A stretch of 64,000 nt of DNA from Thozetella sp. PMI_491 (lineage: Eukaryota; Ascomycota; Sordariomycetes; Chaetosphaeriales; Chaetosphaeriaceae), in contig MU270018.1 in NCBI GenBank assembly GCA_021432635.1, positions 1,242,796-1,306,795 of the forward strand, written 5' to 3'. A model generated the notes under the pieces. It was not told where the DNA came from. It saw only the letters and a program-made list of their open reading frames with translations, and made no database searches. Positions 1 to 64,000 of this stretch are shown in pieces. The translations under genes were made by a program, and so were the position numbers. Within the stretch, counting starts at the first letter, position 1. Every line of letters begins with the position of its first letter.

Positions 1-558
1 CTTGGAGAGGTGAAGCCGAGTGTGAAAGACATAGAGAAGTATACCATGGATATTTAAGAGAGACGAGGACTACGTCACGGAATAAAAACAATTCCCGAAG
101 ACAATCTTGCGTGCCCATAACGTGCCAGGCGCCTAGCCGCAAGGTGTCGCATCACCCATAACTAGATAGATGGACGGACGGTCGACTCGAGAGAAGCATA
201 GATAGGTTCCGCAAAGCTGCGCTGCCTATTCCACAAGTATAGCCCAGTTGGCTCGTATTGGTGTCTGGATTGTGTGATCCCCGTGTCATTGAGTCAGTTA
301 GCTTGGTTTCCAAAGCCGTATCGTGTACCCCGAGCGAGGCCCAAGAGCTTAACACCCGCGCCGATCACAAGTAGAGAAAAGGTCCAATATATTCCAAGAG
401 AAGAGGAGAGGGAGTATATCAGGGTCGTCGTGAAAGAGGCGCCGGTGGCCCCGCTCAGCACGGTCTATTCTATGGTACAACGAGTGCAAAGCCCGTCTAA
501 TGCAAAACCTGGCCCCGCCCGTATTAGTACAACGCCCACCTCAAACCATTACACCCGC
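1..558. other. intergenic, 3' side of cytochrome c
   Basis: No gene can be supported here. The open frames are short and have no recognisable domain or splice pattern. The stretch holds the 3' UTR and downstream flank of the cytochrome c gene. Confidence 0.6.
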
Positions 559-1471
<913 letters not shown>

Positions 1472-2132
1472 CTTGATTGATGAAGAATTGAAAAAAGGGT
1501 ATTAGGTAAAGTGTAAGGGCGGTCGTGGGTGCGTGAGGCCTGCAGAGATTGAGAAGATTGTTTGGGATGGGATGTGGAAGAAAAAAGTTTCGGTCGCAAA
1601 AAAACAGGGCGTTGCAGACAGGTCATAGACCGGTTCATGAGATCAGCGGAAAATTTAAGTGGAGCTGACGCGCCAGGGGCTGGGACCAATCGCGGCAGCA
1701 GAATTGCTAAGGAGACCGGCCGGGAAAAGCCGGGCTCCAGACAAGCCAGAACACCTGATCTCAGTGCTGGATTCGTCCTTGCCCGAGCTTGTGGGCCTCC
1801 TGGCAATTGAGGCTTCCCAGGCTTGCGAGACCCACACGCAAAGACGGCAGAAGCAGCGCAGGAGGCTCAACAAGCCCGTCCGATGTCAAGCGGCCCGCGG
1901 AAGACCTAGCCGCACGCTGAACGAACAAACCTTCACGCCACCGACGATTCCCGAGGAATTTGCGCATTTTTTCTACACCCTTTCCTCCTCGGGCCGACGG
2001 AGCTTGTCCTTAGAGTAGGCTCGTGACGCGGCCACAACCCCAAGGAGCTTAGGATTTTTTTTTTTCCTTAGTCCGCTTGCTTCCCAAGACCTTAGCCGAT
2101 TCCTCTCGCCTTCGGCGTCGAAGCCAGCAACA
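1472..2132. promoter_or_regulatory. divergent promoter region with CCAAT box
   Basis: This 661-bp spacer separates the start codons of cytochrome c (leftward) and a mitochondrial-type membrane protein (rightward), so it must hold both promoters. A CCAAT pentamer is visible at 1686-1690. CCAAT is the core site of the fungal HAP complex, which is known to control respiratory genes including cytochrome c. Use of this particular copy is inference. A T-rich run lies at 2054-2065, just before the rightward start. Confidence 0.45.
1686..1690 (+). promoter_or_regulatory. CCAAT box (possible HAP complex site)
   Basis: A single CCAAT on the plus strand in the shared cytochrome c/membrane-protein promoter, about 215 bp upstream of the cytochrome c start codon. 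A short motif, so chance occurrence is possible. Confidence 0.3.
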
Positions 2133-2936
2133 ATGGCCAGCTCGGTGTCCTCCATCCCCCGCTTCCTGCTCCCCCAGTCCGGGGCCATCTGGCGCCGTCT
2201 CCGTGTCCCCGGCACCGGCCGGGCCGGGCTCGTCTCGGTCCGCTTCGCCTCGACCTCGGGCGACAGCTCCAAGCCGATCGTGCTTGAGAAGCCGGAGCGC
2301 TTCAACCCACCCTCGCACGGCTCCCGCCTGCCGAAGCGGACGACCCCTCGCCACTATGGCGGCGACCTCAGCGCCACGGAGGCGCAGGCCCAGCGTACCA
2401 AGGAGTACCCAGGCCTGATGTCGCCCAAGGGCAGCTGGTCGCATTGGGTGTGGCATAGCTACTGGCTGCATTCCATGATCGCCATGGTATGTTGCAATGC
2501 TCTCGATCCCCCCCCCCCGATCTCCCAGTCTGAGGAGGCTAACGCACCGTCCCAGGGCACCCTTACTGGCCTTGCTATCTTCACCTTCACCGAGTCCTTC
2601 AGGCAGAACTCGCCCTACGCCGACATGGCCCCTTCGGCCTCTGACTTCCTCTCGCATCCCATCGCCTCCTTCCGCCAGATGATGCACGTCTTGCGGCTGA
2701 CCGAGATACGCAAAGCGGAGGAGGTCCAGGAGAAGCGGGCTCGCCAGGCTGACGACGTGACCAAGCGCACCATGTATCGCAAGGCCCACGGCTTGCCCAT
2801 TGAGCAAGGTCTGTCCTGGACCAAGTCGAGCGCGGCGACCAAGGCGCCGGAGACGGTGCCAGCAGTAGCGGACGAGACAGCGGTATCGGTGGAAGCAGCA
2901 GCAGGAACCAGGAAGAAGTGGCTGGGTATCTTCTAG
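2133..2936 (+). CDS. conserved mitochondrial-type membrane protein, unknown function (2 exons)
   Basis: I do not recognise a named family. Exons 2133-2486 and 2556-2936, joined across a 69-bp intron (donor GTATGT, branch GCTAAC, acceptor CCCAG), give 244 residues. Reading straight through would insert a proline-rich run unlike the rest. The N-terminus is rich in Arg, Ser and Ala and ends in a VRFAST-like segment typical of mitochondrial presequences. One hydrophobic stretch (MIAMGTLTGLAIFTF, about residues 114-130, built across the splice junction) is a likely single membrane span. A charged helical region follows (about 160-200). The position next to cytochrome c on a shared promoter fits a mitochondrial inner-membrane or assembly role, but that is inference. 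Confidence 0.8.
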   Translation: MASSVSSIPRFLLPQSGAIWRRLRVPGTGRAGLVSVRFASTSGDSSKPIVLEKPERFNPPSHGSRLPKRTTPRHYGGDLSATEAQAQRTKEYPGLMSPKGSWSHWVWHSYWLHSMIAMVCCNALDPPPPISQSEEANAPSQGTLTGLAIFTFTESFRQNSPYADMAPSASDFLSHPIASFRQMMHVLRLTEIRKAEEVQEKRARQADDVTKRTMYRKAHGLPIEQGLSWTKSSAATKAPETVPAVADETAVSVEAAAGTRKKWLGIF

Positions 2937-3096
2937 ACTCTTTTTTTTTTTTAGGGAGGAGGGCTATGTACAAAACGGCGATGATGGTGGCCTGTACGAT
3001 AGGGGGTATACCCTCCAAGAGATCACAAGACAGATCATAGGATTGTTGCGCCAACAGGGCCTGGCCACATGGTAACAGGAGCTTTCGGCCACAGTT

Positions 3097-4302
3097 TCAT
3101 CCCAGTTCCACGGCGTCGAGCCCGTCTAGGACCTCATCTGCCACACCCCCCTTCTCCAGCACCTTCTGCACCAGTGCTGTCATGACATGCCTCTTGACTC
3201 CTCCACGGGGTGCCTTCCACACGCCGTCTACCGCATCTGTCTCTGCAGTACGTGCCTCGGGCTGCTTCTGCGCCGTGGGGGCGCCGTACGCCGTATTAGC
3301 AGAATTCGGGACTCCGGGCGGCGTGAGCCGCGATGGAGGATCTATCGTCCTAATCGCTAGCAAGCGCAGGCTGCGGCCCGCTCCCGTAGCCGCTTCCCCT
3401 GCCTCCTTGCTCGGCGAAGGCGACTCGCCCACAGACACTGCGAGCGCCACGTCCGCGACAGCCAGCTCCTCCTTGGCCGGGTCGAATATGATGTTGTTGC
3501 CTACCGCCATAACCAGCAACGTGATGGGAGGCCTGGAGGTGGCTTGGCCCCGTTTGCGGGGGTAGAGATACGTAGACGCCGCCCAATCGTCGTCGAACAG
3601 GGGATCCTCGTCGCCTTCTGACTTGAGCCGGGGCAGTCGCGTGGCGAGCAGGCCGAGATGTGTCGTAAGCGAGAGCAGTGGGAGGGGGTACGAGAGCGGT
3701 GGCGATATGAGGAGAATCTGGATGAGCTTTAGTGTCAACCATATATGTCCACTTAATCATCCAGGAGATAGCAACACAAGCCCCGTTGGGAGGCGGGCGA
3801 TGAGGAAATTCCTTCGTACATCTAGGTAGAGCTTCCAGTGGAATCTGTCGTTGATCCACAGCAGCTTGACGAAGTCGCCACCAGAAAGCAGGGCCTCGCT
3901 GAGCATCTGGGCCAAAAAGAGGGTGGTCGAGTCGTCATCGCGAAGTCCCGGTATCTCGACCATCAGCTCGACCCAGTCCGTCTCGCCGGCCCGGGCCCGG
4001 GCCTTCCCCCCGCCCTCCTCGGACTCTTCCGCGCCGCCGTCCTCGTCTGTTGGTTCAGGGACATCGTGTCGCACGCGCGTCCTGGCCACGGCGGCCTTGA
4101 CGCCCACAATTGCCTCCGTGCCGTCGGCGAAGCAAATCCGCGCGCTGCCGTTGGTCCCCGGCAGGATGCCCGTCTCGGCGACGAGCGGGCGGAACTGGTC
4201 CGGGGCCCGGCCGTCCGGGCGCAGCGGCGGGACGAGGGCGAGCGAGTCGTGGAGATAGGCAAGCTCGGCAGGGGAGAGCAGGACATGCTGCGCCGAAGCC
4301 AT
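3097..4302 (-). CDS. rrp42: exosome complex subunit RRP42 (2 exons)
   Basis: RNase PH-fold subunit of the six-membered ring of the RNA exosome, which processes and degrades RNA 3' to 5' in nucleus and cytoplasm. In eukaryotes the ring subunits are generally structural rather than catalytic. Exons 4302-3820 and 3717-3097, with a 102-bp intron (GTACGA donor, CATCCAG acceptor), give 367 residues. Visible landmarks are the N-terminal RPDGRAPDQFRPL motif, the WKLYLD/ILLISPPLSYPLPLLSL segment across the splice, and PPITLLVMAVGNNIIFDPAKEE, the second-half RNase PH core. An acidic Glu/Lys insertion lies at about residues 100-120. An in-frame ATG 48 bp upstream exists, but the chosen start gives the usual MA...LSPAELAYLHDSL beginning. 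Confidence 0.92.
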
Positions 4303-5188
4303 CTTGGAGGCGGAAGAAAGGTTTTCGCCTCCGGATGTGGTTAAGGTCACGGTGTTGGTGGTGGGGGGGGGGACTTAGGCTTGGAGGAGACAGTGAGGCT
4401 GAGGAAAATTTAGTGGCCTCGCCCTCGACATAGTGGGGTGAGGTAAGGCTGAAGACAACCCGAAGTTGGTGGTGTGGGGAGCCGGGAGCTCTCGCAGGGG
4501 TTGCGCTAAGCCCACACCCCTCCTTTGGATGTCTAGAAGCTACATCCCTCAATACACCGCGAATACACCGCGAATAAGAAAGGCAGAAGGCCGTCACAGC
4601 AGTGGGTGGACGTTGCCGTCACGGTCCATCTGGGCGGTTCCTAAAGACAAGAAAAAACACATAACCAGGCACAATCGGGGAGGTTTCCATCTCTGATTAT
4701 AGGATTATCTTAGGTTGTTGCACTACCTGAGTTGAGGAGGCGAGACCTAGTATCAAGGTGCAGCAGCCGACTGTTTATTTAGCAAAGTTGACGATTACGT
4801 CTGCAACATAGCCGACCGTCTGGATTCCCCTCACTGAACAGACGTTTTATAGTCCCTCGAGAGATATCCTCCACATCCTTAGGTGGCCTTGCTTCATGAT
4901 CTCTCCCCGGTGGTTTGGCGTAATAGCATGGGCGAGCACAGGCAAGCCCTCGCAACGGCCGAACCACACACCAAAAATAGCTCGTGTTACCTCAGCAACT
5001 TATCTGATCCATCCTTTCTGCTCTGGAGAGGCACTCTGCTCTCTCCTCTTCCCTGGAGAGCCAGTAGCAAGACCTAACTCTCTTCGTGGTCCATCCGGAA
5101 TCTGAATCGGGGCCGACTGGGATCTGCCGTCGAGTGCGATGGCAAATTAGTGTGAGTTAAGCCACCTCTCCCGCCGCTAGGAGCATTC
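4303..5188. other. intergenic, RRP42 promoter side
   Basis: Promoter of RRP42 and 3' flank of the PARP-E2 gene. A short CACCGCGAATA duplication is visible near 4555-4575. No gene seen. Confidence 0.6.
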
Positions 5189-8100
5189 TTAGATACCGTG
5201 GGCCGTCTGCTTCAGATCGTCAGGGACCGTCCATCCGTGGGCACGGGCAGCGCGTATATAGGCATCTACTGCCTCGTCGACCTGATAATCGTTGAGGGCG
5301 GTGGCCCCGGCGAGGCGTGCCGGTTTGGGATCCAGGCTGGAGAGGGCCATGTGAACTTGCAGTAGCACGCTCTCCATCGAGTTGGCCGGGGTCCAGCCAC
5401 TCATGGTCAGCAGCTCCATACAGATGGCACCACCGGCCGTGACGTGACCACCGCCTCCCTGCTGGAAGGGCAGGAAGCGTGGGCGAATGACGCGGACGAA
5501 GGGAGGGCTGAAGGGGAACTGGGACGGGAAGCGAATTTCTACCACGACAGACGTGCAGCCAGCCGTCTTCATGTCCTTGGCGAGAGGTAGCTCGCTGTCG
5601 AAGCTGTGGAGCTCGACAATCCACTGGAAGAGGTTGTCCACCTCGTCAAAGTTGATGTACCAGCCTAGCTCATGCAGAGGGGTCTTGGTCTGGATCTTCT
5701 GCAGTGCACTGAGCTCCCGGCCTAGCGCCTGTGATGCGATATCAGTGGCCCAGGAAGGGGCCTGGAGGCGTGGAAGGCCGCTCAAGAGGAGAGTTCCCGG
5801 ACAGAAGTCGGTTGTGAGCGTGGCTTCATCCGCCGTGGGGGACGACGCCGGTCCCATCTGCGTGGAGATAGGTGTGGGAGCGAGCATAGTCGCATCAGTT
5901 GCGCCACCCGGGCTTTCGTGCCGGAGCCGCTGCGCATTGGGTTCATCGGGGGTTTCAGAGTCGTCATCTGAATACAAGAAGACCGCATCATCCTTGTCTA
6001 CATCCTTGTCCTCATCAAGCAGATCCTGGAGGGGTCTCTTAGCTGCCGTGTTGGGTGCCGTGGGAGTAAGAGAGACAACGCGCTGGGGGATGGCAGCTAA
6101 CGGGATCTCGATTTTCCGGCCGGTAGGTCCCTTGATCTCCCGCCCAGGAGCCTGGATGAAATACTGACGACCACTTGAGCTGTTGGACGGAGTCATGGCC
6201 TGGCTGTTTTGGTCGGGCTCAGCTGGGGGCTGTGCTCTGGATGACTGGCGCAACACGTCGTTTGACCGATTGGTCTGGACAAAGAGGTAACGGCATTGGT
6301 GCCAGGAATTGTTGGCAACCACATAATGGGGGCTCTGGGAAACAAACTTGGACGGGACGTTGATGATCTCGTTCAGGCTCATGCAGCTGTTGAACTTAAG
6401 GTCCGAGTTGGGCCACTGGCCGATAGCGCTTCCTGAGTAGCCCATGCTCACACCCTGTTTGTCGCTGAAATAGACACCATTGCCATAGGAACGGCCAGTG
6501 CGGAGGTCCACGTAGTCTAGGCCAGTCCTCACGATGCTGTGCCAGTTATACAACGGGCTGCCGTGCCAAGCAAAGATGGTCGGATGCCGGATTAGACCAA
6601 GGGTTTCATCCTGTGCAAGCTTCTCGAGAGCGCGCTTGAACTGCAGCTCCTTGTCCGGGGAGCCTTGCATGAACTTGAACTGAGCCCAGCCCTCCATATC
6701 AGGAATTCGTTCGTCCTCGCGGTTCCGGCCGCTGCCGGCGGGGCGCTCGTCCGCATCAGGGCCGACGGGTACGGTGGCAACTAGGGATCGGGACCGGTCG
6801 ACTTGAGAAATGCAGGATCGGTTAGACGATACGATCCACTGCAGTAGAGCAACCGCGGCGGGGCTGACTCTGGTCATGTGGGCTAAACGACGGTAAGGAC
6901 TGGCTGATAAGAACTCCTCGATGGCGAGGATGGAAGGGAGCGTATCGAGAACATGACGCATGGTTAGGGCCTTTCCGTCTTCAGAAAGCGTGTCAAAGCC
7001 CACGTCATACTGATAGAGTTCACCGGTGTACTTGTACCCACAAGCAGTCGGCTGTGATGTCCGGGCTAGCTCCTCGCTGTTGTCGCCAAACGTGCTATAG
7101 TAGCCTGGGCCAACGTGAGTGTCGACCTTGCCGGATTCGCAAATAGTATCAACATTGATGGCTTTGTTGTTGATATCCACCGCACATATAATGCCATGCG
7201 TGAGAGGCGGATTCTCAGTCGCCGATACTGGAAGCTTCCGGAAAGCCACCCACGTACCTGGAGTCAGATGCCTGTGAAAAGAGGCCGCGGGGTCTGAGAG
7301 CTTCAGGCAAGCAGCGGATTCACCACCGTCAACCTCAACCCTTGTCGCTGATTGATTCAAATTGGTGGTCTCTAGGTTAGGGACTAAAAAATTGAGACCG
7401 ACTGGAAAGTCGCGGATCGGGTAACCGAGCCGTCCCACCCCCTCGGAACGCCCAAGGGGCCGAATGATAGCCTGCTTCTGTATACTTGTATAGCAGAGGC
7501 TGACTAACAGGTCCACGGCATACGGCTGGGTGATAATCTCGTGCTCAATGCTGCTGCCAAGGCCAAAGGACTGGTACTGGAATAGGCAGAGTGGATTCTC
7601 GCAAACATAGGGTCGAATTGCACCAAACTCGTTGTCGAGCTTTTGATGGCAGCGTAGGCAGAACTCGGTGCACTGTGTGAAGTACCGCAACGCAAATTCC
7701 ATGGCGACCAGCGGAAGGCTTCGACCGTGCTTGTCGGCCGTGTCTCCAAGATGATCAGACAAAGGAGTCATATCATTGTATGACCCTGTTGGTGACTGTG
7801 GGTCGCTCTCCAGAGCGTTGTCGGCGGAGGGGTGATGATTAACCGTCTGTCGTGCTTTGAGTTCCGTGTTTGCCTCGTCCCAGGAGATACCCTTCAGCAC
7901 CCGTAGTCTCAGGAGATGAAGGAATGATTCGGTCATGAAGCGACCAAGCGAATCTGAGACCAGGATGCGCTGGAATGGAGTGTCAGAAGATGCGCCAGTC
8001 TCGTCTTCATGGTTGCGGCTAGGAGTACCGGAGACGGCGGCCATCGCAGACTGGAGATCCGGTTTGTACTTGCTGCATTTGCCGATGGCAAAGTTGATTT

Positions 8101-9023
8101 GGAAGTCACAGGTGGAGATCGGAGTCGAAACGATCTCGTCCAGGGTCTTGTAAGGCTCTGGAAAGCGAATGAGCAGCACCAAATATTCCTCGGGCTTGAG
8201 ATCCCAGGCCTCGACAGCCTCCTCCGTGAGACTGAGGTTTTTGATGCAGATCGAGATAGAAAAGACACCATGGGTCAAGTCCTTGCCCATATCATCCAGG
8301 AGACCGACCTTGTATCCGGCGTCACGGACTTTGCGGAGATCGCGTCGAATGAGTCTCAGGAGCTTTTCAGCCTGGCTTGGCGATAGGACGGGAGCCTGAG
8401 CTTTCTTGCGCATCCAGCTTGGCCAGTCATCAAGTAGCATCTCGTATGGGTCCTCATAAGGATCATCATTGAGGTCCTCGTTGGAATCCTCGTCGGGATC
8501 CTCGTTGGGATCCTCGTTGACAGTGCTCCTGTTTTGGGGGTTGTTGTCGTCATCCCCGACGTTGAATTGATCTCCAGTCTCCACATGTTTGTCGTGAACG
8601 CGGTCGATGGACGTCTTGGGCTTGTCAATCGAGTCATTAAGGATGTGAGCAAGCTTCACGGCCATATCTAACGGCTTAAGGCCGGTAAGAACAGAACTGC
8701 AGTCCTCCAGGGCCTTGACGAGATCTTGAGGTGTGTCCTCGGCTTCGGTGAAGGCGATGAAGCTCGTGAAGTTGGGGTAGTAGTCAACCTCTGCGATCAT
8801 GTTAGCTGTCCTGTTTCACTCTCATGCTAGCAAGTAGCAGTCACTTACCTCCATCGAGGACAACATGCACACGCAGCGGTGCCTTGAGACGATCATGATG
8901 GAATTTTATCACCAGTTCTCCATCGGAATCACCATGCCTCAGAGCGCTTAAGCCCGAGATGTGCCCATCCTCGACATGCTGTCGGGCAAGGGCCACGTCG
9001 GCCTTGAATTGCCGGTAAGCCAT
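5189..9023 (-). CDS. PARP6/8-like ADP-ribosyltransferase fused to UBE2Q-like E2 (2 exons)
   Basis: Exons 9023-8849 and 8790-5189, split by a 58-bp intron (GTAAGT donor, GCTAAC branch), give 1258 residues. Order: an N-terminal region with an acidic NED-rich repeat (about 150-170); a Cys-rich zinc-binding-like patch (CLRCHQKLD...CENPLC, about 435-460) of the kind found in PARP6/8; the PARP catalytic fold (about 790-910) with HGS at its first triad position and SYGNGVYFS carrying the second-position Tyr; a basic/acidic linker; and a C-terminal UBC fold (about 1085-1220) with its candidate catalytic Cys in GGAICMELL (about 1181), the UBE2Q-like form. The usual third PARP Glu appears replaced (SPHYVVAN), which predicts mono- rather than poly-ADP-ribosylation. 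PARP-UBC fusions are known in filamentous fungi but poorly characterised. Substrate and location are unknown. Confidence 0.9.
8467..8522 (-). repeat. 12-bp acidic tandem repeat inside PARP-E2 gene
   Basis: Imperfect copies of a 12-bp unit (GGATCCTCGTTG on the plus strand) code on the minus strand for repeated NEDP/DEDS/NEDL tetrapeptides, an expandable acidic linker in the N-terminal part of the protein. Confidence 0.75.
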
Positions 9024-11008
9024 GGTGCCATTCAGCTCGGGGGCTGATGGGAAACGTGTGGAAGGGGTTCTGCGGCAGGTAACTGAAAGAAGAAGAGGGT
9101 CAGGATCGGGGTGGTGAAGTTGTTTGGGCGTTTAGTGAGAGACTGTGGGACGGAGGGCCGAGAGGGACGTGGATGGAAATTTGGGTCAACAAACGAAAGC
9201 TCCTCGTGCCGTCACAAAGTGAACACACTCCAAGCTGGATCGTGGTTGGTGGCGATGAGGATATGATGGTAGAGACAAAGCAGGATTAGCGAGAAAGACT
9301 GAGAGAGCCGTAGGCGCGCCCGAGTTTAAAGTCGTAAAGGTGCCCACCACCTCGGTCCAGCCTTGTGATGGACAACGTTTTGTGCTGTGCCTCGAATACT
9401 GTTGTGAGAGGGGAATTTCACTCTGGCAGGTGTAGGAAGAAGTAAAGTGAGCGCAAGGCAGCCGGTGTGTCGTTGCTTGGGCTTCCTGCTGCTTGAGCAA
9501 ACACAAATTGGCCAGGGCTGCTTTGGGATTGCTTGCAACGCTCGTATGGCAGACAATGACGTCACGCGGCCTTAACCTTAGAGCAGGCGAGTGTTTCGAG
9601 GTCGATAGGTGTTCATTCGCAAAGGTGCGCAGCAAGTCGCGACATAGGTGCAGTACCGGGGTTTGTGACGAGGCAAAGAACGAAGGTTGGGTAGGTCGCC
9701 ACACTCACACTAGGTAAGTTGGGACTAGACCACCACAGCAAGCAATCCCTAGCCCTCAGTTGATGGGTGAAGGAGCCTATATAAAGAATTCGCGATGCAA
9801 AAAGACACAAAATACGAGTGAATACTGCCAGAAGAAGATGTGCTGTCGATGTCGAGTGCACATTTGAGTTTGTGTCCTGCCTCCAGGCTTTGCCACTGCG
9901 AGACTGCGGCTAGATAGCCCAAGGGGAGGCTAGAATGCCAGAAAGCCGGACAACCAAAGCACCTATGTGCTCAGGAGAGACGAAGGTTCCATAAATCCTC
10001 GTGGAAGGAGGTCGAAAAGCTAGTGCTCTGGCATCGAGGCCATGTGCTGGCCACGGAATTAGATGTCTTGCTTACCCAAAGAAGGCATGCAAGGCAAGGA
10101 AGGAAGTCAGACGGCTGCCTGGCTGTGCAGTGCAGTAACGGAAGACTGCACTTTCCAGCAAATCAGAACTGCCCCTCGCGCTGTGCATGGACTACCAACT
10201 GTCTCCCTTGTGCACCAACATAAAAGGTTAGACAAAAGTACCTACCTTGGGTAGTCTCTAATCAGGAGAAAGAAACGTCGTCCCCTTCCCATATCCGTGT
10301 GAAATCAAGAGGAACATGATTCTTCTTACGCATGCCTTTCGAGACGATTCTAGCTGGTCCAAGCCCGCGCGGCGTAGAACTGCACTCTAATTGTATGACG
10401 CTCTCTTTGTTGCCCGCGTGCCCACCTACGCACGCGAGACATACATGGCACGGCCTATTACGCCATCACCACATAGAGAAGGCCATGATACCTTAGTTCT
10501 TCATCGGACCCGGACGATCGGATTATACCTTTGGCTTTTGGGTCCGTAATTGTACTTGGCCAAGCGAGTGGGACAAAGCAACCGCAGCTTCGGTGCCAAC
10601 GGGGCTCTCGGTGGGGGATCCTACGCCGGCCCTAGCGCGGGGTCGGACCTGCAGCGGATCTCTTATCGTTATCGCAGCCGGTTGGTGGTGTGCGTGCAGG
10701 GATTGTATCCGTGTCTTCAACATCAGCCCGAACACTGTCACCGCGGCCGAGAACCCTACACCCTCCCTCGTGGTCTCTAGGGCACTAGCAGCCACTTGCG
10801 AAAGCGGTACATTCCACAACAAAGGGAGTTCGATTCACGTCACCAAATGCTCCCCTAGAACGTCGCATAGCATCCTACAGCTAGAACTCTCTCTCCTTCT
10901 GCTAGGCGGAATCGGACCGGGAGCCAAGCGCCAAATATCGTGGCAGCGCTCTCATACGCCCCAGCCCGTTCAGCAGGCTCAAATATCTCACATACCCCCA
11001 CAACTGCC
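9024..11008. other. gene-free spacer between PARP-E2 and COG7
   Basis: Two divergent promoters lie at its ends. The stretch between has only short frames without recognisable domains or consistent splice signals. I see no RNA gene in it. Confidence 0.55.
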
Positions 11009-12187
11009 ATGGCCTGGGACTCAAAATCTGCCCGGCGACGGCAAAGCAGTGCGGCTTCGGGCGCCGCGCGCACACTCCCGGCCCATGGGCGGCAACCTTC
11101 ACAAGCTGCCACCTTCAGCATATCCGCCAAGTCCCCTCACGTGGCGGACCCTTTTCTGCAGGACTTCCTCGACCCAGCTTTCGACCCGGCCGAATATCTA
11201 AACACCACCCTTCCCTCTCTCCAGACAGGCCGGGGGAGCGCCGGCGTTCCCTTGGCAGACCTCTCCACCCAGGCCCAAACCACCTTGTCCCAGCTACAGG
11301 CCCATACTACCAGACTGACCAACACGCTCACTCAGCTCACCGATGACATCCTGAGGAGTGGAAGTCGGCTCGCCTACGAGGTCGAGCTCCTGCGCGGCGA
11401 GACGCTCAGCCTCGCCGAAGCCCTCACCGAGGGCCTCGAGGACGATGTCGCCAAATTCGTACCAGGAGGCATTAAACCCCCACCTCCTTCGGAGCGACGG
11501 CACTCCACCAGCGCCGGTGACGGTGCCCAGGCTGCCCACCAGCGACGGCTCTCAGTGGCTGTGCCGGCTCCATCAGCCGCCCCAGAGGCAACAAGTGAGG
11601 AGGCCGACGCGGCCGGGGCCACAGACCCCAACGTTGCACCGAACGAGCCGCCCTATATCACGCAGCTGCGCACTCTCACATTAGTGCGCTCGCGTCTCGA
11701 CTCGGTCATCAAAACCTTTGGCGATGCCATGGAGTTCGTGTTCCCACCATCGGAGCTGTCGGTGAGCTCGTCCTTCCTCTCCGTGTCGGCTCCCGACGCC
11801 GGGGGCGACAACCACAGCACCGAGGAGAAGGGCCAGCAGGTCCTGCAGACGCTGCGGGATGAGATTTCAGCACTGCTCCGAAACAAAGAGGACCCGATCA
11901 GGGGCATCGAGGAGGCGGCCCGCCGTATCGAGGAGCTCAAGGAGCTGACCCAGGTGTGGAAGGGCACCGCCGAGGAGAAGGGCCGAACCAGATTTATCGA
12001 GACCCTAGCTAAAATCGTGGAGGATAGGCATCGTGATCTAATGAGAGAGGTAGAACAATCGGCCCGGGGGAAGGCGGCTCCGGAGTCAAACTCGAGACGC
12101 ACTGCAGCAGAGGACGACGAAGTAGGCAAGGGCTACGGCGCATACGGGCTTATTAGCCAACTGCAGAAGCTGAGAAATGGCCTATAG
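11009..12187 (+). CDS. cog7: conserved oligomeric Golgi complex subunit 7 (COG7)
   Basis: Subunit of the COG tethering complex, which captures retrograde vesicles at the Golgi and maintains glycosyltransferases. One exon, 392 residues from the chosen ATG (good context, CTGCCATGG). The same frame is open back to an ATG at 10940, which would add 23 residues. Recognisable are the DPFLQDFLDPAFDPAEYLN entry motif and the helical LTQLTDDILRSGSRLAYEVELLRGE segment (about residues 115-140), characteristic of fungal COG7. A low-complexity Ala/Ser/Pro linker follows, then a Glu/Lys-rich C-terminal helical part. It is much shorter than animal COG7, as is usual in fungi. No intron is needed. Confidence 0.8.
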   Translation: MAWDSKSARRRQSSAASGAARTLPAHGRQPSQAATFSISAKSPHVADPFLQDFLDPAFDPAEYLNTTLPSLQTGRGSAGVPLADLSTQAQTTLSQLQAHTTRLTNTLTQLTDDILRSGSRLAYEVELLRGETLSLAEALTEGLEDDVAKFVPGGIKPPPPSERRHSTSAGDGAQAAHQRRLSVAVPAPSAAPEATSEEADAAGATDPNVAPNEPPYITQLRTLTLVRSRLDSVIKTFGDAMEFVFPPSELSVSSSFLSVSAPDAGGDNHSTEEKGQQVLQTLRDEISALLRNKEDPIRGIEEAARRIEELKELTQVWKGTAEEKGRTRFIETLAKIVEDRHRDLMREVEQSARGKAAPESNSRRTAAEDDEVGKGYGAYGLISQLQKLRNGL

Positions 12188-13939
12188 GCCGGGCCGAGCA
12201 CGGTTGGAACGAATCAATGCCCGGGAATCTTTACTCGGGGAGATGGGAAGCATATGATGCAGACACTGAGGTGATCACCACGGCCGGAAGACCATTGCCG
12301 GCCTGCTGTTATGCGCGAGGCAATACCGCCTCGCGGTCACCTTTGTGTAGCTCCCTTGGATAACTAAAGCCGAAGCACTCTTCTGTCTTGGACGAACATG
12401 TATTTTGCCCCATATAATAGAAGCGGGCGGCCAAGATGCGCCATACAGTCGCAGGAGTTGTGTTGAAATGGTGACGACCAATTCAACGGCGCATGCATGC
12501 TCCCTTACTTCCCTTCCCCTTCCCCGGAACCTTAGATATCTCCTATCTGCCCACCGATAACTCTTCCTACAGTTCAGAATATTCAGTTGGGAGTCAATGG
12601 CACAGGCCACGAGCTCTTATCTCTGCAATTACCCGCGCCATCCTCCCCCGGAGCATGTGTTGAGAAGGTCGTCTTCCGAGCCACAAAGATGCTCCAGATT
12701 CAAGCGAACATGTTCCTAGAGAATTCGACTGCTCAGTGATGGAATGGCAAGTGTGGCGGCTTCCCAAGGTTTAATTCCCAGTGTATCAAACTCGCCCAGC
12801 TGTGCAGAAGCGGCCGCCGACGCCGATCAAGGGCCGTGAAAGTGCAACGGGTGAGTGGAGAGCATGACCAAAGTAAGTAATCATCGTTTTACGGGGCATT
12901 ACGAGGGATGCTTGCCGATTGTGGCTTCGAAATAGAGTCATACATACGTCGGGAGCAAGCCAGTGGCTCCGAGTTAAGGCAATGCTTGGTGAAGATGAGC
13001 GAGGCCGAGAATAGAAGAAAGCAGAAGAGCTTAAGCAGGCACCCTAGGTGCACGATTGTCTGCCTAATGGCTACGAGACATACGACGAAGAATAGCAGGC
13101 GTTTCCCTAGACGGTAAGAGACGGAGCACATGAAGCAACAGAGTAGCGAGCGGTCCAGAGACGCAAAGGGCCTGCGAAAATCTAGAGCGTTGAGGACGTA
13201 ACGTGCCCTTAGTCGTGACGGGCGGGCACCCAACGAATCCTACAATGCAAGCAAGCACCGTCTCTCGATAGATCGCCGACCCACCAATCATATCCCACTT
13301 AGATGAAGTGACGCGGCTCATCTTGACCATGAGCCTTACACGGGATAATCGAACCGAGGCAACTTGGAGGTGGCATCCGATCACATGAAAAGATCAGGGA
13401 TACACAGACGTCTTGTACTAATTAACGAAATAGTGTCGGTTGAGTCGGCAATCCGGGCGTCATGTTGGGGGACAACAGGGATCGCGAGGTTAAGTCCAAG
13501 CAGAATGCTGACCCAAACAAACGAAAAGGGGGTCGGGGTTAGGGTTAACTCAACAAACGGTGGCGCCTGGCGAGGGCCATAAGGTCCCGGAGGGGGAACA
13601 CACTCCAGGCAGCGTGTCGCTCCATAAGCCGCAGAGACGAAGAACTAGTGAGGATTCTCAGCCAAGGCAGAGGCAGTGCGACCGGTAGTGGTAGAACTCC
13701 GAATGGGCCGAAGAAGCTAAGGAGGCCCCCCCACCCAACAGCGGCTCTCAACAGTTTCGAGGCTCGCATCCCTCTTTAGTGTAACCGGGCTAAAAGCACT
13801 CTGAGAGCCCTTGGCTGTTTAATACAAAAGCTCAAGAGTGGTCATATAATCTAGGTAGATAGATGGGAAAATCGCTACCAACTGCCGGCGTAGCCACCGT
13901 CTCCAGAGTTCTCTTCGCAGGTCACCACAAGTATACACC
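12188..13939. other. gene-free spacer upstream of desaturase
   Basis: No supportable gene. It contains the 3' flank of COG7 and the promoter of the desaturase. An isolated TTAGGG inside GGGGTTAGGGTTAA at 13536-13549 is too short to be a telomeric repeat. Confidence 0.55.
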
Positions 13940-15648
13940 ATGACGGGCTCCTTAGGCGGCCAGCTGGCCCAGCGCCAAAAGAAGGCCAGGTTGCACATCA
14001 GCGAGCAGCCGATGACGCTCTCAAACTGGCACAAACACATCAACTGGGTCAACTTTGTGCCCATCGCCATTATCCCTTTCTACGGGTTAGTTGCAGCCTG
14101 GTGGACGCCGCTCCGTCTCCCTACCCTCATCTGGGCCGTCGTATACTATTTCTGGACGGGGCTCGGGATAACAGCTGGGTACCACCGTCTCTGGGCGCAC
14201 CGGGCCTACTCGGCGAGGTTGCCGCTCAAGATCTTCCTTGCCCTGGCTGGCGGCGGCGCGGTGCAGGGTTCGATCCGGTGGTGGTCGCGGCACCACCGGG
14301 CGCATCACCGATACACGGACACAATCAAGGATCCCTATAGCGTCCACAAGGGCCTCCTATACTCGCACTTTGGTTGGATGATGTTGTCCGTCTCCCCATG
14401 CTCCTTTATGCCATTTTCGTCAAATATCAAGAGTATTTGAGCTCCTGCTCCTTGAGACATGCTCCGGGTAGCCACATCAACATCCATTCTAGGAAATTAC
14501 TAACACTCGAGCATGGACAGTGTACAGAACCCCAACCACCGCGGGCGCACCCAGATAACCGACCTCGACCACGACCCCGTCGTGGCGTGGCAGCACAAGC
14601 ACTACCTCCTGGTCATGCTGAGCTTCGGTGTCGTGTTTCCGATGCTGGTGGCCGGGTTGGGTTGGGGCGACTGGTCGGGTGGCCTCGTGTGGGCGGGCAT
14701 CCTACGCTTCTTCTTCGTCCAGCAAGCGACCTTCTGCGTGAACTCACTTGCGCATTGGCTCGGAGAGCAAGTGTGTACCGCCCATGGGCTCCCATGCGAA
14801 GCAGAACTGCCAGGGACTGACGGCTTCTCTAGCCATTTGACGACAAGAACTCTCCTCGCGACCACATGATCACGGCGGTCATCACCCTCGGCGAAGGGTA
14901 CCACAACTTCCACCATGAGTTTCCTGTGCGTGATCCCCCTTTCCCTTACCTTTTACTTCCTTCCCGCACCGCCGTTGTCCGGCGGCTTTTCATTTACTCA
15001 TATGACTGTGGACTAACTCCAAGATCGTGCCAATAGTCCGACTACCGCAACGCTATCAAGTGGTACCAGTACGATCCTACCAAATGGTGCATCGTGCTCT
15101 GGAAGTGGCTCGGGCTCGCCCACGACCTCAAGACATTCCCGACCAACGAGATAGAGAAGGGTCGGTTCCAGCAACTTCAGAAAAGGCTTGACGCCGAGCG
15201 GGCCAAGCTGGATTGGGGCGTGCCGCTCGAGAAGCTCCCAGTGATGGAGTGGGACGATTTCCTTGAGCAATCGCAGACTCAGGCACTCACCGTCATTGCA
15301 GGCGTGGTACACAACATAACCACCTTCATTCCGGTGAGTAGGCAGAGTTCTAACCTATCAGCTCCCTGCGACTAACCTTCGCCGTGCTGCACGTAGGAAC
15401 ACCCCGGTGGCAAGGCCCTGATCGCGTCGGCCGTGGGCAAGGACGCAACCTCGCACTTCAACGGCGGCGTGTACAACCACTCCAATGCTGCGCACAACTT
15501 TCTCTCGACGCTCCGTGTTGGCGTGATCCGTAGGGGCGGCGAGGTCGAAATCTGGCGGCGGAGAGATGGGAAGACCCTGGAAGGGCAGCCCAGGTTTGGG
15601 GAAGAAGCTTTCATCCGCGCGGGCGAGCAGGCGACTCGAGTACTATAA
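13940..15648 (+). CDS. delta-9 acyl-CoA desaturase with cytochrome b5 domain (5 exons)
   Basis: Di-iron ER-membrane enzyme that introduces a cis-9 double bond into stearoyl/palmitoyl-CoA, taking electrons through its own cytochrome b5 domain. Exons 13940-14385, 14521-14770, 14833-14925, 15037-15333 and 15397-15648 give 445 residues. All introns keep frame; the first has an unusual GTCCGT donor but a perfect TTACTAAC branch point. The three histidine boxes are visible: HRLWAH, HRAHH, and HNFHHEFP at the exon 3/4 junction. [18 protein letters not shown] and the haem-binding HPGGKAL of the b5 domain (exons 4/5) also match OLE1-type enzymes. The [15 protein letters not shown] segment differs from the usual OLE1 sequence, so this may be a diverged paralogue. 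The neighbour is a broken P450 on the same strand. Confidence 0.92.
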
Positions 15649-16527
15649 GATGACCATAGATGCGCGCCTTGGCACGGAAATCACTGGCTCACCGTCTCGA
15701 TCTGGCTATGGTAGGAGTTCCCCTACCTTAGGCGATGGTTGGGAGACAGTCGGTCACTACTCCTGTTGCTCACCTCTGTCTTAGCCGCACCACCGCAAAA
15801 CAAGTTGCGATCGCAGGTACGAATATCAGAAACCTTGAGTATCCTGTCCTTACCGGTGGCACTACCATCATGTAGGCCTACATGATATGATATGGACATG
15901 TTGGTGCTAGAGAAGTCGGCGCCAACACAATCGACTTTTGCCGCCCCACCTGTCTCAGCTCCTTGAGCATGTAAGTGTCTCGTTGTGGCACCTACGATGT
16001 GCCGCAATATTGCACAATCCGGAGAGTACAGTGCCCGTTGGCCCAGCACATAGATTGAATAGTAGCGGGGTCTGAGGTGTTGCAGGCTGGAAGGCTGGCC
16101 CAATACAGATTACGACTCTCTAGCATCTTAGCGTTTAGGATACATATATGGACCAAGGTCCATCGTTGTATAGCTCGAAAACCTTCCAGCACGACTAGTG
16201 TGTGCGCCAGGTACAATAACCCGGATTTTGTGTGCTGCTGCAGAGAGTACTGATCCAGGTCAGGGGGGCTGGGATGGCGTTTGCGTCTAAGCCAGTCACA
16301 CTGAGGTCAGGATCTCAGCCGTACTTCAACAAGTACCGCGGCCCCCGAACGTTCATATTCAGTCTTCCCCCGATGGCTAAGCTTTGCCCTCCGTCATGTC
16401 TCAATCGTACTCCGACTCAAATGCACGAGCAAACATGTCGCTCGAGTCTCCAGTCGCGCGGACTGGGCACCTTCCGCCCAATAGGACAGCCTTCCTCAGC
16501 GGCTTCGCAGCCTTCTTGCTAGACGAC
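15649..16527. other. intergenic, desaturase to P450
   Basis: 3' flank of the desaturase and promoter of the P450 pseudogene. The P450 frame stays open upstream of 16528 as far as 16384, but that part has no membrane-anchor character. Nothing else seen. Confidence 0.5.
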
Positions 16528-18238
16528 ATGCTTCAGTCGTACACCAAGTACTTGGCCGTTTCCGCAGTCACCATCCTGATCTTGCTGGTGCGGTGGGCAA
16601 CCAGCGCAAGACTCGACGCCCGCGAGCCACCCCTCATCAAGTCGAAGGTCCCCATCATTGGACACATAATCAACCTCCTGACCCAGAAAGGGAACTTTTA
16701 CCCTTCCTTGTAGTGAGTGCACGACCTCCACATAACTTGTACATAATATTTGTCCGGTGCGACCTGGAGACTCACCAACGGTTCTCATCCCCCTCTTCAG
16801 TGAGAAAAACAGGAAATTCCCCATCGGTACCCTGTCTCTGGCCGGGAAGAAGATGTATATCATCAACTCACTGGCCCTTATTCAGGCGGCCCTCAAAAAC
16901 AAGAACCTCTCGTTTGAACCCTTCATTAGAGAGTTCTGCCAGAAGACTATAGGCGGATCGAAAGACCAGTTCAAGTCATCCACGCCCCCGAGTTCCTCCC
17001 CGACTTGCATGCCAAAGTGCACGGGTCTATGACAAGGGAGGACGTCGATAAGATGAACCGAGCCGCCCTAGTGAATATCGCAGAGACGTTGAATGCGATC
17101 GGAGTCGGTGCTGGTACCCCTACGCTAAAGATCAAGAATCTCTACCTTTGAATCAGAGACCTGATGACTCAAGCCACCTTCGAGGCCCTCTACGGGCACC
17201 ACAACCCTTTTCGCGGGAACTCCCAGTTATGCAAGGACATATGGTAGGTTTCCACCTTCGTTTTCGTACCGGTCTATTCTAACGAGCTCCTGCAGGACCT
17301 ATGATGCTGGCTTCTTCAGCCTCGTAGCGCACCCCTTCCCCCAATTAACCTCCCGCAAGACAATAAAAGCCAGAAGCCGAATCCAGAACGCCCTGCGCAG
17401 CTACTATGGCAATGGATACGACACGTTACCGGATGCTTCCAAGATCCTAGCGGAGCGTGCAGTGGCCCTCCGAGAAGCAGGCATTGCAGCCCGGGAAGTC
17501 GGATACTACGAAATTGCTTTGGCGAATGTATCTACCACTAACAGCATTCCAACGGTCTTCTGGCTGGCCGTAAACATCGTCTCTCGGCCGGAGGCGGTAG
17601 CGGGCATCCGAGACGAGGTCTCGAGGATGGCGACCTTCCGCGAAGTAGAGCCTAGGAGGCGGGTGGCCACCATCAACATGGCGCTGGTGGAAACCCACGC
17701 ACCCTTCTTAGTCTCGTGCTACCGCGAGACGCTGCGCTGTTATAACACCCAGATCGGCGCACGTCGCGCTTTAGTAGACACAGTGCTCTCGGATGGCCAG
17801 GGAAGCACGTACCTACTCAAAGAAGGCAAGGATATTCAAATGCCCTCCGCTGTTTCGCACAAGCTGCTTGAGGTTTGGGGTCCGGACGCCGTGTTGTTTC
17901 AGGGGGCCCGGTTTGTCGAAGAGGCAGAGTCAGATATTGGCGCGCGGAAAGGGGAGGAAAAGCAGAAGAAGGCGGCTTATATCCCATTCGGTGGTGGCAA
18001 GCACCTTTGTCCCGGGCGTAATTTCGCCTTCGCCGAGAACCTGGGGTTCGTGGCGGCGCTGGTTATGGGCTTTGATGTGATCGGTGGTGCCGGTGACGAG
18101 CCGGTGAGTGTCCCTAAACCGGGGCCGATGCCGCTGGCATCGGCCGTCTCCAAGCCGATCGGCGGCGGAGAGGACATTCCAGCTTTGATCTCGAGGAGGA
18201 AAGGGTGGGAGGATGTTGTGTGGGACTTTTCCATCTGA
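16528..18238 (+). pseudogene. cytochrome P450, broken by one frameshift and one stop
   Basis: Haem-thiolate monooxygenase of the microsomal type, resembling the fungal CYP7/CYP8-like group. Reconstructed exons: 16528-16712, 16801-17243 and 17296-18238, with introns that have good GTGAGT and GTAGGT donors. The N-terminal anchor (YLAVSAVTILILLVRW), a Pro-rich hinge, CYRETLR in the helix-K region and the haem loop PFGGGKHLCPGRNFA with its Cys ligand are all present. Two lesions fall in exon 2. Near 16973-16978 the frame shifts by one base after QFK, just before the conserved VIHAPEFLPDLH segment. At 17149-17151 a TGA sits where the family has TGG (Trp) before IRDLMT. Everything else stays open to the natural stop, so the inactivation is recent, or these are sequence errors. 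Upstream ATGs at 16384/16396 are alternatives. Confidence 0.8.
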
Positions 18239-19383
18239 GGGCCTATCGCAGTTGTCAGCCTACATCCGCTCTGTCAAAATTCCTAGAGAATGAAGCAGCA
18301 CAAGACTTTGTCATGAAACTGACCCAGGGAATCGCAGGCGGGTGAGGACATGCCGCTAGGCACACTTAAACATGCAAGTCCTAGGGGGCTTCCTGTTCCG
18401 CGAGACATCGCCCGAACGGAGAAACGCTTTTGGATGCGCAAGCATAAGTCAAGAATACTATATACTCATTATGAAGTTCTGAATTACTAGCCCTTGTATG
18501 CCTAAGTAGAGTGCTAGATAGCAAACGTCTATATATGCCTCTTCTCCAGTAGTAGCAATTTTTTTGATATCCAGTCCCACTTGGAGACCAACTGACAGCC
18601 CCGAAGCTGATATGGGAATGAGATCCCAGACGTAGTGCAGAGAGAATAAAGGAAGATAAATGACACATGACTTGGTTTCGTAACACATTAGCAAGCGTTC
18701 CCATGCGTAACCCCGGAATAGGCGCACCCCAGATCGTCGAGTCAGCTCCATTTCGTTGCCGCCCAGAGCCCAGCCGCCCCGAACCACCCGCCGAAAGCCA
18801 AAAACCCATTCTTCGTTTTATCTTCTCTCTCTTTCTCTCCGTCTCGAAACAGTTAAAGATGATCTATGGTAAGCCGACCCGCAAACTCCTCGAGGCAAAT
18901 GCATGTCATGTCCAGCCGTTTCCCCTAGGTTGAAGACAGTGTCTTTTGGAGCAACTGGCCAGCCAGAGGGTAGAAATGGGTTCCCACGCCAGGCCCCCAT
19001 CCGATATGCCCCAGAATCATTATTAGGACGCCACCGGCCGTGGCCGGGGTTCAGAGCATTGATGCCCTGCCCGGAGGCGGGGCATAGCTTAGCATGTAGT
19101 CCGTTGGGATGTGACGGAAGGGAAGCCAGGAAAACGAAAAACCAGACAGGAGAAAGCCGATGGTCAGGCTTGATCTTGCCCGCAATGGCCAGCTAGGGCC
19201 CAGGCGGTAGGATTAGGGTCCGGAAGCGGATGCAGCGGGGAGACATGGCCTCTTGTGAGTTATCTGGACAGGTAACTCGCAGCCTATCCCCGTTTCTCTG
19301 CTTCCTCGACGTGGAAGATAATAGATATCCACGGACCTGTCTCCGACCAAGCCAGCTCGCTGTCGCGCGGCAGACAGCCCACA
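18239..19383. other. spacer between convergent P450 and Nudix genes
   Basis: 3' flanks of two convergent genes. A stray ATG-GTAAGC at 18859-18873 resembles a tiny first exon, but no continuation is found. No gene supported. Confidence 0.55.
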
Positions 19384-19945
19384 CTACCTCTTCATCGTAG
19401 ATCGCCCCAAGGCCTCTTGTAGCTCTGGCCGGTCCTTCATAGCTTCTTTCGCCTCGGCATACGTGAACCAATTTCGGTCCCGCTTGTCCCTCTCCGGCCA
19501 GTCCACCTCTTCCCGGGTGACGGTACACTCATAGAAGCGGTAGAGCGATCTCTTCGAGTCCTTGGCGTTCTTTTTGGGCGGGCGCGACTCCTTGATGTCG
19601 CCCAGGTCGTAGTCGATCTGCACCAAGATGCCAGCCTCTTCCCACGCCTCCCGCTCCGCCGCAGCCATGCACTCCTCATCGATTTCCCATCCTCCCTTGG
19701 GCAGGATCCAGCCAGGGCGCCGTTTTGACTGGATCAGCATCACGTAGTTTTTGTCCTCGCTCAGGGGCACCACCCCCGCGACCAGCCGCTCGCCTTTCGA
19801 GTTGTAGCCTGCGGAGCAAAGCGCGTTAGCTTGGGTCTCGAGCGTGGAGCCGAAAGCTGCCCCACTCGCAAAAAAATCGGAGTCTCGGGGCACCTGGAAG
19901 CGAGGGTTACTCACGCTGCTTGGTGCGTCCCGTCCGTGACTCCAT
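19384..19945 (-). CDS. Nudix diphosphoinositol polyphosphate/ApnA phosphohydrolase (2 exons)
   Basis: Member of the DDP1/Aps1/DIPP family, which hydrolyses inositol pyrophosphates, diadenosine polyphosphates and often polyphosphate. Exons 19945-19915 and 19808-19384, split by a 106-bp intron (GTGAGT donor, CCGCAG acceptor), give 151 residues. The start MESRTGRTKQR joins directly to YNSKGERLVAGVVPLSE, as in fungal relatives. A longer uninterrupted reading from 20160 runs through the intron and is rejected. The Nudix box GGWEIDEECMAAAEREAWEEAG has all the key Gly and Glu residues (GX5EX7REUXEEXG), preceded by the RRPGWILPKGG substrate loop. The C-terminus is short and basic. Confidence 0.92.
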
Positions 19946-21870
19946 TGTCCTATTGCTGCTGCTTCCGCTCGCGGCCATCGCTTCGGCTGACTCTGCTGAG
20001 CCCTCCGGGCTTCCGAGAGAGACGAGGGGTAGGGAACGAACGCCCGGTCGAAGGCAGGGTACCGAGAAAAAATTTTAGTCTGCGGAATTTGCGTGACCGT
20101 CTTCCTCGTCCCTGGGGTGACCACTGGCAGGGCTGAAGAGAAGGTAGTTGTGGTCTTCAACGACGTATAAGCTGCATGATCGGATAGGTCGAAAGAGAGA
20201 ATAGGTGGGTGGCGATGCTGATGGGCTGCAAGGGCCGTCTGTCTGCCCCGTGGGTAGACGCTGCAAGTTCTGCTCAGGCGGGCAGAGAGGCTCTAGGGCC
20301 TTTCGGCGCCGTGGAGCCACGAAGGGGGAAGGGGGGAAAGGAAGTTGGTTCCCAGGAAATTCGGAAGGAGTGATCGAGTTCACCGCCCTGAACCCGGTTT
20401 CGACTTTTTTTTAGGTTTCGTGGGAGAGGGGGAGAGCCAAGGAGCGGCTTCTTGTCCGGCAGAGATGGGACGCGACCTTTTGCAGCTCGCGAAGTGCTCG
20501 GTGCAGTCTTCCTTAGAGAGGGGCGCGAAGTAGCGCGCAAGGCTTCCACAGGGCTCGGTGCGTCACGGGCACAACCAAGGCAGAAATTCTAGAAAGAAGG
20601 TGCTGGCGCGGATGGGTCGAGGCAAGGCTTGACGCAGCCGCGGCGCCGTGGGGCTTGAAATATAGCGGTTCCGGCCTGGAGATGCGGAAGTTTGGTCTTC
20701 CCTCGAGGCTCGAGGGGACCAGCAGAGTTCGGAGAAAGCAGCACGGTCGACCAATGCCGGGCTAGGTGGGAGAATGAGGATGCACAAACGGGAGCAGGTG
20801 AAGTTGGAGATGCTGGGGCTTGAGCAGAAGCTGGGAGCTCTGCTGAGCAGGCTGGTGCATGTCTCGTGCCATAACCAGCAGGATGGAGGGGCAGAGGTTT
20901 TGCGAGGGAAATAAGAGTTGGTTTTTATACTTCATACATAAAAAAAAGGGGGCCCCAGCCCGGGAGACTGTGTAAGACTCCCACTTCGGGGGAATAGAGC
21001 GTGGGAGGAGCCTGGGAGCTAGTGTGGACTCTTGGTAGCTCCCTGCCTCTCTGGCTGGACTCTGTGATGATGTGTGTGTGGCAGGGGTAGCTCGAGCAAT
21101 CTTTACCCATTTGGTTCCCACATGGGGCTGGAGGGGCATGACGAGCATGACGATGTGGGTGGGAGGGTACCAAGGTACCTGACGTTGGGCGGGCGGGGAT
21201 TGGGGGGAGGGGTGTGAAAACAGAGAGAGAGACGGACCAAAAAAAAAGTCTGGCTCTCGGTGGAATAGGCCTACTCGACTCTAGGAAGACGGACAACGGA
21301 GGGGAGGGGAGGGGAGGGGGGAGGGTGAGGGAGATGGACGGAGGACCAGCAAGCAAAACCCCCCTTCTTGTCCAGCATCCATATGCGGGCAGGAGCTACC
21401 AGCAACTAAAGAAAACGGCGTTGCGAACCGGAAGGGCAGGGGTCATGGCGACGCGACATTGGCTATTCGACATGCGCTCGCTCTTGCTGGGGGACCCAGA
21501 GTGGAAGCCGCTGTCGGCAAATTGGAGAGGGCTCGACTAGGACCGACCGGCCATGGACGGAAGGACGGAGCTCGGCTTTCTACGCTCCAGCTCGTGGTTA
21601 TAGTTTGGGACTACCTGAGACTGGGGAGGCCGAGACCGCGAGTGCCCGGCCCACACGACTCACACTGCAATTCAACCAATGCTTGACGAACAAGACACGC
21701 CAAGGCAGCGCAGATGAAGAAAGGGTCCTCCAAGCGCCTGTCCTCAAGCCCGAGCGGGTGGCAGCCCCGGCACACTCATAGGGGTCTCACGTCACGCCGG
21801 GATCGCCTCCGATCACCTGAACAGGACCTGTTGTATATGGGCTAGGCGGGGCCGGATCGGCTGTTTTGTC

Positions 21871-21896
21871 AAAAAAAAAAAAAAAAAAAAAAAAAA
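21871..21896 (+). repeat. poly(A) run of 26
   Basis: 26 consecutive adenines, the longest homopolymer in the window. No reverse-transcriptase-like sequence or target-site duplication is apparent beside it. Confidence 0.95.
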
Positions 21897-23558
21897 GCTT
21901 ACATTGAAGAACCGATGCAGCCATGCTGTTCGTCGCGAGAGCCTTTGACGGCTACCCTCCTTCTTGCCTCGCTCTCTCATTCCGCCTGCACACCCATCCG
22001 CCTCATCCTGCCATATCGAGGTTAGAGGTGCTAGGCGACTAGCGTAGTGGCCGCGGTGCCGCGTGTATCGATACATTGGCCCTGCTTCCCGGGCGAGCTT
22101 TTGGGGGTGCAGGCGGGGCAACACATCTCGATCCCAAAGCTACAGCTAGAAACTGCACTGTACTGTACCACCCCTTCTTCCCTTTTCTCTTAGGTCGGTT
22201 GATCCCGAATCCAGCTGCCTCCCCGGTCGTGCAGGTCTGACACAACCGCCTCGCTGGAAGCCTGCCCGGGAAGCGACGAGTCTTTGGTGTAGCACGTACA
22301 GGACTTTCAAGCCCCAACCAGCTGGTGGCGAGACGCCGTCGCTTCCTCGTCCGCCACAACTCGCCAATGCCTCTTCATCTCTCTTGGTAGGTGCTGAGGG
22401 GAGCCTCAAGGGGATCCGCATCGTGCGTCTCCCCGTGGTGGTCGGACGGACAGGGACCTCTTAAAAGTCCCGCCGTCAAAGGTCCCGGCTCATGTCAAAC
22501 CTGTCGCCGTTAGAAATATGCAACGGTGATATGGCAGTGGATCCAGGCGACAAGTCAGCGACTCCATGTCCAATGTATCATGTGTGTGTCTGGTTGCATG
22601 GGAGTCGCAGTGGCTCTTTGGCCGTATGCCTAAACTTGGCTTTGCGGATCGGTAGCAGCTCTCGCGCCCACCGCAGCAGCCGCCGCGCACCGGTTCCGGA
22701 AAGCTATCCGTGGGCCTACAGCACCCTCCCTCCCACGCTCCCACTGACCCCCTCGCCCCCTCCCCCTCCCAAGGCCTAGGACGGGCGTGTTGCTGCGTCC
22801 CCGGCTCGGTTTCCAGCCGCCCAACCCTGCGGGCTTGGCTATTTCCAGATCTCCGCGATGCAGGCTGGGCTTGCCTGCTGGGATAAAACACCACTCTGCT
22901 GCGTACGATACCTGACGCGTGGGATATAACCTACCTGGCGCCGACCACCTGGTCTGGCGGGTTGCCCATCCGAACCCCAGCGCCCCGGGGGTGTCGAAGG
23001 AAAATAACCCCCGCTGCCACCCGGCCGAGACATGCTGCCGCGTGGTCTCTGCGCAGCTTCGATCATGTTCCTCCCGAGTCTGCCCAGGCGCGAGCCAGGT
23101 ACAAGGGAAGTGAGGCATCGAAGTAGATGTACCTACCTTGAGTGCAGCTGGCCAGCTCTTTTGAGTCGCCCAGAGCTACCGCGGGGTTGTGATGGCGGTT
23201 CACGCTACGTACAGATTACCAATGATCCAGATTGCTCCCACGTAACATTGAAGATGGCGGGGCAGTAGACTGCCTGCCCCCCCTTCGAGGGGCAAAAGGT
23301 GGGGGTTTGAAGCTGCCTCGATTCCGCTGTGCAGATTTGCAGCCGCTTTTCCTCCTTCCAACGAAGATGCATTAGCAAACACGAGCTTCTACCCCGTGCG
23401 ATTCCCGGTCCAGGACGGGGCTGCGCAAGATATCCATTGAACGAAATAACGGGAAGGCCCGCCGCCAGGTTCCCGCGAATGAGTCGGAACTGAGTCTGCA
23501 GAAGCCCCTTTCGCAACCAGCCCACAGCTCCCGGATCTAGAGCCAACTGGAAAGAAGA

Positions 23559-23573
23559 CCCCCCCCCCCCCCC
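23559..23573 (+). repeat. poly(C) run of 15
   Basis: 15 consecutive cytosines in a pyrimidine-rich tract. Confidence 0.9.
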
Positions 23574-23810
23574 TCCCTTCCCTTCCCACCCCCCGCTGGG
23601 CTCAGCCTACCAGACATACAGAACGCAGACTCACTCCATTCGACTACCGAGCCATCGGTGAAGGGTACCAGTGGGCTGCAGAGACCCTCTGCGTCGTGTT
23701 CTGGATTTCCCGTTTGACAGGGCACACACCGATCCCGTGGAGCAGCTCTGGTGGTGGTGGTTGTGGTGGTGGTGTGACATACTAAGCCTAAGCCCGAGCG
23801 TACGCTGCTT

Positions 23811-23838
23811 GCCTACCTACCTACCTACGTGCCTACCT
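23811..23838 (+). repeat. CTAC microsatellite
   Basis: Four CTAC/CCTA tetranucleotide copies followed by an interrupted copy. Related short CTAC/GTAG tracts recur at 45.1 kb and 48.4 kb. Confidence 0.8.
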
Positions 23839-24625
23839 CCCATACCTGTTTGTCGGGCTGCCCTTCCCACGTTGACATGGACGAACGGCGACGTGCAATC
23901 TTGTCCACAATCCCATAGCCGACCTCGGACTCTTCCGCTTGCACCAGCGCAACGAAACAAGCGGCCCCCCTCCTTCCTAGGCCCCGGTATCGACGAGGAT
24001 CCCCTCGGAGGCACGACTTGTCTCTTCGCAGCACGCAGCATTGCGGCAGCGCGGCCAAGCGGTGTTGGACAAAAACTGGAGCCACGTTGTGGGACGTCGC
24101 GCAGCCATACAGCTGTCCATCCGCTGAAGCCATTCTTGGTTTCGGGCCCCGCCAGTGGTTTCTTCGGGGTGGTCCCCAGGGTCGACCTCGGCGCCGGCCC
24201 ACAGCCAACATGGAAGGGACTGGCATGCAGCAGACCCCTGGCGGTGCAGAAGCACCGGCAGCGTATTCTTGCTTATACCCAATCGGTGAGTGGCTTTAGG
24301 GCGTCGTTCTATTCCGTCCTCACCCAACCATTCTGGCCATGTGCGGGATCGTCTCGCTGTCGTTGGCTCCCCCAGGCCCTGCTTCTCCCCACTACTGAAT
24401 ATATGGGGGCAAAGTCGACCGTTTTCTTGGTGGCCCACCGTTCCAACACCTCGTTTTTCATGCAGAATGCAAGCCTGTGACGAGATAGATCTCTGCCAGG
24501 CAGACTGCCTAGGCCCCCTCCCCCATTGTTTTTTTTTTTTTCAACTTTTTTTTTTTTTCCGGGCGCTATGTTATGTGCCAACCGCAGGCCCACCCCCTGG
24601 CCCCATGCACAAATTTTCGCCCGTC

Positions 24626-26554
24626 ATGGACTGGCTCGCTTGCATCCCCATAGGCTCGCTAGGTACTGCAGAGCGTCTTCGGATGCCGGAAGCCCTGCCT
24701 AGTCGTGTGGCCTCCCGGGGCCTTCTGTAGCCTTTTCCTTCCTCCCGTTCGCTCACGTGCATCACCTCTTGGAGTAGAGCCTCTGGCATCGCGAGCTGCC
24801 GTCCGGATCTTCATGTATCTCTGCAGCTCGCTGGCTCGCTATTTTCTTACCAGGTGCCTCTCCGGCCGGCCTATCTAGAGCTGCCAGCACATATGCTACG
24901 TCCGGGCTTGCATGAGGAGCTACTATACAGACAGTCGGGCACACTAACGCGTCGCTTCCGCAGGCTATAGCAACTCCTCCAGTTGCGGTTACTGCCGCCG
25001 CTCCCGAACTGGTCAGTCTCCAAAACGTAAATCAACAATCCTTCCTGTCTCCTTGTGTGATCTCGCCACCCGTCCCCACGACGCTTCAGACCAGTTGCAC
25101 TCCTAGGTACCATTCGGTCACCCGTTCGCTTCGCTGCACGGCCTGGCATCCCTGCCTTCTAGCTGACTGCTGTCTCTCTCGTCCCTCTCCGATGCTGGAC
25201 CCTTCCAAGGGCCTTGGCGAACCGAACCACCACATCACCCTGTCCTTGTTCCTTCAGTTGGTCTCTAACCGTTGCGCTCGTCATAGGGTATTGCTATTAC
25301 GCCTCAACCACTTCTCTCACTCCGGAATTCTACCAGGACCTGCTGGACCGGTGCTGGAGGCGATCTGGCACCCTCCTGTATCGCCCAAACCAGAAAGAGG
25401 CATGTTGCCCCCACTACACTATCCGTTTAGACTCGAGTGCCTTCAAGGCGACCAGGAGCCAGAGGCAAGCCATCAACCGCTTTAACAAGTACATCCTTGG
25501 CGAGACTTACATGCAAGATGTCGCCCGTCTCTATCCCCTATCAAGGGAGCAGGCGCGCAAGCGAGATAACGACTTTGACCTCGTAGAGAGAATGCATGAG
25601 GCCGAGAGCACTGCACTTCGCACGCCACCCGAGCCAGCGCATCAACTAACGGTCACGCTTGAGCCGGATGCCTTTACCGAGGAGAAGTATACCGTCTTTG
25701 AGAACTACCAGCGCATCGTCCACCAGGAACCCCCTGACAAGATCTCACGGTCGGGATTCAAGAGGTTCCTGTGCGACTCGCCTGTTCAGCGCCGAACGGA
25801 AGTCGGCCCCGACGGCAAGGAAAAGAAATTGGGATCGTACCATCAGTGCTACCGCATAGATGGACGTCTCGTCGCCATCGGGGTCCTAGACCTACTCCCT
25901 AACTGCGTCAGCGCCGTCTACTTTCTCTACCATGAGTCCATCCACTCGTACACCCCTGGCAAGGTGGGTGCCTTGAGGGAGATTGCTCTCGCTCGAGAAG
26001 GGGGCTATCGGTGGTGGTACGCTGGCTATTACATCCACAGCTGCCCGAAGATGAGATACAAGATCGAGTATAGCCCCCAGTATGTCCTCGATCCAGAGAC
26101 ACTCGCATGGGATGTCCTAGACAAGGAAGCACTGGCCATTTTTGACAAGAGGCACTACGTGAGCTTGTCTAGGCACAAGGGCCTCGGGAACGACCACGAT
26201 GCCGAGGACGGCACCGGAGCAGATGCTCGGTCCCAGCCCGAGCCAGAGCCAGAGAAAGAGCCGGAGCCGAGGCCCGACTCCGACGATGATGACGACTCAG
26301 CCATGATGTTCCTCTTTGCTTCCAACTTCCCCGGCATCCCCACGCTGCAGGAAATGGAGGCCGCCGACTTGGACCACGTCAAGATATGGTCTGACGCAGG
26401 CTTGTACCCGGCATCCGCCCTGCGTGTCTGGGACATGGAATCTATCAGTCAGCCTCGAAGTCTCAAGAGTGTCATCGCCGAGCTGGTGGCGGCCGTCGGG
26501 CTCGACCTGAGAGACCAGTTCCGTCTCGACTTCCGTCGACTCACTCGATCGTAG
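24626..26554 (+). CDS. ate1: arginyl-tRNA-protein transferase ATE1 (3 exons, first tentative)
   Basis: Transfers arginine from Arg-tRNA to N-terminal Asp, Glu or oxidised Cys, marking proteins for the N-degron ubiquitin pathway in cytosol and nucleus. Exon 3 (25287-26554) is certain: TPEFYQDLLDRCWRRSGTL, the CCPHYTIRLD cysteine pair, NRFNKYILGE, and the C-terminal GNAT-like half with VSAVYFLYHES. Exon 2 (24964-25011) codes GYSNSSSCGYCRRSRTG, carrying the CGYC motif that partners CC in binding a metal cofactor. It has clear splice sites on both sides and a 275-bp intron after it. Exon 1 (24626-24662, MDWLACIPIGSLG) fits in frame, but its donor GTACTG is weak. The whole gives 450 residues. A Glu/Pro/Asp-rich insertion (about 345-370) is lineage-specific. 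Confidence 0.88.
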
Positions 26555-28386
26555 GCAAGAGGCAGCTCGTCGTACTGTCCTCGGCAAACCCAACCCCTCA
26601 GGACGGGGAGTCAGGGCCCGGGCATCCCAAGGCGTCGGTGGCCGGATCGGGCAAGTGATCACGCGGCCTCTTTCGTCTTTCGGTGAAGCGTGGGATGGAG
26701 AGGACCCCCAATGCCGCCCCGTGGCTAGTCGGCCGGGCCGTGGCCTAGGGCCAAACGGGATACGGCCCTCCACGGCCCCGCATTGCATTAGCTAATTCGG
26801 TTGATTACATTGGATGGGGTATCTGCAAGCGGCTGGATCTAGATTCCATCGTCATGGTGTTTTGACGATTCAGACCGGAGAGTCGTGAGCCTCTAGGGCT
26901 CGAGATATAGTACACAAATAAAACTTCCGTACCATGATGCGTGGGGGCTCTAGCCATGCACCGTGTGCTTGGGTCAGAGACGTGGACACGGGTGCCAGAT
27001 GCGAGAAGCCCATTGCTACCCTACCCAGGTTCTCTCTGCCCTGCATCTTGGGGTCGGGAGCATCGGGTGTTGGGGAGTGACAGCTTCAGCCTGCCGTCCT
27101 GGGTCCTGTGATCAACAACGCAGCAGTGTCGCCTTGTGGTAGCAGTACATGGCGAGCAAATCTTCTCTTTCGCTCTTCTCTGCAGCTGCTAGTGCGAGAC
27201 CACACCGAAGGATGGTGGCGCCCACGCACCTTGGGCTCGCGTGCCACCCTGCTCGGAACATGACTGCCGCTAGCCTCAACCCAGTAGATGTCCCTACACG
27301 TGGGAGCATTGCGACATGGGATTGGACGCTGGGGTCTCATGTTTGTTCTAGGCTTGTCTTTCAGCTGTCTTGGTCCAGAGACTGGGGGGAGGGGCGGGGA
27401 GGATGAGATCGTGGGGTGGGATTACCGGTGCCGAGGAGATCTGCCACAGGATGGGGGTCAACACGGGTATACATTCCTCATTCGAGGCCTTCTTGGGCTG
27501 CCGAGAGGTCTCGAGACAGCGGCATGGTGCTCGTGGCATGGGTCGGGGAGGGGGGCGCAGTTGCCAGCTGTTCTCCGGCATACGACGCAGCCTGGCGGCT
27601 TCCGCCGTAAGTCGGCACCCTCTCTACCTGCGCTATTGGACGTCGACTCGGTGCTAATCACGCGTATATTGATGCTACTAACGGCTTGCAGATGGGGAAG
27701 ATCTGACCCGCTGATGGCTTGGTCAGATGGTTGTCGTGATTGATCCCTTTGCCACCCTTCCCGGACAAGGACACGCCTGGTCAGGCTGGCCTTTCCTAAA
27801 CTGTCGAAGTCAGAGCCTCACGCCGGAATGCTTGTCGAATCTCGTATTACGCTCGATGATAAACTGTCATGGTACGAAGAGCCGGAGGCCATGACCGCGA
27901 GATTTAGCAAAAATGGTCATGTACGAGCCGCGGCTGCAAGTCTGCGGGCTACGGAGGAGGACCGAGCCCATTAACCAAACACGGTCCCGGTCTTCCACCT
28001 GCAGTGATGTGTCCGACGCAATCTTGAGTTGCAGACTGTGATACTTAACTGGTCCTCTAGAGTAGTTATTAGTTGGTGTTTCATTGCAGCTCTTGCTCAT
28101 GTCAACGGAGTTCTAAAGAGCAGGATCGGTCGCGCCTGCTTCCCTGTAGAAATTGATCCTTCCCTGATATACAATACACCATAAATGTGATAATCATGCA
28201 TCATGGCTAGAATTCGAAAGCCCTGCCAGGTGCGCCTGCCTATAAACCTCCTAGGCTCTCAATCATCCGATTCGCCCTGCCGCCTCCTTCACCCCTTACC
28301 GCGTAGGCTCAGTAAAGCAGACATCGAAGCGACCCCTCGAATAGTAACATGCGCTTTTCGCTCAGAGCCGCAAGTGGAATCTTCGA
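26555..28386. other. gene-free spacer downstream of ATE1
   Basis: No supportable gene. The right half becomes less GC-rich toward the orphan gene. Confidence 0.5.
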
Positions 28387-30206
28387 GTGACTGGCCGAAT
28401 TCGAATCTTGCCGCGCAATCTTTGGCATCTCGTTCACGAGACGAACCTACTACCCTTGCCTGTCAGCTCCTTGCCGATGGCCCCTGATCGTGTTGGTTTC
28501 GGAACCATCGGACTTCGCAGTCTCACCTCACAGCTATCCCTGGATGCCTCTAGTTCCTTCTTGGTCGTGGATCCCGGCTCTCGAGCTAGGCCGACTGTCC
28601 GCAGTATTCTTGATAGCTCCAGTGGGGGCGCTCTATGGATATCGAAGGCCGGATCATGCAGACTTGACTTCTCCATGTTCCTGATGGAGGGGTTTGAGGG
28701 CACTCAAGGAGGCCTGGAGCAAGTTTTAACTAATATGGTAGCTCAGTGTCCAGTGAGTGAGTGTGAATACTCCGGAATGAATCCACGAGTTAACTCTGGG
28801 AAGCTCTGGGAGGAGCTCGGCTTGATGTTGAGGCCGGCATCTCCTCTTTCGCAGCAACAACAGGCTACACATAAAGCACTGGTGCATTTCTTTCTCTGTC
28901 ATGAAAGAGTAGCATCTATGATAAGACCGCCGCCAAATGTAATGCCGCTCGAGTTTCAGCAATTAGAGTGTGCCTTCAAATTCCGGTTACCAGCTCTTTC
29001 CCGGCGGCCAACGCAGCTCTCCTCTCACCTGCTGCGGGAATCCTCACTGAAGCCGCATCCATACGAGCTTCGTGACAGAAAATTCATCAAACGATCAGCT
29101 CGATTCCTTGAAGAGGCTGCAGTTTCCCCTCTTCCTAAACAGGTCTTTTCATCGTTGAACGTAGCTGGAGCCTCTGAGGACAGCGATGGATTCTCCAGGT
29201 GTTGGGAGGACTATATTCCTGATATGGCAAACCTGACGGACATCATTCTACACAAGTTGATAGGAATCGTGCGGAGTGCCGAAGGCGTGACAATCACTAA
29301 AGAGATGGCATTTCCATCCCTGCTTGACATAGCACCCGCCGTCTGGAACGCTCGATATCTTGAGGCAAGGACACACCGCGCGCCTACTCAAGCCCATGCT
29401 AACTTTATGTGCGTTAGGCTGTGGAGAGTAATATGCGGCACCATTCATCCATCGCTACCACATTGGCGCGCTTCGCACATGCGGCGCAGTCATCAACCTT
29501 GCGGAATAGACTCCAATCGTTGGCTGCGCAAGATGCTGAGTGTAGCTTCAAAGACGACGATTCCAAGATGGAAGGCAGAGTAAAGAAAGGACTTGAAAGC
29601 ATCTTGTGGTTGCACACTCTGACAAATCTGAAAATAGATCCGATTAGTTCCAAGAAGAAGAATCAGCCGCCTATGCTCAGGCATTCCTCTGACAAACTGG
29701 AAACTCCGGCAGCCCACAACCTTTCTGCCAGAGGTAGTAATAACATCGACTCTCTGAGAGCCCTCGGGGACTCAAACGCGATGTACGTCGAAAACGAATT
29801 GCCTCTTAGAAATGTTGAATGGCCCGGATACGATGGACTTCGAGGCGCTCGACGCTCCGAGCATATTAGGCCAGAACCTACTGGCCCAGCATATAATGCA
29901 GAGATCAACTATTTACAACTTTCGACCGATGCCGGTGGTTGCAACAGACCCCAGCATGCTTCTCGAGGTTTCCTAAAGGAAGATTCGTTTAGGGCATCAA
30001 ACGAAACTTCGGTGGGAAACACACTCGGAGGGGGATATTTCGACGAGGAAGTAGCCTGCGATCTTATCCATGATACGGTCGGCAATGAACTTGAGGATGT
30101 ATTTGGTCCAGATGAGGACGGAAACCTCTTTGTGGTCCGGAGGGACGAGGACGGGGTCGAGTTCCGTTATCATGTGCCCATATCTGAAGTCCTTCCGCGA
30201 GGGTGA
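28387..30206 (+). CDS. unrecognised protein, two exons
   Basis: I do not recognise this protein. Two long overlapping frames can be joined by a 62-bp intron (donor AGA|GTAATA at 29428, acceptor GCGCAG ending at 29489), phase 0 on both sides. This gives exons 28387-29427 and 29490-30206 and 585 residues. An internal ATG at 28477 (MAPDRVGFG) is an equally good start. No signal peptide or membrane span is obvious. The first half has mixed hydrophobic/helical character with scattered Cys. The middle is Lys-rich. The C-terminus is strongly acidic and well structured in appearance (GNELEDVFGPDEDGNLFVV, then RYHVPISEVLPRG). Base composition is lower in GC than the neighbours. It may be a lineage-specific or transferred gene; a decayed gene is also possible. 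Confidence 0.5.
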
Positions 30207-30888
30207 TAAGCTAAGTGTCTAGCGAATCACGTTTGTGCGAATCGGAGGATCCTACAAGTAATGAGCATGATTATGCACTCCATAGTGAGCGGCACAGGCT
30301 GCAGACGGAAAGTGTTCCTTCATGAAGAACAAGAGCTCGAGGAAGGGGATAGAGAGCAACCAAGCCATACACGAGATTTGGCTTCAGACAACTGTTCGGA
30401 CAACAGGTTTTGCCTCAGCTAGAGCCAACCGTCTCCTAGTCAGGCATGTGGTATAGTAAGGATGTGGTATCCAAGAAATATAAAGAGAATCGAACTGGTT
30501 CTATTATGATGATCCAAGGTGGCCAGCAGCGGCCCCAGCAGAGTAAGGCAAACGATGCTCCCCTGTCTATTTCTGCCTCTGAGAAGAAAAAAACAACTCC
30601 AAAGACCCGGTGTGATGCTCTTTTTGGCCCACATGCGTTGGCTCGGGAGGTCGTGGCCGGCGATATTGGCGAGGAATAGTTTGACGGTGCTCGCGTGGAT
30701 TACCACGGCGCTCTTTCCTCAATGACCTCAGGGATCAAGATAGAAATGGCCTCCTGCGACCTCGGTATTGGTCATGGCTCCCGGCGCCGTAGCCACCGAC
30801 GCATTCCTTTCCATCCCATCCCCATCCCGACCCGGCCCAGCCTGATTCTCCAATGTGTGCTCCAGACTTCCCTAGACCTTGGCAGCTT
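30207..30888. other. spacer, orphan gene to small membrane protein
   Basis: Convergent 3' flanks; nothing else seen. Confidence 0.5.
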
Positions 30889-31122
30889 CTACTTCCTTGC
30901 CGCGGGGGGTCCGGCCTTCTTCTTCTTCGGGTCCTCCTTCTTCTTCTTCTGCTCGGGCTTCAAGGTGGCGAAGTGGATGTACCAGTGGAGGGTGATTTGC
31001 AGGATGATGGCCACAAGCACCACAACAAGGATGGTGAAGAGGTAGGGCTGGTCGTTCAGCACAGCGACGGCCTCCTTGGTCGCGCCGATAGAGAGGAACC
31101 AGTTAAATTGTCCCGGAGCCAT
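30889..31122 (-). CDS. small single-pass membrane protein, 77 aa
   Basis: Single-exon frame with a start in good context (GCAATGG). The N-terminus (MAPGQFNWFLSIGATKEAV) is followed by one strongly hydrophobic span (YLFTILVVVLVAIILQITLHW, about residues 27-48). A very basic C-terminal tail with three KKKK/KKK clusters follows and ends PPAARK. The layout suggests a tail facing the cytosol or matrix and a tiny accessory subunit of an ER or mitochondrial membrane complex, but I cannot name the family. It diverges from the mitochondrial ribosomal gene uS5m across 1.15 kb. Confidence 0.7.
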   Translation of the reverse strand: MAPGQFNWFLSIGATKEAVAVLNDQPYLFTILVVVLVAIILQITLHWYIHFATLKPEQKKKKEDPKKKKAGPPAARK

Positions 31123-32274
31123 TGCGTCGGTTGTGCGATGTATGCGGTGCGCAGTGGTACGGCGTAAGTCGTTAGGCGCTCGGCTGGGTGCGAGAGCAAA
31201 GGTGCGAGAAAATTGTAGGAGAGTTTGGGGGTATCAGATGGGCGCGAGGGGCCAATTCGAGAGCGACGTAACGAGGAGAAGAGAGCAATGAAACCTTAAG
31301 AGAGCGTGTCTGTCTGCTTCGCCTGCTCCGCAAGACAAGGACGAGAAGAGATATGAGCCAAGGCGCGGGTGGTCACGAACTATGTGGCGGCCCAGGAATA
31401 CTCCTACAAGGAACGACAGCGACGGCGACGACGATAGCAAACGACAAGCGGCAATTAAAACACGGCAGTGAAAGGAAGGAAAGGGAAGTGGGCGAGAGAT
31501 ATGGCAGGACCGGCGAGGATCATGGGCGTGCGTCGGGACGCCCCGCCGCTTTTGCGGGCTCGAAACCAGAGACGTTAGAATCTCCGCCCACTAGGCCAGA
31601 CTAGGACGACAAGATGTGAGGCAGGCACAGGGCGGCAAGGACCCCTGAGGCTCCCTGGTGTTTCAAAATTGTTGGAGAGTCGACTGATTTCTTAAGTAAG
31701 CAGCTCCCATTGGCCTAGGGCGACGTCGTCCCATGTTGGACGCGCCATGGCTACAACCGCTGCTCGTTGCATGCGATCGACCGTGAACCGGATCATTAAG
31801 CCCTCCCGCATCCGTGATTCGCGCAATTCTGGAGTTCGATATGGAAAGATGAATGAGACGGGGAACAACGGTCCAGGCCTAGAGATTAGCTAAGCTCAGC
31901 TAGGCAAGGCCTGGTGTTAGGGACCCTCGGGACCCAAACGAGCTTAGTCAGGGGAGAGGAGAAAAGGAAACTGCAGCCCACAAAAATCACGTGGATCGAC
32001 ATATGGCCGCTTAGCTAAGCTAAGCTGCTAGCCAAGCTGCCACTGTACGGCTGCGGTCCATCAAGCGTGTGGGAGCCACGGGTCCTCGCGCCTGAGAATC
32101 GAGGCAGCAATTTCTTTCGTCGGACCCAGAAAAATTATTGCTGGTCTGATCGTGCTCGCATGCTCGAGCTCCAAAATTTCAGTCAACCCGAAAAAAGCTT
32201 CCGGCATTTCTCACCTTCACGACCGCGACGTCGAGCCATTGGGATCCTCTGATACCCAATTGATTGACAGAGCG
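31123..32274. promoter_or_regulatory. divergent promoter region with TTAGCTAAGC repeats
   Basis: Lies between the small membrane protein and uS5m, transcribed away from each other. Two related AGCT-rich segments (31883-31903 and 32009-32039) contain repeated TTAGCTAAGC palindromes. A minus-strand element near 31557-31598 has tRNA A-box and B-box like words but does not fold as a tRNA. An in-frame ATG at 32152 precedes the uS5m start. Confidence 0.4.
31883..32039. repeat. paired TTAGCTAAGC palindromic motifs
   Basis: TTAGCTAAGC occurs in both segments, at 31887-31896 and 32010-32019. The second is followed by TAAGCTGCTAGCCAAGC and the first by TCAGCTAGGC. Palindromic and duplicated about 120 bp apart, in the uS5m promoter. 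Confidence 0.6.
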
Positions 32275-33778
32275 ATGACGGCGGCACGTCCAGCGGCCCG
32301 GAGTCTTCTCTCCCGGCTGGCGTCGGCGTCCGGCGCGACGGCCGGCGCGGCGCCCTTGCGAGCAGCCGCCGCCACGCCGCCATCGTGCCACCACTTCCAC
32401 AGCTCCTCTCAGCTGCAGTCGCGGAGAAAATCCCGGTTCAAGAACGTGCGAGCAGAGGCGATGGGCCTGGTGTCCCAGAAGGATCTCGACAAGTGGTCCA
32501 GCGAAAAGTTCCCGACCTACACCCCCGAGGAGAAGGCCCAGCTGAGCAAGGTCTACTCCGCCGAGCAGATGGCGGCTCTCGAGGCCGGCGAGGCCGCTAT
32601 CGACCCCAACGACCTGACCATACAGGGTCGGCTGCGCAAGGACAACTATCGTCTGCCGTACCTCGACGACTTCCGCAACTACGAACCCGTAGTCGACAAG
32701 CGCCCGCGGGACAAACCGCCGCCGGACCCGAAGGCCAAGTTCATGGACTTGGACGAGTTCACCGACGACATTATTGCGTGGGCCGACGAGCTAGGAAAGA
32801 AACAACGGGCAGCACCGTCCAAGACAGTCGAGGACTTCATCCCCGAGGGGTTCAAGAGTATCCCCGAGGCCGAATGGCCCCCGGAGGCAAGGCAGGTGGC
32901 GGCAGACAGATACGCCAAGTACATGGAGAAGCAAGATAAGGGACTGGAGGTGGAGGGGGCCGACGATTTCCCACTCTTCTCGTACATGCTGGATCGCTCC
33001 AGCATGACAGATAATAACGCCGAGTCCAACTCACAACTTGCCCCCGCCCTCCCCAACAAGGTGCCCGGTGTTGCGGGCCTGTACAGCGACCCTGTTGATC
33101 CGGAAGATGAGGGTCTCGATGACCTGGGTGTTTATAAGTCCCTCAAAGCTCATACGGGTCTGTCGGTAAGGGAGATCATGGATATCAAGTGCAAGGTTTT
33201 GGTACAGCGGATCGTGGTCAACCAGACGCGTCTCGGCAAGATTCGAAGCTACTCCGTGATGGCTGTAGCCGGGAACGGCAATGGATGGTTGGGCTTGGGG
33301 ATGGCCAAGTCCACTGAATCCACGACAGCCGTGGAGAGGGCGAAGGAGCTATCCATCCGCAACATGCGGCCGATTCCTCGCTACGAGAACCGGACCATCT
33401 TCGGTAACGTCGAGGCCAAGGCTGGAGGCACTGTCGTGCAGCTCTTTGCGCGCCCACCAGGTAAGATCTCCCAGCTGCAAAGCAGATGGCCCCCTCCTTC
33501 GTTTCCAGCGCATATGACTAGGAGAAGCTGTGTGCTGACAACCTCCGTCCTCGTTAGGCTTTGGCCTCCGCATCCCGTACCGCCTCTTCGAGATGGCACG
33601 TGCTGCCGGAATCCACGACCTCGCGGCCAAGATGCCTCGCGGCCGCAACCCTATGAACTCGGTCAAGGCCTGCTACGATGCCCTCATGAACCAGAAGAAC
33701 CCGGAGGAGATAGCCATCGGCAGGGGCCAGAAGTTGGTGGATGTCCGCAAGGTGTACTACGGCGGCGCTGTACTGTAA
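32275..33778 (+). CDS. mitochondrial ribosomal protein uS5m (2 exons)
   Basis: Small-subunit protein of the mitoribosome, homologous to bacterial S5, at the mRNA entry/decoding region. Exons 32275-33460 and 33558-33778, split by a 97-bp intron (GTAAGA donor, TCGTTAG acceptor), give 468 residues. The first 30 residues (Arg, Ala, Ser-rich, few acids) are a mitochondrial presequence. A long fungal N-terminal extension follows. The S5 core is near the C-terminus: the dsRBD-like part with KVLVQRIVVNQT and KIRSYSVMAVAGNGNGWLG, then the C-terminal lobe GFGLRIPYRLFEMARAAGI...NPMNSVKACYDAL. I chose the ATG at 32275 because the presequence begins there; the frame is open upstream to 32152. Confidence 0.95.
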
Positions 33779-34158
33779 TCCTGTATATTCAGTGTACCAT
33801 ATCCCGGCCATTAGATGCCTCTTATTGGGGTAACATTCAGGCGGGCCATGTACAATCCCATACCACTTTTTAAACACCGTGCCTGTTTTTTTTTGTAAAT
33901 TTTTTTGGGTAGACTAGCTGCATCGGCTTCAGAATTGTGAATATGGGTATCTTGGGATGCTCCATCCGAAGGGCCCCACAGGGCGGAAACCCCGGCCTGC
34001 CGTAGCCCGTTGCTCCTTCGGGGAGCTCTCTACGTCGGCTCTCATACGTCGGCCGCCTCAGGCCGCTCATAGCCCTCGTACTCTCAGTGGATTCTAAGAC
34101 GGTCGCGCAGGCTGCGCCTTCGGGCCGGTCCTGCATGCCTCACACGTGTTTCCGGCTC
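33779..34158. other. convergent 3' flanks
   Basis: Between uS5m and Dad3. Contains T runs near 33886-33905. No gene seen. Confidence 0.6.
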
Positions 34159-34573
34159 TCACCGCTGCTGGTCCTGGTTCCCCCAGTCGATTTCCTGCTG
34201 TAGTACGATGCTGTAGACGCTCGCCTTAAGTAGGGTGAACACCAGGCTCGTCTTGCGCTCGAGCTCGCGCAGGCCGTCGAGGATCTCGGTTGTCGGTGCA
34301 CTAGCGAGGTTGTCCAGAATGGTAGCGAGCTGTGCTCGTGCCGTGTCAGGATGGCCATTATAGCCATGTGCTCTCTTTTCTCTTTCCAGGAATGTCCCCA
34401 CGCGAGCGCGGGTGGGCTGCTGGCTAGGGGGGGGACGAGGAGGGGAGGAAACAGCGGCGTACCTTCTTCATGTTCTCGGCTAGGCGCTCGTACTCCTCCA
34501 GAACCTCCGTCTCAAGGGGTGAGAGCTCTGGTGGGGAGGAGAGCATGCTAGGGTTGCTCGGGTTCTGCTCCAT
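34159..34573 (-). CDS. dad3: DASH complex subunit Dad3 (2 exons)
   Basis: Component of the fungal DASH/Dam1 ring that couples kinetochores to spindle microtubule plus ends. Exons 34573-34463 and 34329-34159 with a 133-bp intron (GTACGC donor, CTGAC branch, GCACAG acceptor), phase 0, give 93 residues, the expected size. The sequence is helical throughout: LSPLETEVLEEYERLAENMKK in exon 1 continues into LATILDNLASAPTTEILDGL and ends SIVLQQEIDWGNQDQQR. Longer readings of either exon run into the intron or the upstream flank and are rejected. Confidence 0.92.
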
Positions 34574-35009
34574 GGTGCGAGAAAGCTTCTGTGTGCTTGA
34601 TCTTCTAGAAGCAAAATCAGCGGTGCGTTGGCGGCCAAGACGCGGTCCGGCGCGAGATGTGATTGTGACGACGCGGGGCTTTTGATGGAGAACTAGGAGG
34701 TGGGGGGTAGGCAGCCTGTCATTGGCCCACCACAACTACTGTACAAAATCTACAGAGATACTGTATAGGTGCTGGATGCACATTGGTAGAATACAGCATC
34801 TTGCTCCAACCTCTAAAGAGAGAGCTGAGCCGCTCAGCAGCCATAACGCCTGTTCAAAGATGAGGCCTTGTTAAGGCATGATGCCGATCCACGCCTGTTT
34901 TCCTCCACAGTCATGCTCATTAACACAGTAGTCCGGCCTTCTCTCGACCCTGTCCCTCCAGAGTCGCCAATGTGGTAGGCCTTGTAGAGGTGGTGCCGGC
35001 AAGGTCCCG
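34574..35009. other. Dad3 promoter and 3' flank of CorA-like gene
   Basis: Both neighbouring genes are on the minus strand. No gene seen in this spacer. Confidence 0.6.
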
Positions 35010-37049
35010 CTAAAACGTCATCGTCTGTCTGCGCCCCGTGTTTGGGCCTTGCTTCTTGTCGTACGCTACTAAACCGAACGGGATGTCTTCGGCCATCCGT
35101 GGTTTTTTGTAGCCCATGATGAGCTTGATAGCTCCATACCAGCCCAGCTGCTGCCGCTTCCACGCCTTCGGCTTCGACCCATCTGCTGGCTGCTCGAGTA
35201 TCATCTCTGGCTCCTCCCATGGTTCCTCCTCATCCAGGAGCTCCTGGACCACTGCATCGTCCACCGTGCCACCGCGAACGGGTAAGTCGATTACGGCCTC
35301 CTCGCTCCCAAGATCGAATGTGATCGCATGGTTTAGTCGCTGTGGAACTAAGCCGTTCACCGGCTGAGCACCGGTCGATAGTGGCCCGTTGCCTTGCGCT
35401 GGCTTGAAGCACAGGGTTTCAGTATGCCTAATGTTGACATCTACCGGCACAATCTCAACCTTGTCAGGGAGCTGCGTGCTCGACCCGGGACCCGAGCTCG
35501 GGTGATGGCCCGTCACAGCTGCGACCTGCTCCGCGGCAACCTCAACCCATACCTCGGCCTTTCGGATGATATCTGCGTAGATCACAAGAACCGCAATCCC
35601 CGCGAGCGGGAGACTTGCCGCCCAAAACACGTAGAACAGCGACCCCTCTGGGCCAAACGTATCACCCATTGAAAGAATGCCCGAGACAATGGGGAGAGGA
35701 AGAAGGATGCCGCCGAGGTAGGCAATGCGGTCGAGGGCTCGTTGGTTCGCATCGGCACTGTTGAGAGAGCCGCGCTGCGAACCCTTGATGGACCCCGAGT
35801 TGAAGGTAGCCCGGCGGCTGATCTTCTTGCTGCTGGCAGCGGCGGTAGTGCCGGCGCCGGTCTTAGACGTTGCTGTCGAGAGAGAGATGGGGAGTGTTCT
35901 AGGCACGAGAGGGAGTAGGTTGATGCGGGTTTGGATGCGACTCAGCAGGGCGACCCAGTCCGATTGCTTCGTGGCGAGAGATCTGCCTGATCTACTGAGA
36001 TAGGCCACCACGTCTGCGTTCTGCTCGAGACTCTGCAAGGCGTGCCAGTAGAACGCGACGGCGTCGTTAGAGGTGCGCTGGGCCTGCGGTGTCAGGCTCC
36101 CTAGAAGCTCGAGCCAGTGGTCGTACACCAGCTCTGAGATGATGTCCATCAGCCCTTCGCCGATGTCCAAGGCGTCTTTCAACGTCTCCTGGAGCATGTC
36201 CTCGAGGCTCATTATCTCATCTCCATCTGCCAGCTTGATTTCCACGGCATGGGAGCTTTGCTCTGAGATGCTACTGCCCCTCTGCACCGTATACGGCTTC
36301 ATGACCGATGACTGTCGACGGGCTTTTCGAAGCGGTGAGGCCGGGTCCCTCCATGAAGGTCTGTCAAGGAATAGCACATCTGCCTGGTCTGCCACCCATA
36401 GTGAAGCATGACAAAAGATAGCTGCGATGCCGCCCTCGTCCTCCAAAAGTTTGATCGCTGGATTGCCGAGCAAGTCCACAGCCTCCCGTGTCCGAGCCCG
36501 CCCGCTTCCAATGTCGCTACCCTCCGACTCGACTATCCCGACCTGGCTCTTAACGGTTGTCTGCTCTCGTCCATGCCGCCTCGAGTTGCCCTCGTAGCCT
36601 CTTACAAGCTCAGGATACTCGTAACTCACGAAACGGGCCTCCTTCCGCCACCGTAGCGGACGGTATCGCCGCCGCCCCGCATGCGCCTCGATGAACGCCG
36701 GATCGATGTCGAGCGCATTCCGGATAGCAAGGACAAAGTCGGCTGGAAGCCCGTGCAAGACAAACAGCCGTTCTTTGACGGCTCCTATCCCCTGCCCCGC
36801 GGGCTTTCCCGCGCTCAACGCGGCACGTAGTTCATCCGTCGTGGTGAGAGATATCCTCCGGCAACCTCCGCTATCCCACTCGAGAAGGTAGGCCGGCGAG
36901 GGCTCGACCTGCTGGGAGATTGCACTGGTGCTTGATGCTGGGCGCACACGATATGTATATTCACTAGACTGCGACGGCGCGTTTGCCATAGCGCTCGTAG
37001 CTCGCGCGGTTTGCTGTACGAGAGAGGTGCCAATTCGAAGACGCTGCAC
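35010..37049 (-). CDS. CorA-superfamily-like two-TM protein
   Basis: One exon, 679 residues; an ATG at 36989 (MANAPSQSSEYTYRV) is an alternative start. The N-terminal two thirds is a soluble domain with helical stretches (SLEDMLQETLKDALDIGEGLMDIISEL). Near the C-terminal third are two closely spaced membrane spans, about residues 455-475 (RIAYLGGILLPLPIVSGILSM) and 485-510 (LFYVFWAASLPLAGIAVLVIY). This is the CorA/ALR/MRS2-type arrangement. The loop between them reads SMGDTFGPEG, where true CorA Mg2+ channels have GMN, so the selectivity motif is altered and Mg2+ transport is uncertain. Fungi have a large family of such CorA-like proteins of unknown function. Confidence 0.75.
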   Translation of the reverse strand: MQRLRIGTSLVQQTARATSAMANAPSQSSEYTYRVRPASSTSAISQQVEPSPAYLLEWDSGGCRRISLTTTDELRAALSAGKPAGQGIGAVKERLFVLHGLPADFVLAIRNALDIDPAFIEAHAGRRRYRPLRWRKEARFVSYEYPELVRGYEGNSRRHGREQTTVKSQVGIVESEGSDIGSGRARTREAVDLLGNPAIKLLEDEGGIAAIFCHASLWVADQADVLFLDRPSWRDPASPLRKARRQSSVMKPYTVQRGSSISEQSSHAVEIKLADGDEIMSLEDMLQETLKDALDIGEGLMDIISELVYDHWLELLGSLTPQAQRTSNDAVAFYWHALQSLEQNADVVAYLSRSGRSLATKQSDWVALLSRIQTRINLLPLVPRTLPISLSTATSKTGAGTTAAASSKKISRRATFNSGSIKGSQRGSLNSADANQRALDRIAYLGGILLPLPIVSGILSMGDTFGPEGSLFYVFWAASLPLAGIAVLVIYADIIRKAEVWVEVAAEQVAAVTGHHPSSGPGSSTQLPDKVEIVPVDVNIRHTETLCFKPAQGNGPLSTGAQPVNGLVPQRLNHAITFDLGSEEAVIDLPVRGGTVDDAVVQELLDEEEPWEEPEMILEQPADGSKPKAWKRQQLGWYGAIKLIMGYKKPRMAEDIPFGLVAYDKKQGPNTGRRQTMTF

Positions 37050-38361
37050 AGTGCGATTAGCTTGCGCGACCTCGTTTGTGTGGGCGGCAATGCAACTGTG
37101 ATGAGTGAGCCGCGGGATCTGGCACTAATAGCAAGTTATAATCATCGATCTTGAGGATTCTGAAACATCTCGATGAATTAAAAAGATATTTTAGAGGGTG
37201 GCGGGAGTTTGGACTCGAGAGTTTCGAAGGAAGCCGCGATGGATGCTGTGGCCTTGTGTTGTATCACCTCTCGAGGGGAAGGGACGCAATGTGGCAACTT
37301 GTCAACACTAGAGGCTATTTTGCAGATCCATCCACTACGCATGCGCCGTAGGTTGGGCTCACCGTCTTGGACCAACGCCGGCGGTCAACCCTATGTGACA
37401 TAAACCGCTCCTACCGACCCCAAACAATGAAATACGTGGAGCTACCGCCCACCAACCTCGGATCCTCAAGTAGAGAAGCGGCGTTCCGTTCGAGGGGGCC
37501 AGAGAGAGGTGGAGGAGGCTGAGGCTTGCCGCGGCTGAGAGCAGTCCGAGCCTACCACTCCCGGCTATCCGATCGACGGACTGGGCGTCTATCAGCCGCA
37601 ATCTTGCTCGTGGACATTCATATACCAATTCAACTAGCAGCACCAGGTCGTCCTGGCAAGGGAGGCGGGCGCAGGCACCGGAGGCTGCCGCCACACTGGA
37701 GCAGCGCCTCACTTTGTATCCAACGTGAGCTTCAAGGCTTCGATACCAACATTCTCATTCATCGTCCACACATATGTGGGACCCTAAAAGGCACTAAGTC
37801 GCTGTCGTAGCTAGCAGGCGATGCCTAGAAGTTTTCTCCCTGTCTTTCCCTCGAGTTCCCATGTAAACGCCTCCCGGACCCAAACTCCCCTAGATGAAAA
37901 AAGTGTAGCTGGTAAAACGGTCGCAACGAGCCCGCGGGACACCCTCTGCCGTATGAGCGGCCTCGAAGAGACCGCGGCGCTCGTGCCGACCCTCCCCTTA
38001 TTGCTGGAGGTATTCCTCCTGTCTCAATTTCTCCCTCTCTTCCATGGCCTCGCCACGAACATCTCAGCCCGCAAGGGGTCTCCGGGAAACATAAAATGGC
38101 AAGGTAAAACAATAACACAAATGCAAGGGTCGGCCCGGTCCATCTCAAAATGCTGATTGTCTGCCACTAGCACGCCGCAGTAAAAAATCAGGTACTATCA
38201 CAATGCTCTCTGATGCTCGTTCGGCAGATGAGAGATCGAGGCAAGGGCATCGAGGAAGTGAGGTGCGAAAGGGGAGGGAGTCCGTGACGATTATCTGATC
38301 AGAACAAAAAAGGGCTCGAGAGCGTTTCCGTAGGGACCCCGAGGTCACCGCTATAAGCCTC
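37050..38361. other. gene-free spacer
   Basis: Promoter of the CorA-like gene on the left, 3' UTR of the kinase on the right. No supportable gene. Confidence 0.55.
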
Positions 38362-40424
38362 CTAGGACTCGTAGCCGTTCGTGCGATCTGATTGATAGTG
38401 GTCCTCGCCGTCGTGGTGTAGCGTGACGCTGTTGAACTCTTCGAATGGGTCCGATGTCTCGGCCCCAGGCGTGGCGATGCCACTTTCGAGCGGAACTCCC
38501 TTCATGGGACGGGATCCGCTGATGTCGACACTCTCGCTCTCCTTGACGTTGCGGAAATTGACCGTGTCGATGCCACGACCCTGGTGAGGGACGATAGGCG
38601 GTTTCATATGTCGAATCAGGGCCCACTGGGTCGTCCTGAAGAAGGGATGAGTCTTGATGTCCGAAGCGCCGGCACGGGCTCCAAGCCGTCGGTTCTCGTC
38701 CTTGATCAGCAGCTTCCGGATGAGGGACTTGCAAAGGCTTCGGGGCCGTTAGCAATATATCGGAATAGGCCACCGGCAGCGCAGGGGATCAGACTTACTT
38801 GGAGATCTGGGGAGCTCCTGCATGGTCCGGGAAGGGGATGTCTTCCCGCAGGATGTTGGCGAACGTTGCGTTGCGGTTCTTCCCCTTGAAAGGAGTCGTG
38901 CCGTACAACATCTCATAAATCAAGATGCCCAGGGTCCACCAGTCGACTGCGCTGGTGTGTCCGCTGCCCTTGATCACCTCGGGTGCAATGTACTCCTCTG
39001 TTCCGACGAACGAATTCGTTCGAAAGTTGGCAATACATGATTTCGTATCAATGGTGGGTAGCGAGGACGTGCTAGCGCCATTCTTGCCGATGATCATTGT
39101 GGGCTTACCGCCAGGGTCGGACTGCTTCGAAAGATCAAAATCCGAAAGCATAATGTGACCGGACTGGTGGAGAAGGATGTCTATATATGATTAGCTAGGC
39201 ACAAATGGCAATCAGACGCATCGCGAGGGAGCCTACTCTCAGGTTTCAGATCCCGGTAGATGAAGCCCATCAAGTGCAGATACTCCAGGGCAGCGGTCAC
39301 TTCAGCCGCGTAGAACCGTGCATCGTCCTCAGGGATGCACTTGCCGGGTCGGGTCTGTAAAGCTCGGAAGAACTCTCCGCCGCTGCAGTATTCCATGCAG
39401 AGGTAGAGATAATCTTCCGACTGGAAGGAGTGGTAGAGCGTGACAATGAAAGGGTGGTTGCTAGTGGCGAGAATCTCCTGCTCAGCGAGGGCTCTCTTGA
39501 TCTTGTTACGCTTGATCATCTCCTTCTTGCTCAGGACTACGAGTTTGTCAGCTTAGTGGGGTGGGAGAGGGAAGATAACACCAGAACGATGAGTGAGCGA
39601 CCACGAAACGAACCTTTCATGGCATAGAGCCGCGAGCTCTTCTTCTCGCGCACCAGGTAGACCTTGCCGACGTCGCCCTTTCCGATCAATTTGATCTTGT
39701 CGAAGCTCTGGGGGCCGACTTCGACGTCGCGCACCTTGATGGAGTTGGAGCTGTAAGTGCGCCGGAATGCTAACGGGGTGCGGTTCGGCGACGGCAGCGC
39801 ACCTAGGCCGTCGGTGTCGGGGACAACGAGGCTGGCGACGTCGCCATTGGTCTTGGCCTCGACCAGGCCGATGGTGTTCGCATCCTTGTTCTCGACCAGA
39901 GGCTCCTTGCTCAGTTCGGCGGTGGCCGGTCTCTCGGCACTCCCCTTACCCTTGGAGAAGAGACCCTGGGCATTTGGCGCACTGGCGACCCTGCGCAGCT
40001 TTCTCGCGAGTTCCTCCTTCGTGGACACGGTGGCCTGCTCGGCGGCGGCGCCGTTGGGCCCATCGATCTTCAGGGTCGGGGTGTCGGGGGGACTGGGCGG
40101 GACGGAGCCGGCGTTGTGATGGCGTAGGCCAGGCTGGCCCTGGTGAGCGAAGTACGGATTGGCATGAGCGGTCGGGCTCATGGCCTCGTCGAGCGGATTC
40201 CCCTCGCTGGCAACCGTGGTGCTACGCAGGCGGCCGACGCTGCTGAAGAACTTGCTTCCGGGGCGGAACGAGCTCTTGCTCTCGGATCGGATATTGTTGG
40301 TGGGCAGGCCATGATGGTCCTTCTCACTGCGGTCCTTATGGTCCTTGCCGCCGCTGTTGATGCGGAAGAAGTTCTTCAGCCGCTGGGGAAAATGGCTATC
40401 GCCATTCACGTTTTTGGCTGGCAT
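38362..40424 (-). CDS. nrc-2: AGC kinase NRC-2 / flippase kinase Fpk1-Kin82 family (4 exons)
   Basis: Ser/Thr kinase related to yeast Fpk1/Kin82, which activate phospholipid flippases. The Neurospora orthologue NRC-2 represses conidiation and is needed for growth polarity. Exons 40424-39614, 39536-39237, 39180-38799 and 38737-38362 give 622 residues, matching NRC-2 length. Introns of 77, 56 and 61 bp keep frame. The first 270 residues are disordered and Ser/Pro-rich. The kinase domain has the Gly loop [11 protein letters not shown], the catalytic Lys in YAMKVLSKKEM, catalytic loop YRDLKPENILL, DFDLSK (DFD in place of DFG, normal for this family), the activation segment [13 protein letters not shown] and [12 protein letters not shown]. 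The C-terminal extension carries the AGC hydrophobic-type motif DPFEEFNSV. The ATG at 40565 is less likely; MPAKNVNGD starts as in relatives. Confidence 0.93.
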
Positions 40425-42667
40425 TGTGGACTCGTCTCGATCATTCGGCCGCTGCCATGGCGTTGGGAGGGTAAGGGAGTTGAAGGGGTTTGGTGGTCGC
40501 GGGAGGGAGGAGAGTCGAAGTTTGGCGGCTTTGGGATGGCGGGTAGAGGTGGTGATAGGCTCCATTCCACTTATCGGGGGAAGGAGGTGGGCTCGCCGAG
40601 AAATTGGCTGCCTGAGGCACGGGGATCCCTTTCCAGAGCTGCTGCCAGATTGGAGACCGGACTCCGCACTACGGAGCAGTTTGCCGTGCTATCCCAGCAA
40701 GACCAGCACTGACGAGGCGCTAGTTATAGGCCAGCCGGCCCCTTTCTTTATTTTCCCTGAAATCTACCGGACAAGTTGGGGGAGGCACCTGCAGCGTCGT
40801 TTTCTGGACGAGTGCTCCCGCAGCGGCGCTCTCTCTTTTCACCTGCGCTGGGGAGGAGTCCGGGGGAAGGGGGAGGGGGGGGGGGGACGAGGGAAAGCGA
40901 TATTTGGGGAGGTGCAGGCGGAGCGAAGGTGCCGTCACAATGGCCGGCGGATAGGCTGCCTTTCAACGCTCCTTCATGCCATGGAAATGAGCACCAGTAC
41001 CTGCTGAAAAAGAATGGGCAGAGCGTGGGTGGCTGACAAACCCGAGTCTGGCTGACGGCGGCTTGCTTTGCCCCTGGGAGTGGAGGCGGTTTTTCTGGGA
41101 GGAGCTGCGGAGGGGTGCGAAGTGGCGCGAAGGGGGTTGACGTGCTTCCTCACTCGTCTCTTTCTCCCTCCCCTTCGGGCCTTGGGCCACACTGTGCACG
41201 CGGGCTCGCAGATCCAATGTTCTAGAATTGGGGAGTCACTCCGTTGGTCCCCTGTGTCGCTACGTATGCACGCTCCATGTAGCTAAAGAAGGAGGGGACG
41301 CCCAGAAAGCGACCGGCCTAGGCCTTGGTCGGGTACTTGAGGTATTCCCCTCAAAGCTCCCCCAAGAGCCAAGACTGGGAGTCCCAGAGCCCGTATCTCC
41401 TTCCGTAAATGCCTCGACTAGCAAAGTCCCAACAAACCGGTTCCTCCCAAGACACCAAACCATCATGGCCGCTCGTGGGCGAGTCGCGCCCTTTAGTCGG
41501 GATCTGCCGCCCCTCTTTATCCCCCCGGGCGTCAAACCATCGATGGCTTGAGTTTGACTGGGCGGTAGGGCTGGCTAGCGAACGACTTTTGCATCACTGC
41601 CACCTAGATTCCCACGCGTCATTTAGGATACTGGCTGGGATTCCCATTTCTCATATTTGAATTGCGTCGTCGCCCTGATTATCGCTCATCCGAACCCTCT
41701 GTCCTGACACTTCGCGCGGCTAGGTCGATAGCTGGCCGGCCTTCCCCGGGTTTACCGGGAGTACGCTGCTGGCGGCCGCCCCCCCCGCCCCCCCCTCCTT
41801 GCCCTTGCCCCAAATCGCCACCTTCCGAACCTGGCCCTAGCAGCAGGCCGGAAGCGCCCACAAGTCGAGGGCTGCCAACCTGTCAGCGTACCCCAAAGCT
41901 CTCGACGATCACTGCCTGCCCTCTCCAGCTCTCCTGCAGCTCCAAGCACTACCATACCTACACTAGTTACTGTCTTCCTCGTGTCACTTGCTGAGGCTGA
42001 CAAATGGCATCCATCGTTTCCCTGCTTGGATGTCCAGAGAGCCGCATCGTGAACACGAGACTCGCAGCACAGGCCGGCAGTCACCTCTGCCTCCTCGCAG
42101 GGCCCCCTGCATGAGGATGACGACATAGCAGACTGTGGTCACCCGGCACCTGATCCGCTTCGCGCTGGTAATCACCCGGTGGTGTGGGGGATGTGCCTCT
42201 GGATAGTCGACCCCATATGCCCATATGCATGGCTGTCTCGAACCGCAGCAGGGGGGCTTTGCCGCACCCGAGGACGCAAGGCAAGCCGGTACAGGCGCCG
42301 TTTGACTCGTCGGGCGAATCGCTCGTGTGCATCGAGCGCCGCAGCATACGCCTACTGGTGCTCTGTACGGAGGCGCAGGGCTTACTATCCACTTCCAATG
42401 CCAGCCCATCCCCTGGCACATGGCAGGGAGGTAGGGCACTTACGCTGTTACGACCAGTCCCGGTGGATTGAACAGGGACAATTTGGGGCGCCCTGTTTGG
42501 CATCAATGCCTACCATAGATGCTCACCCATTACGGACTTCCTCTCCACCCCGAGACATCCGGACCACCTATCAGTACGGCCGCACAGCACGCCCCATCTC
42601 CCTTACTTGCGCCGCCGCCACAATTTACTTAATTAGCAGGCACGGGAGATGAACACGGAGCTTGGGC
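40425..42667. other. 2.2-kb gene-free region with G/C runs
   Basis: Kinase promoter plus 3' flank of the zinc-finger gene. Holds G-rich (around 40867-40887) and C-rich (41779-41797) tracts. No gene supported. Confidence 0.55.
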
Positions 42668-43876
42668 TCACTTCAATTGTTTTGCGGCAAACATTGCCTC
42701 TAGCTCGGCCAGCTCACCCGGCGTGAGTTCCTCCTCGTCGTCTGGCGCATTCCGGTCCCGTTCGGCTAGGAACCGGTGTAACCTCCGCCGCCGCTCCCTT
42801 CGCTCTTCCTCTGTTTCAATGAGTTGGCCGCGCACCGATGGTGTCATCTGATTGCCGTCCTTGTCAAAAAGATAACCGGGGAGAGGCGCGTTGTCGCCCT
42901 CCTCTAGCCGCGCAGCCGCCTGGGCGCGCCTGTCCGCGTCGTTCTGCGGCCCTTCGCCCACATGCCAGATGAAGGGTACAAGGTGTTCCCTCTCCATGTG
43001 CTCCTCGAACGTGTCCCACGTCCCCAGTTCTGGCCCACGAGGTTCTTTCGCGCAAGCCGCCCACTTGCAGGCCGTGGAACCGCCGTGCACGACCAAGATG
43101 TGCTTTCGTAGTGTCTCGAAGTTCTGCAGCTCTGCGGGGCAACCTTCCCACTCACAGAGGAATACAATGAATTTTGGCCTTAGCTTTCTGTATACTGCCC
43201 TGGCCACCGCCCACCGATCTTTCGGCGGCCGGCCGGGCCGGCCACGGCGCTTCGAGTCGGCGGACGTCTTGGCTTTTGCGTTGACGGATGAGCCACCTGG
43301 TCCTGAGGTCTTCGCCGAATACGGGCCCATGCCTTGACGCCAACCGACGGGACGGCCACGTTTCTTAACTTGAGTAGCCGGTGGCTCCGGCAGACTGGGC
43401 TCGGAAGTGGGAATAGGCGCGGCGATGTTGTGTGGTACTTGCTGAGGCTGGGATGCGGCGGGAACCGTAGGCGTCGCCATGGCGGCTGGAATTGCTGTTT
43501 GATAGCCACCAACCGAATCCGAAGTGATGCCTTCGAGTTGTCTTGAGTCGTCATTATCTGGCTCTGGACTTGGTTTCACGAAGCTGTGGCGCGTAGGCGA
43601 AGAGTTGAGCATCACGGCGACACGTGACCGACCTGCTACTGGCGACATTTGACTTGTTGGTGTTGTTGTGGATGTAGAGTGCTGGAGATTCCGTGGCGAG
43701 TGAATCAGGGCAGGTGAAGTCGTGGGTCCTCGAGCCTGGAGTTCCTGTGCTGCCGCGGTCTGCTCGCCCGGAACCAGTTCGTGAACCTTGGGCTCGAAAG
43801 CATCCTTCGTCCCTGCCGACGGCCCAGGGGGATCTTGGGCGTCCCGAACGAGGTCCATTTCCGGACTGTACGGCAT
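42668..43876 (-). CDS. AT-hook and C2H2 zinc-finger protein
   Basis: Likely nuclear DNA-binding protein. The chosen ATG (MPYSPEMDLVRDAQ) gives 402 residues. The frame is open to an ATG at 44014, but the extra residues do not look like part of the protein. The first half is disordered, Pro/Ser/Thr-rich. Two AT-hook cores follow: KRGRPVGW, and KRRGRPGRPPKDRW about 45 residues later. They bind the minor groove of AT-rich DNA. Then come two degenerate C2H2 units: CEWEGC...LRKHILVVH, and CKWAAC with HMEREH downstream. The C-terminus is a charged Glu/Arg helix. I cannot assign a target or pathway. No intron is seen. Confidence 0.8.
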   Translation of the reverse strand: MPYSPEMDLVRDAQDPPGPSAGTKDAFEPKVHELVPGEQTAAAQELQARGPTTSPALIHSPRNLQHSTSTTTPTSQMSPVAGRSRVAVMLNSSPTRHSFVKPSPEPDNDDSRQLEGITSDSVGGYQTAIPAAMATPTVPAASQPQQVPHNIAAPIPTSEPSLPEPPATQVKKRGRPVGWRQGMGPYSAKTSGPGGSSVNAKAKTSADSKRRGRPGRPPKDRWAVARAVYRKLRPKFIVFLCEWEGCPAELQNFETLRKHILVVHGGSTACKWAACAKEPRGPELGTWDTFEEHMEREHLVPFIWHVGEGPQNDADRRAQAAARLEEGDNAPLPGYLFDKDGNQMTPSVRGQLIETEEERRERRRRLHRFLAERDRNAPDDEEELTPGELAELEAMFAAKQLK

Positions 43877-45548
43877 TTGGAGTCTGGGTGATGCCACTAG
43901 TGTAGAGGGCCATCGGCCCCAGAAGAGGCCGGGACTGCCTATACTGACGTAGATATCCGCGGGGTTGGTCCGTAGTACACGAGTGACGCGAACCGCGAGG
44001 TGCGGCGAAAACACGCGACAAGCTCAGCCTTGCCTCGGGGCGGTAGCACGGGGCTCGCTTTCGAAGGCCTGTGGGCGGCTCGCGAGACTAAGGTATGTCC
44101 TGCGTGCTTGGATGGAAATGCAACTCGCCGAAGTTTTCCGTGATTCTGGAAACCGAATTTCCGAAAAGAATAATGAACGCGAAGGTGAATATCACCGTTC
44201 CGATTTCTGTTGGTTGGGCAGAGAGAGTGTCACGCTTACTTTTGGGTGGGCCTGGGTAAGCAAGGGAAGGAAAGGTACAGTACATACAGTGTACATGCCT
44301 CGCTAGCCTCCTACCCTGGACCCCTTAGACTTCTCAGGAGATGCTCTGGCCGGAAGGCAGGCACGCTGGCCTTGCTCGGAGAGATACCTTGCTTCCATCG
44401 CGGTTGGCGATCAAGTTTCCCATCGCAAGGTTCCTCCTCTAGTCTCTAGTCATGCGGCAGCGCTACCGAAATCGCACTGGGACGAGGGGTTGGGTGTTTG
44501 GATGCCACCTCGCGCCAGCCTCTCCTACTGACCCATTGCTGAAAAGCAGGCCGCCTTCTCAGCCCTGGCGCTTCGAAGCGAGGCGGGACCCAGGCGTTAA
44601 AGTAGGTAACAAACCTCAGGCTTCGATTGCAGGGCCAGCAGCGAGCTGAAAGGGGCTATAGTGAACGAAAGGCTGGGCCTCAGGCCCATATGGGTACTGG
44701 GTAGCTGTCTGGCCCTCAAATCTGGGCGGTCTCTCCATCTTCGTACCAAACCACAGCAGCAAAGATACAGAGGGCGGGCTGTCCTGTATATAAGTAGCGG
44801 TCTACAGCCAAGGCATCGCTGGTATTGTGGCAGTATGCCTACTTACCTCTAGCCAGGTAGGTAGATGGCTAATTTTCCTCCCGCAAGTGTAAGACCACAC
44901 ACACTACACAGGCGGGTAACGGGGAAAAGGCAGGGGGGGTACCACACGGATAGGCGCCTAGGTTCCCTATTTTTCGATTACCATGCTGCCCCGGGGAGTC
45001 GCGTCCGATGACAAATGCAAAGCTGGCGATTTCGGGCGGAACTGCAGTGTGCACGAAGGACTATCCCAGTACTAGACCTCACTTACCCGACCTCACCTAC
45101 CTTACATACCTACCTAGGTACCTAACTAGGTACCTAACTAGGTACCTACCTATCATAGGGAGTGATATGTTTAGCTGGCAAGCCGGGTGCCATAGACAGT
45201 CCACGACATCGTCCTGGAGGCCTATGCTTGTGTGTTACGAGGATGCATTGCCATTATTAATCAGACAAAGAGGCTCGCTTCGGAGGTACCAAGGAGAAAG
45301 GCAGGCCGATTGATTAGGCAGCGGGGCCCGAGCTGGTTGGAGGGCCTGGGGGGTAGGTAGATATCCTGCCAGAGCATGTCACCACCCTTGATGCCTCATC
45401 GCATAAAACCGCAGCAGGACGTCTCCCCTCATCCTTAAAGGCTTGCTTGTTTCTCCCGCAAGCCTCCTGTCTGCTCGCAAGACCGCCCCGCACCCCGCAA
45501 CTCGCGCTCGCCCCCTTAACCCTCCTCCTACCCAAACACCCCTGTAGA
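43877..45548. other. spacer, zinc-finger gene to SDR gene
   Basis: Divergent promoters of the two flanking genes. Contains the CTAGGTACCTAA tandem repeat described separately. No other gene seen. Confidence 0.55.
45114..45149. repeat. 12-bp palindromic tandem repeat
   Basis: Three tandem copies of CTAGGTACCTAA (the last ends in C). The unit contains the perfect palindrome TAGGTACCTA, so both strands carry the same word. It lies about 400 bp upstream of the SDR start, with more CTAC-type sequence on both sides. Confidence 0.85.
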
Positions 45549-46442
45549 ATGAATTCCAAGTTCTTCGCCGTGATTGCCGGAGCCGGCGCCGGCACCGGCC
45601 GCTCCGTCGCTTTGCGCTTCGCCAAGGAGTACCCGGTCGTGCTGCTGTCCCGCCGGCCCGAGTCCTACAACGACATCGTGGCCGAGATCAAGAAGGCCGA
45701 GGGCGAGGCCATTGGCATCAGCACCGACACCTCCGACCCAGCGTCGGTCGCCGCCGCCTTCGAGACTATCAAAAAAGAGTTCCCAGACAAGAAGCTTGCG
45801 GCCGCCGTGTTCAATGCCGCCGCCGGCTTCGCTGTCAAGCCGTTCCTGGAGCTCAAGCCCGAAGAGCTTCAGGCCGCGCTGAAGGGCAACGCGTGAGTTT
45901 TCGCCTCCTAAAGTTCCCTTCTAGCTACGGTACTCTTGTTGCATCGGGGGGTTCGCACAGGGTCAGAAACGCTAACCCTCGAGGCAGTGACGGCGTCTTC
46001 AACTTTGCGCAGGCTGTTCTCCCCGGCTTGCTGGCATCCGTCGAGGACGCGCCGCACCCGCCAACGCTAATCATCACCGGCGCGACGGCCTCAGTCCGGG
46101 GTTCAGCCCGCTTCGCGACCTTTGCCGCTGGCAAGTTCGCCGTGCGCGCTATCGGCCAATCTCTGGCCCGCGAGTTTGGTCCACAGGGAGTGCATGTCGC
46201 ACACGCCCTCATTGATTCTGTAATCGATGTCCCCCGGACGAAGGGCTACAATGTGAACGAGGGCAAGCCCGACGGCAAGACCAGCCCGGATGCGGTGAGG
46301 CCCTACCGGCCCTGGGAGCAACGCAAAAGACTGAGCTGACTCTCTACAACAGATCGCTGAGAGCTACTGGCACCTACATACTCAGCACCGCTCTGCCTTC
46401 ACCCAGGAGCTTGATATCAGACCCTACGTGGAGAAGTTCTGA
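45549..46442 (+). CDS. SDR-fold oxidoreductase, catalytic Tyr replaced (3 exons)
   Basis: Short-chain dehydrogenase/reductase fold with NAD(P)-binding Rossmann domain. Exons 45549-45892, 45988-46294 and 46353-46442, with introns of 95 and 58 bp (GTGAGT and GTGAGG donors, GCTAAC branch in the first), give 246 residues, normal for the family. The nucleotide loop AGAGAGTGR is at residues 10-18, with LLSRRPE at the end of strand 2 and NAAAGF in place of NNAG. The catalytic region reads TGATASVRG then FATFAAGKFAVR: Ser and Lys are in place, but the Tyr of YxxxK is Phe. The C-terminus (HSAFTQELDIRPYVEKF) is typical of a fungal subfamily with this change. It may be a non-classical or non-catalytic SDR; substrate unknown. 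Confidence 0.88.
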
Positions 46443-46988
46443 GTCGCCTGAGAAGAACATCAAGACTATGACAGCAGGCATGATTGTAGGGTTGATATGG
46501 CCAGTTTGGGCTCCGAGCGGTTGTAGCATACCAGCTAGAGTGCTACGCAACGGCGCCAGCTCTATTCCGAGCACCAAGCTGCCAGCACAGAGCCCATGCC
46601 CCGAATGTCGCCGGTTCTGGCTGGCCAATGCTATGCACGTATAAAGAGTCAGATAAATCAGAATGGAAACGAAGCATGGGCTGCGTTTTGCGTAATTGCG
46701 GCTCGAATGGGAGCTTCGTATTTGTGGGTAAGACAAGCAGTGATGGCTTCGTTCTCCTGTCGAGACAGACAGCGTGCCTGCCTTCCGAGGAAACTGCCTT
46801 CAACACTCGATGTCCTATGGAAAAGGAGTGACCACAGCGTTGTAGACCATTCTTTGCTGTAACCTTGCAACACCGCTGAGCCTAGCCTCGAAGCTGGCGC
46901 GCTAGGCCTACGGCTCCTGGACAGAACCGGGAGCGACGGGGACGATGCTGTATTGGATCTTACGCACCCTGCGGTTCGGGTGCCGCTT
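46443..46988. other. convergent 3' flanks, SDR and Tma46
   Basis: No gene seen. Confidence 0.6.
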
Positions 46989-48109
46989 TCAGGTGTTGGG
47001 CACTGGCGCCGACGCGGGCGCCGTCCCGCCGCCAAAGAGGGTAGCGACACGCTCTTCCTCCCTCCTGTCCCGGAGAGCGTCCGTCTCCTCCCGCATTTTC
47101 TCCAGGTTCCACACGTCGTCATCGTCATCGGATTCGTCGTCGAGGTCGCCAGCCGTCCGCCAGTTGCCGCTCTCGAAAAGGGCACGACCAGTGGCTTCCT
47201 TCGCTTGCCGGGCTTGTTCTTCGGCGGCTTTCTTGTCCATACGCTCCTTCTTCCACTTCGCGAAGCTCTCAGGCGTCACAGGTGTGAGCGTGCCGGTCAA
47301 TTTGTGCCTCTCGGACTCCAAGAATTCCTCAAGGGTCAGGGTCTTGAGCGGTGACTTGTCCAAGAGCGCCTTCTCTGCCGCGCGCTGCTCCTTGGTCTTG
47401 AGTACAAAGCTTCGGGTATGGAGTTAGCCTGGAAGAACGGCAGATCACGAACTACTCCATATAGGGGGGCTCACCCAGGTGGAAGTGCATGCTTGTACTT
47501 GCACTTGTCGCCTCCGTTGGGGCAGATCCAGAACCATCCGTACTTGCCATCCTCGATGGCCTCGATAAAGAACTTGCACACCTTGTCTGTGGTGGTGACC
47601 TGGTTGCCCTTCTTCGAGAGCACGACGCTCCGCAGCTTTTCCTCGTCCCAGTCTGCTGACGTCTCGGCCTTCTTCGTTTCCTCCTCCTCCTTGCGGGTGT
47701 CCTGGTATAGACTCCTCTTTTCTGTCTTCCTCTCCATCTCAAGGTCGTGTGAGAATTTGCACTTCTTGCCCTTCTCACAGTTGCCCTTCTTGAAGAATAT
47801 GCACACAACCGTCTTCGGGTCGACGCCAAAAGGGACCTTTTGGATCTGGGCGGGCCGGTTTAGGAGGGCCTCGGCCTCGCGCTTGGCGTCCTCGGCTGCC
47901 TTCTTCTCACGCTCGCGCGCTTCTTTCTCGGCTGCTTTCCGCTTCTCCTCGGCGCTGCCACCGGCCTTCATGGAGCTTGCCATTTGAGCGATCTGCTTCT
48001 GGGCCACGGCGCCCTTCTTGTTCTTCATACCGAAGGTACGATCTTCGACCATTTTGGCGGTCGACGGCTTCTTGCCGCCACCCTGCTTCTCATTTTTCTT
48101 GGGCGGCAT
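46989..48109 (-). CDS. tma46: CCCH zinc-finger protein Tma46 / DFRP1 family (2 exons)
   Basis: Ribosome-associated partner of the DRG1/Rbg1 GTPase, supporting translation (yeast Tma46, animal ZC3H15/DFRP1). Exons 48109-47475 and 47409-46989 with a 65-bp intron (GTGAGC donor, CCGAAG acceptor) give 351 residues. It starts MPPKKNEKQGGGKKPSTAKM, then a Lys/Glu-rich coil. The first CCCH finger is CIFFKKGNCEKGKKCKFSH (about residues 108-126). The second is CKFFIEAIEDGKYGWFWICP followed by CKYKH (about 178-208). The region after the splice (EFLESERHKLTGTLTPVTPESFAKWKKER) is the DRG-binding DFRP segment. An acidic stretch DDESDDDDDVW is near the end. It is divergent from Ost4. Confidence 0.93.
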
Positions 48110-48705
48110 CGTGGGCGTTTGCGGGTCTCTCTGCCTTGGAAATGCGGAATCTTGCTCTCAAGCACAGCGATGAGGTCCAGGCCGGGTTCGTACGGGCCAG
48201 GACACACTGGGGGGGCCGGCGTTCTCTGGTGGAATGCTCGCTATGCCAACAATCGATGGGGTTCGGGGCTCGAAAGTGGGATATCGAGTAAGTGGGCTGT
48301 AGTTTAGACCGACTCATAGCCCTGACGTGGGGAGTGGAGGGGTGCGGGTGGAGGCCGTAGCAAGTGGGCTAGGCATACACGTGACCTGCACCCGCCGACC
48401 GGCAGAAAGAGGCAAGGTAGGTAGGTAGTGGTACCTAGCCGAAGCCTTGCGATCGCGAAAGCTGTCCAGATTCGCAACCAAGCAACTCCAAAGCTCCTTG
48501 CCGGCGGACCACCAACCAGCCATCGCACCACGAGACAAGGTCAGACCACGATGACAGGGCATCTCACGTCCAGAAAAAAGCTAGAAGATAGCTAACCTAC
48601 TCTGCAGACCTTGTGCTCGGCACTCTCTCCTCACACAGCCGAATCGATTGCACGGCAGCCCTTCCCTCAAGTGCACGTCGCCGAACCCCGACCTCAGTGG
48701 CAACC
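48110..48705. promoter_or_regulatory. divergent promoter, Tma46 and Ost4
   Basis: 596-bp spacer between start codons pointing away from each other. It contains a GGTAGGTAGGTAG/GGTACCTAG tract at about 48416-48439, the same motif family as at 45.1 kb. No coding sequence supported inside. Confidence 0.45.
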
Positions 48706-48855
48706 ATGATTTCCGACGACGATCTGTACCGCCTTGCGATCTTTCTCGGCTCGGCTGCTATGGTCTTGATTGTAGGCTACCACTTCGTGGAGGTCAATTC
48801 GGACGAGAAGGCGGAAGCTGCCCCGTTGAACTCGGGGAAGGAAGCGTCCAAATAA
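48706..48855 (+). CDS. ost4: oligosaccharyltransferase subunit Ost4
   Basis: Mini-subunit of the ER oligosaccharyltransferase, which N-glycosylates nascent proteins; Ost4 bridges Ost3/6 to the catalytic Stt3. 49 residues. The single span MISDDDLYRLAIFLGSAAMV then LIVGYHFVEVN matches the 36-residue yeast protein almost throughout. An Ala/Glu/Lys-rich tail of about 16 residues is extra, as in other filamentous fungi. The start was chosen because Ost4 begins MISD; the frame is open upstream to 48613 but with UTR-like sequence. Confidence 0.92.
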   Translation: MISDDDLYRLAIFLGSAAMVLIVGYHFVEVNSDEKAEAAPLNSGKEASK

Positions 48856-50410
48856 AGCCAAGAGCAGTGTACAATTGCAACAAAAGCGGACATGTGATTT
48901 AGCTTGGGCGTCAGGAGGTCCGTTTGGGCGTGTATTTCCCCGTCTACGAGGCAGAGGAACGCCTCAAGAGAACGGCTTGGTCTCTAGCTAGATGCTGGCG
49001 ACATTGATACCCTAAAATGGGACTGCCACATTGTCTACAACCCATCAGTTAGCAACCGCACTGCCAGCACCGTATTTTGTATCTATGCGTTGGCCCTTTT
49101 GATTCGTTTTGCACCCTTCGGGGGCCTCCAATGCCAGGAACCTATGCATGTATGCGAAACGCTCGTTTCCACCTCCCGTCCACCTCCCGTCCACCATCCG
49201 CAACACAAGAGTTCTTCTCACTCTAAGCAGGGAAATCTGCAGGATGTGCAGGACAAGGACATTTCCAGGAACTCTTTCTGGTCAATGGAGTTACTCTGTT
49301 GGGAAATAATCGAGCTTTATCAGGCTCTGAATAGAACCGAAGGCCCGTCCTAGCCAGCATGGCTCAAGGCGTGGTACCTCGCCTTGCGCGCCAAGAAGCT
49401 AAAATGGTACCAGTACAATGGGTGACATCGCCTTCCCTGCAAGCGGTGGCTCAGCACTGTAGGTACAGTGCTGTACAGCACTCTTCCCCCCCCTGAAAGC
49501 ACCTTCCTCCTTTTGCCGAGCTAAGGGGAAAGAGGACAACCAGCTACAGTTGGTGGCCTCAGTCTTGAGCCGCAACATTCAAGAAGCTCTAGGACCAAGC
49601 AGTGTATATATGGAATGAGACCGCTCATGGCTACGGGAATATCCTTGTGCCTTTTTCGTAGATGTGGCAGGTGCACGTTCAACTGTATGCATCATCGTAC
49701 GTGCTAGGCATGATGTGAAGTGTGCCGATGGTGAGACAAAAGGCAAGGCGAGAACGTGGCGCAAAAATAACAAGCCCAGATTTAAGGCGTGTCAGGAGCC
49801 ATGTTCCCTGCCGTTGGCTCGAGGCGCCCTCTGCGGCTGCCTTATTTTTTTTTTGTACCGCCGGGCTCTTCAGTTGACTCACCCCCCGGAGCTGCCGCCT
49901 CTCAATCACCCAATCACCACCCAATCACCGCCCAACACAGCCTCATCTCCTTTACCTGGCGCACGGACCAGATTGGTACTGGGTGCTGTCCTGCCAGCCC
50001 GCGACAACAGAAGCAGCCCCAGCCCCAGCCCCACAAGCAGCCCTCTTAACCCGCGCTTCCCATTTTCAGGCGCCCAGTCTTCTTTTCCTTTCTCCATCGA
50101 CCTTCATCTCAGAAGTCGCTCACCAGCCAGCCAACAGCCCATTCCCATTTCGACCGTCCCGCCTTTCCCTCGACTGACTACCCAACTTTGTCAGTTCGAC
50201 TTTTTTTCATAGCTTTTTATTCTCTGCCAAACCGACTACTTCACTTCAACCCATCTCGCGCAACCCCCCGCAGCGCGTCAACCACGATTCTCGTGATCTT
50301 GCGACTCGATTTTTGACCATCATCGCCTTGTCGCGCGGTTGATTGGAATTGCCCAACTGCCACTTCCTTCAACCCACTTTTCTCGATTGCTTTGATCACT
50401 TTTAATCACC
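48856..50410. other. spacer and long leader of the REF/Aly gene
   Basis: 3' flank of Ost4, then the promoter and a pyrimidine-rich presumed 5' leader (about 49850-50410, many CCC/TTC tracts) of the mRNA-export gene. No gene supported. Confidence 0.55.
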
Positions 50411-52184
50411 ATGTCTGGAAAACTCGACCAGTCTCTCGACGAGATCCTTTCCACCCAGCGTAAGAACGCTACCGGCCGTCGTCGCTCCACGCGCCGCACC
50501 GCCACCACCACTCGCCCTGCTGCCGCCCCCGCCCCAGCCGGAGGCATTCAGAAGAATAAAGCGACTCGCACCACCGCTAAGGGCGCACCTGCCCGGGCTG
50601 CCGGCGCCAGTGGCGAGAGCAAGATCGTGGTCAGCAACCTGGTATGTCGCAGCTTTTGCTCATCGCGCCTCAACCCCCCCGCACGCAACGTGCAGACAAG
50701 CTAACTTAATCTCCAGCCCAAGGACGTTTCCGAAGGCCAGATCAAGGTATGTTACCGATGAGGCCGTTTCAGCTTCGGCGTTTTATCGACGTCCTCCCTT
50801 CGTGGCGCAACTCTATCGACATCGTATCGTGTCCTCGCCGGACATATGGAGTGATCTCCATGCCTAGCGGTTGTCCTCATGCCTCGCTCCTTCACGCGAT
50901 CTTCATGCGAAATCATGCTACTCGCTGAGAAGTTGAGCGCCCCCGCCGCGCTTCATATAGCCGTCACCCAGGCTGCCTGGCAAGCACCTGTGGAATGATG
51001 TGCTTGCGCCGGCACAAGAGGGATCACGGCAGTCAGATTTGACAGACAAAACCCTAGAGACTCGGCATCATCTGATCTGGCTGGTCACCAGATCTAGATG
51101 TCTGTTGTTGAAGCGAGCCGAGCAGTGAGCAACAGCATCTTGCATCCATATCGATACTGAGTCGGCTGTTATGGTTTCACCCACTGGTTTCCCAGCGACG
51201 ATGTCTCGAGCATTGATTCCGGCGGGTTAGCTCATCATCGTACGCATATTGATTGCTTGGCTGGAGCAACAGGCCGGGTCATGCAGGCCTTGGGACAGTG
51301 TAGACGGGAGGGCTCATCTGGGGTATATGGCGCTTGATGTCATGCCCTCGGCGGCTGGAACGCGGAAGTGTGGCTGAATCCGTCCCGAAAAGGCGAACAG
51401 ATGTCTGTTTGGAGACTCAGCTGCCGGCACTTGCTAGTCGCAGGTGCATGTTTTTGATACCTTAAACGATGTGCTCACTGCTCTGCTCGCTGGATTGGCT
51501 TTGCCCCCGACGTCCGAGACGATATATGGGAAGGTCTCGCTTGCTCTCTTTCCGGACTACTTGCCAGGGTCGATCGATGTCGCAACCACGCCGGACTACC
51601 ATCACTCACGAGTCTCTCATGACGCTAACCTCGAACGCTCTAATAGGAATACTTCCAGTCGACTGTTGGCCAGGTCAAGCGCGTCGAGCTGTCCTATGGA
51701 CCCAACGGTGTGAGCCGTGGTGTTGCCAACGTCATCTTCCCCCACTCCGATGGCGCTAGCAAGGCCTTCAAGGCCACCAACGGCATTCTCATCGACAACC
51801 GACCCGTGCGTGTTGAGGTGGTCGTCTCTTCGGCTGAGCTCATCCCCGAGCCCAAGACTCTTAGCCAGCGCATGAGGTAAGCTTGCCAACTCCAGGCGAA
51901 TCTACTCTTGTCCCCCCTTGCTAACGAGCAGAAACAGCCAGCCCAAGTCTCAGCCCAAGTCGGCTGCGACCGTGAAGCATGGCCCTGCGGCGAAGGCCGC
52001 CGCTGCCAAGCCTGGCGCAAAGAAGGGCGCCCGCAAGCCCCGCAATGCTCGTCCCGCCAAGAAGACAGCCGAGGAGCTGGATTCCGAGATGGCCGACTAC
52101 TTCGACGCTAGCAACGAGAATGCGAACGGTGGTGCCCCAGCTGCTGCCAATACCGATGCCCCCATGGAGGATGAGGTCCTTTAG
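50411..52184 (+). CDS. REF/Aly/Yra1-type mRNA export adaptor (4 exons, 900-bp intron)
   Basis: RRM protein of the TREX complex that loads the Mex67/NXF1 export receptor on mRNA (yeast Yra1, fission yeast Mlo3). Exons 50411-50641, 50717-50746, 51647-51876 and 51932-52184 give 247 residues. The N-terminal conserved box MSGKLDQSLDEILSTQRK is the UAP56/Sub2-binding motif. It is followed by an Arg/Ala/Thr-rich linker and an RRM (about residues 70-150) with SKIVVSNLPKDVSEGQIKEYF, GPNGVSRGVANVIF and RPVRVEVVV. A basic Ala/Lys linker and the C-terminal REF box (SEMADYFDASN) end it. Exon 2 is only 30 bp. The intron after it is 900 bp, far longer than any other intron in the window. Yeast YRA1 also has one oversized intron used for autoregulation. 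Confidence 0.93.
50747..51646 (+). other. 900-bp intron in REF/Aly gene
   Basis: Donor GTATGT directly after the 30-bp exon; branch GCTAAC at 51624-51629; acceptor TAATAG ending at 51646. It interrupts the RRM between SEGQIK and EYFQSTVG. No long coding frame or tRNA lies inside. Other introns here are mostly 50-135 bp. Confidence 0.85.
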
Positions 52185-53784
52185 TAGAGGATGTGCGAGG
52201 GTGCGGTCATGTCTGTGGTCGTGGCATTCGTCTGATTTCGGGAAGGAGGGCGATACTTTTTGAGATGCTGGTTCGGAAGAACTGAGAGAGCAGTCTTGAT
52301 TCTTTGACCTGGCTTATTTTTATTTTAAATTGGCCTTTGCTTCCGTGGTTCTCTCTCCGACTTACTGGCGGCCTGTAATAACTATCTGGTACACTACGGG
52401 AAGGTACCATACCAAGAATGAAATAGCCACTTTTGCCACCCGCAGAAGTCGCACAGTTACCCGTCGATAATTAACCATTAACCTTTATGTCTACTCGTAG
52501 CCCCCTGATGTTCAAGGCCTGGCGGGTTGGGTCATAGCAGCAATACAGTAGTAGCTTGCACGCAGGGGAGGCTATTGCTCCGTCTGAAGAGCTGGACGCT
52601 ATTCTCGATTCCCTTGCACATGTTTACTTCGACTCGGGCGGCTGGTCTTGCGCGACAGGGCGCGAGAAGTCTAGCCTTGGATATTAGCTTATTTAGTGGC
52701 GCTGTGTAGCCTGCAAAATATCATGGGCTAAGTCTAGCTTTGCAGGCAGCGTATTGCTATCTAGGTGGTTGACTACAATATACATCACCTTTGGAGGATG
52801 GTTGGAAGAAGTCAAGGGTCGGCTCGGTATGTCCATGTTGAAGCTTCATTCGAGGCCTTAAAATCAAGCTACCCATCCCGGTTCAGGCCCATAACCACCA
52901 CGGCAAGCATTCATCAAGCTTGAATCACATTCCGTTCCTCTCTTCTTCTCGCCAGGAGCGATCGCCAACTGGTGCTGCGGGAGAAGCAAAACACTCCCCA
53001 AATAGCTAGGTACACACATATACGCACGCAAACAAGTTGCCGTGAGGCAGCATTGTAAAGGCTCCAATTCCACCCATCCTCATCTTCCCTTCCCTGCCTG
53101 CTTTACCCGGGTCTGAGTCCGAACTTGGAACGTGCTTTGTAGGCCCTCCGTCCACCACCCCAATTCGGTGGGATCCTTGTCCCTCTTGTCTCTTGTCTGT
53201 AGTTGTCATTCTTGTTCCCATCTTTGACCCCGCTCAGTGTATAGGTTTGTCCTTCGTCCTAGGGCTTTTCTCTTCAGACACGCGCGCTCATGATCTCGTT
53301 AGGTGAATAAATCAGTCAACCTGCAGTGCGACAATAAATAATCAGACAATCGCTGGCGGAGCATTGCAGGAAGGTTGGCCCGGGATCGGTTCGAGAGATG
53401 CGGGGGGAAGGAAGGCATCTCGAGACGAAAGCGAGGTATAGAAGGCAGGAAAACGTTGAAATGGATAACATAATCGTCGTCAAAGATGGAAATTCCCGTG
53501 CTGCTTCCGGGATAACAGGTGTGTATAGAATTCAAGCATGGAAATGCAGAGTTAAATAGCAGCAGGCGCGCTCTTTGAATGTAGATATTTGTATGCAGAG
53601 ATACAATATGGATGGTGTAATGATGGTCATGGTATCAAAATGATATAAGAACGCCAATCGCCATGCAAAAGTCGGGTTGAATCGAAAAGAAAATGCTTCA
53701 CAAGCCGACAGGCGTGGCAGAAAGGAGAGCTCGTAATCGCGGCAGTGAGAAGTCGCGGCTATGAGCCAGGCTCGCGTGCGTAAC
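52185..53784. other. convergent 3' flanks
   Basis: 1.6 kb between the REF/Aly and WD40 genes, with AT-rich 3' UTR-like stretches near both ends (52310-52335, 53560-53650). No gene supported. Confidence 0.55.
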
Positions 53785-56700
53785 TCAAATCATCTCACTC
53801 TGGTGCAATCCTGTGCGAAAGTTGTTTGCCGCGTGTACTTCAGCAGGGCTCTTGGCTAGGTCTTGCCTCGCCACGGGGCTTCGGGTCATCTCGGCGCGCT
53901 GCTGGAAGCTCATATTGCTCATCGTGGAGGACGGTAGTGGGATGCTCTCGTACGGGGCAGCGGTGACCTCGGGCGACCGGGTCCGGCTGTTGTCCCGGTT
54001 GGGACGGTTGCGGCTTGCAGAACGCATCCGCTCAGCCGCGCGCGTGATGCGCGCTCCGATGCTGTTGTCAGCGCTACTTCGGCCTCGACTATGTCCCCGC
54101 GCGTGGGGAGGCGCCGGGGCGGCGATGATGGGCACGCTCGTCTCCGAGACTGGCACAGCGATACCTGCTGGTCCCTGTTTCACGTTCTCATCCGTAACCA
54201 CCTCTACTGCTGCAGGCTTGTTCGAGTACGTAGACTGCGTCCTAGCGGCGGCTTGAAGAGGAGCAGGTGGGGGAGGAGGCGGCATCTTCAAGTGCTGTAG
54301 CTCCTTGATGATGGGTGGGGCCGGGACGGCTTGAGTCATTTGGTTGTTGTCTTGAGATGGTCGATGCCCGGCAATCATATAGGCAGCCTCCCCGGTACTC
54401 GTCTTCCTCAAGTGATGTCCCCGTGGGGCATTCCCTAAGGTGAAACTCGGAAGCGTGACTGGTTCGCGTGGAGAAGCATCCTCAGGCGGCGCCGAAACGG
54501 ACCGGGCGATGGGAGGCCGAGCTTGAGCGGATGCAGGCGGAGGGGGGGTGTATACACTCGAAGGGAGCGGTGTGTAAACAGTTGAAGGGAGAAGAGTCAC
54601 GGGGCTCTGTGGGGGAACGTCCTTAGGTTCCTTGTTCGGAGAAGGTTGGGCGGAGTGCAAGTTCACCAATGGAGGGGAGGCTTGGGCAAAGGTAGAAGGG
54701 ATTGGCGGCACGGGTTCGATAGACGCTGACTTGCTCGAGTCCGATTCAAGGACAAGTCGCATGGCCTTGGGAGTAGCGGGAAGGCCGATCATAGGACCTC
54801 GTGTCGCATACATGCCCTGGTTCTTGCTCGACGGCGAGTTGTTGTTCGCGCTTCTCATCGGCGAGTTGTTGTTCGCGCTCCTCATCGGGGATTCCTTGGA
54901 TGGCGGCACATAGGTGTTGGCACTAAGCACCAGGCTAGCAGACTGCGTTGCTGACAGGTCTATGCCGCTAAGCGGAGGCCGCAAGGTAGCTGGTGAGAGC
55001 TGGTCAGGGTGGGGGATGGACGGGGCCATGTGGCGTCTGGCAAGGGATTTGCGGCGCTCCTCGAGCTCACGGGCTGCCGCTTCCTTCTTTAGCTGCCTTT
55101 CATCCTTTATGATCCTCAGGTCGCCAGTGTTGTCATCGTGGACGAGCTGCATGGGAGCCGGAGTCGGCATGGGATCGGGCCGGCTGCGGGCCCGGTTGTC
55201 CGATGCCTCGCGGGACTCCCGCGTGGTGTAGCGCCTGCGGCTTTCGGACCTGTCCCTACTATGGTCCCAGCCATGCTGTCGGCTTGAGCGCGTCGACTGG
55301 GCAGGAGACGTTGGATCTCGGCTTCCGCCACGGCTGGAGCTTCGCTCACGCCGACGGCGAAAGTTTTCTTTAGCCTCAAGGGCTTGCCTGTACTCCTCCT
55401 CGTCCGAAGAGCCGTGGAAGTGGTCGATGCCGGCAGACATTGGGAGTGGTGAAGTTGGAGAACGCGTCCTAGAGCTGTCGCGGACCTTGGTTCGGCCCCG
55501 GGTATCCATAGCTGGCGGAGGCCGCATGTCAGGACTGCGGGCCCGGCGCTCACGGCTGGCACCCCGACTCACGCCCCGGGTCTTAGATGACTCGCGGATC
55601 TCAGGCGTGCCCCTCCTGGACCTGCTCTCTGAGCGATCTCGGGGAGCGCGCCGAGTCTGCTCGTTCTTTGCTTCAGTCGTTGGGTCCTTGGGCGTAGCGA
55701 GGTTGATCAGATCCTCGGGCGACATCGGGACCGGCGAGGTTGGCGATCTCTTGGGGCCAACGACACCGTAGGTGTTGCGCGACGAGCCCCGACCGCGGTC
55801 CTTAGATTCATCTCTGTCCTTGCGAGATCGGCTGCTCTCCCGGGCAGCGCCTCGGCCGTCGCGGCTAGAAGTGCGAGTGCGGGACTTGCTCTGGGCAGAA
55901 TCAAGGCTGTGGATGTAGTCATTTAGGCTCTTCCCGCCATGTTGGCCTCGGTGGGTAGACCGAGAGACGACACTTGAAGCAGCCGAGGTGACAGAGCTTG
56001 CAACAGAGCCCGGACCACGACGTTTGGGCCAGTGATACTTGCTGTTAGAGGCTGCCGACTGTTCCGGAGATTGCACACGCTCCAAGAGGTTGGAGCGGAG
56101 ACCGGTCAGATGTAGTTCAATCCCCTCAGGGATCCGGGTGCGCGAGCCATTCCTCTTCCTTCCGCTTTCCATCAACGCGAGCACAGCTTGAGGAGAAGGC
56201 GATGGTGGCACCTCTGCCTTGCCGAAAACCTCCCTTTGGCTCTGCCTGATCGCGGCTCGTGGGCTGGCAGCATTACTTCTTACTGATTGCATCTCCTCTC
56301 TGGCCTGTACCTCGCGCCTGGTCGAGTAAGTATCGCTAGCCGCCGAGTAGGAAGAGAAACCAGCCGATGACAAGCCTGCGGATGAGAGATCAGTAGACGT
56401 GTACGCCGTCAATATCTCTCGCGGGTTTGCGTCGGGAGCCTCTCCAATCGAGGGCAAGCGCTGTCGTGAGAACCCGTGCGCCGGGCGAGCCGACGAGGGT
56501 GTGTTGAATGCACTCCTGTTCGAAGGACGTAGGACCGCGGTCGTGGGCTCGCCATGTCCCTGAGGAGAGAGGGCAGACTCTGCGATGGGAGTGACGCCAG
56601 CAGCCAGCGGCGTCTTGCCTCCATCACCACCTGCGAAGAACTTGGCCTTTGCGCTCTGGTCACCAAACGAAGTGATGAGCTTGAGTGCCGATGTTTTTGC

Positions 56701-59235
56701 AATACTCCGCTGAGGACCTAGGTTCTGCACTGCGGGGGGAGACAGTGGTGGGCTAAGTATCTCGCCGCCAGGTGACTGCCCGTCACCCGCCATTGCTCCC
56801 GAGATACTGGGGAAGCTGATTTGAACCGCAGACGGAGACGTCCAGGGTTCAGTCGACTCCTGTCCAGTACAGGCAAAGCTATATGCTGGATTAGCCAGTT
56901 GCACTACTGCGTGGCCTGGAATATACTCAAACCTACCATCGGACTGCCAGTTGCTGTTGTCCATGCAGAATTGCCCACTCGCCCCATGCCTTGACAATCG
57001 CCCCCTGCCGCTCCCAGACGCGCGGGAAGAAGAGGCAGGCGAGGATTAGCGCCTCCATGTACTTCTTGTGCGAGATATATATCTCGATGGCATCGTTGTA
57101 GTCGCCCAGCCCCACCAAGATGGTTGCAGCTGCGTGAGTGTCGCCAGTCTCCAAAAGGCGCTGCGTATAAACCCGACCGAGCTTATGAGCAGAGCTTTGG
57201 TTGCCGATGCCGCTTAACGCGAGAAGCATCCAGTCTGACGAGGTCATGTTCTCAGTATTCGCCATCATCGCATCCGCATTCATGTCGCCTAGCCATTTTG
57301 AGAGCAAGATGCGAGTAGTAGAGCCTTGAGGGTGGCGGGACATCTCGTCATGGATCAAGTCCTCAATCTCCTTATTCCACCCAAAAATGATGCTTAGCAT
57401 CTGACGTCGAAGGTCATCATTGGTCAGGCGGCCCTGTTCCGACGTAAAAGGTTGCTTGTATGGCACATCATGGAGTCGGCTCCGGGTAAACTTGAAAAGG
57501 TCGTGAACCTTGGTGTCAACCTCGGGGCTACGGGGAACCTCGTGCCTCAGCCGTGACGGCTTGTGCCGCGACCTGTACTGGGAAGCCGAGCTCATTGACA
57601 CAGAGCTAGTCGTTGAGTATGAATCCCTCTCCCTCTCTCTCCTCTGGTATGCAGGTGCCTGGGACGAGCGCATAGAAGAAGTTGACGAGATATAGGTGTT
57701 CTCCGTCATGCTATGAGACACCACGGATGGGGCGTAGTTCCTAACATGGCCCGGGGTCTGCGAACCCGACGACGAGATTGAGATGCTTGACCGGCTTCGG
57801 CTTGAGACTGGACTGGTTGTGCGGTACCGGTCGAGATCGTCCGAGTCAGTTTCGGCTTGGATCATCCGGGCGTACGGGGACCTCCGCTCGTCATCGCTTT
57901 CTGAGATTTCGGCGTGGATGGGGATCGAGACGGCTGATGACTCCGTCTCCGAGTGGTTTCCACTCTGCTGGCCTTTGTCGTGCTCTTCTAGGGAGATCGG
58001 GGGTGAAGGTGGGAGGAGGTTTGCGGGGTGTTGCACATTTGCCACCATCATAGGGGGTGCGTTAAGATCGAACTGCTGGACAGTGTTGTTGGCTCCCAGA
58101 GTGAAAAGGTTCGCTCCAGGGCCATAGACCGCCAGGCCGCGGACATTATCCAGGGTCGGGATAGGGTCATATGTGACAATTTTTGTCCGCACGTCCCAAG
58201 CAATGGTATCGCTACCTGCAGTTAGCATCGTGGCCCCTTCGAAACCGGACTGGGACCTGGGGATTGCTTACGACTCAGAGTACTGGATGATCCTCCCGTT
58301 TTTCGACCAGGACATCCAATTCGGCCCGGCGATGTAATTCTCCGTCCTCTTCAGAATCCTCACGACCTTAGCCTGCTCGTCGTTACTGTAGGACTTTGAT
58401 ACACTCCAGACCCGAAGATCGCCGTCGCTTGTCTGCACTGCCAGCATGTCTGACTTCTGTCGAGACGAGGAAGCGTGCCACGCGAGGGTGACGATGGGAG
58501 ATGGGCCCCTTGAAGTCGTCAGGTTGTGCAAAATGGTGAATCTGGGCTGAAGTGTAGCAATCAGAAGAGAGCCGTTTTGATAACTGCCAAGGTCTCAGTC
58601 AGTGTAACACTAAGGGACCGCGGAGAAGACAAACCCGATGGCAAACGTCCTGCAATCAGCGGCAGGGGCGATCGCTGAGACTGATATTTGGTCAATGGTC
58701 CTCGCCGACAAGTGTTCTGATGTCGTGGGTTCGAAGAGTATAATGTTGCCCTGAGCATTGCCTGGATATAATTAGCCACCGCGTGGCTCAATATGAGACA
58801 ACCGGGCGGGTTGGGCTCACCAAATGCGACATTTCCGTTCTTCATCCAAGCAGCACATGTGAGGTGCTCGTACGAGGCGAACCGCGCCACTTCATCCCCA
58901 GTCATGATATCCCATACAATGGCCGTCTGTCCAGCGTCATAGCTGACCACCAGTCGCCCGGCTCCCAACTCGCTCACGTTGTCAACCGCCAGAAGCAAAA
59001 CCTCGTCGGAGTGGCGGGCGAACCGCTTTTCTATCGTTAGAGTATCATGGTGGGCGCAGACAATGGAGCTCCCCTGGGCATATAGGAACATAGATGCGGT
59101 CGCTGCGCAGGGTTCAAAGTACCGCGCGGGCGCGTTAGCGCTCGACGGCCTCGCAAAGTCTTGCATGTTGGTCGTCCTTCCCTTGGGAGTCATCCCCACG
59201 CTGGAACCGTCACGAAGTGGGCCGGAGACAGACAT
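53785..59235 (-). CDS. WD40 protein with helical and long disordered C-terminal regions (5 exons)
   Basis: Exons 59235-58821, 58761-58635, 58583-58272, 58211-56937 and 56878-53785; introns of 51-60 bp all keep frame, giving 1740 residues. The first about 330 residues are WD40-like repeats (SYDAGQTAIVWDIMTGDEV, TSDGDLRVWSVSKS, SDTIAWDVRTK). After a Ser-rich linker comes a helical repeat region (about 560-715) with LLETGDTHAAATILVGLGDYN and DAIEIYISHKKYMEALILA, resembling the TPR-like part of Gemin5 or Sec31-type scaffolds. The last about 1000 residues are disordered and rich in Ser, Arg and Pro, with RSRS/SRDRS stretches. The family is conserved in filamentous fungi, but I cannot give it a firm function; a coat/scaffold or RNP role is inference. 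Confidence 0.85.
54832..54885 (-). repeat. 27-bp tandem duplication in WD40 gene
   Basis: Two 27-bp copies differing at one base; they code the repeated nonapeptide MRSANNNSP. In frame, in the disordered tail. Confidence 0.9.
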
Positions 59236-62200
59236 GGCGGTCGTGATATTCGCTCTCGTCTCTCAGGCGCGGAATCTTCACGGCGGGAGCGCTTGTTAGT
59301 CGGCAAGTTGCATGCCCTGCGGGTTGCTCAAGGGAGAGGTATCTCCCGGGCAAGTTGTGCGCGAAGAGAAGGGGAGGGGGAGGAGAGAGGCCAGGTAATG
59401 GACGCACAGGAGAGCACCTACCGATGGGGAGGGGCGTAGTTGCGAAAACCACTTGACCCCTCGGTGCAGCGCAGCGAACCCAGGACGAAGCGACGGCTAC
59501 ACGGGTCGGAGCCCAGTCATTCCACGTCGGCCGTCACCAGGCCGTTCCCGGTTGTCTTTTGTTCCCTCGTGGTGTCGGCGTCCCGGAGGTGCAGTTAACG
59601 GGCTAGGCACGCGGCAGGCTGATAGTAGGGCGATTGCTTTATGGGTGCGGGTGCGTAACCTGGATAGCGCCGGTACCTCGCGTCCCTTTTGGCTCGTTCT
59701 CGTTTCTCTGCTGAGAATTGGTGAAGTGGAGAGGAGGGAGGGGAGTTGTTGGGAGAGAGAGATTAGGAGGGGAGTATTGGGCCGCCGGTGCACACGGCTG
59801 GTCGCACGGGAAGGTGTGGGAAGCAGACGCCGCCGTAGACGCAGGAAGGGGAGGGGGGGGGGCGGGGATGGAGGGTCGTATGGGGGCGGCAGGGACTGGC
59901 TACCCGCCTCGCCTCATGGATGCGGGACTTGGGATAAAGCTACGGGGTGATATGCCCGGCGCTTGTCGTGCAGCTACGGTCGCCCTGTGTTTCCTTGGTA
60001 TGCAGCTGTGTTGCTCGAGAGACATGCAGGAAGACAAGCAGCGGCAAGAAAGGAGGGAGGAGGAGGAAGCGTGAAGTAGGGTACGGAAGGGTGCCCGAGG
60101 GGAAAAGAGAGAGCGAGAGGAAGAAGGAGGGGAGGTCTACCTAGGGTGTGCCAACAAATCAGTTCGCCGCCGCCAGAGCTCAGCGCTTAAGTATAACTAG
60201 ATCGACCTGTCACTGGACAGACCGAGGAGGGCTTGTAAAATTAGAGCTCTGGGACTCGTGCGTCTAACACAAAAAGGGCCAGGGAGGAACGGTAAATCTG
60301 GAGCTCAGCGGATACCCTCTCTGAGCGACCGCCAGAGCGCAGCGCGGACTGGACTGGACAAGCTGGGGTTCATCTGCTCAGGGTAAGCCAAGCAAAGCAC
60401 GCAGGGTAGTGCATGGCATGGGCATGGCAAGGGCCGGGAAGTACACCAAGGGGAGAGAGCGCGAGAGTACATAGTCAGAAGCTTCTAGGGAAGGGGGGGG
60501 GGGGCATGCCAGGGTGTGGTGGAGGCGGGCTTTGGGCAAGTCGCAACGACGGGGTGACGAGCAGCGAGTGGGAACAGCCACCAGCAGAGCTTCTTGAAGA
60601 GTGACCTGCAACCCAGGGTTGTCAGTGGCTCGAGGTGCAGTAGCTCCAACGGGGGCCCGTCCGCCTCGACGCATCATGGTTGGTAGGCTGTACATGGTAC
60701 ATTCAATATTTGCCATAATTAGCCTCAGATCTGCTGTCCACTGCTGGCGTATCGATGCCCTCGCCCGCCGCTGGACGGACGGCCAGGAGCGATCCTGGCC
60801 AGTATTCTGCTTTCCGACCTCGGTCATGTGTCCATCGGTGCCTGTGGCCTGGGATTTGTCTCTATCCCCGAGAGGTGCGCGGCCCCCGCGGCAAGGGGTT
60901 TGGGAAGGATGGCGCGAGGTTTTGCATTTACAGATGCGATGCACAATGACCATTGTCCTCGTCCCCCCCTCGGTGAGGTGCATGGCCCCGAAAAAAACAA
61001 TTAGGTGAGAACAATAGGATGGGCGACATGGGGAAGGCGACGGGGGGGGGGGGCGCTTGCTGAGTCGGCGGGTGATTTGCGAACAAGAGTGGTAGGAAGT
61101 ACCCTCTACCTAGCAGCTTGCGCGGTACCTGACTGCATGCCGAAGGGTCCCCCCTACCACCATGGCGCTTCGACAACACCCTCACTAGGAAGTGTGGGCA
61201 GGCGCGGGCATCGAACAAGGAGAGACAACGCAGCACGGCGCACGATTGAGGATGCGGCGTGGTCGGCCTTTCTCTCTCTCGCGCGCGCGCGCTCCCTATC
61301 TCTCTTCTCTCTCTCGCCGCTGTTGACCCGCTCTCTTCCCCCAGCGTCTTCTCGCTTTCAGGCCTCCGGCACCCCCCCGGCTGCCTCTCTCCCAACAGCA
61401 CAGCTCAGGCAGGCCTGGAAGGGCCGGCACCAGATATGCCGCCCTCCTTCCCAGGGCCCGGGTTGCTTCGTAAAAGCCCCCCGGCGTCTTCGCCAAAGAC
61501 CCAGACCCCGTTAGCAGGTCTCAATGTCGTCGTGCCCCAGCGCGGATCGACGGTGTGGTTGGGCAGGCGGGGTGGAGAGCCAGGCCGTGGCGGCGGGGTG
61601 AACACTCCATTAAGCGCCCATGGGTGGGGCCTGCCTTAACGATTGGCGGGTAGACCCCTGCCCATTGAGGCCAATCAGCGGTGTTATCACCTCCAAGACA
61701 AGGATTTTATCGCCGTGGACCTCCCGCCTTTTCTTAACAGCTCTTGCTATTGTCCGTTCCATTTGGCACTTGTGCTTTGTTCCCGCCTGACAACGGTCGG
61801 GGAGGAGGGGGGGAGGCAAACAAGAGGAAGCGACGTGCCCACAACCCTTGTTCCTCTGGCCCCAGAAGCCCTAGAAGCCCTTTGAATATTGCTGCCATCG
61901 GTCAAACCGCCTAGGGCCTCAAGATGGTTCCGCCGAACGGCGCGCCCATGAGGCCCGACACTGGGCGATGCAGCCAGGAAAGATGGGTCCCGCTCGGTTT
62001 TCGACGACGTCCGAACAAACTTCACCATACCCCCTTGCCGTCTCCAACCCCCCCCCCCCCCCCAATCCTAGTGAATCCTAGCGAGCGCCTACCGAGTTCG
62101 TTGCTTCGTCTAGGTCCCGCTGAAAGATCCTACCTTACTGCCTCCGTATACGCTATGTCCGCCCCTCTTTTTTCTTCTCGACTCGACGGCCCACCATGGT

Positions 62201-64000
62201 TCGACCTCACCGCCGTGCAGCACCGTTCGGTGGCTTCTTTGATGCACCACCTCGTTTTCACTTGTCTGTTGGTTGGTGCCCATGCTCAAGCCCCCCCTCC
62301 CCGGGCTAACCCCCTCGTACAACTGGCTCCTCTATGGTGCAGCGTTCCGTACAGCCGACCATCTCGGATGACCCCTCATGCCTGGCAGCGTCGCGGACTC
62401 TGCCGTGCCTGCAGCAGAAACGCTGTTCTGCTGTTTGATCTCGACCCAACTGCACCTCTACCTAGGAACTGAGACAGCATGATGCAGTGTTGCTCCCAAC
62501 TACCAGTCCGCCGGTGGCCCGGCTGCTTGCGAGCTCGCCCGCGCAACTCTAGCGAGTCCTAGGCAAGTTTCGTTTGTTCGCCCCATCTAAAATGCACTGC
62601 ATCCCACCCACCCCGGCCCTGCTGTATCTTAACCGGCCGCCCGAGCAGCTGTCGAGCTTCGAAGCAGCCCACCTTCTCTCGAGACATTCGGCCCCGAGCT
62701 CTTGAGAACCTGCCACGGACGGCCACGTACCACGGACGGCCTTCCAGCCAGGAGCTAGCTTGTCAAACCCACCATCCCGGCCTCCACATCGTTCCACTGC
62801 AGGAAAAAAGCGAGAGCTCTAGACGACACTTCGCCCCTGGCTAAATCTGCCCTTTTCCAGGATGTCCCTTCACTTACCGTCTCTTACCGCTCTCTGTCTT
62901 GCAGCCAGCCAAAGGAATGCATTAGTTGAAACATCCACCTCGACCGCCTCTGTTGTCGAGAGTGGTGCCATGCTGTCTATACCGTCTGCGGGTGGCTCTG
63001 AACCCGAAACCCCCATATCTTCTGTCAGCTAGGTGAGCTTGGGGGTTTGGTATGATTAAGCGCCAAAATGCGGCACCTCTAATCCTTTCAGCGCCAGTGC
63101 CGGCCCCTACTCCAACGGAGCCTGCCGAGAAATCTCATCTCTCACCCGATGCCTACTTCGGCCTGGTGGGGGGGGCGGAAGCCGCACCCGAGACGCTCCC
63201 GTTGCTCTAGTCAAGTATGCTGCTCCTGCCGACTGCACGTTTATCGTGCAGACCCTCGATACTCTCCCTGCTCTATTCCCTACGGATGTGTAGCTGGCAG
63301 GACTGGGTAATACACGGTCCAACATGCCTTCGAAATCCCGATGCGCGGTGGCTGATAAGCTCCGGCCCGCGAATTCCTTCCGGCGCGGCATCGTTAATGG
63401 GTAGACGGTATCTATATGTCGTACACCATATATCCTACAGGTACAATAGCTCGTCCGCCCTGCAACCTTAACAGCCGGGGGGTTGTACGATTCAGGGGCA
63501 CACAGGCCCTCGTAGCCTTACGGCACGGCTGAAATCATATGGCGCAGCATTATAGCCAGGCTGTAGCTCCTAGATTCACACATGCGCATGCAACCCAGAT
63601 GTGAAATTTCGTATTTGGGAAGGATCTCTCTTTGTCATAACCAGTGTTGGCATCCTGCGGCAATGAACGCCGATTAGGACCCTGATGGTTCAGCTTTCAT
63701 GGCGTTGGTAGTACGAAGTATAGCAAATCTTGAATCAACCCCGGCGGAAGGGTGGCATTGACACCCACATGGTGTCCTTGCGTCCCTCAGATTGATAATC
63801 GACAGGAGCACAGCCAGTCCAAGCCCATGGTGCTTGACATCTCGTATGCAGTCCTACACATTGCTGGCGAATAGGCGCAAACTCGACGTGGCCGCCAAAG
63901 GTCCTGCGCGATGTGTCGAAACACGTCCGCGACCTACGGCCCATGGTGGTGTAAAGCCCTGCGTGTGCGGCCGGACGGCAAGGGTCTTGTCTTTTTTTTT
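59236..64000. other. 4.8-kb gene-free region at right end
   Basis: Promoter of the WD40 gene, then sequence without supportable genes. It holds purine-rich (59730-60130) and pyrimidine-rich tracts and C/G homopolymers. A 56-codon frame at 62862-63032 starts with a weak signal-peptide-like segment and ends at a stop next to a GTGAGC donor-like word; this is not enough to call a gene. Confidence 0.5.
62048..62063 (+). repeat. poly(C) run of 16
   Basis: 16 consecutive cytosines. Confidence 0.9.

Follow-up and report, generated by a model that had tools for sequence, protein, structure and literature searches.

Fusions of a PARP domain with a ubiquitin-conjugating (E2) domain have been in print since 2010 and are not new as a kind. 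Citarelli, Teotia, and Lamb (2010) described Clade 6A as a fungal group in which a long N terminus is followed by PfamB_2311 and a PARP domain, and a UBCc domain with an active cysteine forms the C terminus. An RWD-like N-terminal domain named FPE (Pfam-B_30617) is common to most of these proteins; in this account, the final glutamate is missing from every Clade 6 protein that was identified (PMC2964712). In a later survey, UBCc-bearing PARP6/8 homologues were found in Ascomycota, Basidiomycota, a moss and Chlamydomonas (Perina et al., 2014; PMC4245714), and this occurrence argues for a selected partnership. For green algae the two surveys disagree, since the green algal Clade 6B has no further known domain according to Citarelli et al. 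(PMC2964712), and the breadth of the fusion is therefore less sure than it would seem from Perina et al. alone.

For PARP6/8 themselves a C4* finger, split RWD folds and a helical extension have been annotated (PMC10450202), and an RWD domain is also present in UBE2Q1 (PMC10951314). A review of 2025 counts the "enigmatic E2-like folds" of PARP6/8 among the domains whose roles "remain to be described" (PMC12687431). UBE2Q1 and its kin, which lack an HPN motif, were reported in 2024 to transfer ubiquitin to serine, threonine and sugars; the catalytic cysteine of UBE2Q1 is Cys351, and Tyr343, His409 and Trp414 are essential for its non-canonical activity (PMC10971424). Among the matches listed in our literature search (titles and starts of abstracts, with few subscription journals covered) there was no paper on the biochemistry of a PARP-UBC protein from fungi.

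Gene model and reading frame

The DNA analyzed here (the window) is a stretch of 64,000 nucleotides from contig MU270018.1 of Thozetella sp. PMI_491. The fusion gene was located on its minus strand between positions 9023 and 5189, and the model involves a single predicted intron and a product of 1258 amino acids followed by a stop codon. The exon 1/intron/exon 2 arrangement (Table 1) bears out the position, the strand and the 1258-residue length that the first-pass annotation had given. When frame-keeping introns of 40–120 nt were listed by script, nine candidates were obtained, two of which carried a GTAAGT donor. These two introns (43 and 58 nt) lead to products of 1263 and 1258 amino acids, respectively. 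We preferred the 58-nt intron because only its acceptor has a branch-like CTAAC upstream; the 43-nt intron was set aside since this element was absent ahead of its acceptor.

Table 1. Features of the fusion gene and its predicted product (positions in the window)
Feature	Position	Strand	Basis
Exon 1 (residues 1–58 and one nucleotide of codon 59; start codon ATG at 9023)	8849..9023	-	gene model
Predicted intron, 58 nt, GTAAGT...GCTAAC...GCAG	8791..8848	-	sequence signals
Exon 2, TAA stop included; a single open frame with the two catalytic domains	5189..8790	-	gene model
N-terminal region, residues 1–120, interrupted by the intron; place of FPE (RWD-like) of Clade 6A	8606..9023	-	position only
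Acidic Asn/Asp/Glu/Pro-rich stretch, residues 150–180, likely disordered (by eye)	8426..8518	-	direct reading
Residues 190–380, part of the region at the FPE place; E2/RWD-like by eye	7826..8398	-	visual reading
Four-cysteine motif C436-x2-C439-x15-C455-x4-C460	7586..7660	-	fits CX2CX9-19CX4C of PARP6/8 homologues
Residues 661–790, candidate helical extension before the ART domain	6596..6985	-	position, weak; no Pfam match
PARP-type ART catalytic domain, residues 791–900 (approximate borders)	6266..6595	-	PF00644 1.4e-10 and PARP16 (4f0d) 2.2e-5, residues 640–905
H801 codon, first place of the triad (HGS)	6563..6565	-	aligned to PARP16 and PARP2
Y832 codon, second place of the triad (GVYFS)	6470..6472	-	aligned to PARP16 and PARP2
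Y893 codon, third place of the triad (non-Glu)	6287..6289	-	aligned to PARP16 Tyr, stretch of -1.7 bits
Linker, residues 901–1060, Pro/Ala/Ser/Asp-rich	5786..6265	-	no GTRNGH donor match in 6400–5700
UBE2Q-type UBC domain, residues 1061–1258 (approximate borders)	5192..5785	-	1zuo 1.6e-20, 2qgx 1.3e-18 (residues 1050–1258); PF00179 1.2e-8
His1174 codon, counterpart of Tyr343 in UBE2Q1, 8 residues ahead of Cys1182	5444..5446	-	alignment and codon map
Cys1182 codon, at the position of the catalytic Cys (C351) of UBE2Q1	5420..5422	-	alignment to UBE2Q1/UBE2Q2

Between positions 8815 and 5189 of the minus strand, 1208 codons are open in one frame, which spans both catalytic domains. If bases are taken as independent and drawn at the composition of the sequence, 1200 codons would stay open with a probability of about 10^-18.5. 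The stretch 6400–5700, which begins inside the ADP-ribosyltransferase (ART) domain, crosses the linker and ends where the UBC domain begins, was scanned for the donor consensus GTRNGH and no match was obtained. In all seven segments tested, GC at the second codon position was the lowest of the three positions. Since the frame is open and no donor-consensus match lies between the domains, two separate transcripts are unlikely, and both domains are very likely carried by one predicted mRNA. Three branch-like sequences within 6400–5700 would be compatible with two genes mistaken for one. However, the single frame, the missing donor, the pattern of second-position GC and the description of an identical fusion from fungi in two surveys (PMC2964712, PMC4245714) argue against this scenario, which we consider extremely improbable.

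The ART and UBC domains

In the translation of the long frame, the Pfam PARP family (PF00644) was matched with 38.1 bits (E-value 1.5e-9; cut-off 26.7), and with residues 640–905 as query the match was also over the curated cut-off. By sequence, the solved structure nearest to the ART domain was PARP16 (4f0d), followed by PARP2 (0.00039). Inspection of the putative catalytic triad (H801-Y832-Y893) indicated that the histidine and the tyrosine are kept, and that the final glutamate of the HYE triad is absent. The third place was read from a second aligned stretch, in which Y893 lies under a PARP16 tyrosine and which scores -1.7 bits, a value that is on its own not significant. The PARP16 triad is H-Y-Y. 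The lack of a glutamate at the third position suggests that the domain may catalyze mono-ADP-ribosylation, and this lack agrees with the reports on Clade 6 proteins (PMC2964712).

The Pfam family UQ_con (PF00179) was matched in the same translation as the PARP family (35.1 bits, cut-off 27). When residues 1050–1258 were compared with solved structures, UBE2Q2 (1zuo) and UBE2Q1 (2qgx) were matched with the E-values given in Table 1; in a search with a 1205-residue translation, the next E2 after these two proteins followed at 1.6e-4. An HPN motif is absent from the UBC domain of the window protein. Cys1182, which is located in the sequence GGAICMELL, aligned without gaps with both UBE2Q1 and UBE2Q2. 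Judged by its sequence, and with closeness measured against solved structures, the UBC domain is of the UBE2Q type. The first-pass annotation had proposed a PARP6/8-like fold with the motifs HGS and SYGNGVYFS, a third triad residue other than glutamate and a UBE2Q-like UBC domain with its cysteine in GGAICMELL, all in one protein. At the level of sequence, the results agree with these proposals: H801 and Y832 were located in the two PARP motifs, both Pfam matches exceed their cut-offs, and a Clade-6-type ART and a UBE2Q-type UBC share a single frame; the third triad residue is read as Tyr from the stretch of -1.7 bits. Single-sequence AlphaFold2 models gave mean pLDDT values of 32.4 for the ART region and 39.1 for the UBC domain, too low for the models to be used.

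The surroundings of the E2 cysteine differ from those of UBE2Q1. The counterpart of Tyr343 is His1174 by alignment, that of His409 is probably Ala1240 and that of Trp414 is W1245. Here, Ala1240 and W1245 were placed by the W-x-x-P register outside the UBE2Q alignment, and the UBE2Q1 residues were taken from the mutant list of PMC10971424. Only the tryptophan of the essential triad appears to be kept, and the window protein does not present the residue set of a UBE2Q1-like hydroxyl-ubiquitylating E2. Two of the four closed-conformation contacts of UBE2Q1 are kept (L354, E367), and the other two are exchanged (Y364 for Asn1195, M371 for Leu1202). A histidine (His1243) is found two residues before W1245.

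These residues bear on the question of whether the protein may write an ADP-ribose-ubiquitin ester in cis. In such an E3-free MARUbylation the ART domain would install ADP-ribose and the UBE2Q-type domain would esterify ubiquitin onto a hydroxyl of this ADP-ribose, with no Deltex ligase involved. Ester-linked ubiquitin on ADP-ribose has been reported as a product of Deltex ligases and has been detected in cells (PMC12000418, PMC12583694, PMC7615817), and the UBC domain of the window protein is of the UBE2Q type and lacks HPN, as do the UBE2Q enzymes that ubiquitylate serine, threonine and sugars (PMC10971424). A search of the organism's own genome, carried out with no positive control, yielded no match for the Deltex C-terminal domain, which would be in line with ester formation in cis, and it may be conjectured that His1243 replaces His409. 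On the other hand, just one residue of the essential triad and half of the closed-conformation contacts appear to be retained, and all UBE2Q1 triad mutants tested, except Y343F, were unable to discharge on the test peptide (PMC10971424). For this protein, ester-forming chemistry appears possible rather than indicated. Because the residues essential in UBE2Q1 are largely changed, we hold this as a minority reading and consider it quite unlikely. If it were true, ester chemistry could be old, as PARP6/8-UBC homologues occur in fungi, in a moss and, by one survey, in a green alga.

A further question is whether one of the two domains is a pseudo-enzyme scaffold, so that, for instance, the E2 would be active and the ART domain would merely bind NAD+ or ADP-ribose, or vice versa. 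The missing glutamate would fit such a scenario, since a loss of activity was left open for PARPs of this kind (PMC2964712), and so would the exchanged residues near the E2 cysteine. In contrast, the histidine and tyrosine of the triad and a cysteine at the catalytic place are present, and PARP16, a Clade 6 protein with a tyrosine aligned at the third place, is reported to MARylate ER kinases (PMC10789625). We regard a pseudo-enzyme as unlikely.

Remaining regions and database searches

The four-cysteine motif ahead of the ART domain matches the pattern of the PARP6/8 homologues. By position, the stretch from this motif to the ART domain may correspond to the split RWD folds and the helical extension of PARP6/8, and residues 1–380 may correspond to the FPE region. 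With the N-terminal region (residues 1–120) as query, Pfam gave PH_CAYP2 (0.054), which is below its cut-off, and the matches in PDB were two mitochondrial ribosomal proteins (0.65 and 0.84), neither of them significant. Residues 430–670 matched Galectin-8 alone (E 1.2, not significant). Residues 190–380 were considered as a further E2-like fold and this idea was not supported, as neither a Pfam or PDB match up to an E-value of 10 nor similarity to the UBC segment was obtained. Comparison of four segments in six pairings gave no similarity (lowest phmmer E-value 0.12, at a negative bit score; hhalign probabilities not above 0.5%).

An exon-by-exon search of the organism's own genome with PF00644, which a diverged copy could escape, yielded three places, one of which is that of the window protein. 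Of the other two PARPs, one carries WGR and regulatory domains, and the second has a regulatory-domain match below cut-off. In this search, the window protein was the only PARP of the Clade 6A type found in its genome. PF00179 was matched at 32 places, which represent exons and not genes. When 20 of these 32 loci were scanned with a simple motif (the window's own place excluded), HPN was observed in seven and a variant in three; in the other ten the motif picked up no clear cysteine site. A degenerate UBE2Q-type cysteine motif had one exact match in the genome, which was the window protein. Macrodomains were found at three places, which makes ADP-ribose readers or erasers plausible, and a search for PARG, again with no positive control, gave no match.

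Outside this genome, scans of viral contigs yielded three pattern stretches for the UBC domain, eight for the ART region and five for the UBC core, none of which was confirmed by tblastn. Prokaryotic genome contigs scanned with the 1205-residue translation gave 25 pattern stretches and none was confirmed. The degenerate UBE2Q cysteine motif had no match in viral contigs and eight raw pattern matches in bacterial records.

Coupled activities and comparison with known systems

From its sequence, the protein is almost certainly a PARP-E2 fusion of the fungal Clade 6A (PARP6/8-type) family. As far as the proposed working is concerned, the ART domain, as the family suggests, would use NAD+ for the mono-ADP-ribosylation of itself or of a bound substrate, and the UBC domain, by analogy to other E2s, would be charged with ubiquitin by an E1. 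The N-terminal region and the four-cysteine motif might provide substrate or E3 binding, and owing to the long linker the two domains could act successively on a shared substrate, which would couple ADP-ribosylation with ubiquitylation in cis. We give an even chance to the whole model, a Clade 6A PARP-E2 in which a mono-ART and an E2 would work sequentially on one substrate, and the odds for the sequential coupling as such appear equally balanced. Coupling on a shared substrate is the most likely of the readings discussed here. The exchange, in the window protein, of several residues on which UBE2Q1 depends counts against the coupled model.

With both domains on one chain, the ART domain might alternatively modify ubiquitin, its own E2 domain or another E2, and thereby switch ubiquitin activity, in line with the alternatives offered by the first-pass annotation. 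ADP-ribosylation of ubiquitin is known in another system (PMC10951314). However, no residue or interface that would support a switch was seen in the window protein, and ADP-ribosylation of UBE2Q1 was not detected in that study (PMC10951314), so that we regard a switch as unlikely.

Since the fusion has long been known, this copy adds little alone and its value is that of a test case. Hybrid ADP-ribose-ubiquitin marks have been reported from 2025 onward, and with a protein that combines the two enzymes it is straightforward to examine if both modifications are made together. It also allows one to ask whether the E2-like folds found in human PARP6/8 are left over from a pairing of this kind. With the fusion in print since 2010, the gene is not unusual as a discovery, and it is moderately interesting, since a current question becomes testable.

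Compared with the Clade 6A PARPs, the window protein has the same domain order, an ART domain lacking the third glutamate and a C-terminal UBCc domain with a cysteine (PMC2964712), and no difference was seen in the scored features (PARP domain, triad, UBCc with Cys). The first-pass annotation had stated that such fusions are known in filamentous fungi, and this is confirmed by the description of Clade 6A (PMC2964712) and by the fungal PARP6/8-UBCc proteins reported elsewhere (PMC4245714). With human PARP6/PARP8 the protein shares the four-cysteine motif ahead of the ART domain and the non-glutamate third triad residue typical of Clade 6. In contrast, PfamB_2311 and PARP were the only domains identified in the clade of the human proteins by Citarelli et al. 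(PMC2964712), and PARP6/8 have RWD folds in the annotation of 2023 (PMC10450202), whereas the window protein has a C-terminal UBC domain with a cysteine. PARP16 (4f0d) is the nearest solved ART by sequence and has a tyrosine aligned at the third triad place, but it carries a transmembrane helix (PMC10450202), whereas in the window protein a UBC domain follows the ART. UBE2Q1 and UBE2Q2 (2qgx, 1zuo) are by far the nearest solved E2s; they also lack HPN and have their cysteine in the shared motif. The UBC domain of the window protein differs from them in being joined to an ART domain and in having His1174, probably Ala1240, and Asn1195 in place of Tyr343, His409 and Tyr364.

Another PARP frame

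The catalytic match of another PARP frame in the Thozetella genome (locus L002) covered 135 of the 199 profile positions and its regulatory-domain match remained below the cut-off. This frame may be incomplete or diverged, or introns may interrupt it.

Sequence features in the window

Residues 150–180 of the fusion protein form an imperfect acidic repeat of the NEDP/DEDS type. The arginyl-tRNA-protein transferase gene, an N-degron gene, is located some 16 kb from the fusion gene. When the 1086-residue open frame was searched against Pfam at 1e-5, no match was obtained.

Features in the window and at two loci elsewhere in the genome
Feature	Location	Strand	Evidence or remark
Acidic repeat, fusion protein	window 8426-8518	-	
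Cytochrome P450 frame	window 17168-18235	+	Pfam 1.1e-17
Arginyl-tRNA-protein transferase	window 25163-26551	+	Pfam ATE_N 2.5e-20, ATE_C 1e-42
Frame encoding a ribosomal protein S5 N-terminal domain	window 32032-33870	+	Pfam 6.8e-21
Open frame, 1086 aa	window 53788-57045	-	overlapped by next frame, 56933-58267
PARP frame	L002 (contig C8), 709-2118		catalytic match 1.5e-26
Macrodomain	L034 (C21:565903-566292)		inside 606-aa open frame

E2 and macrodomain loci elsewhere in the genome

On contig C44 (locus L025), a 719-aa open frame encloses an HPN-type E2 domain with other sequence on its flanks, and we consider it a candidate for a further multi-domain E2. The macrodomain of L034 is a possible reader or eraser of ADP-ribose.
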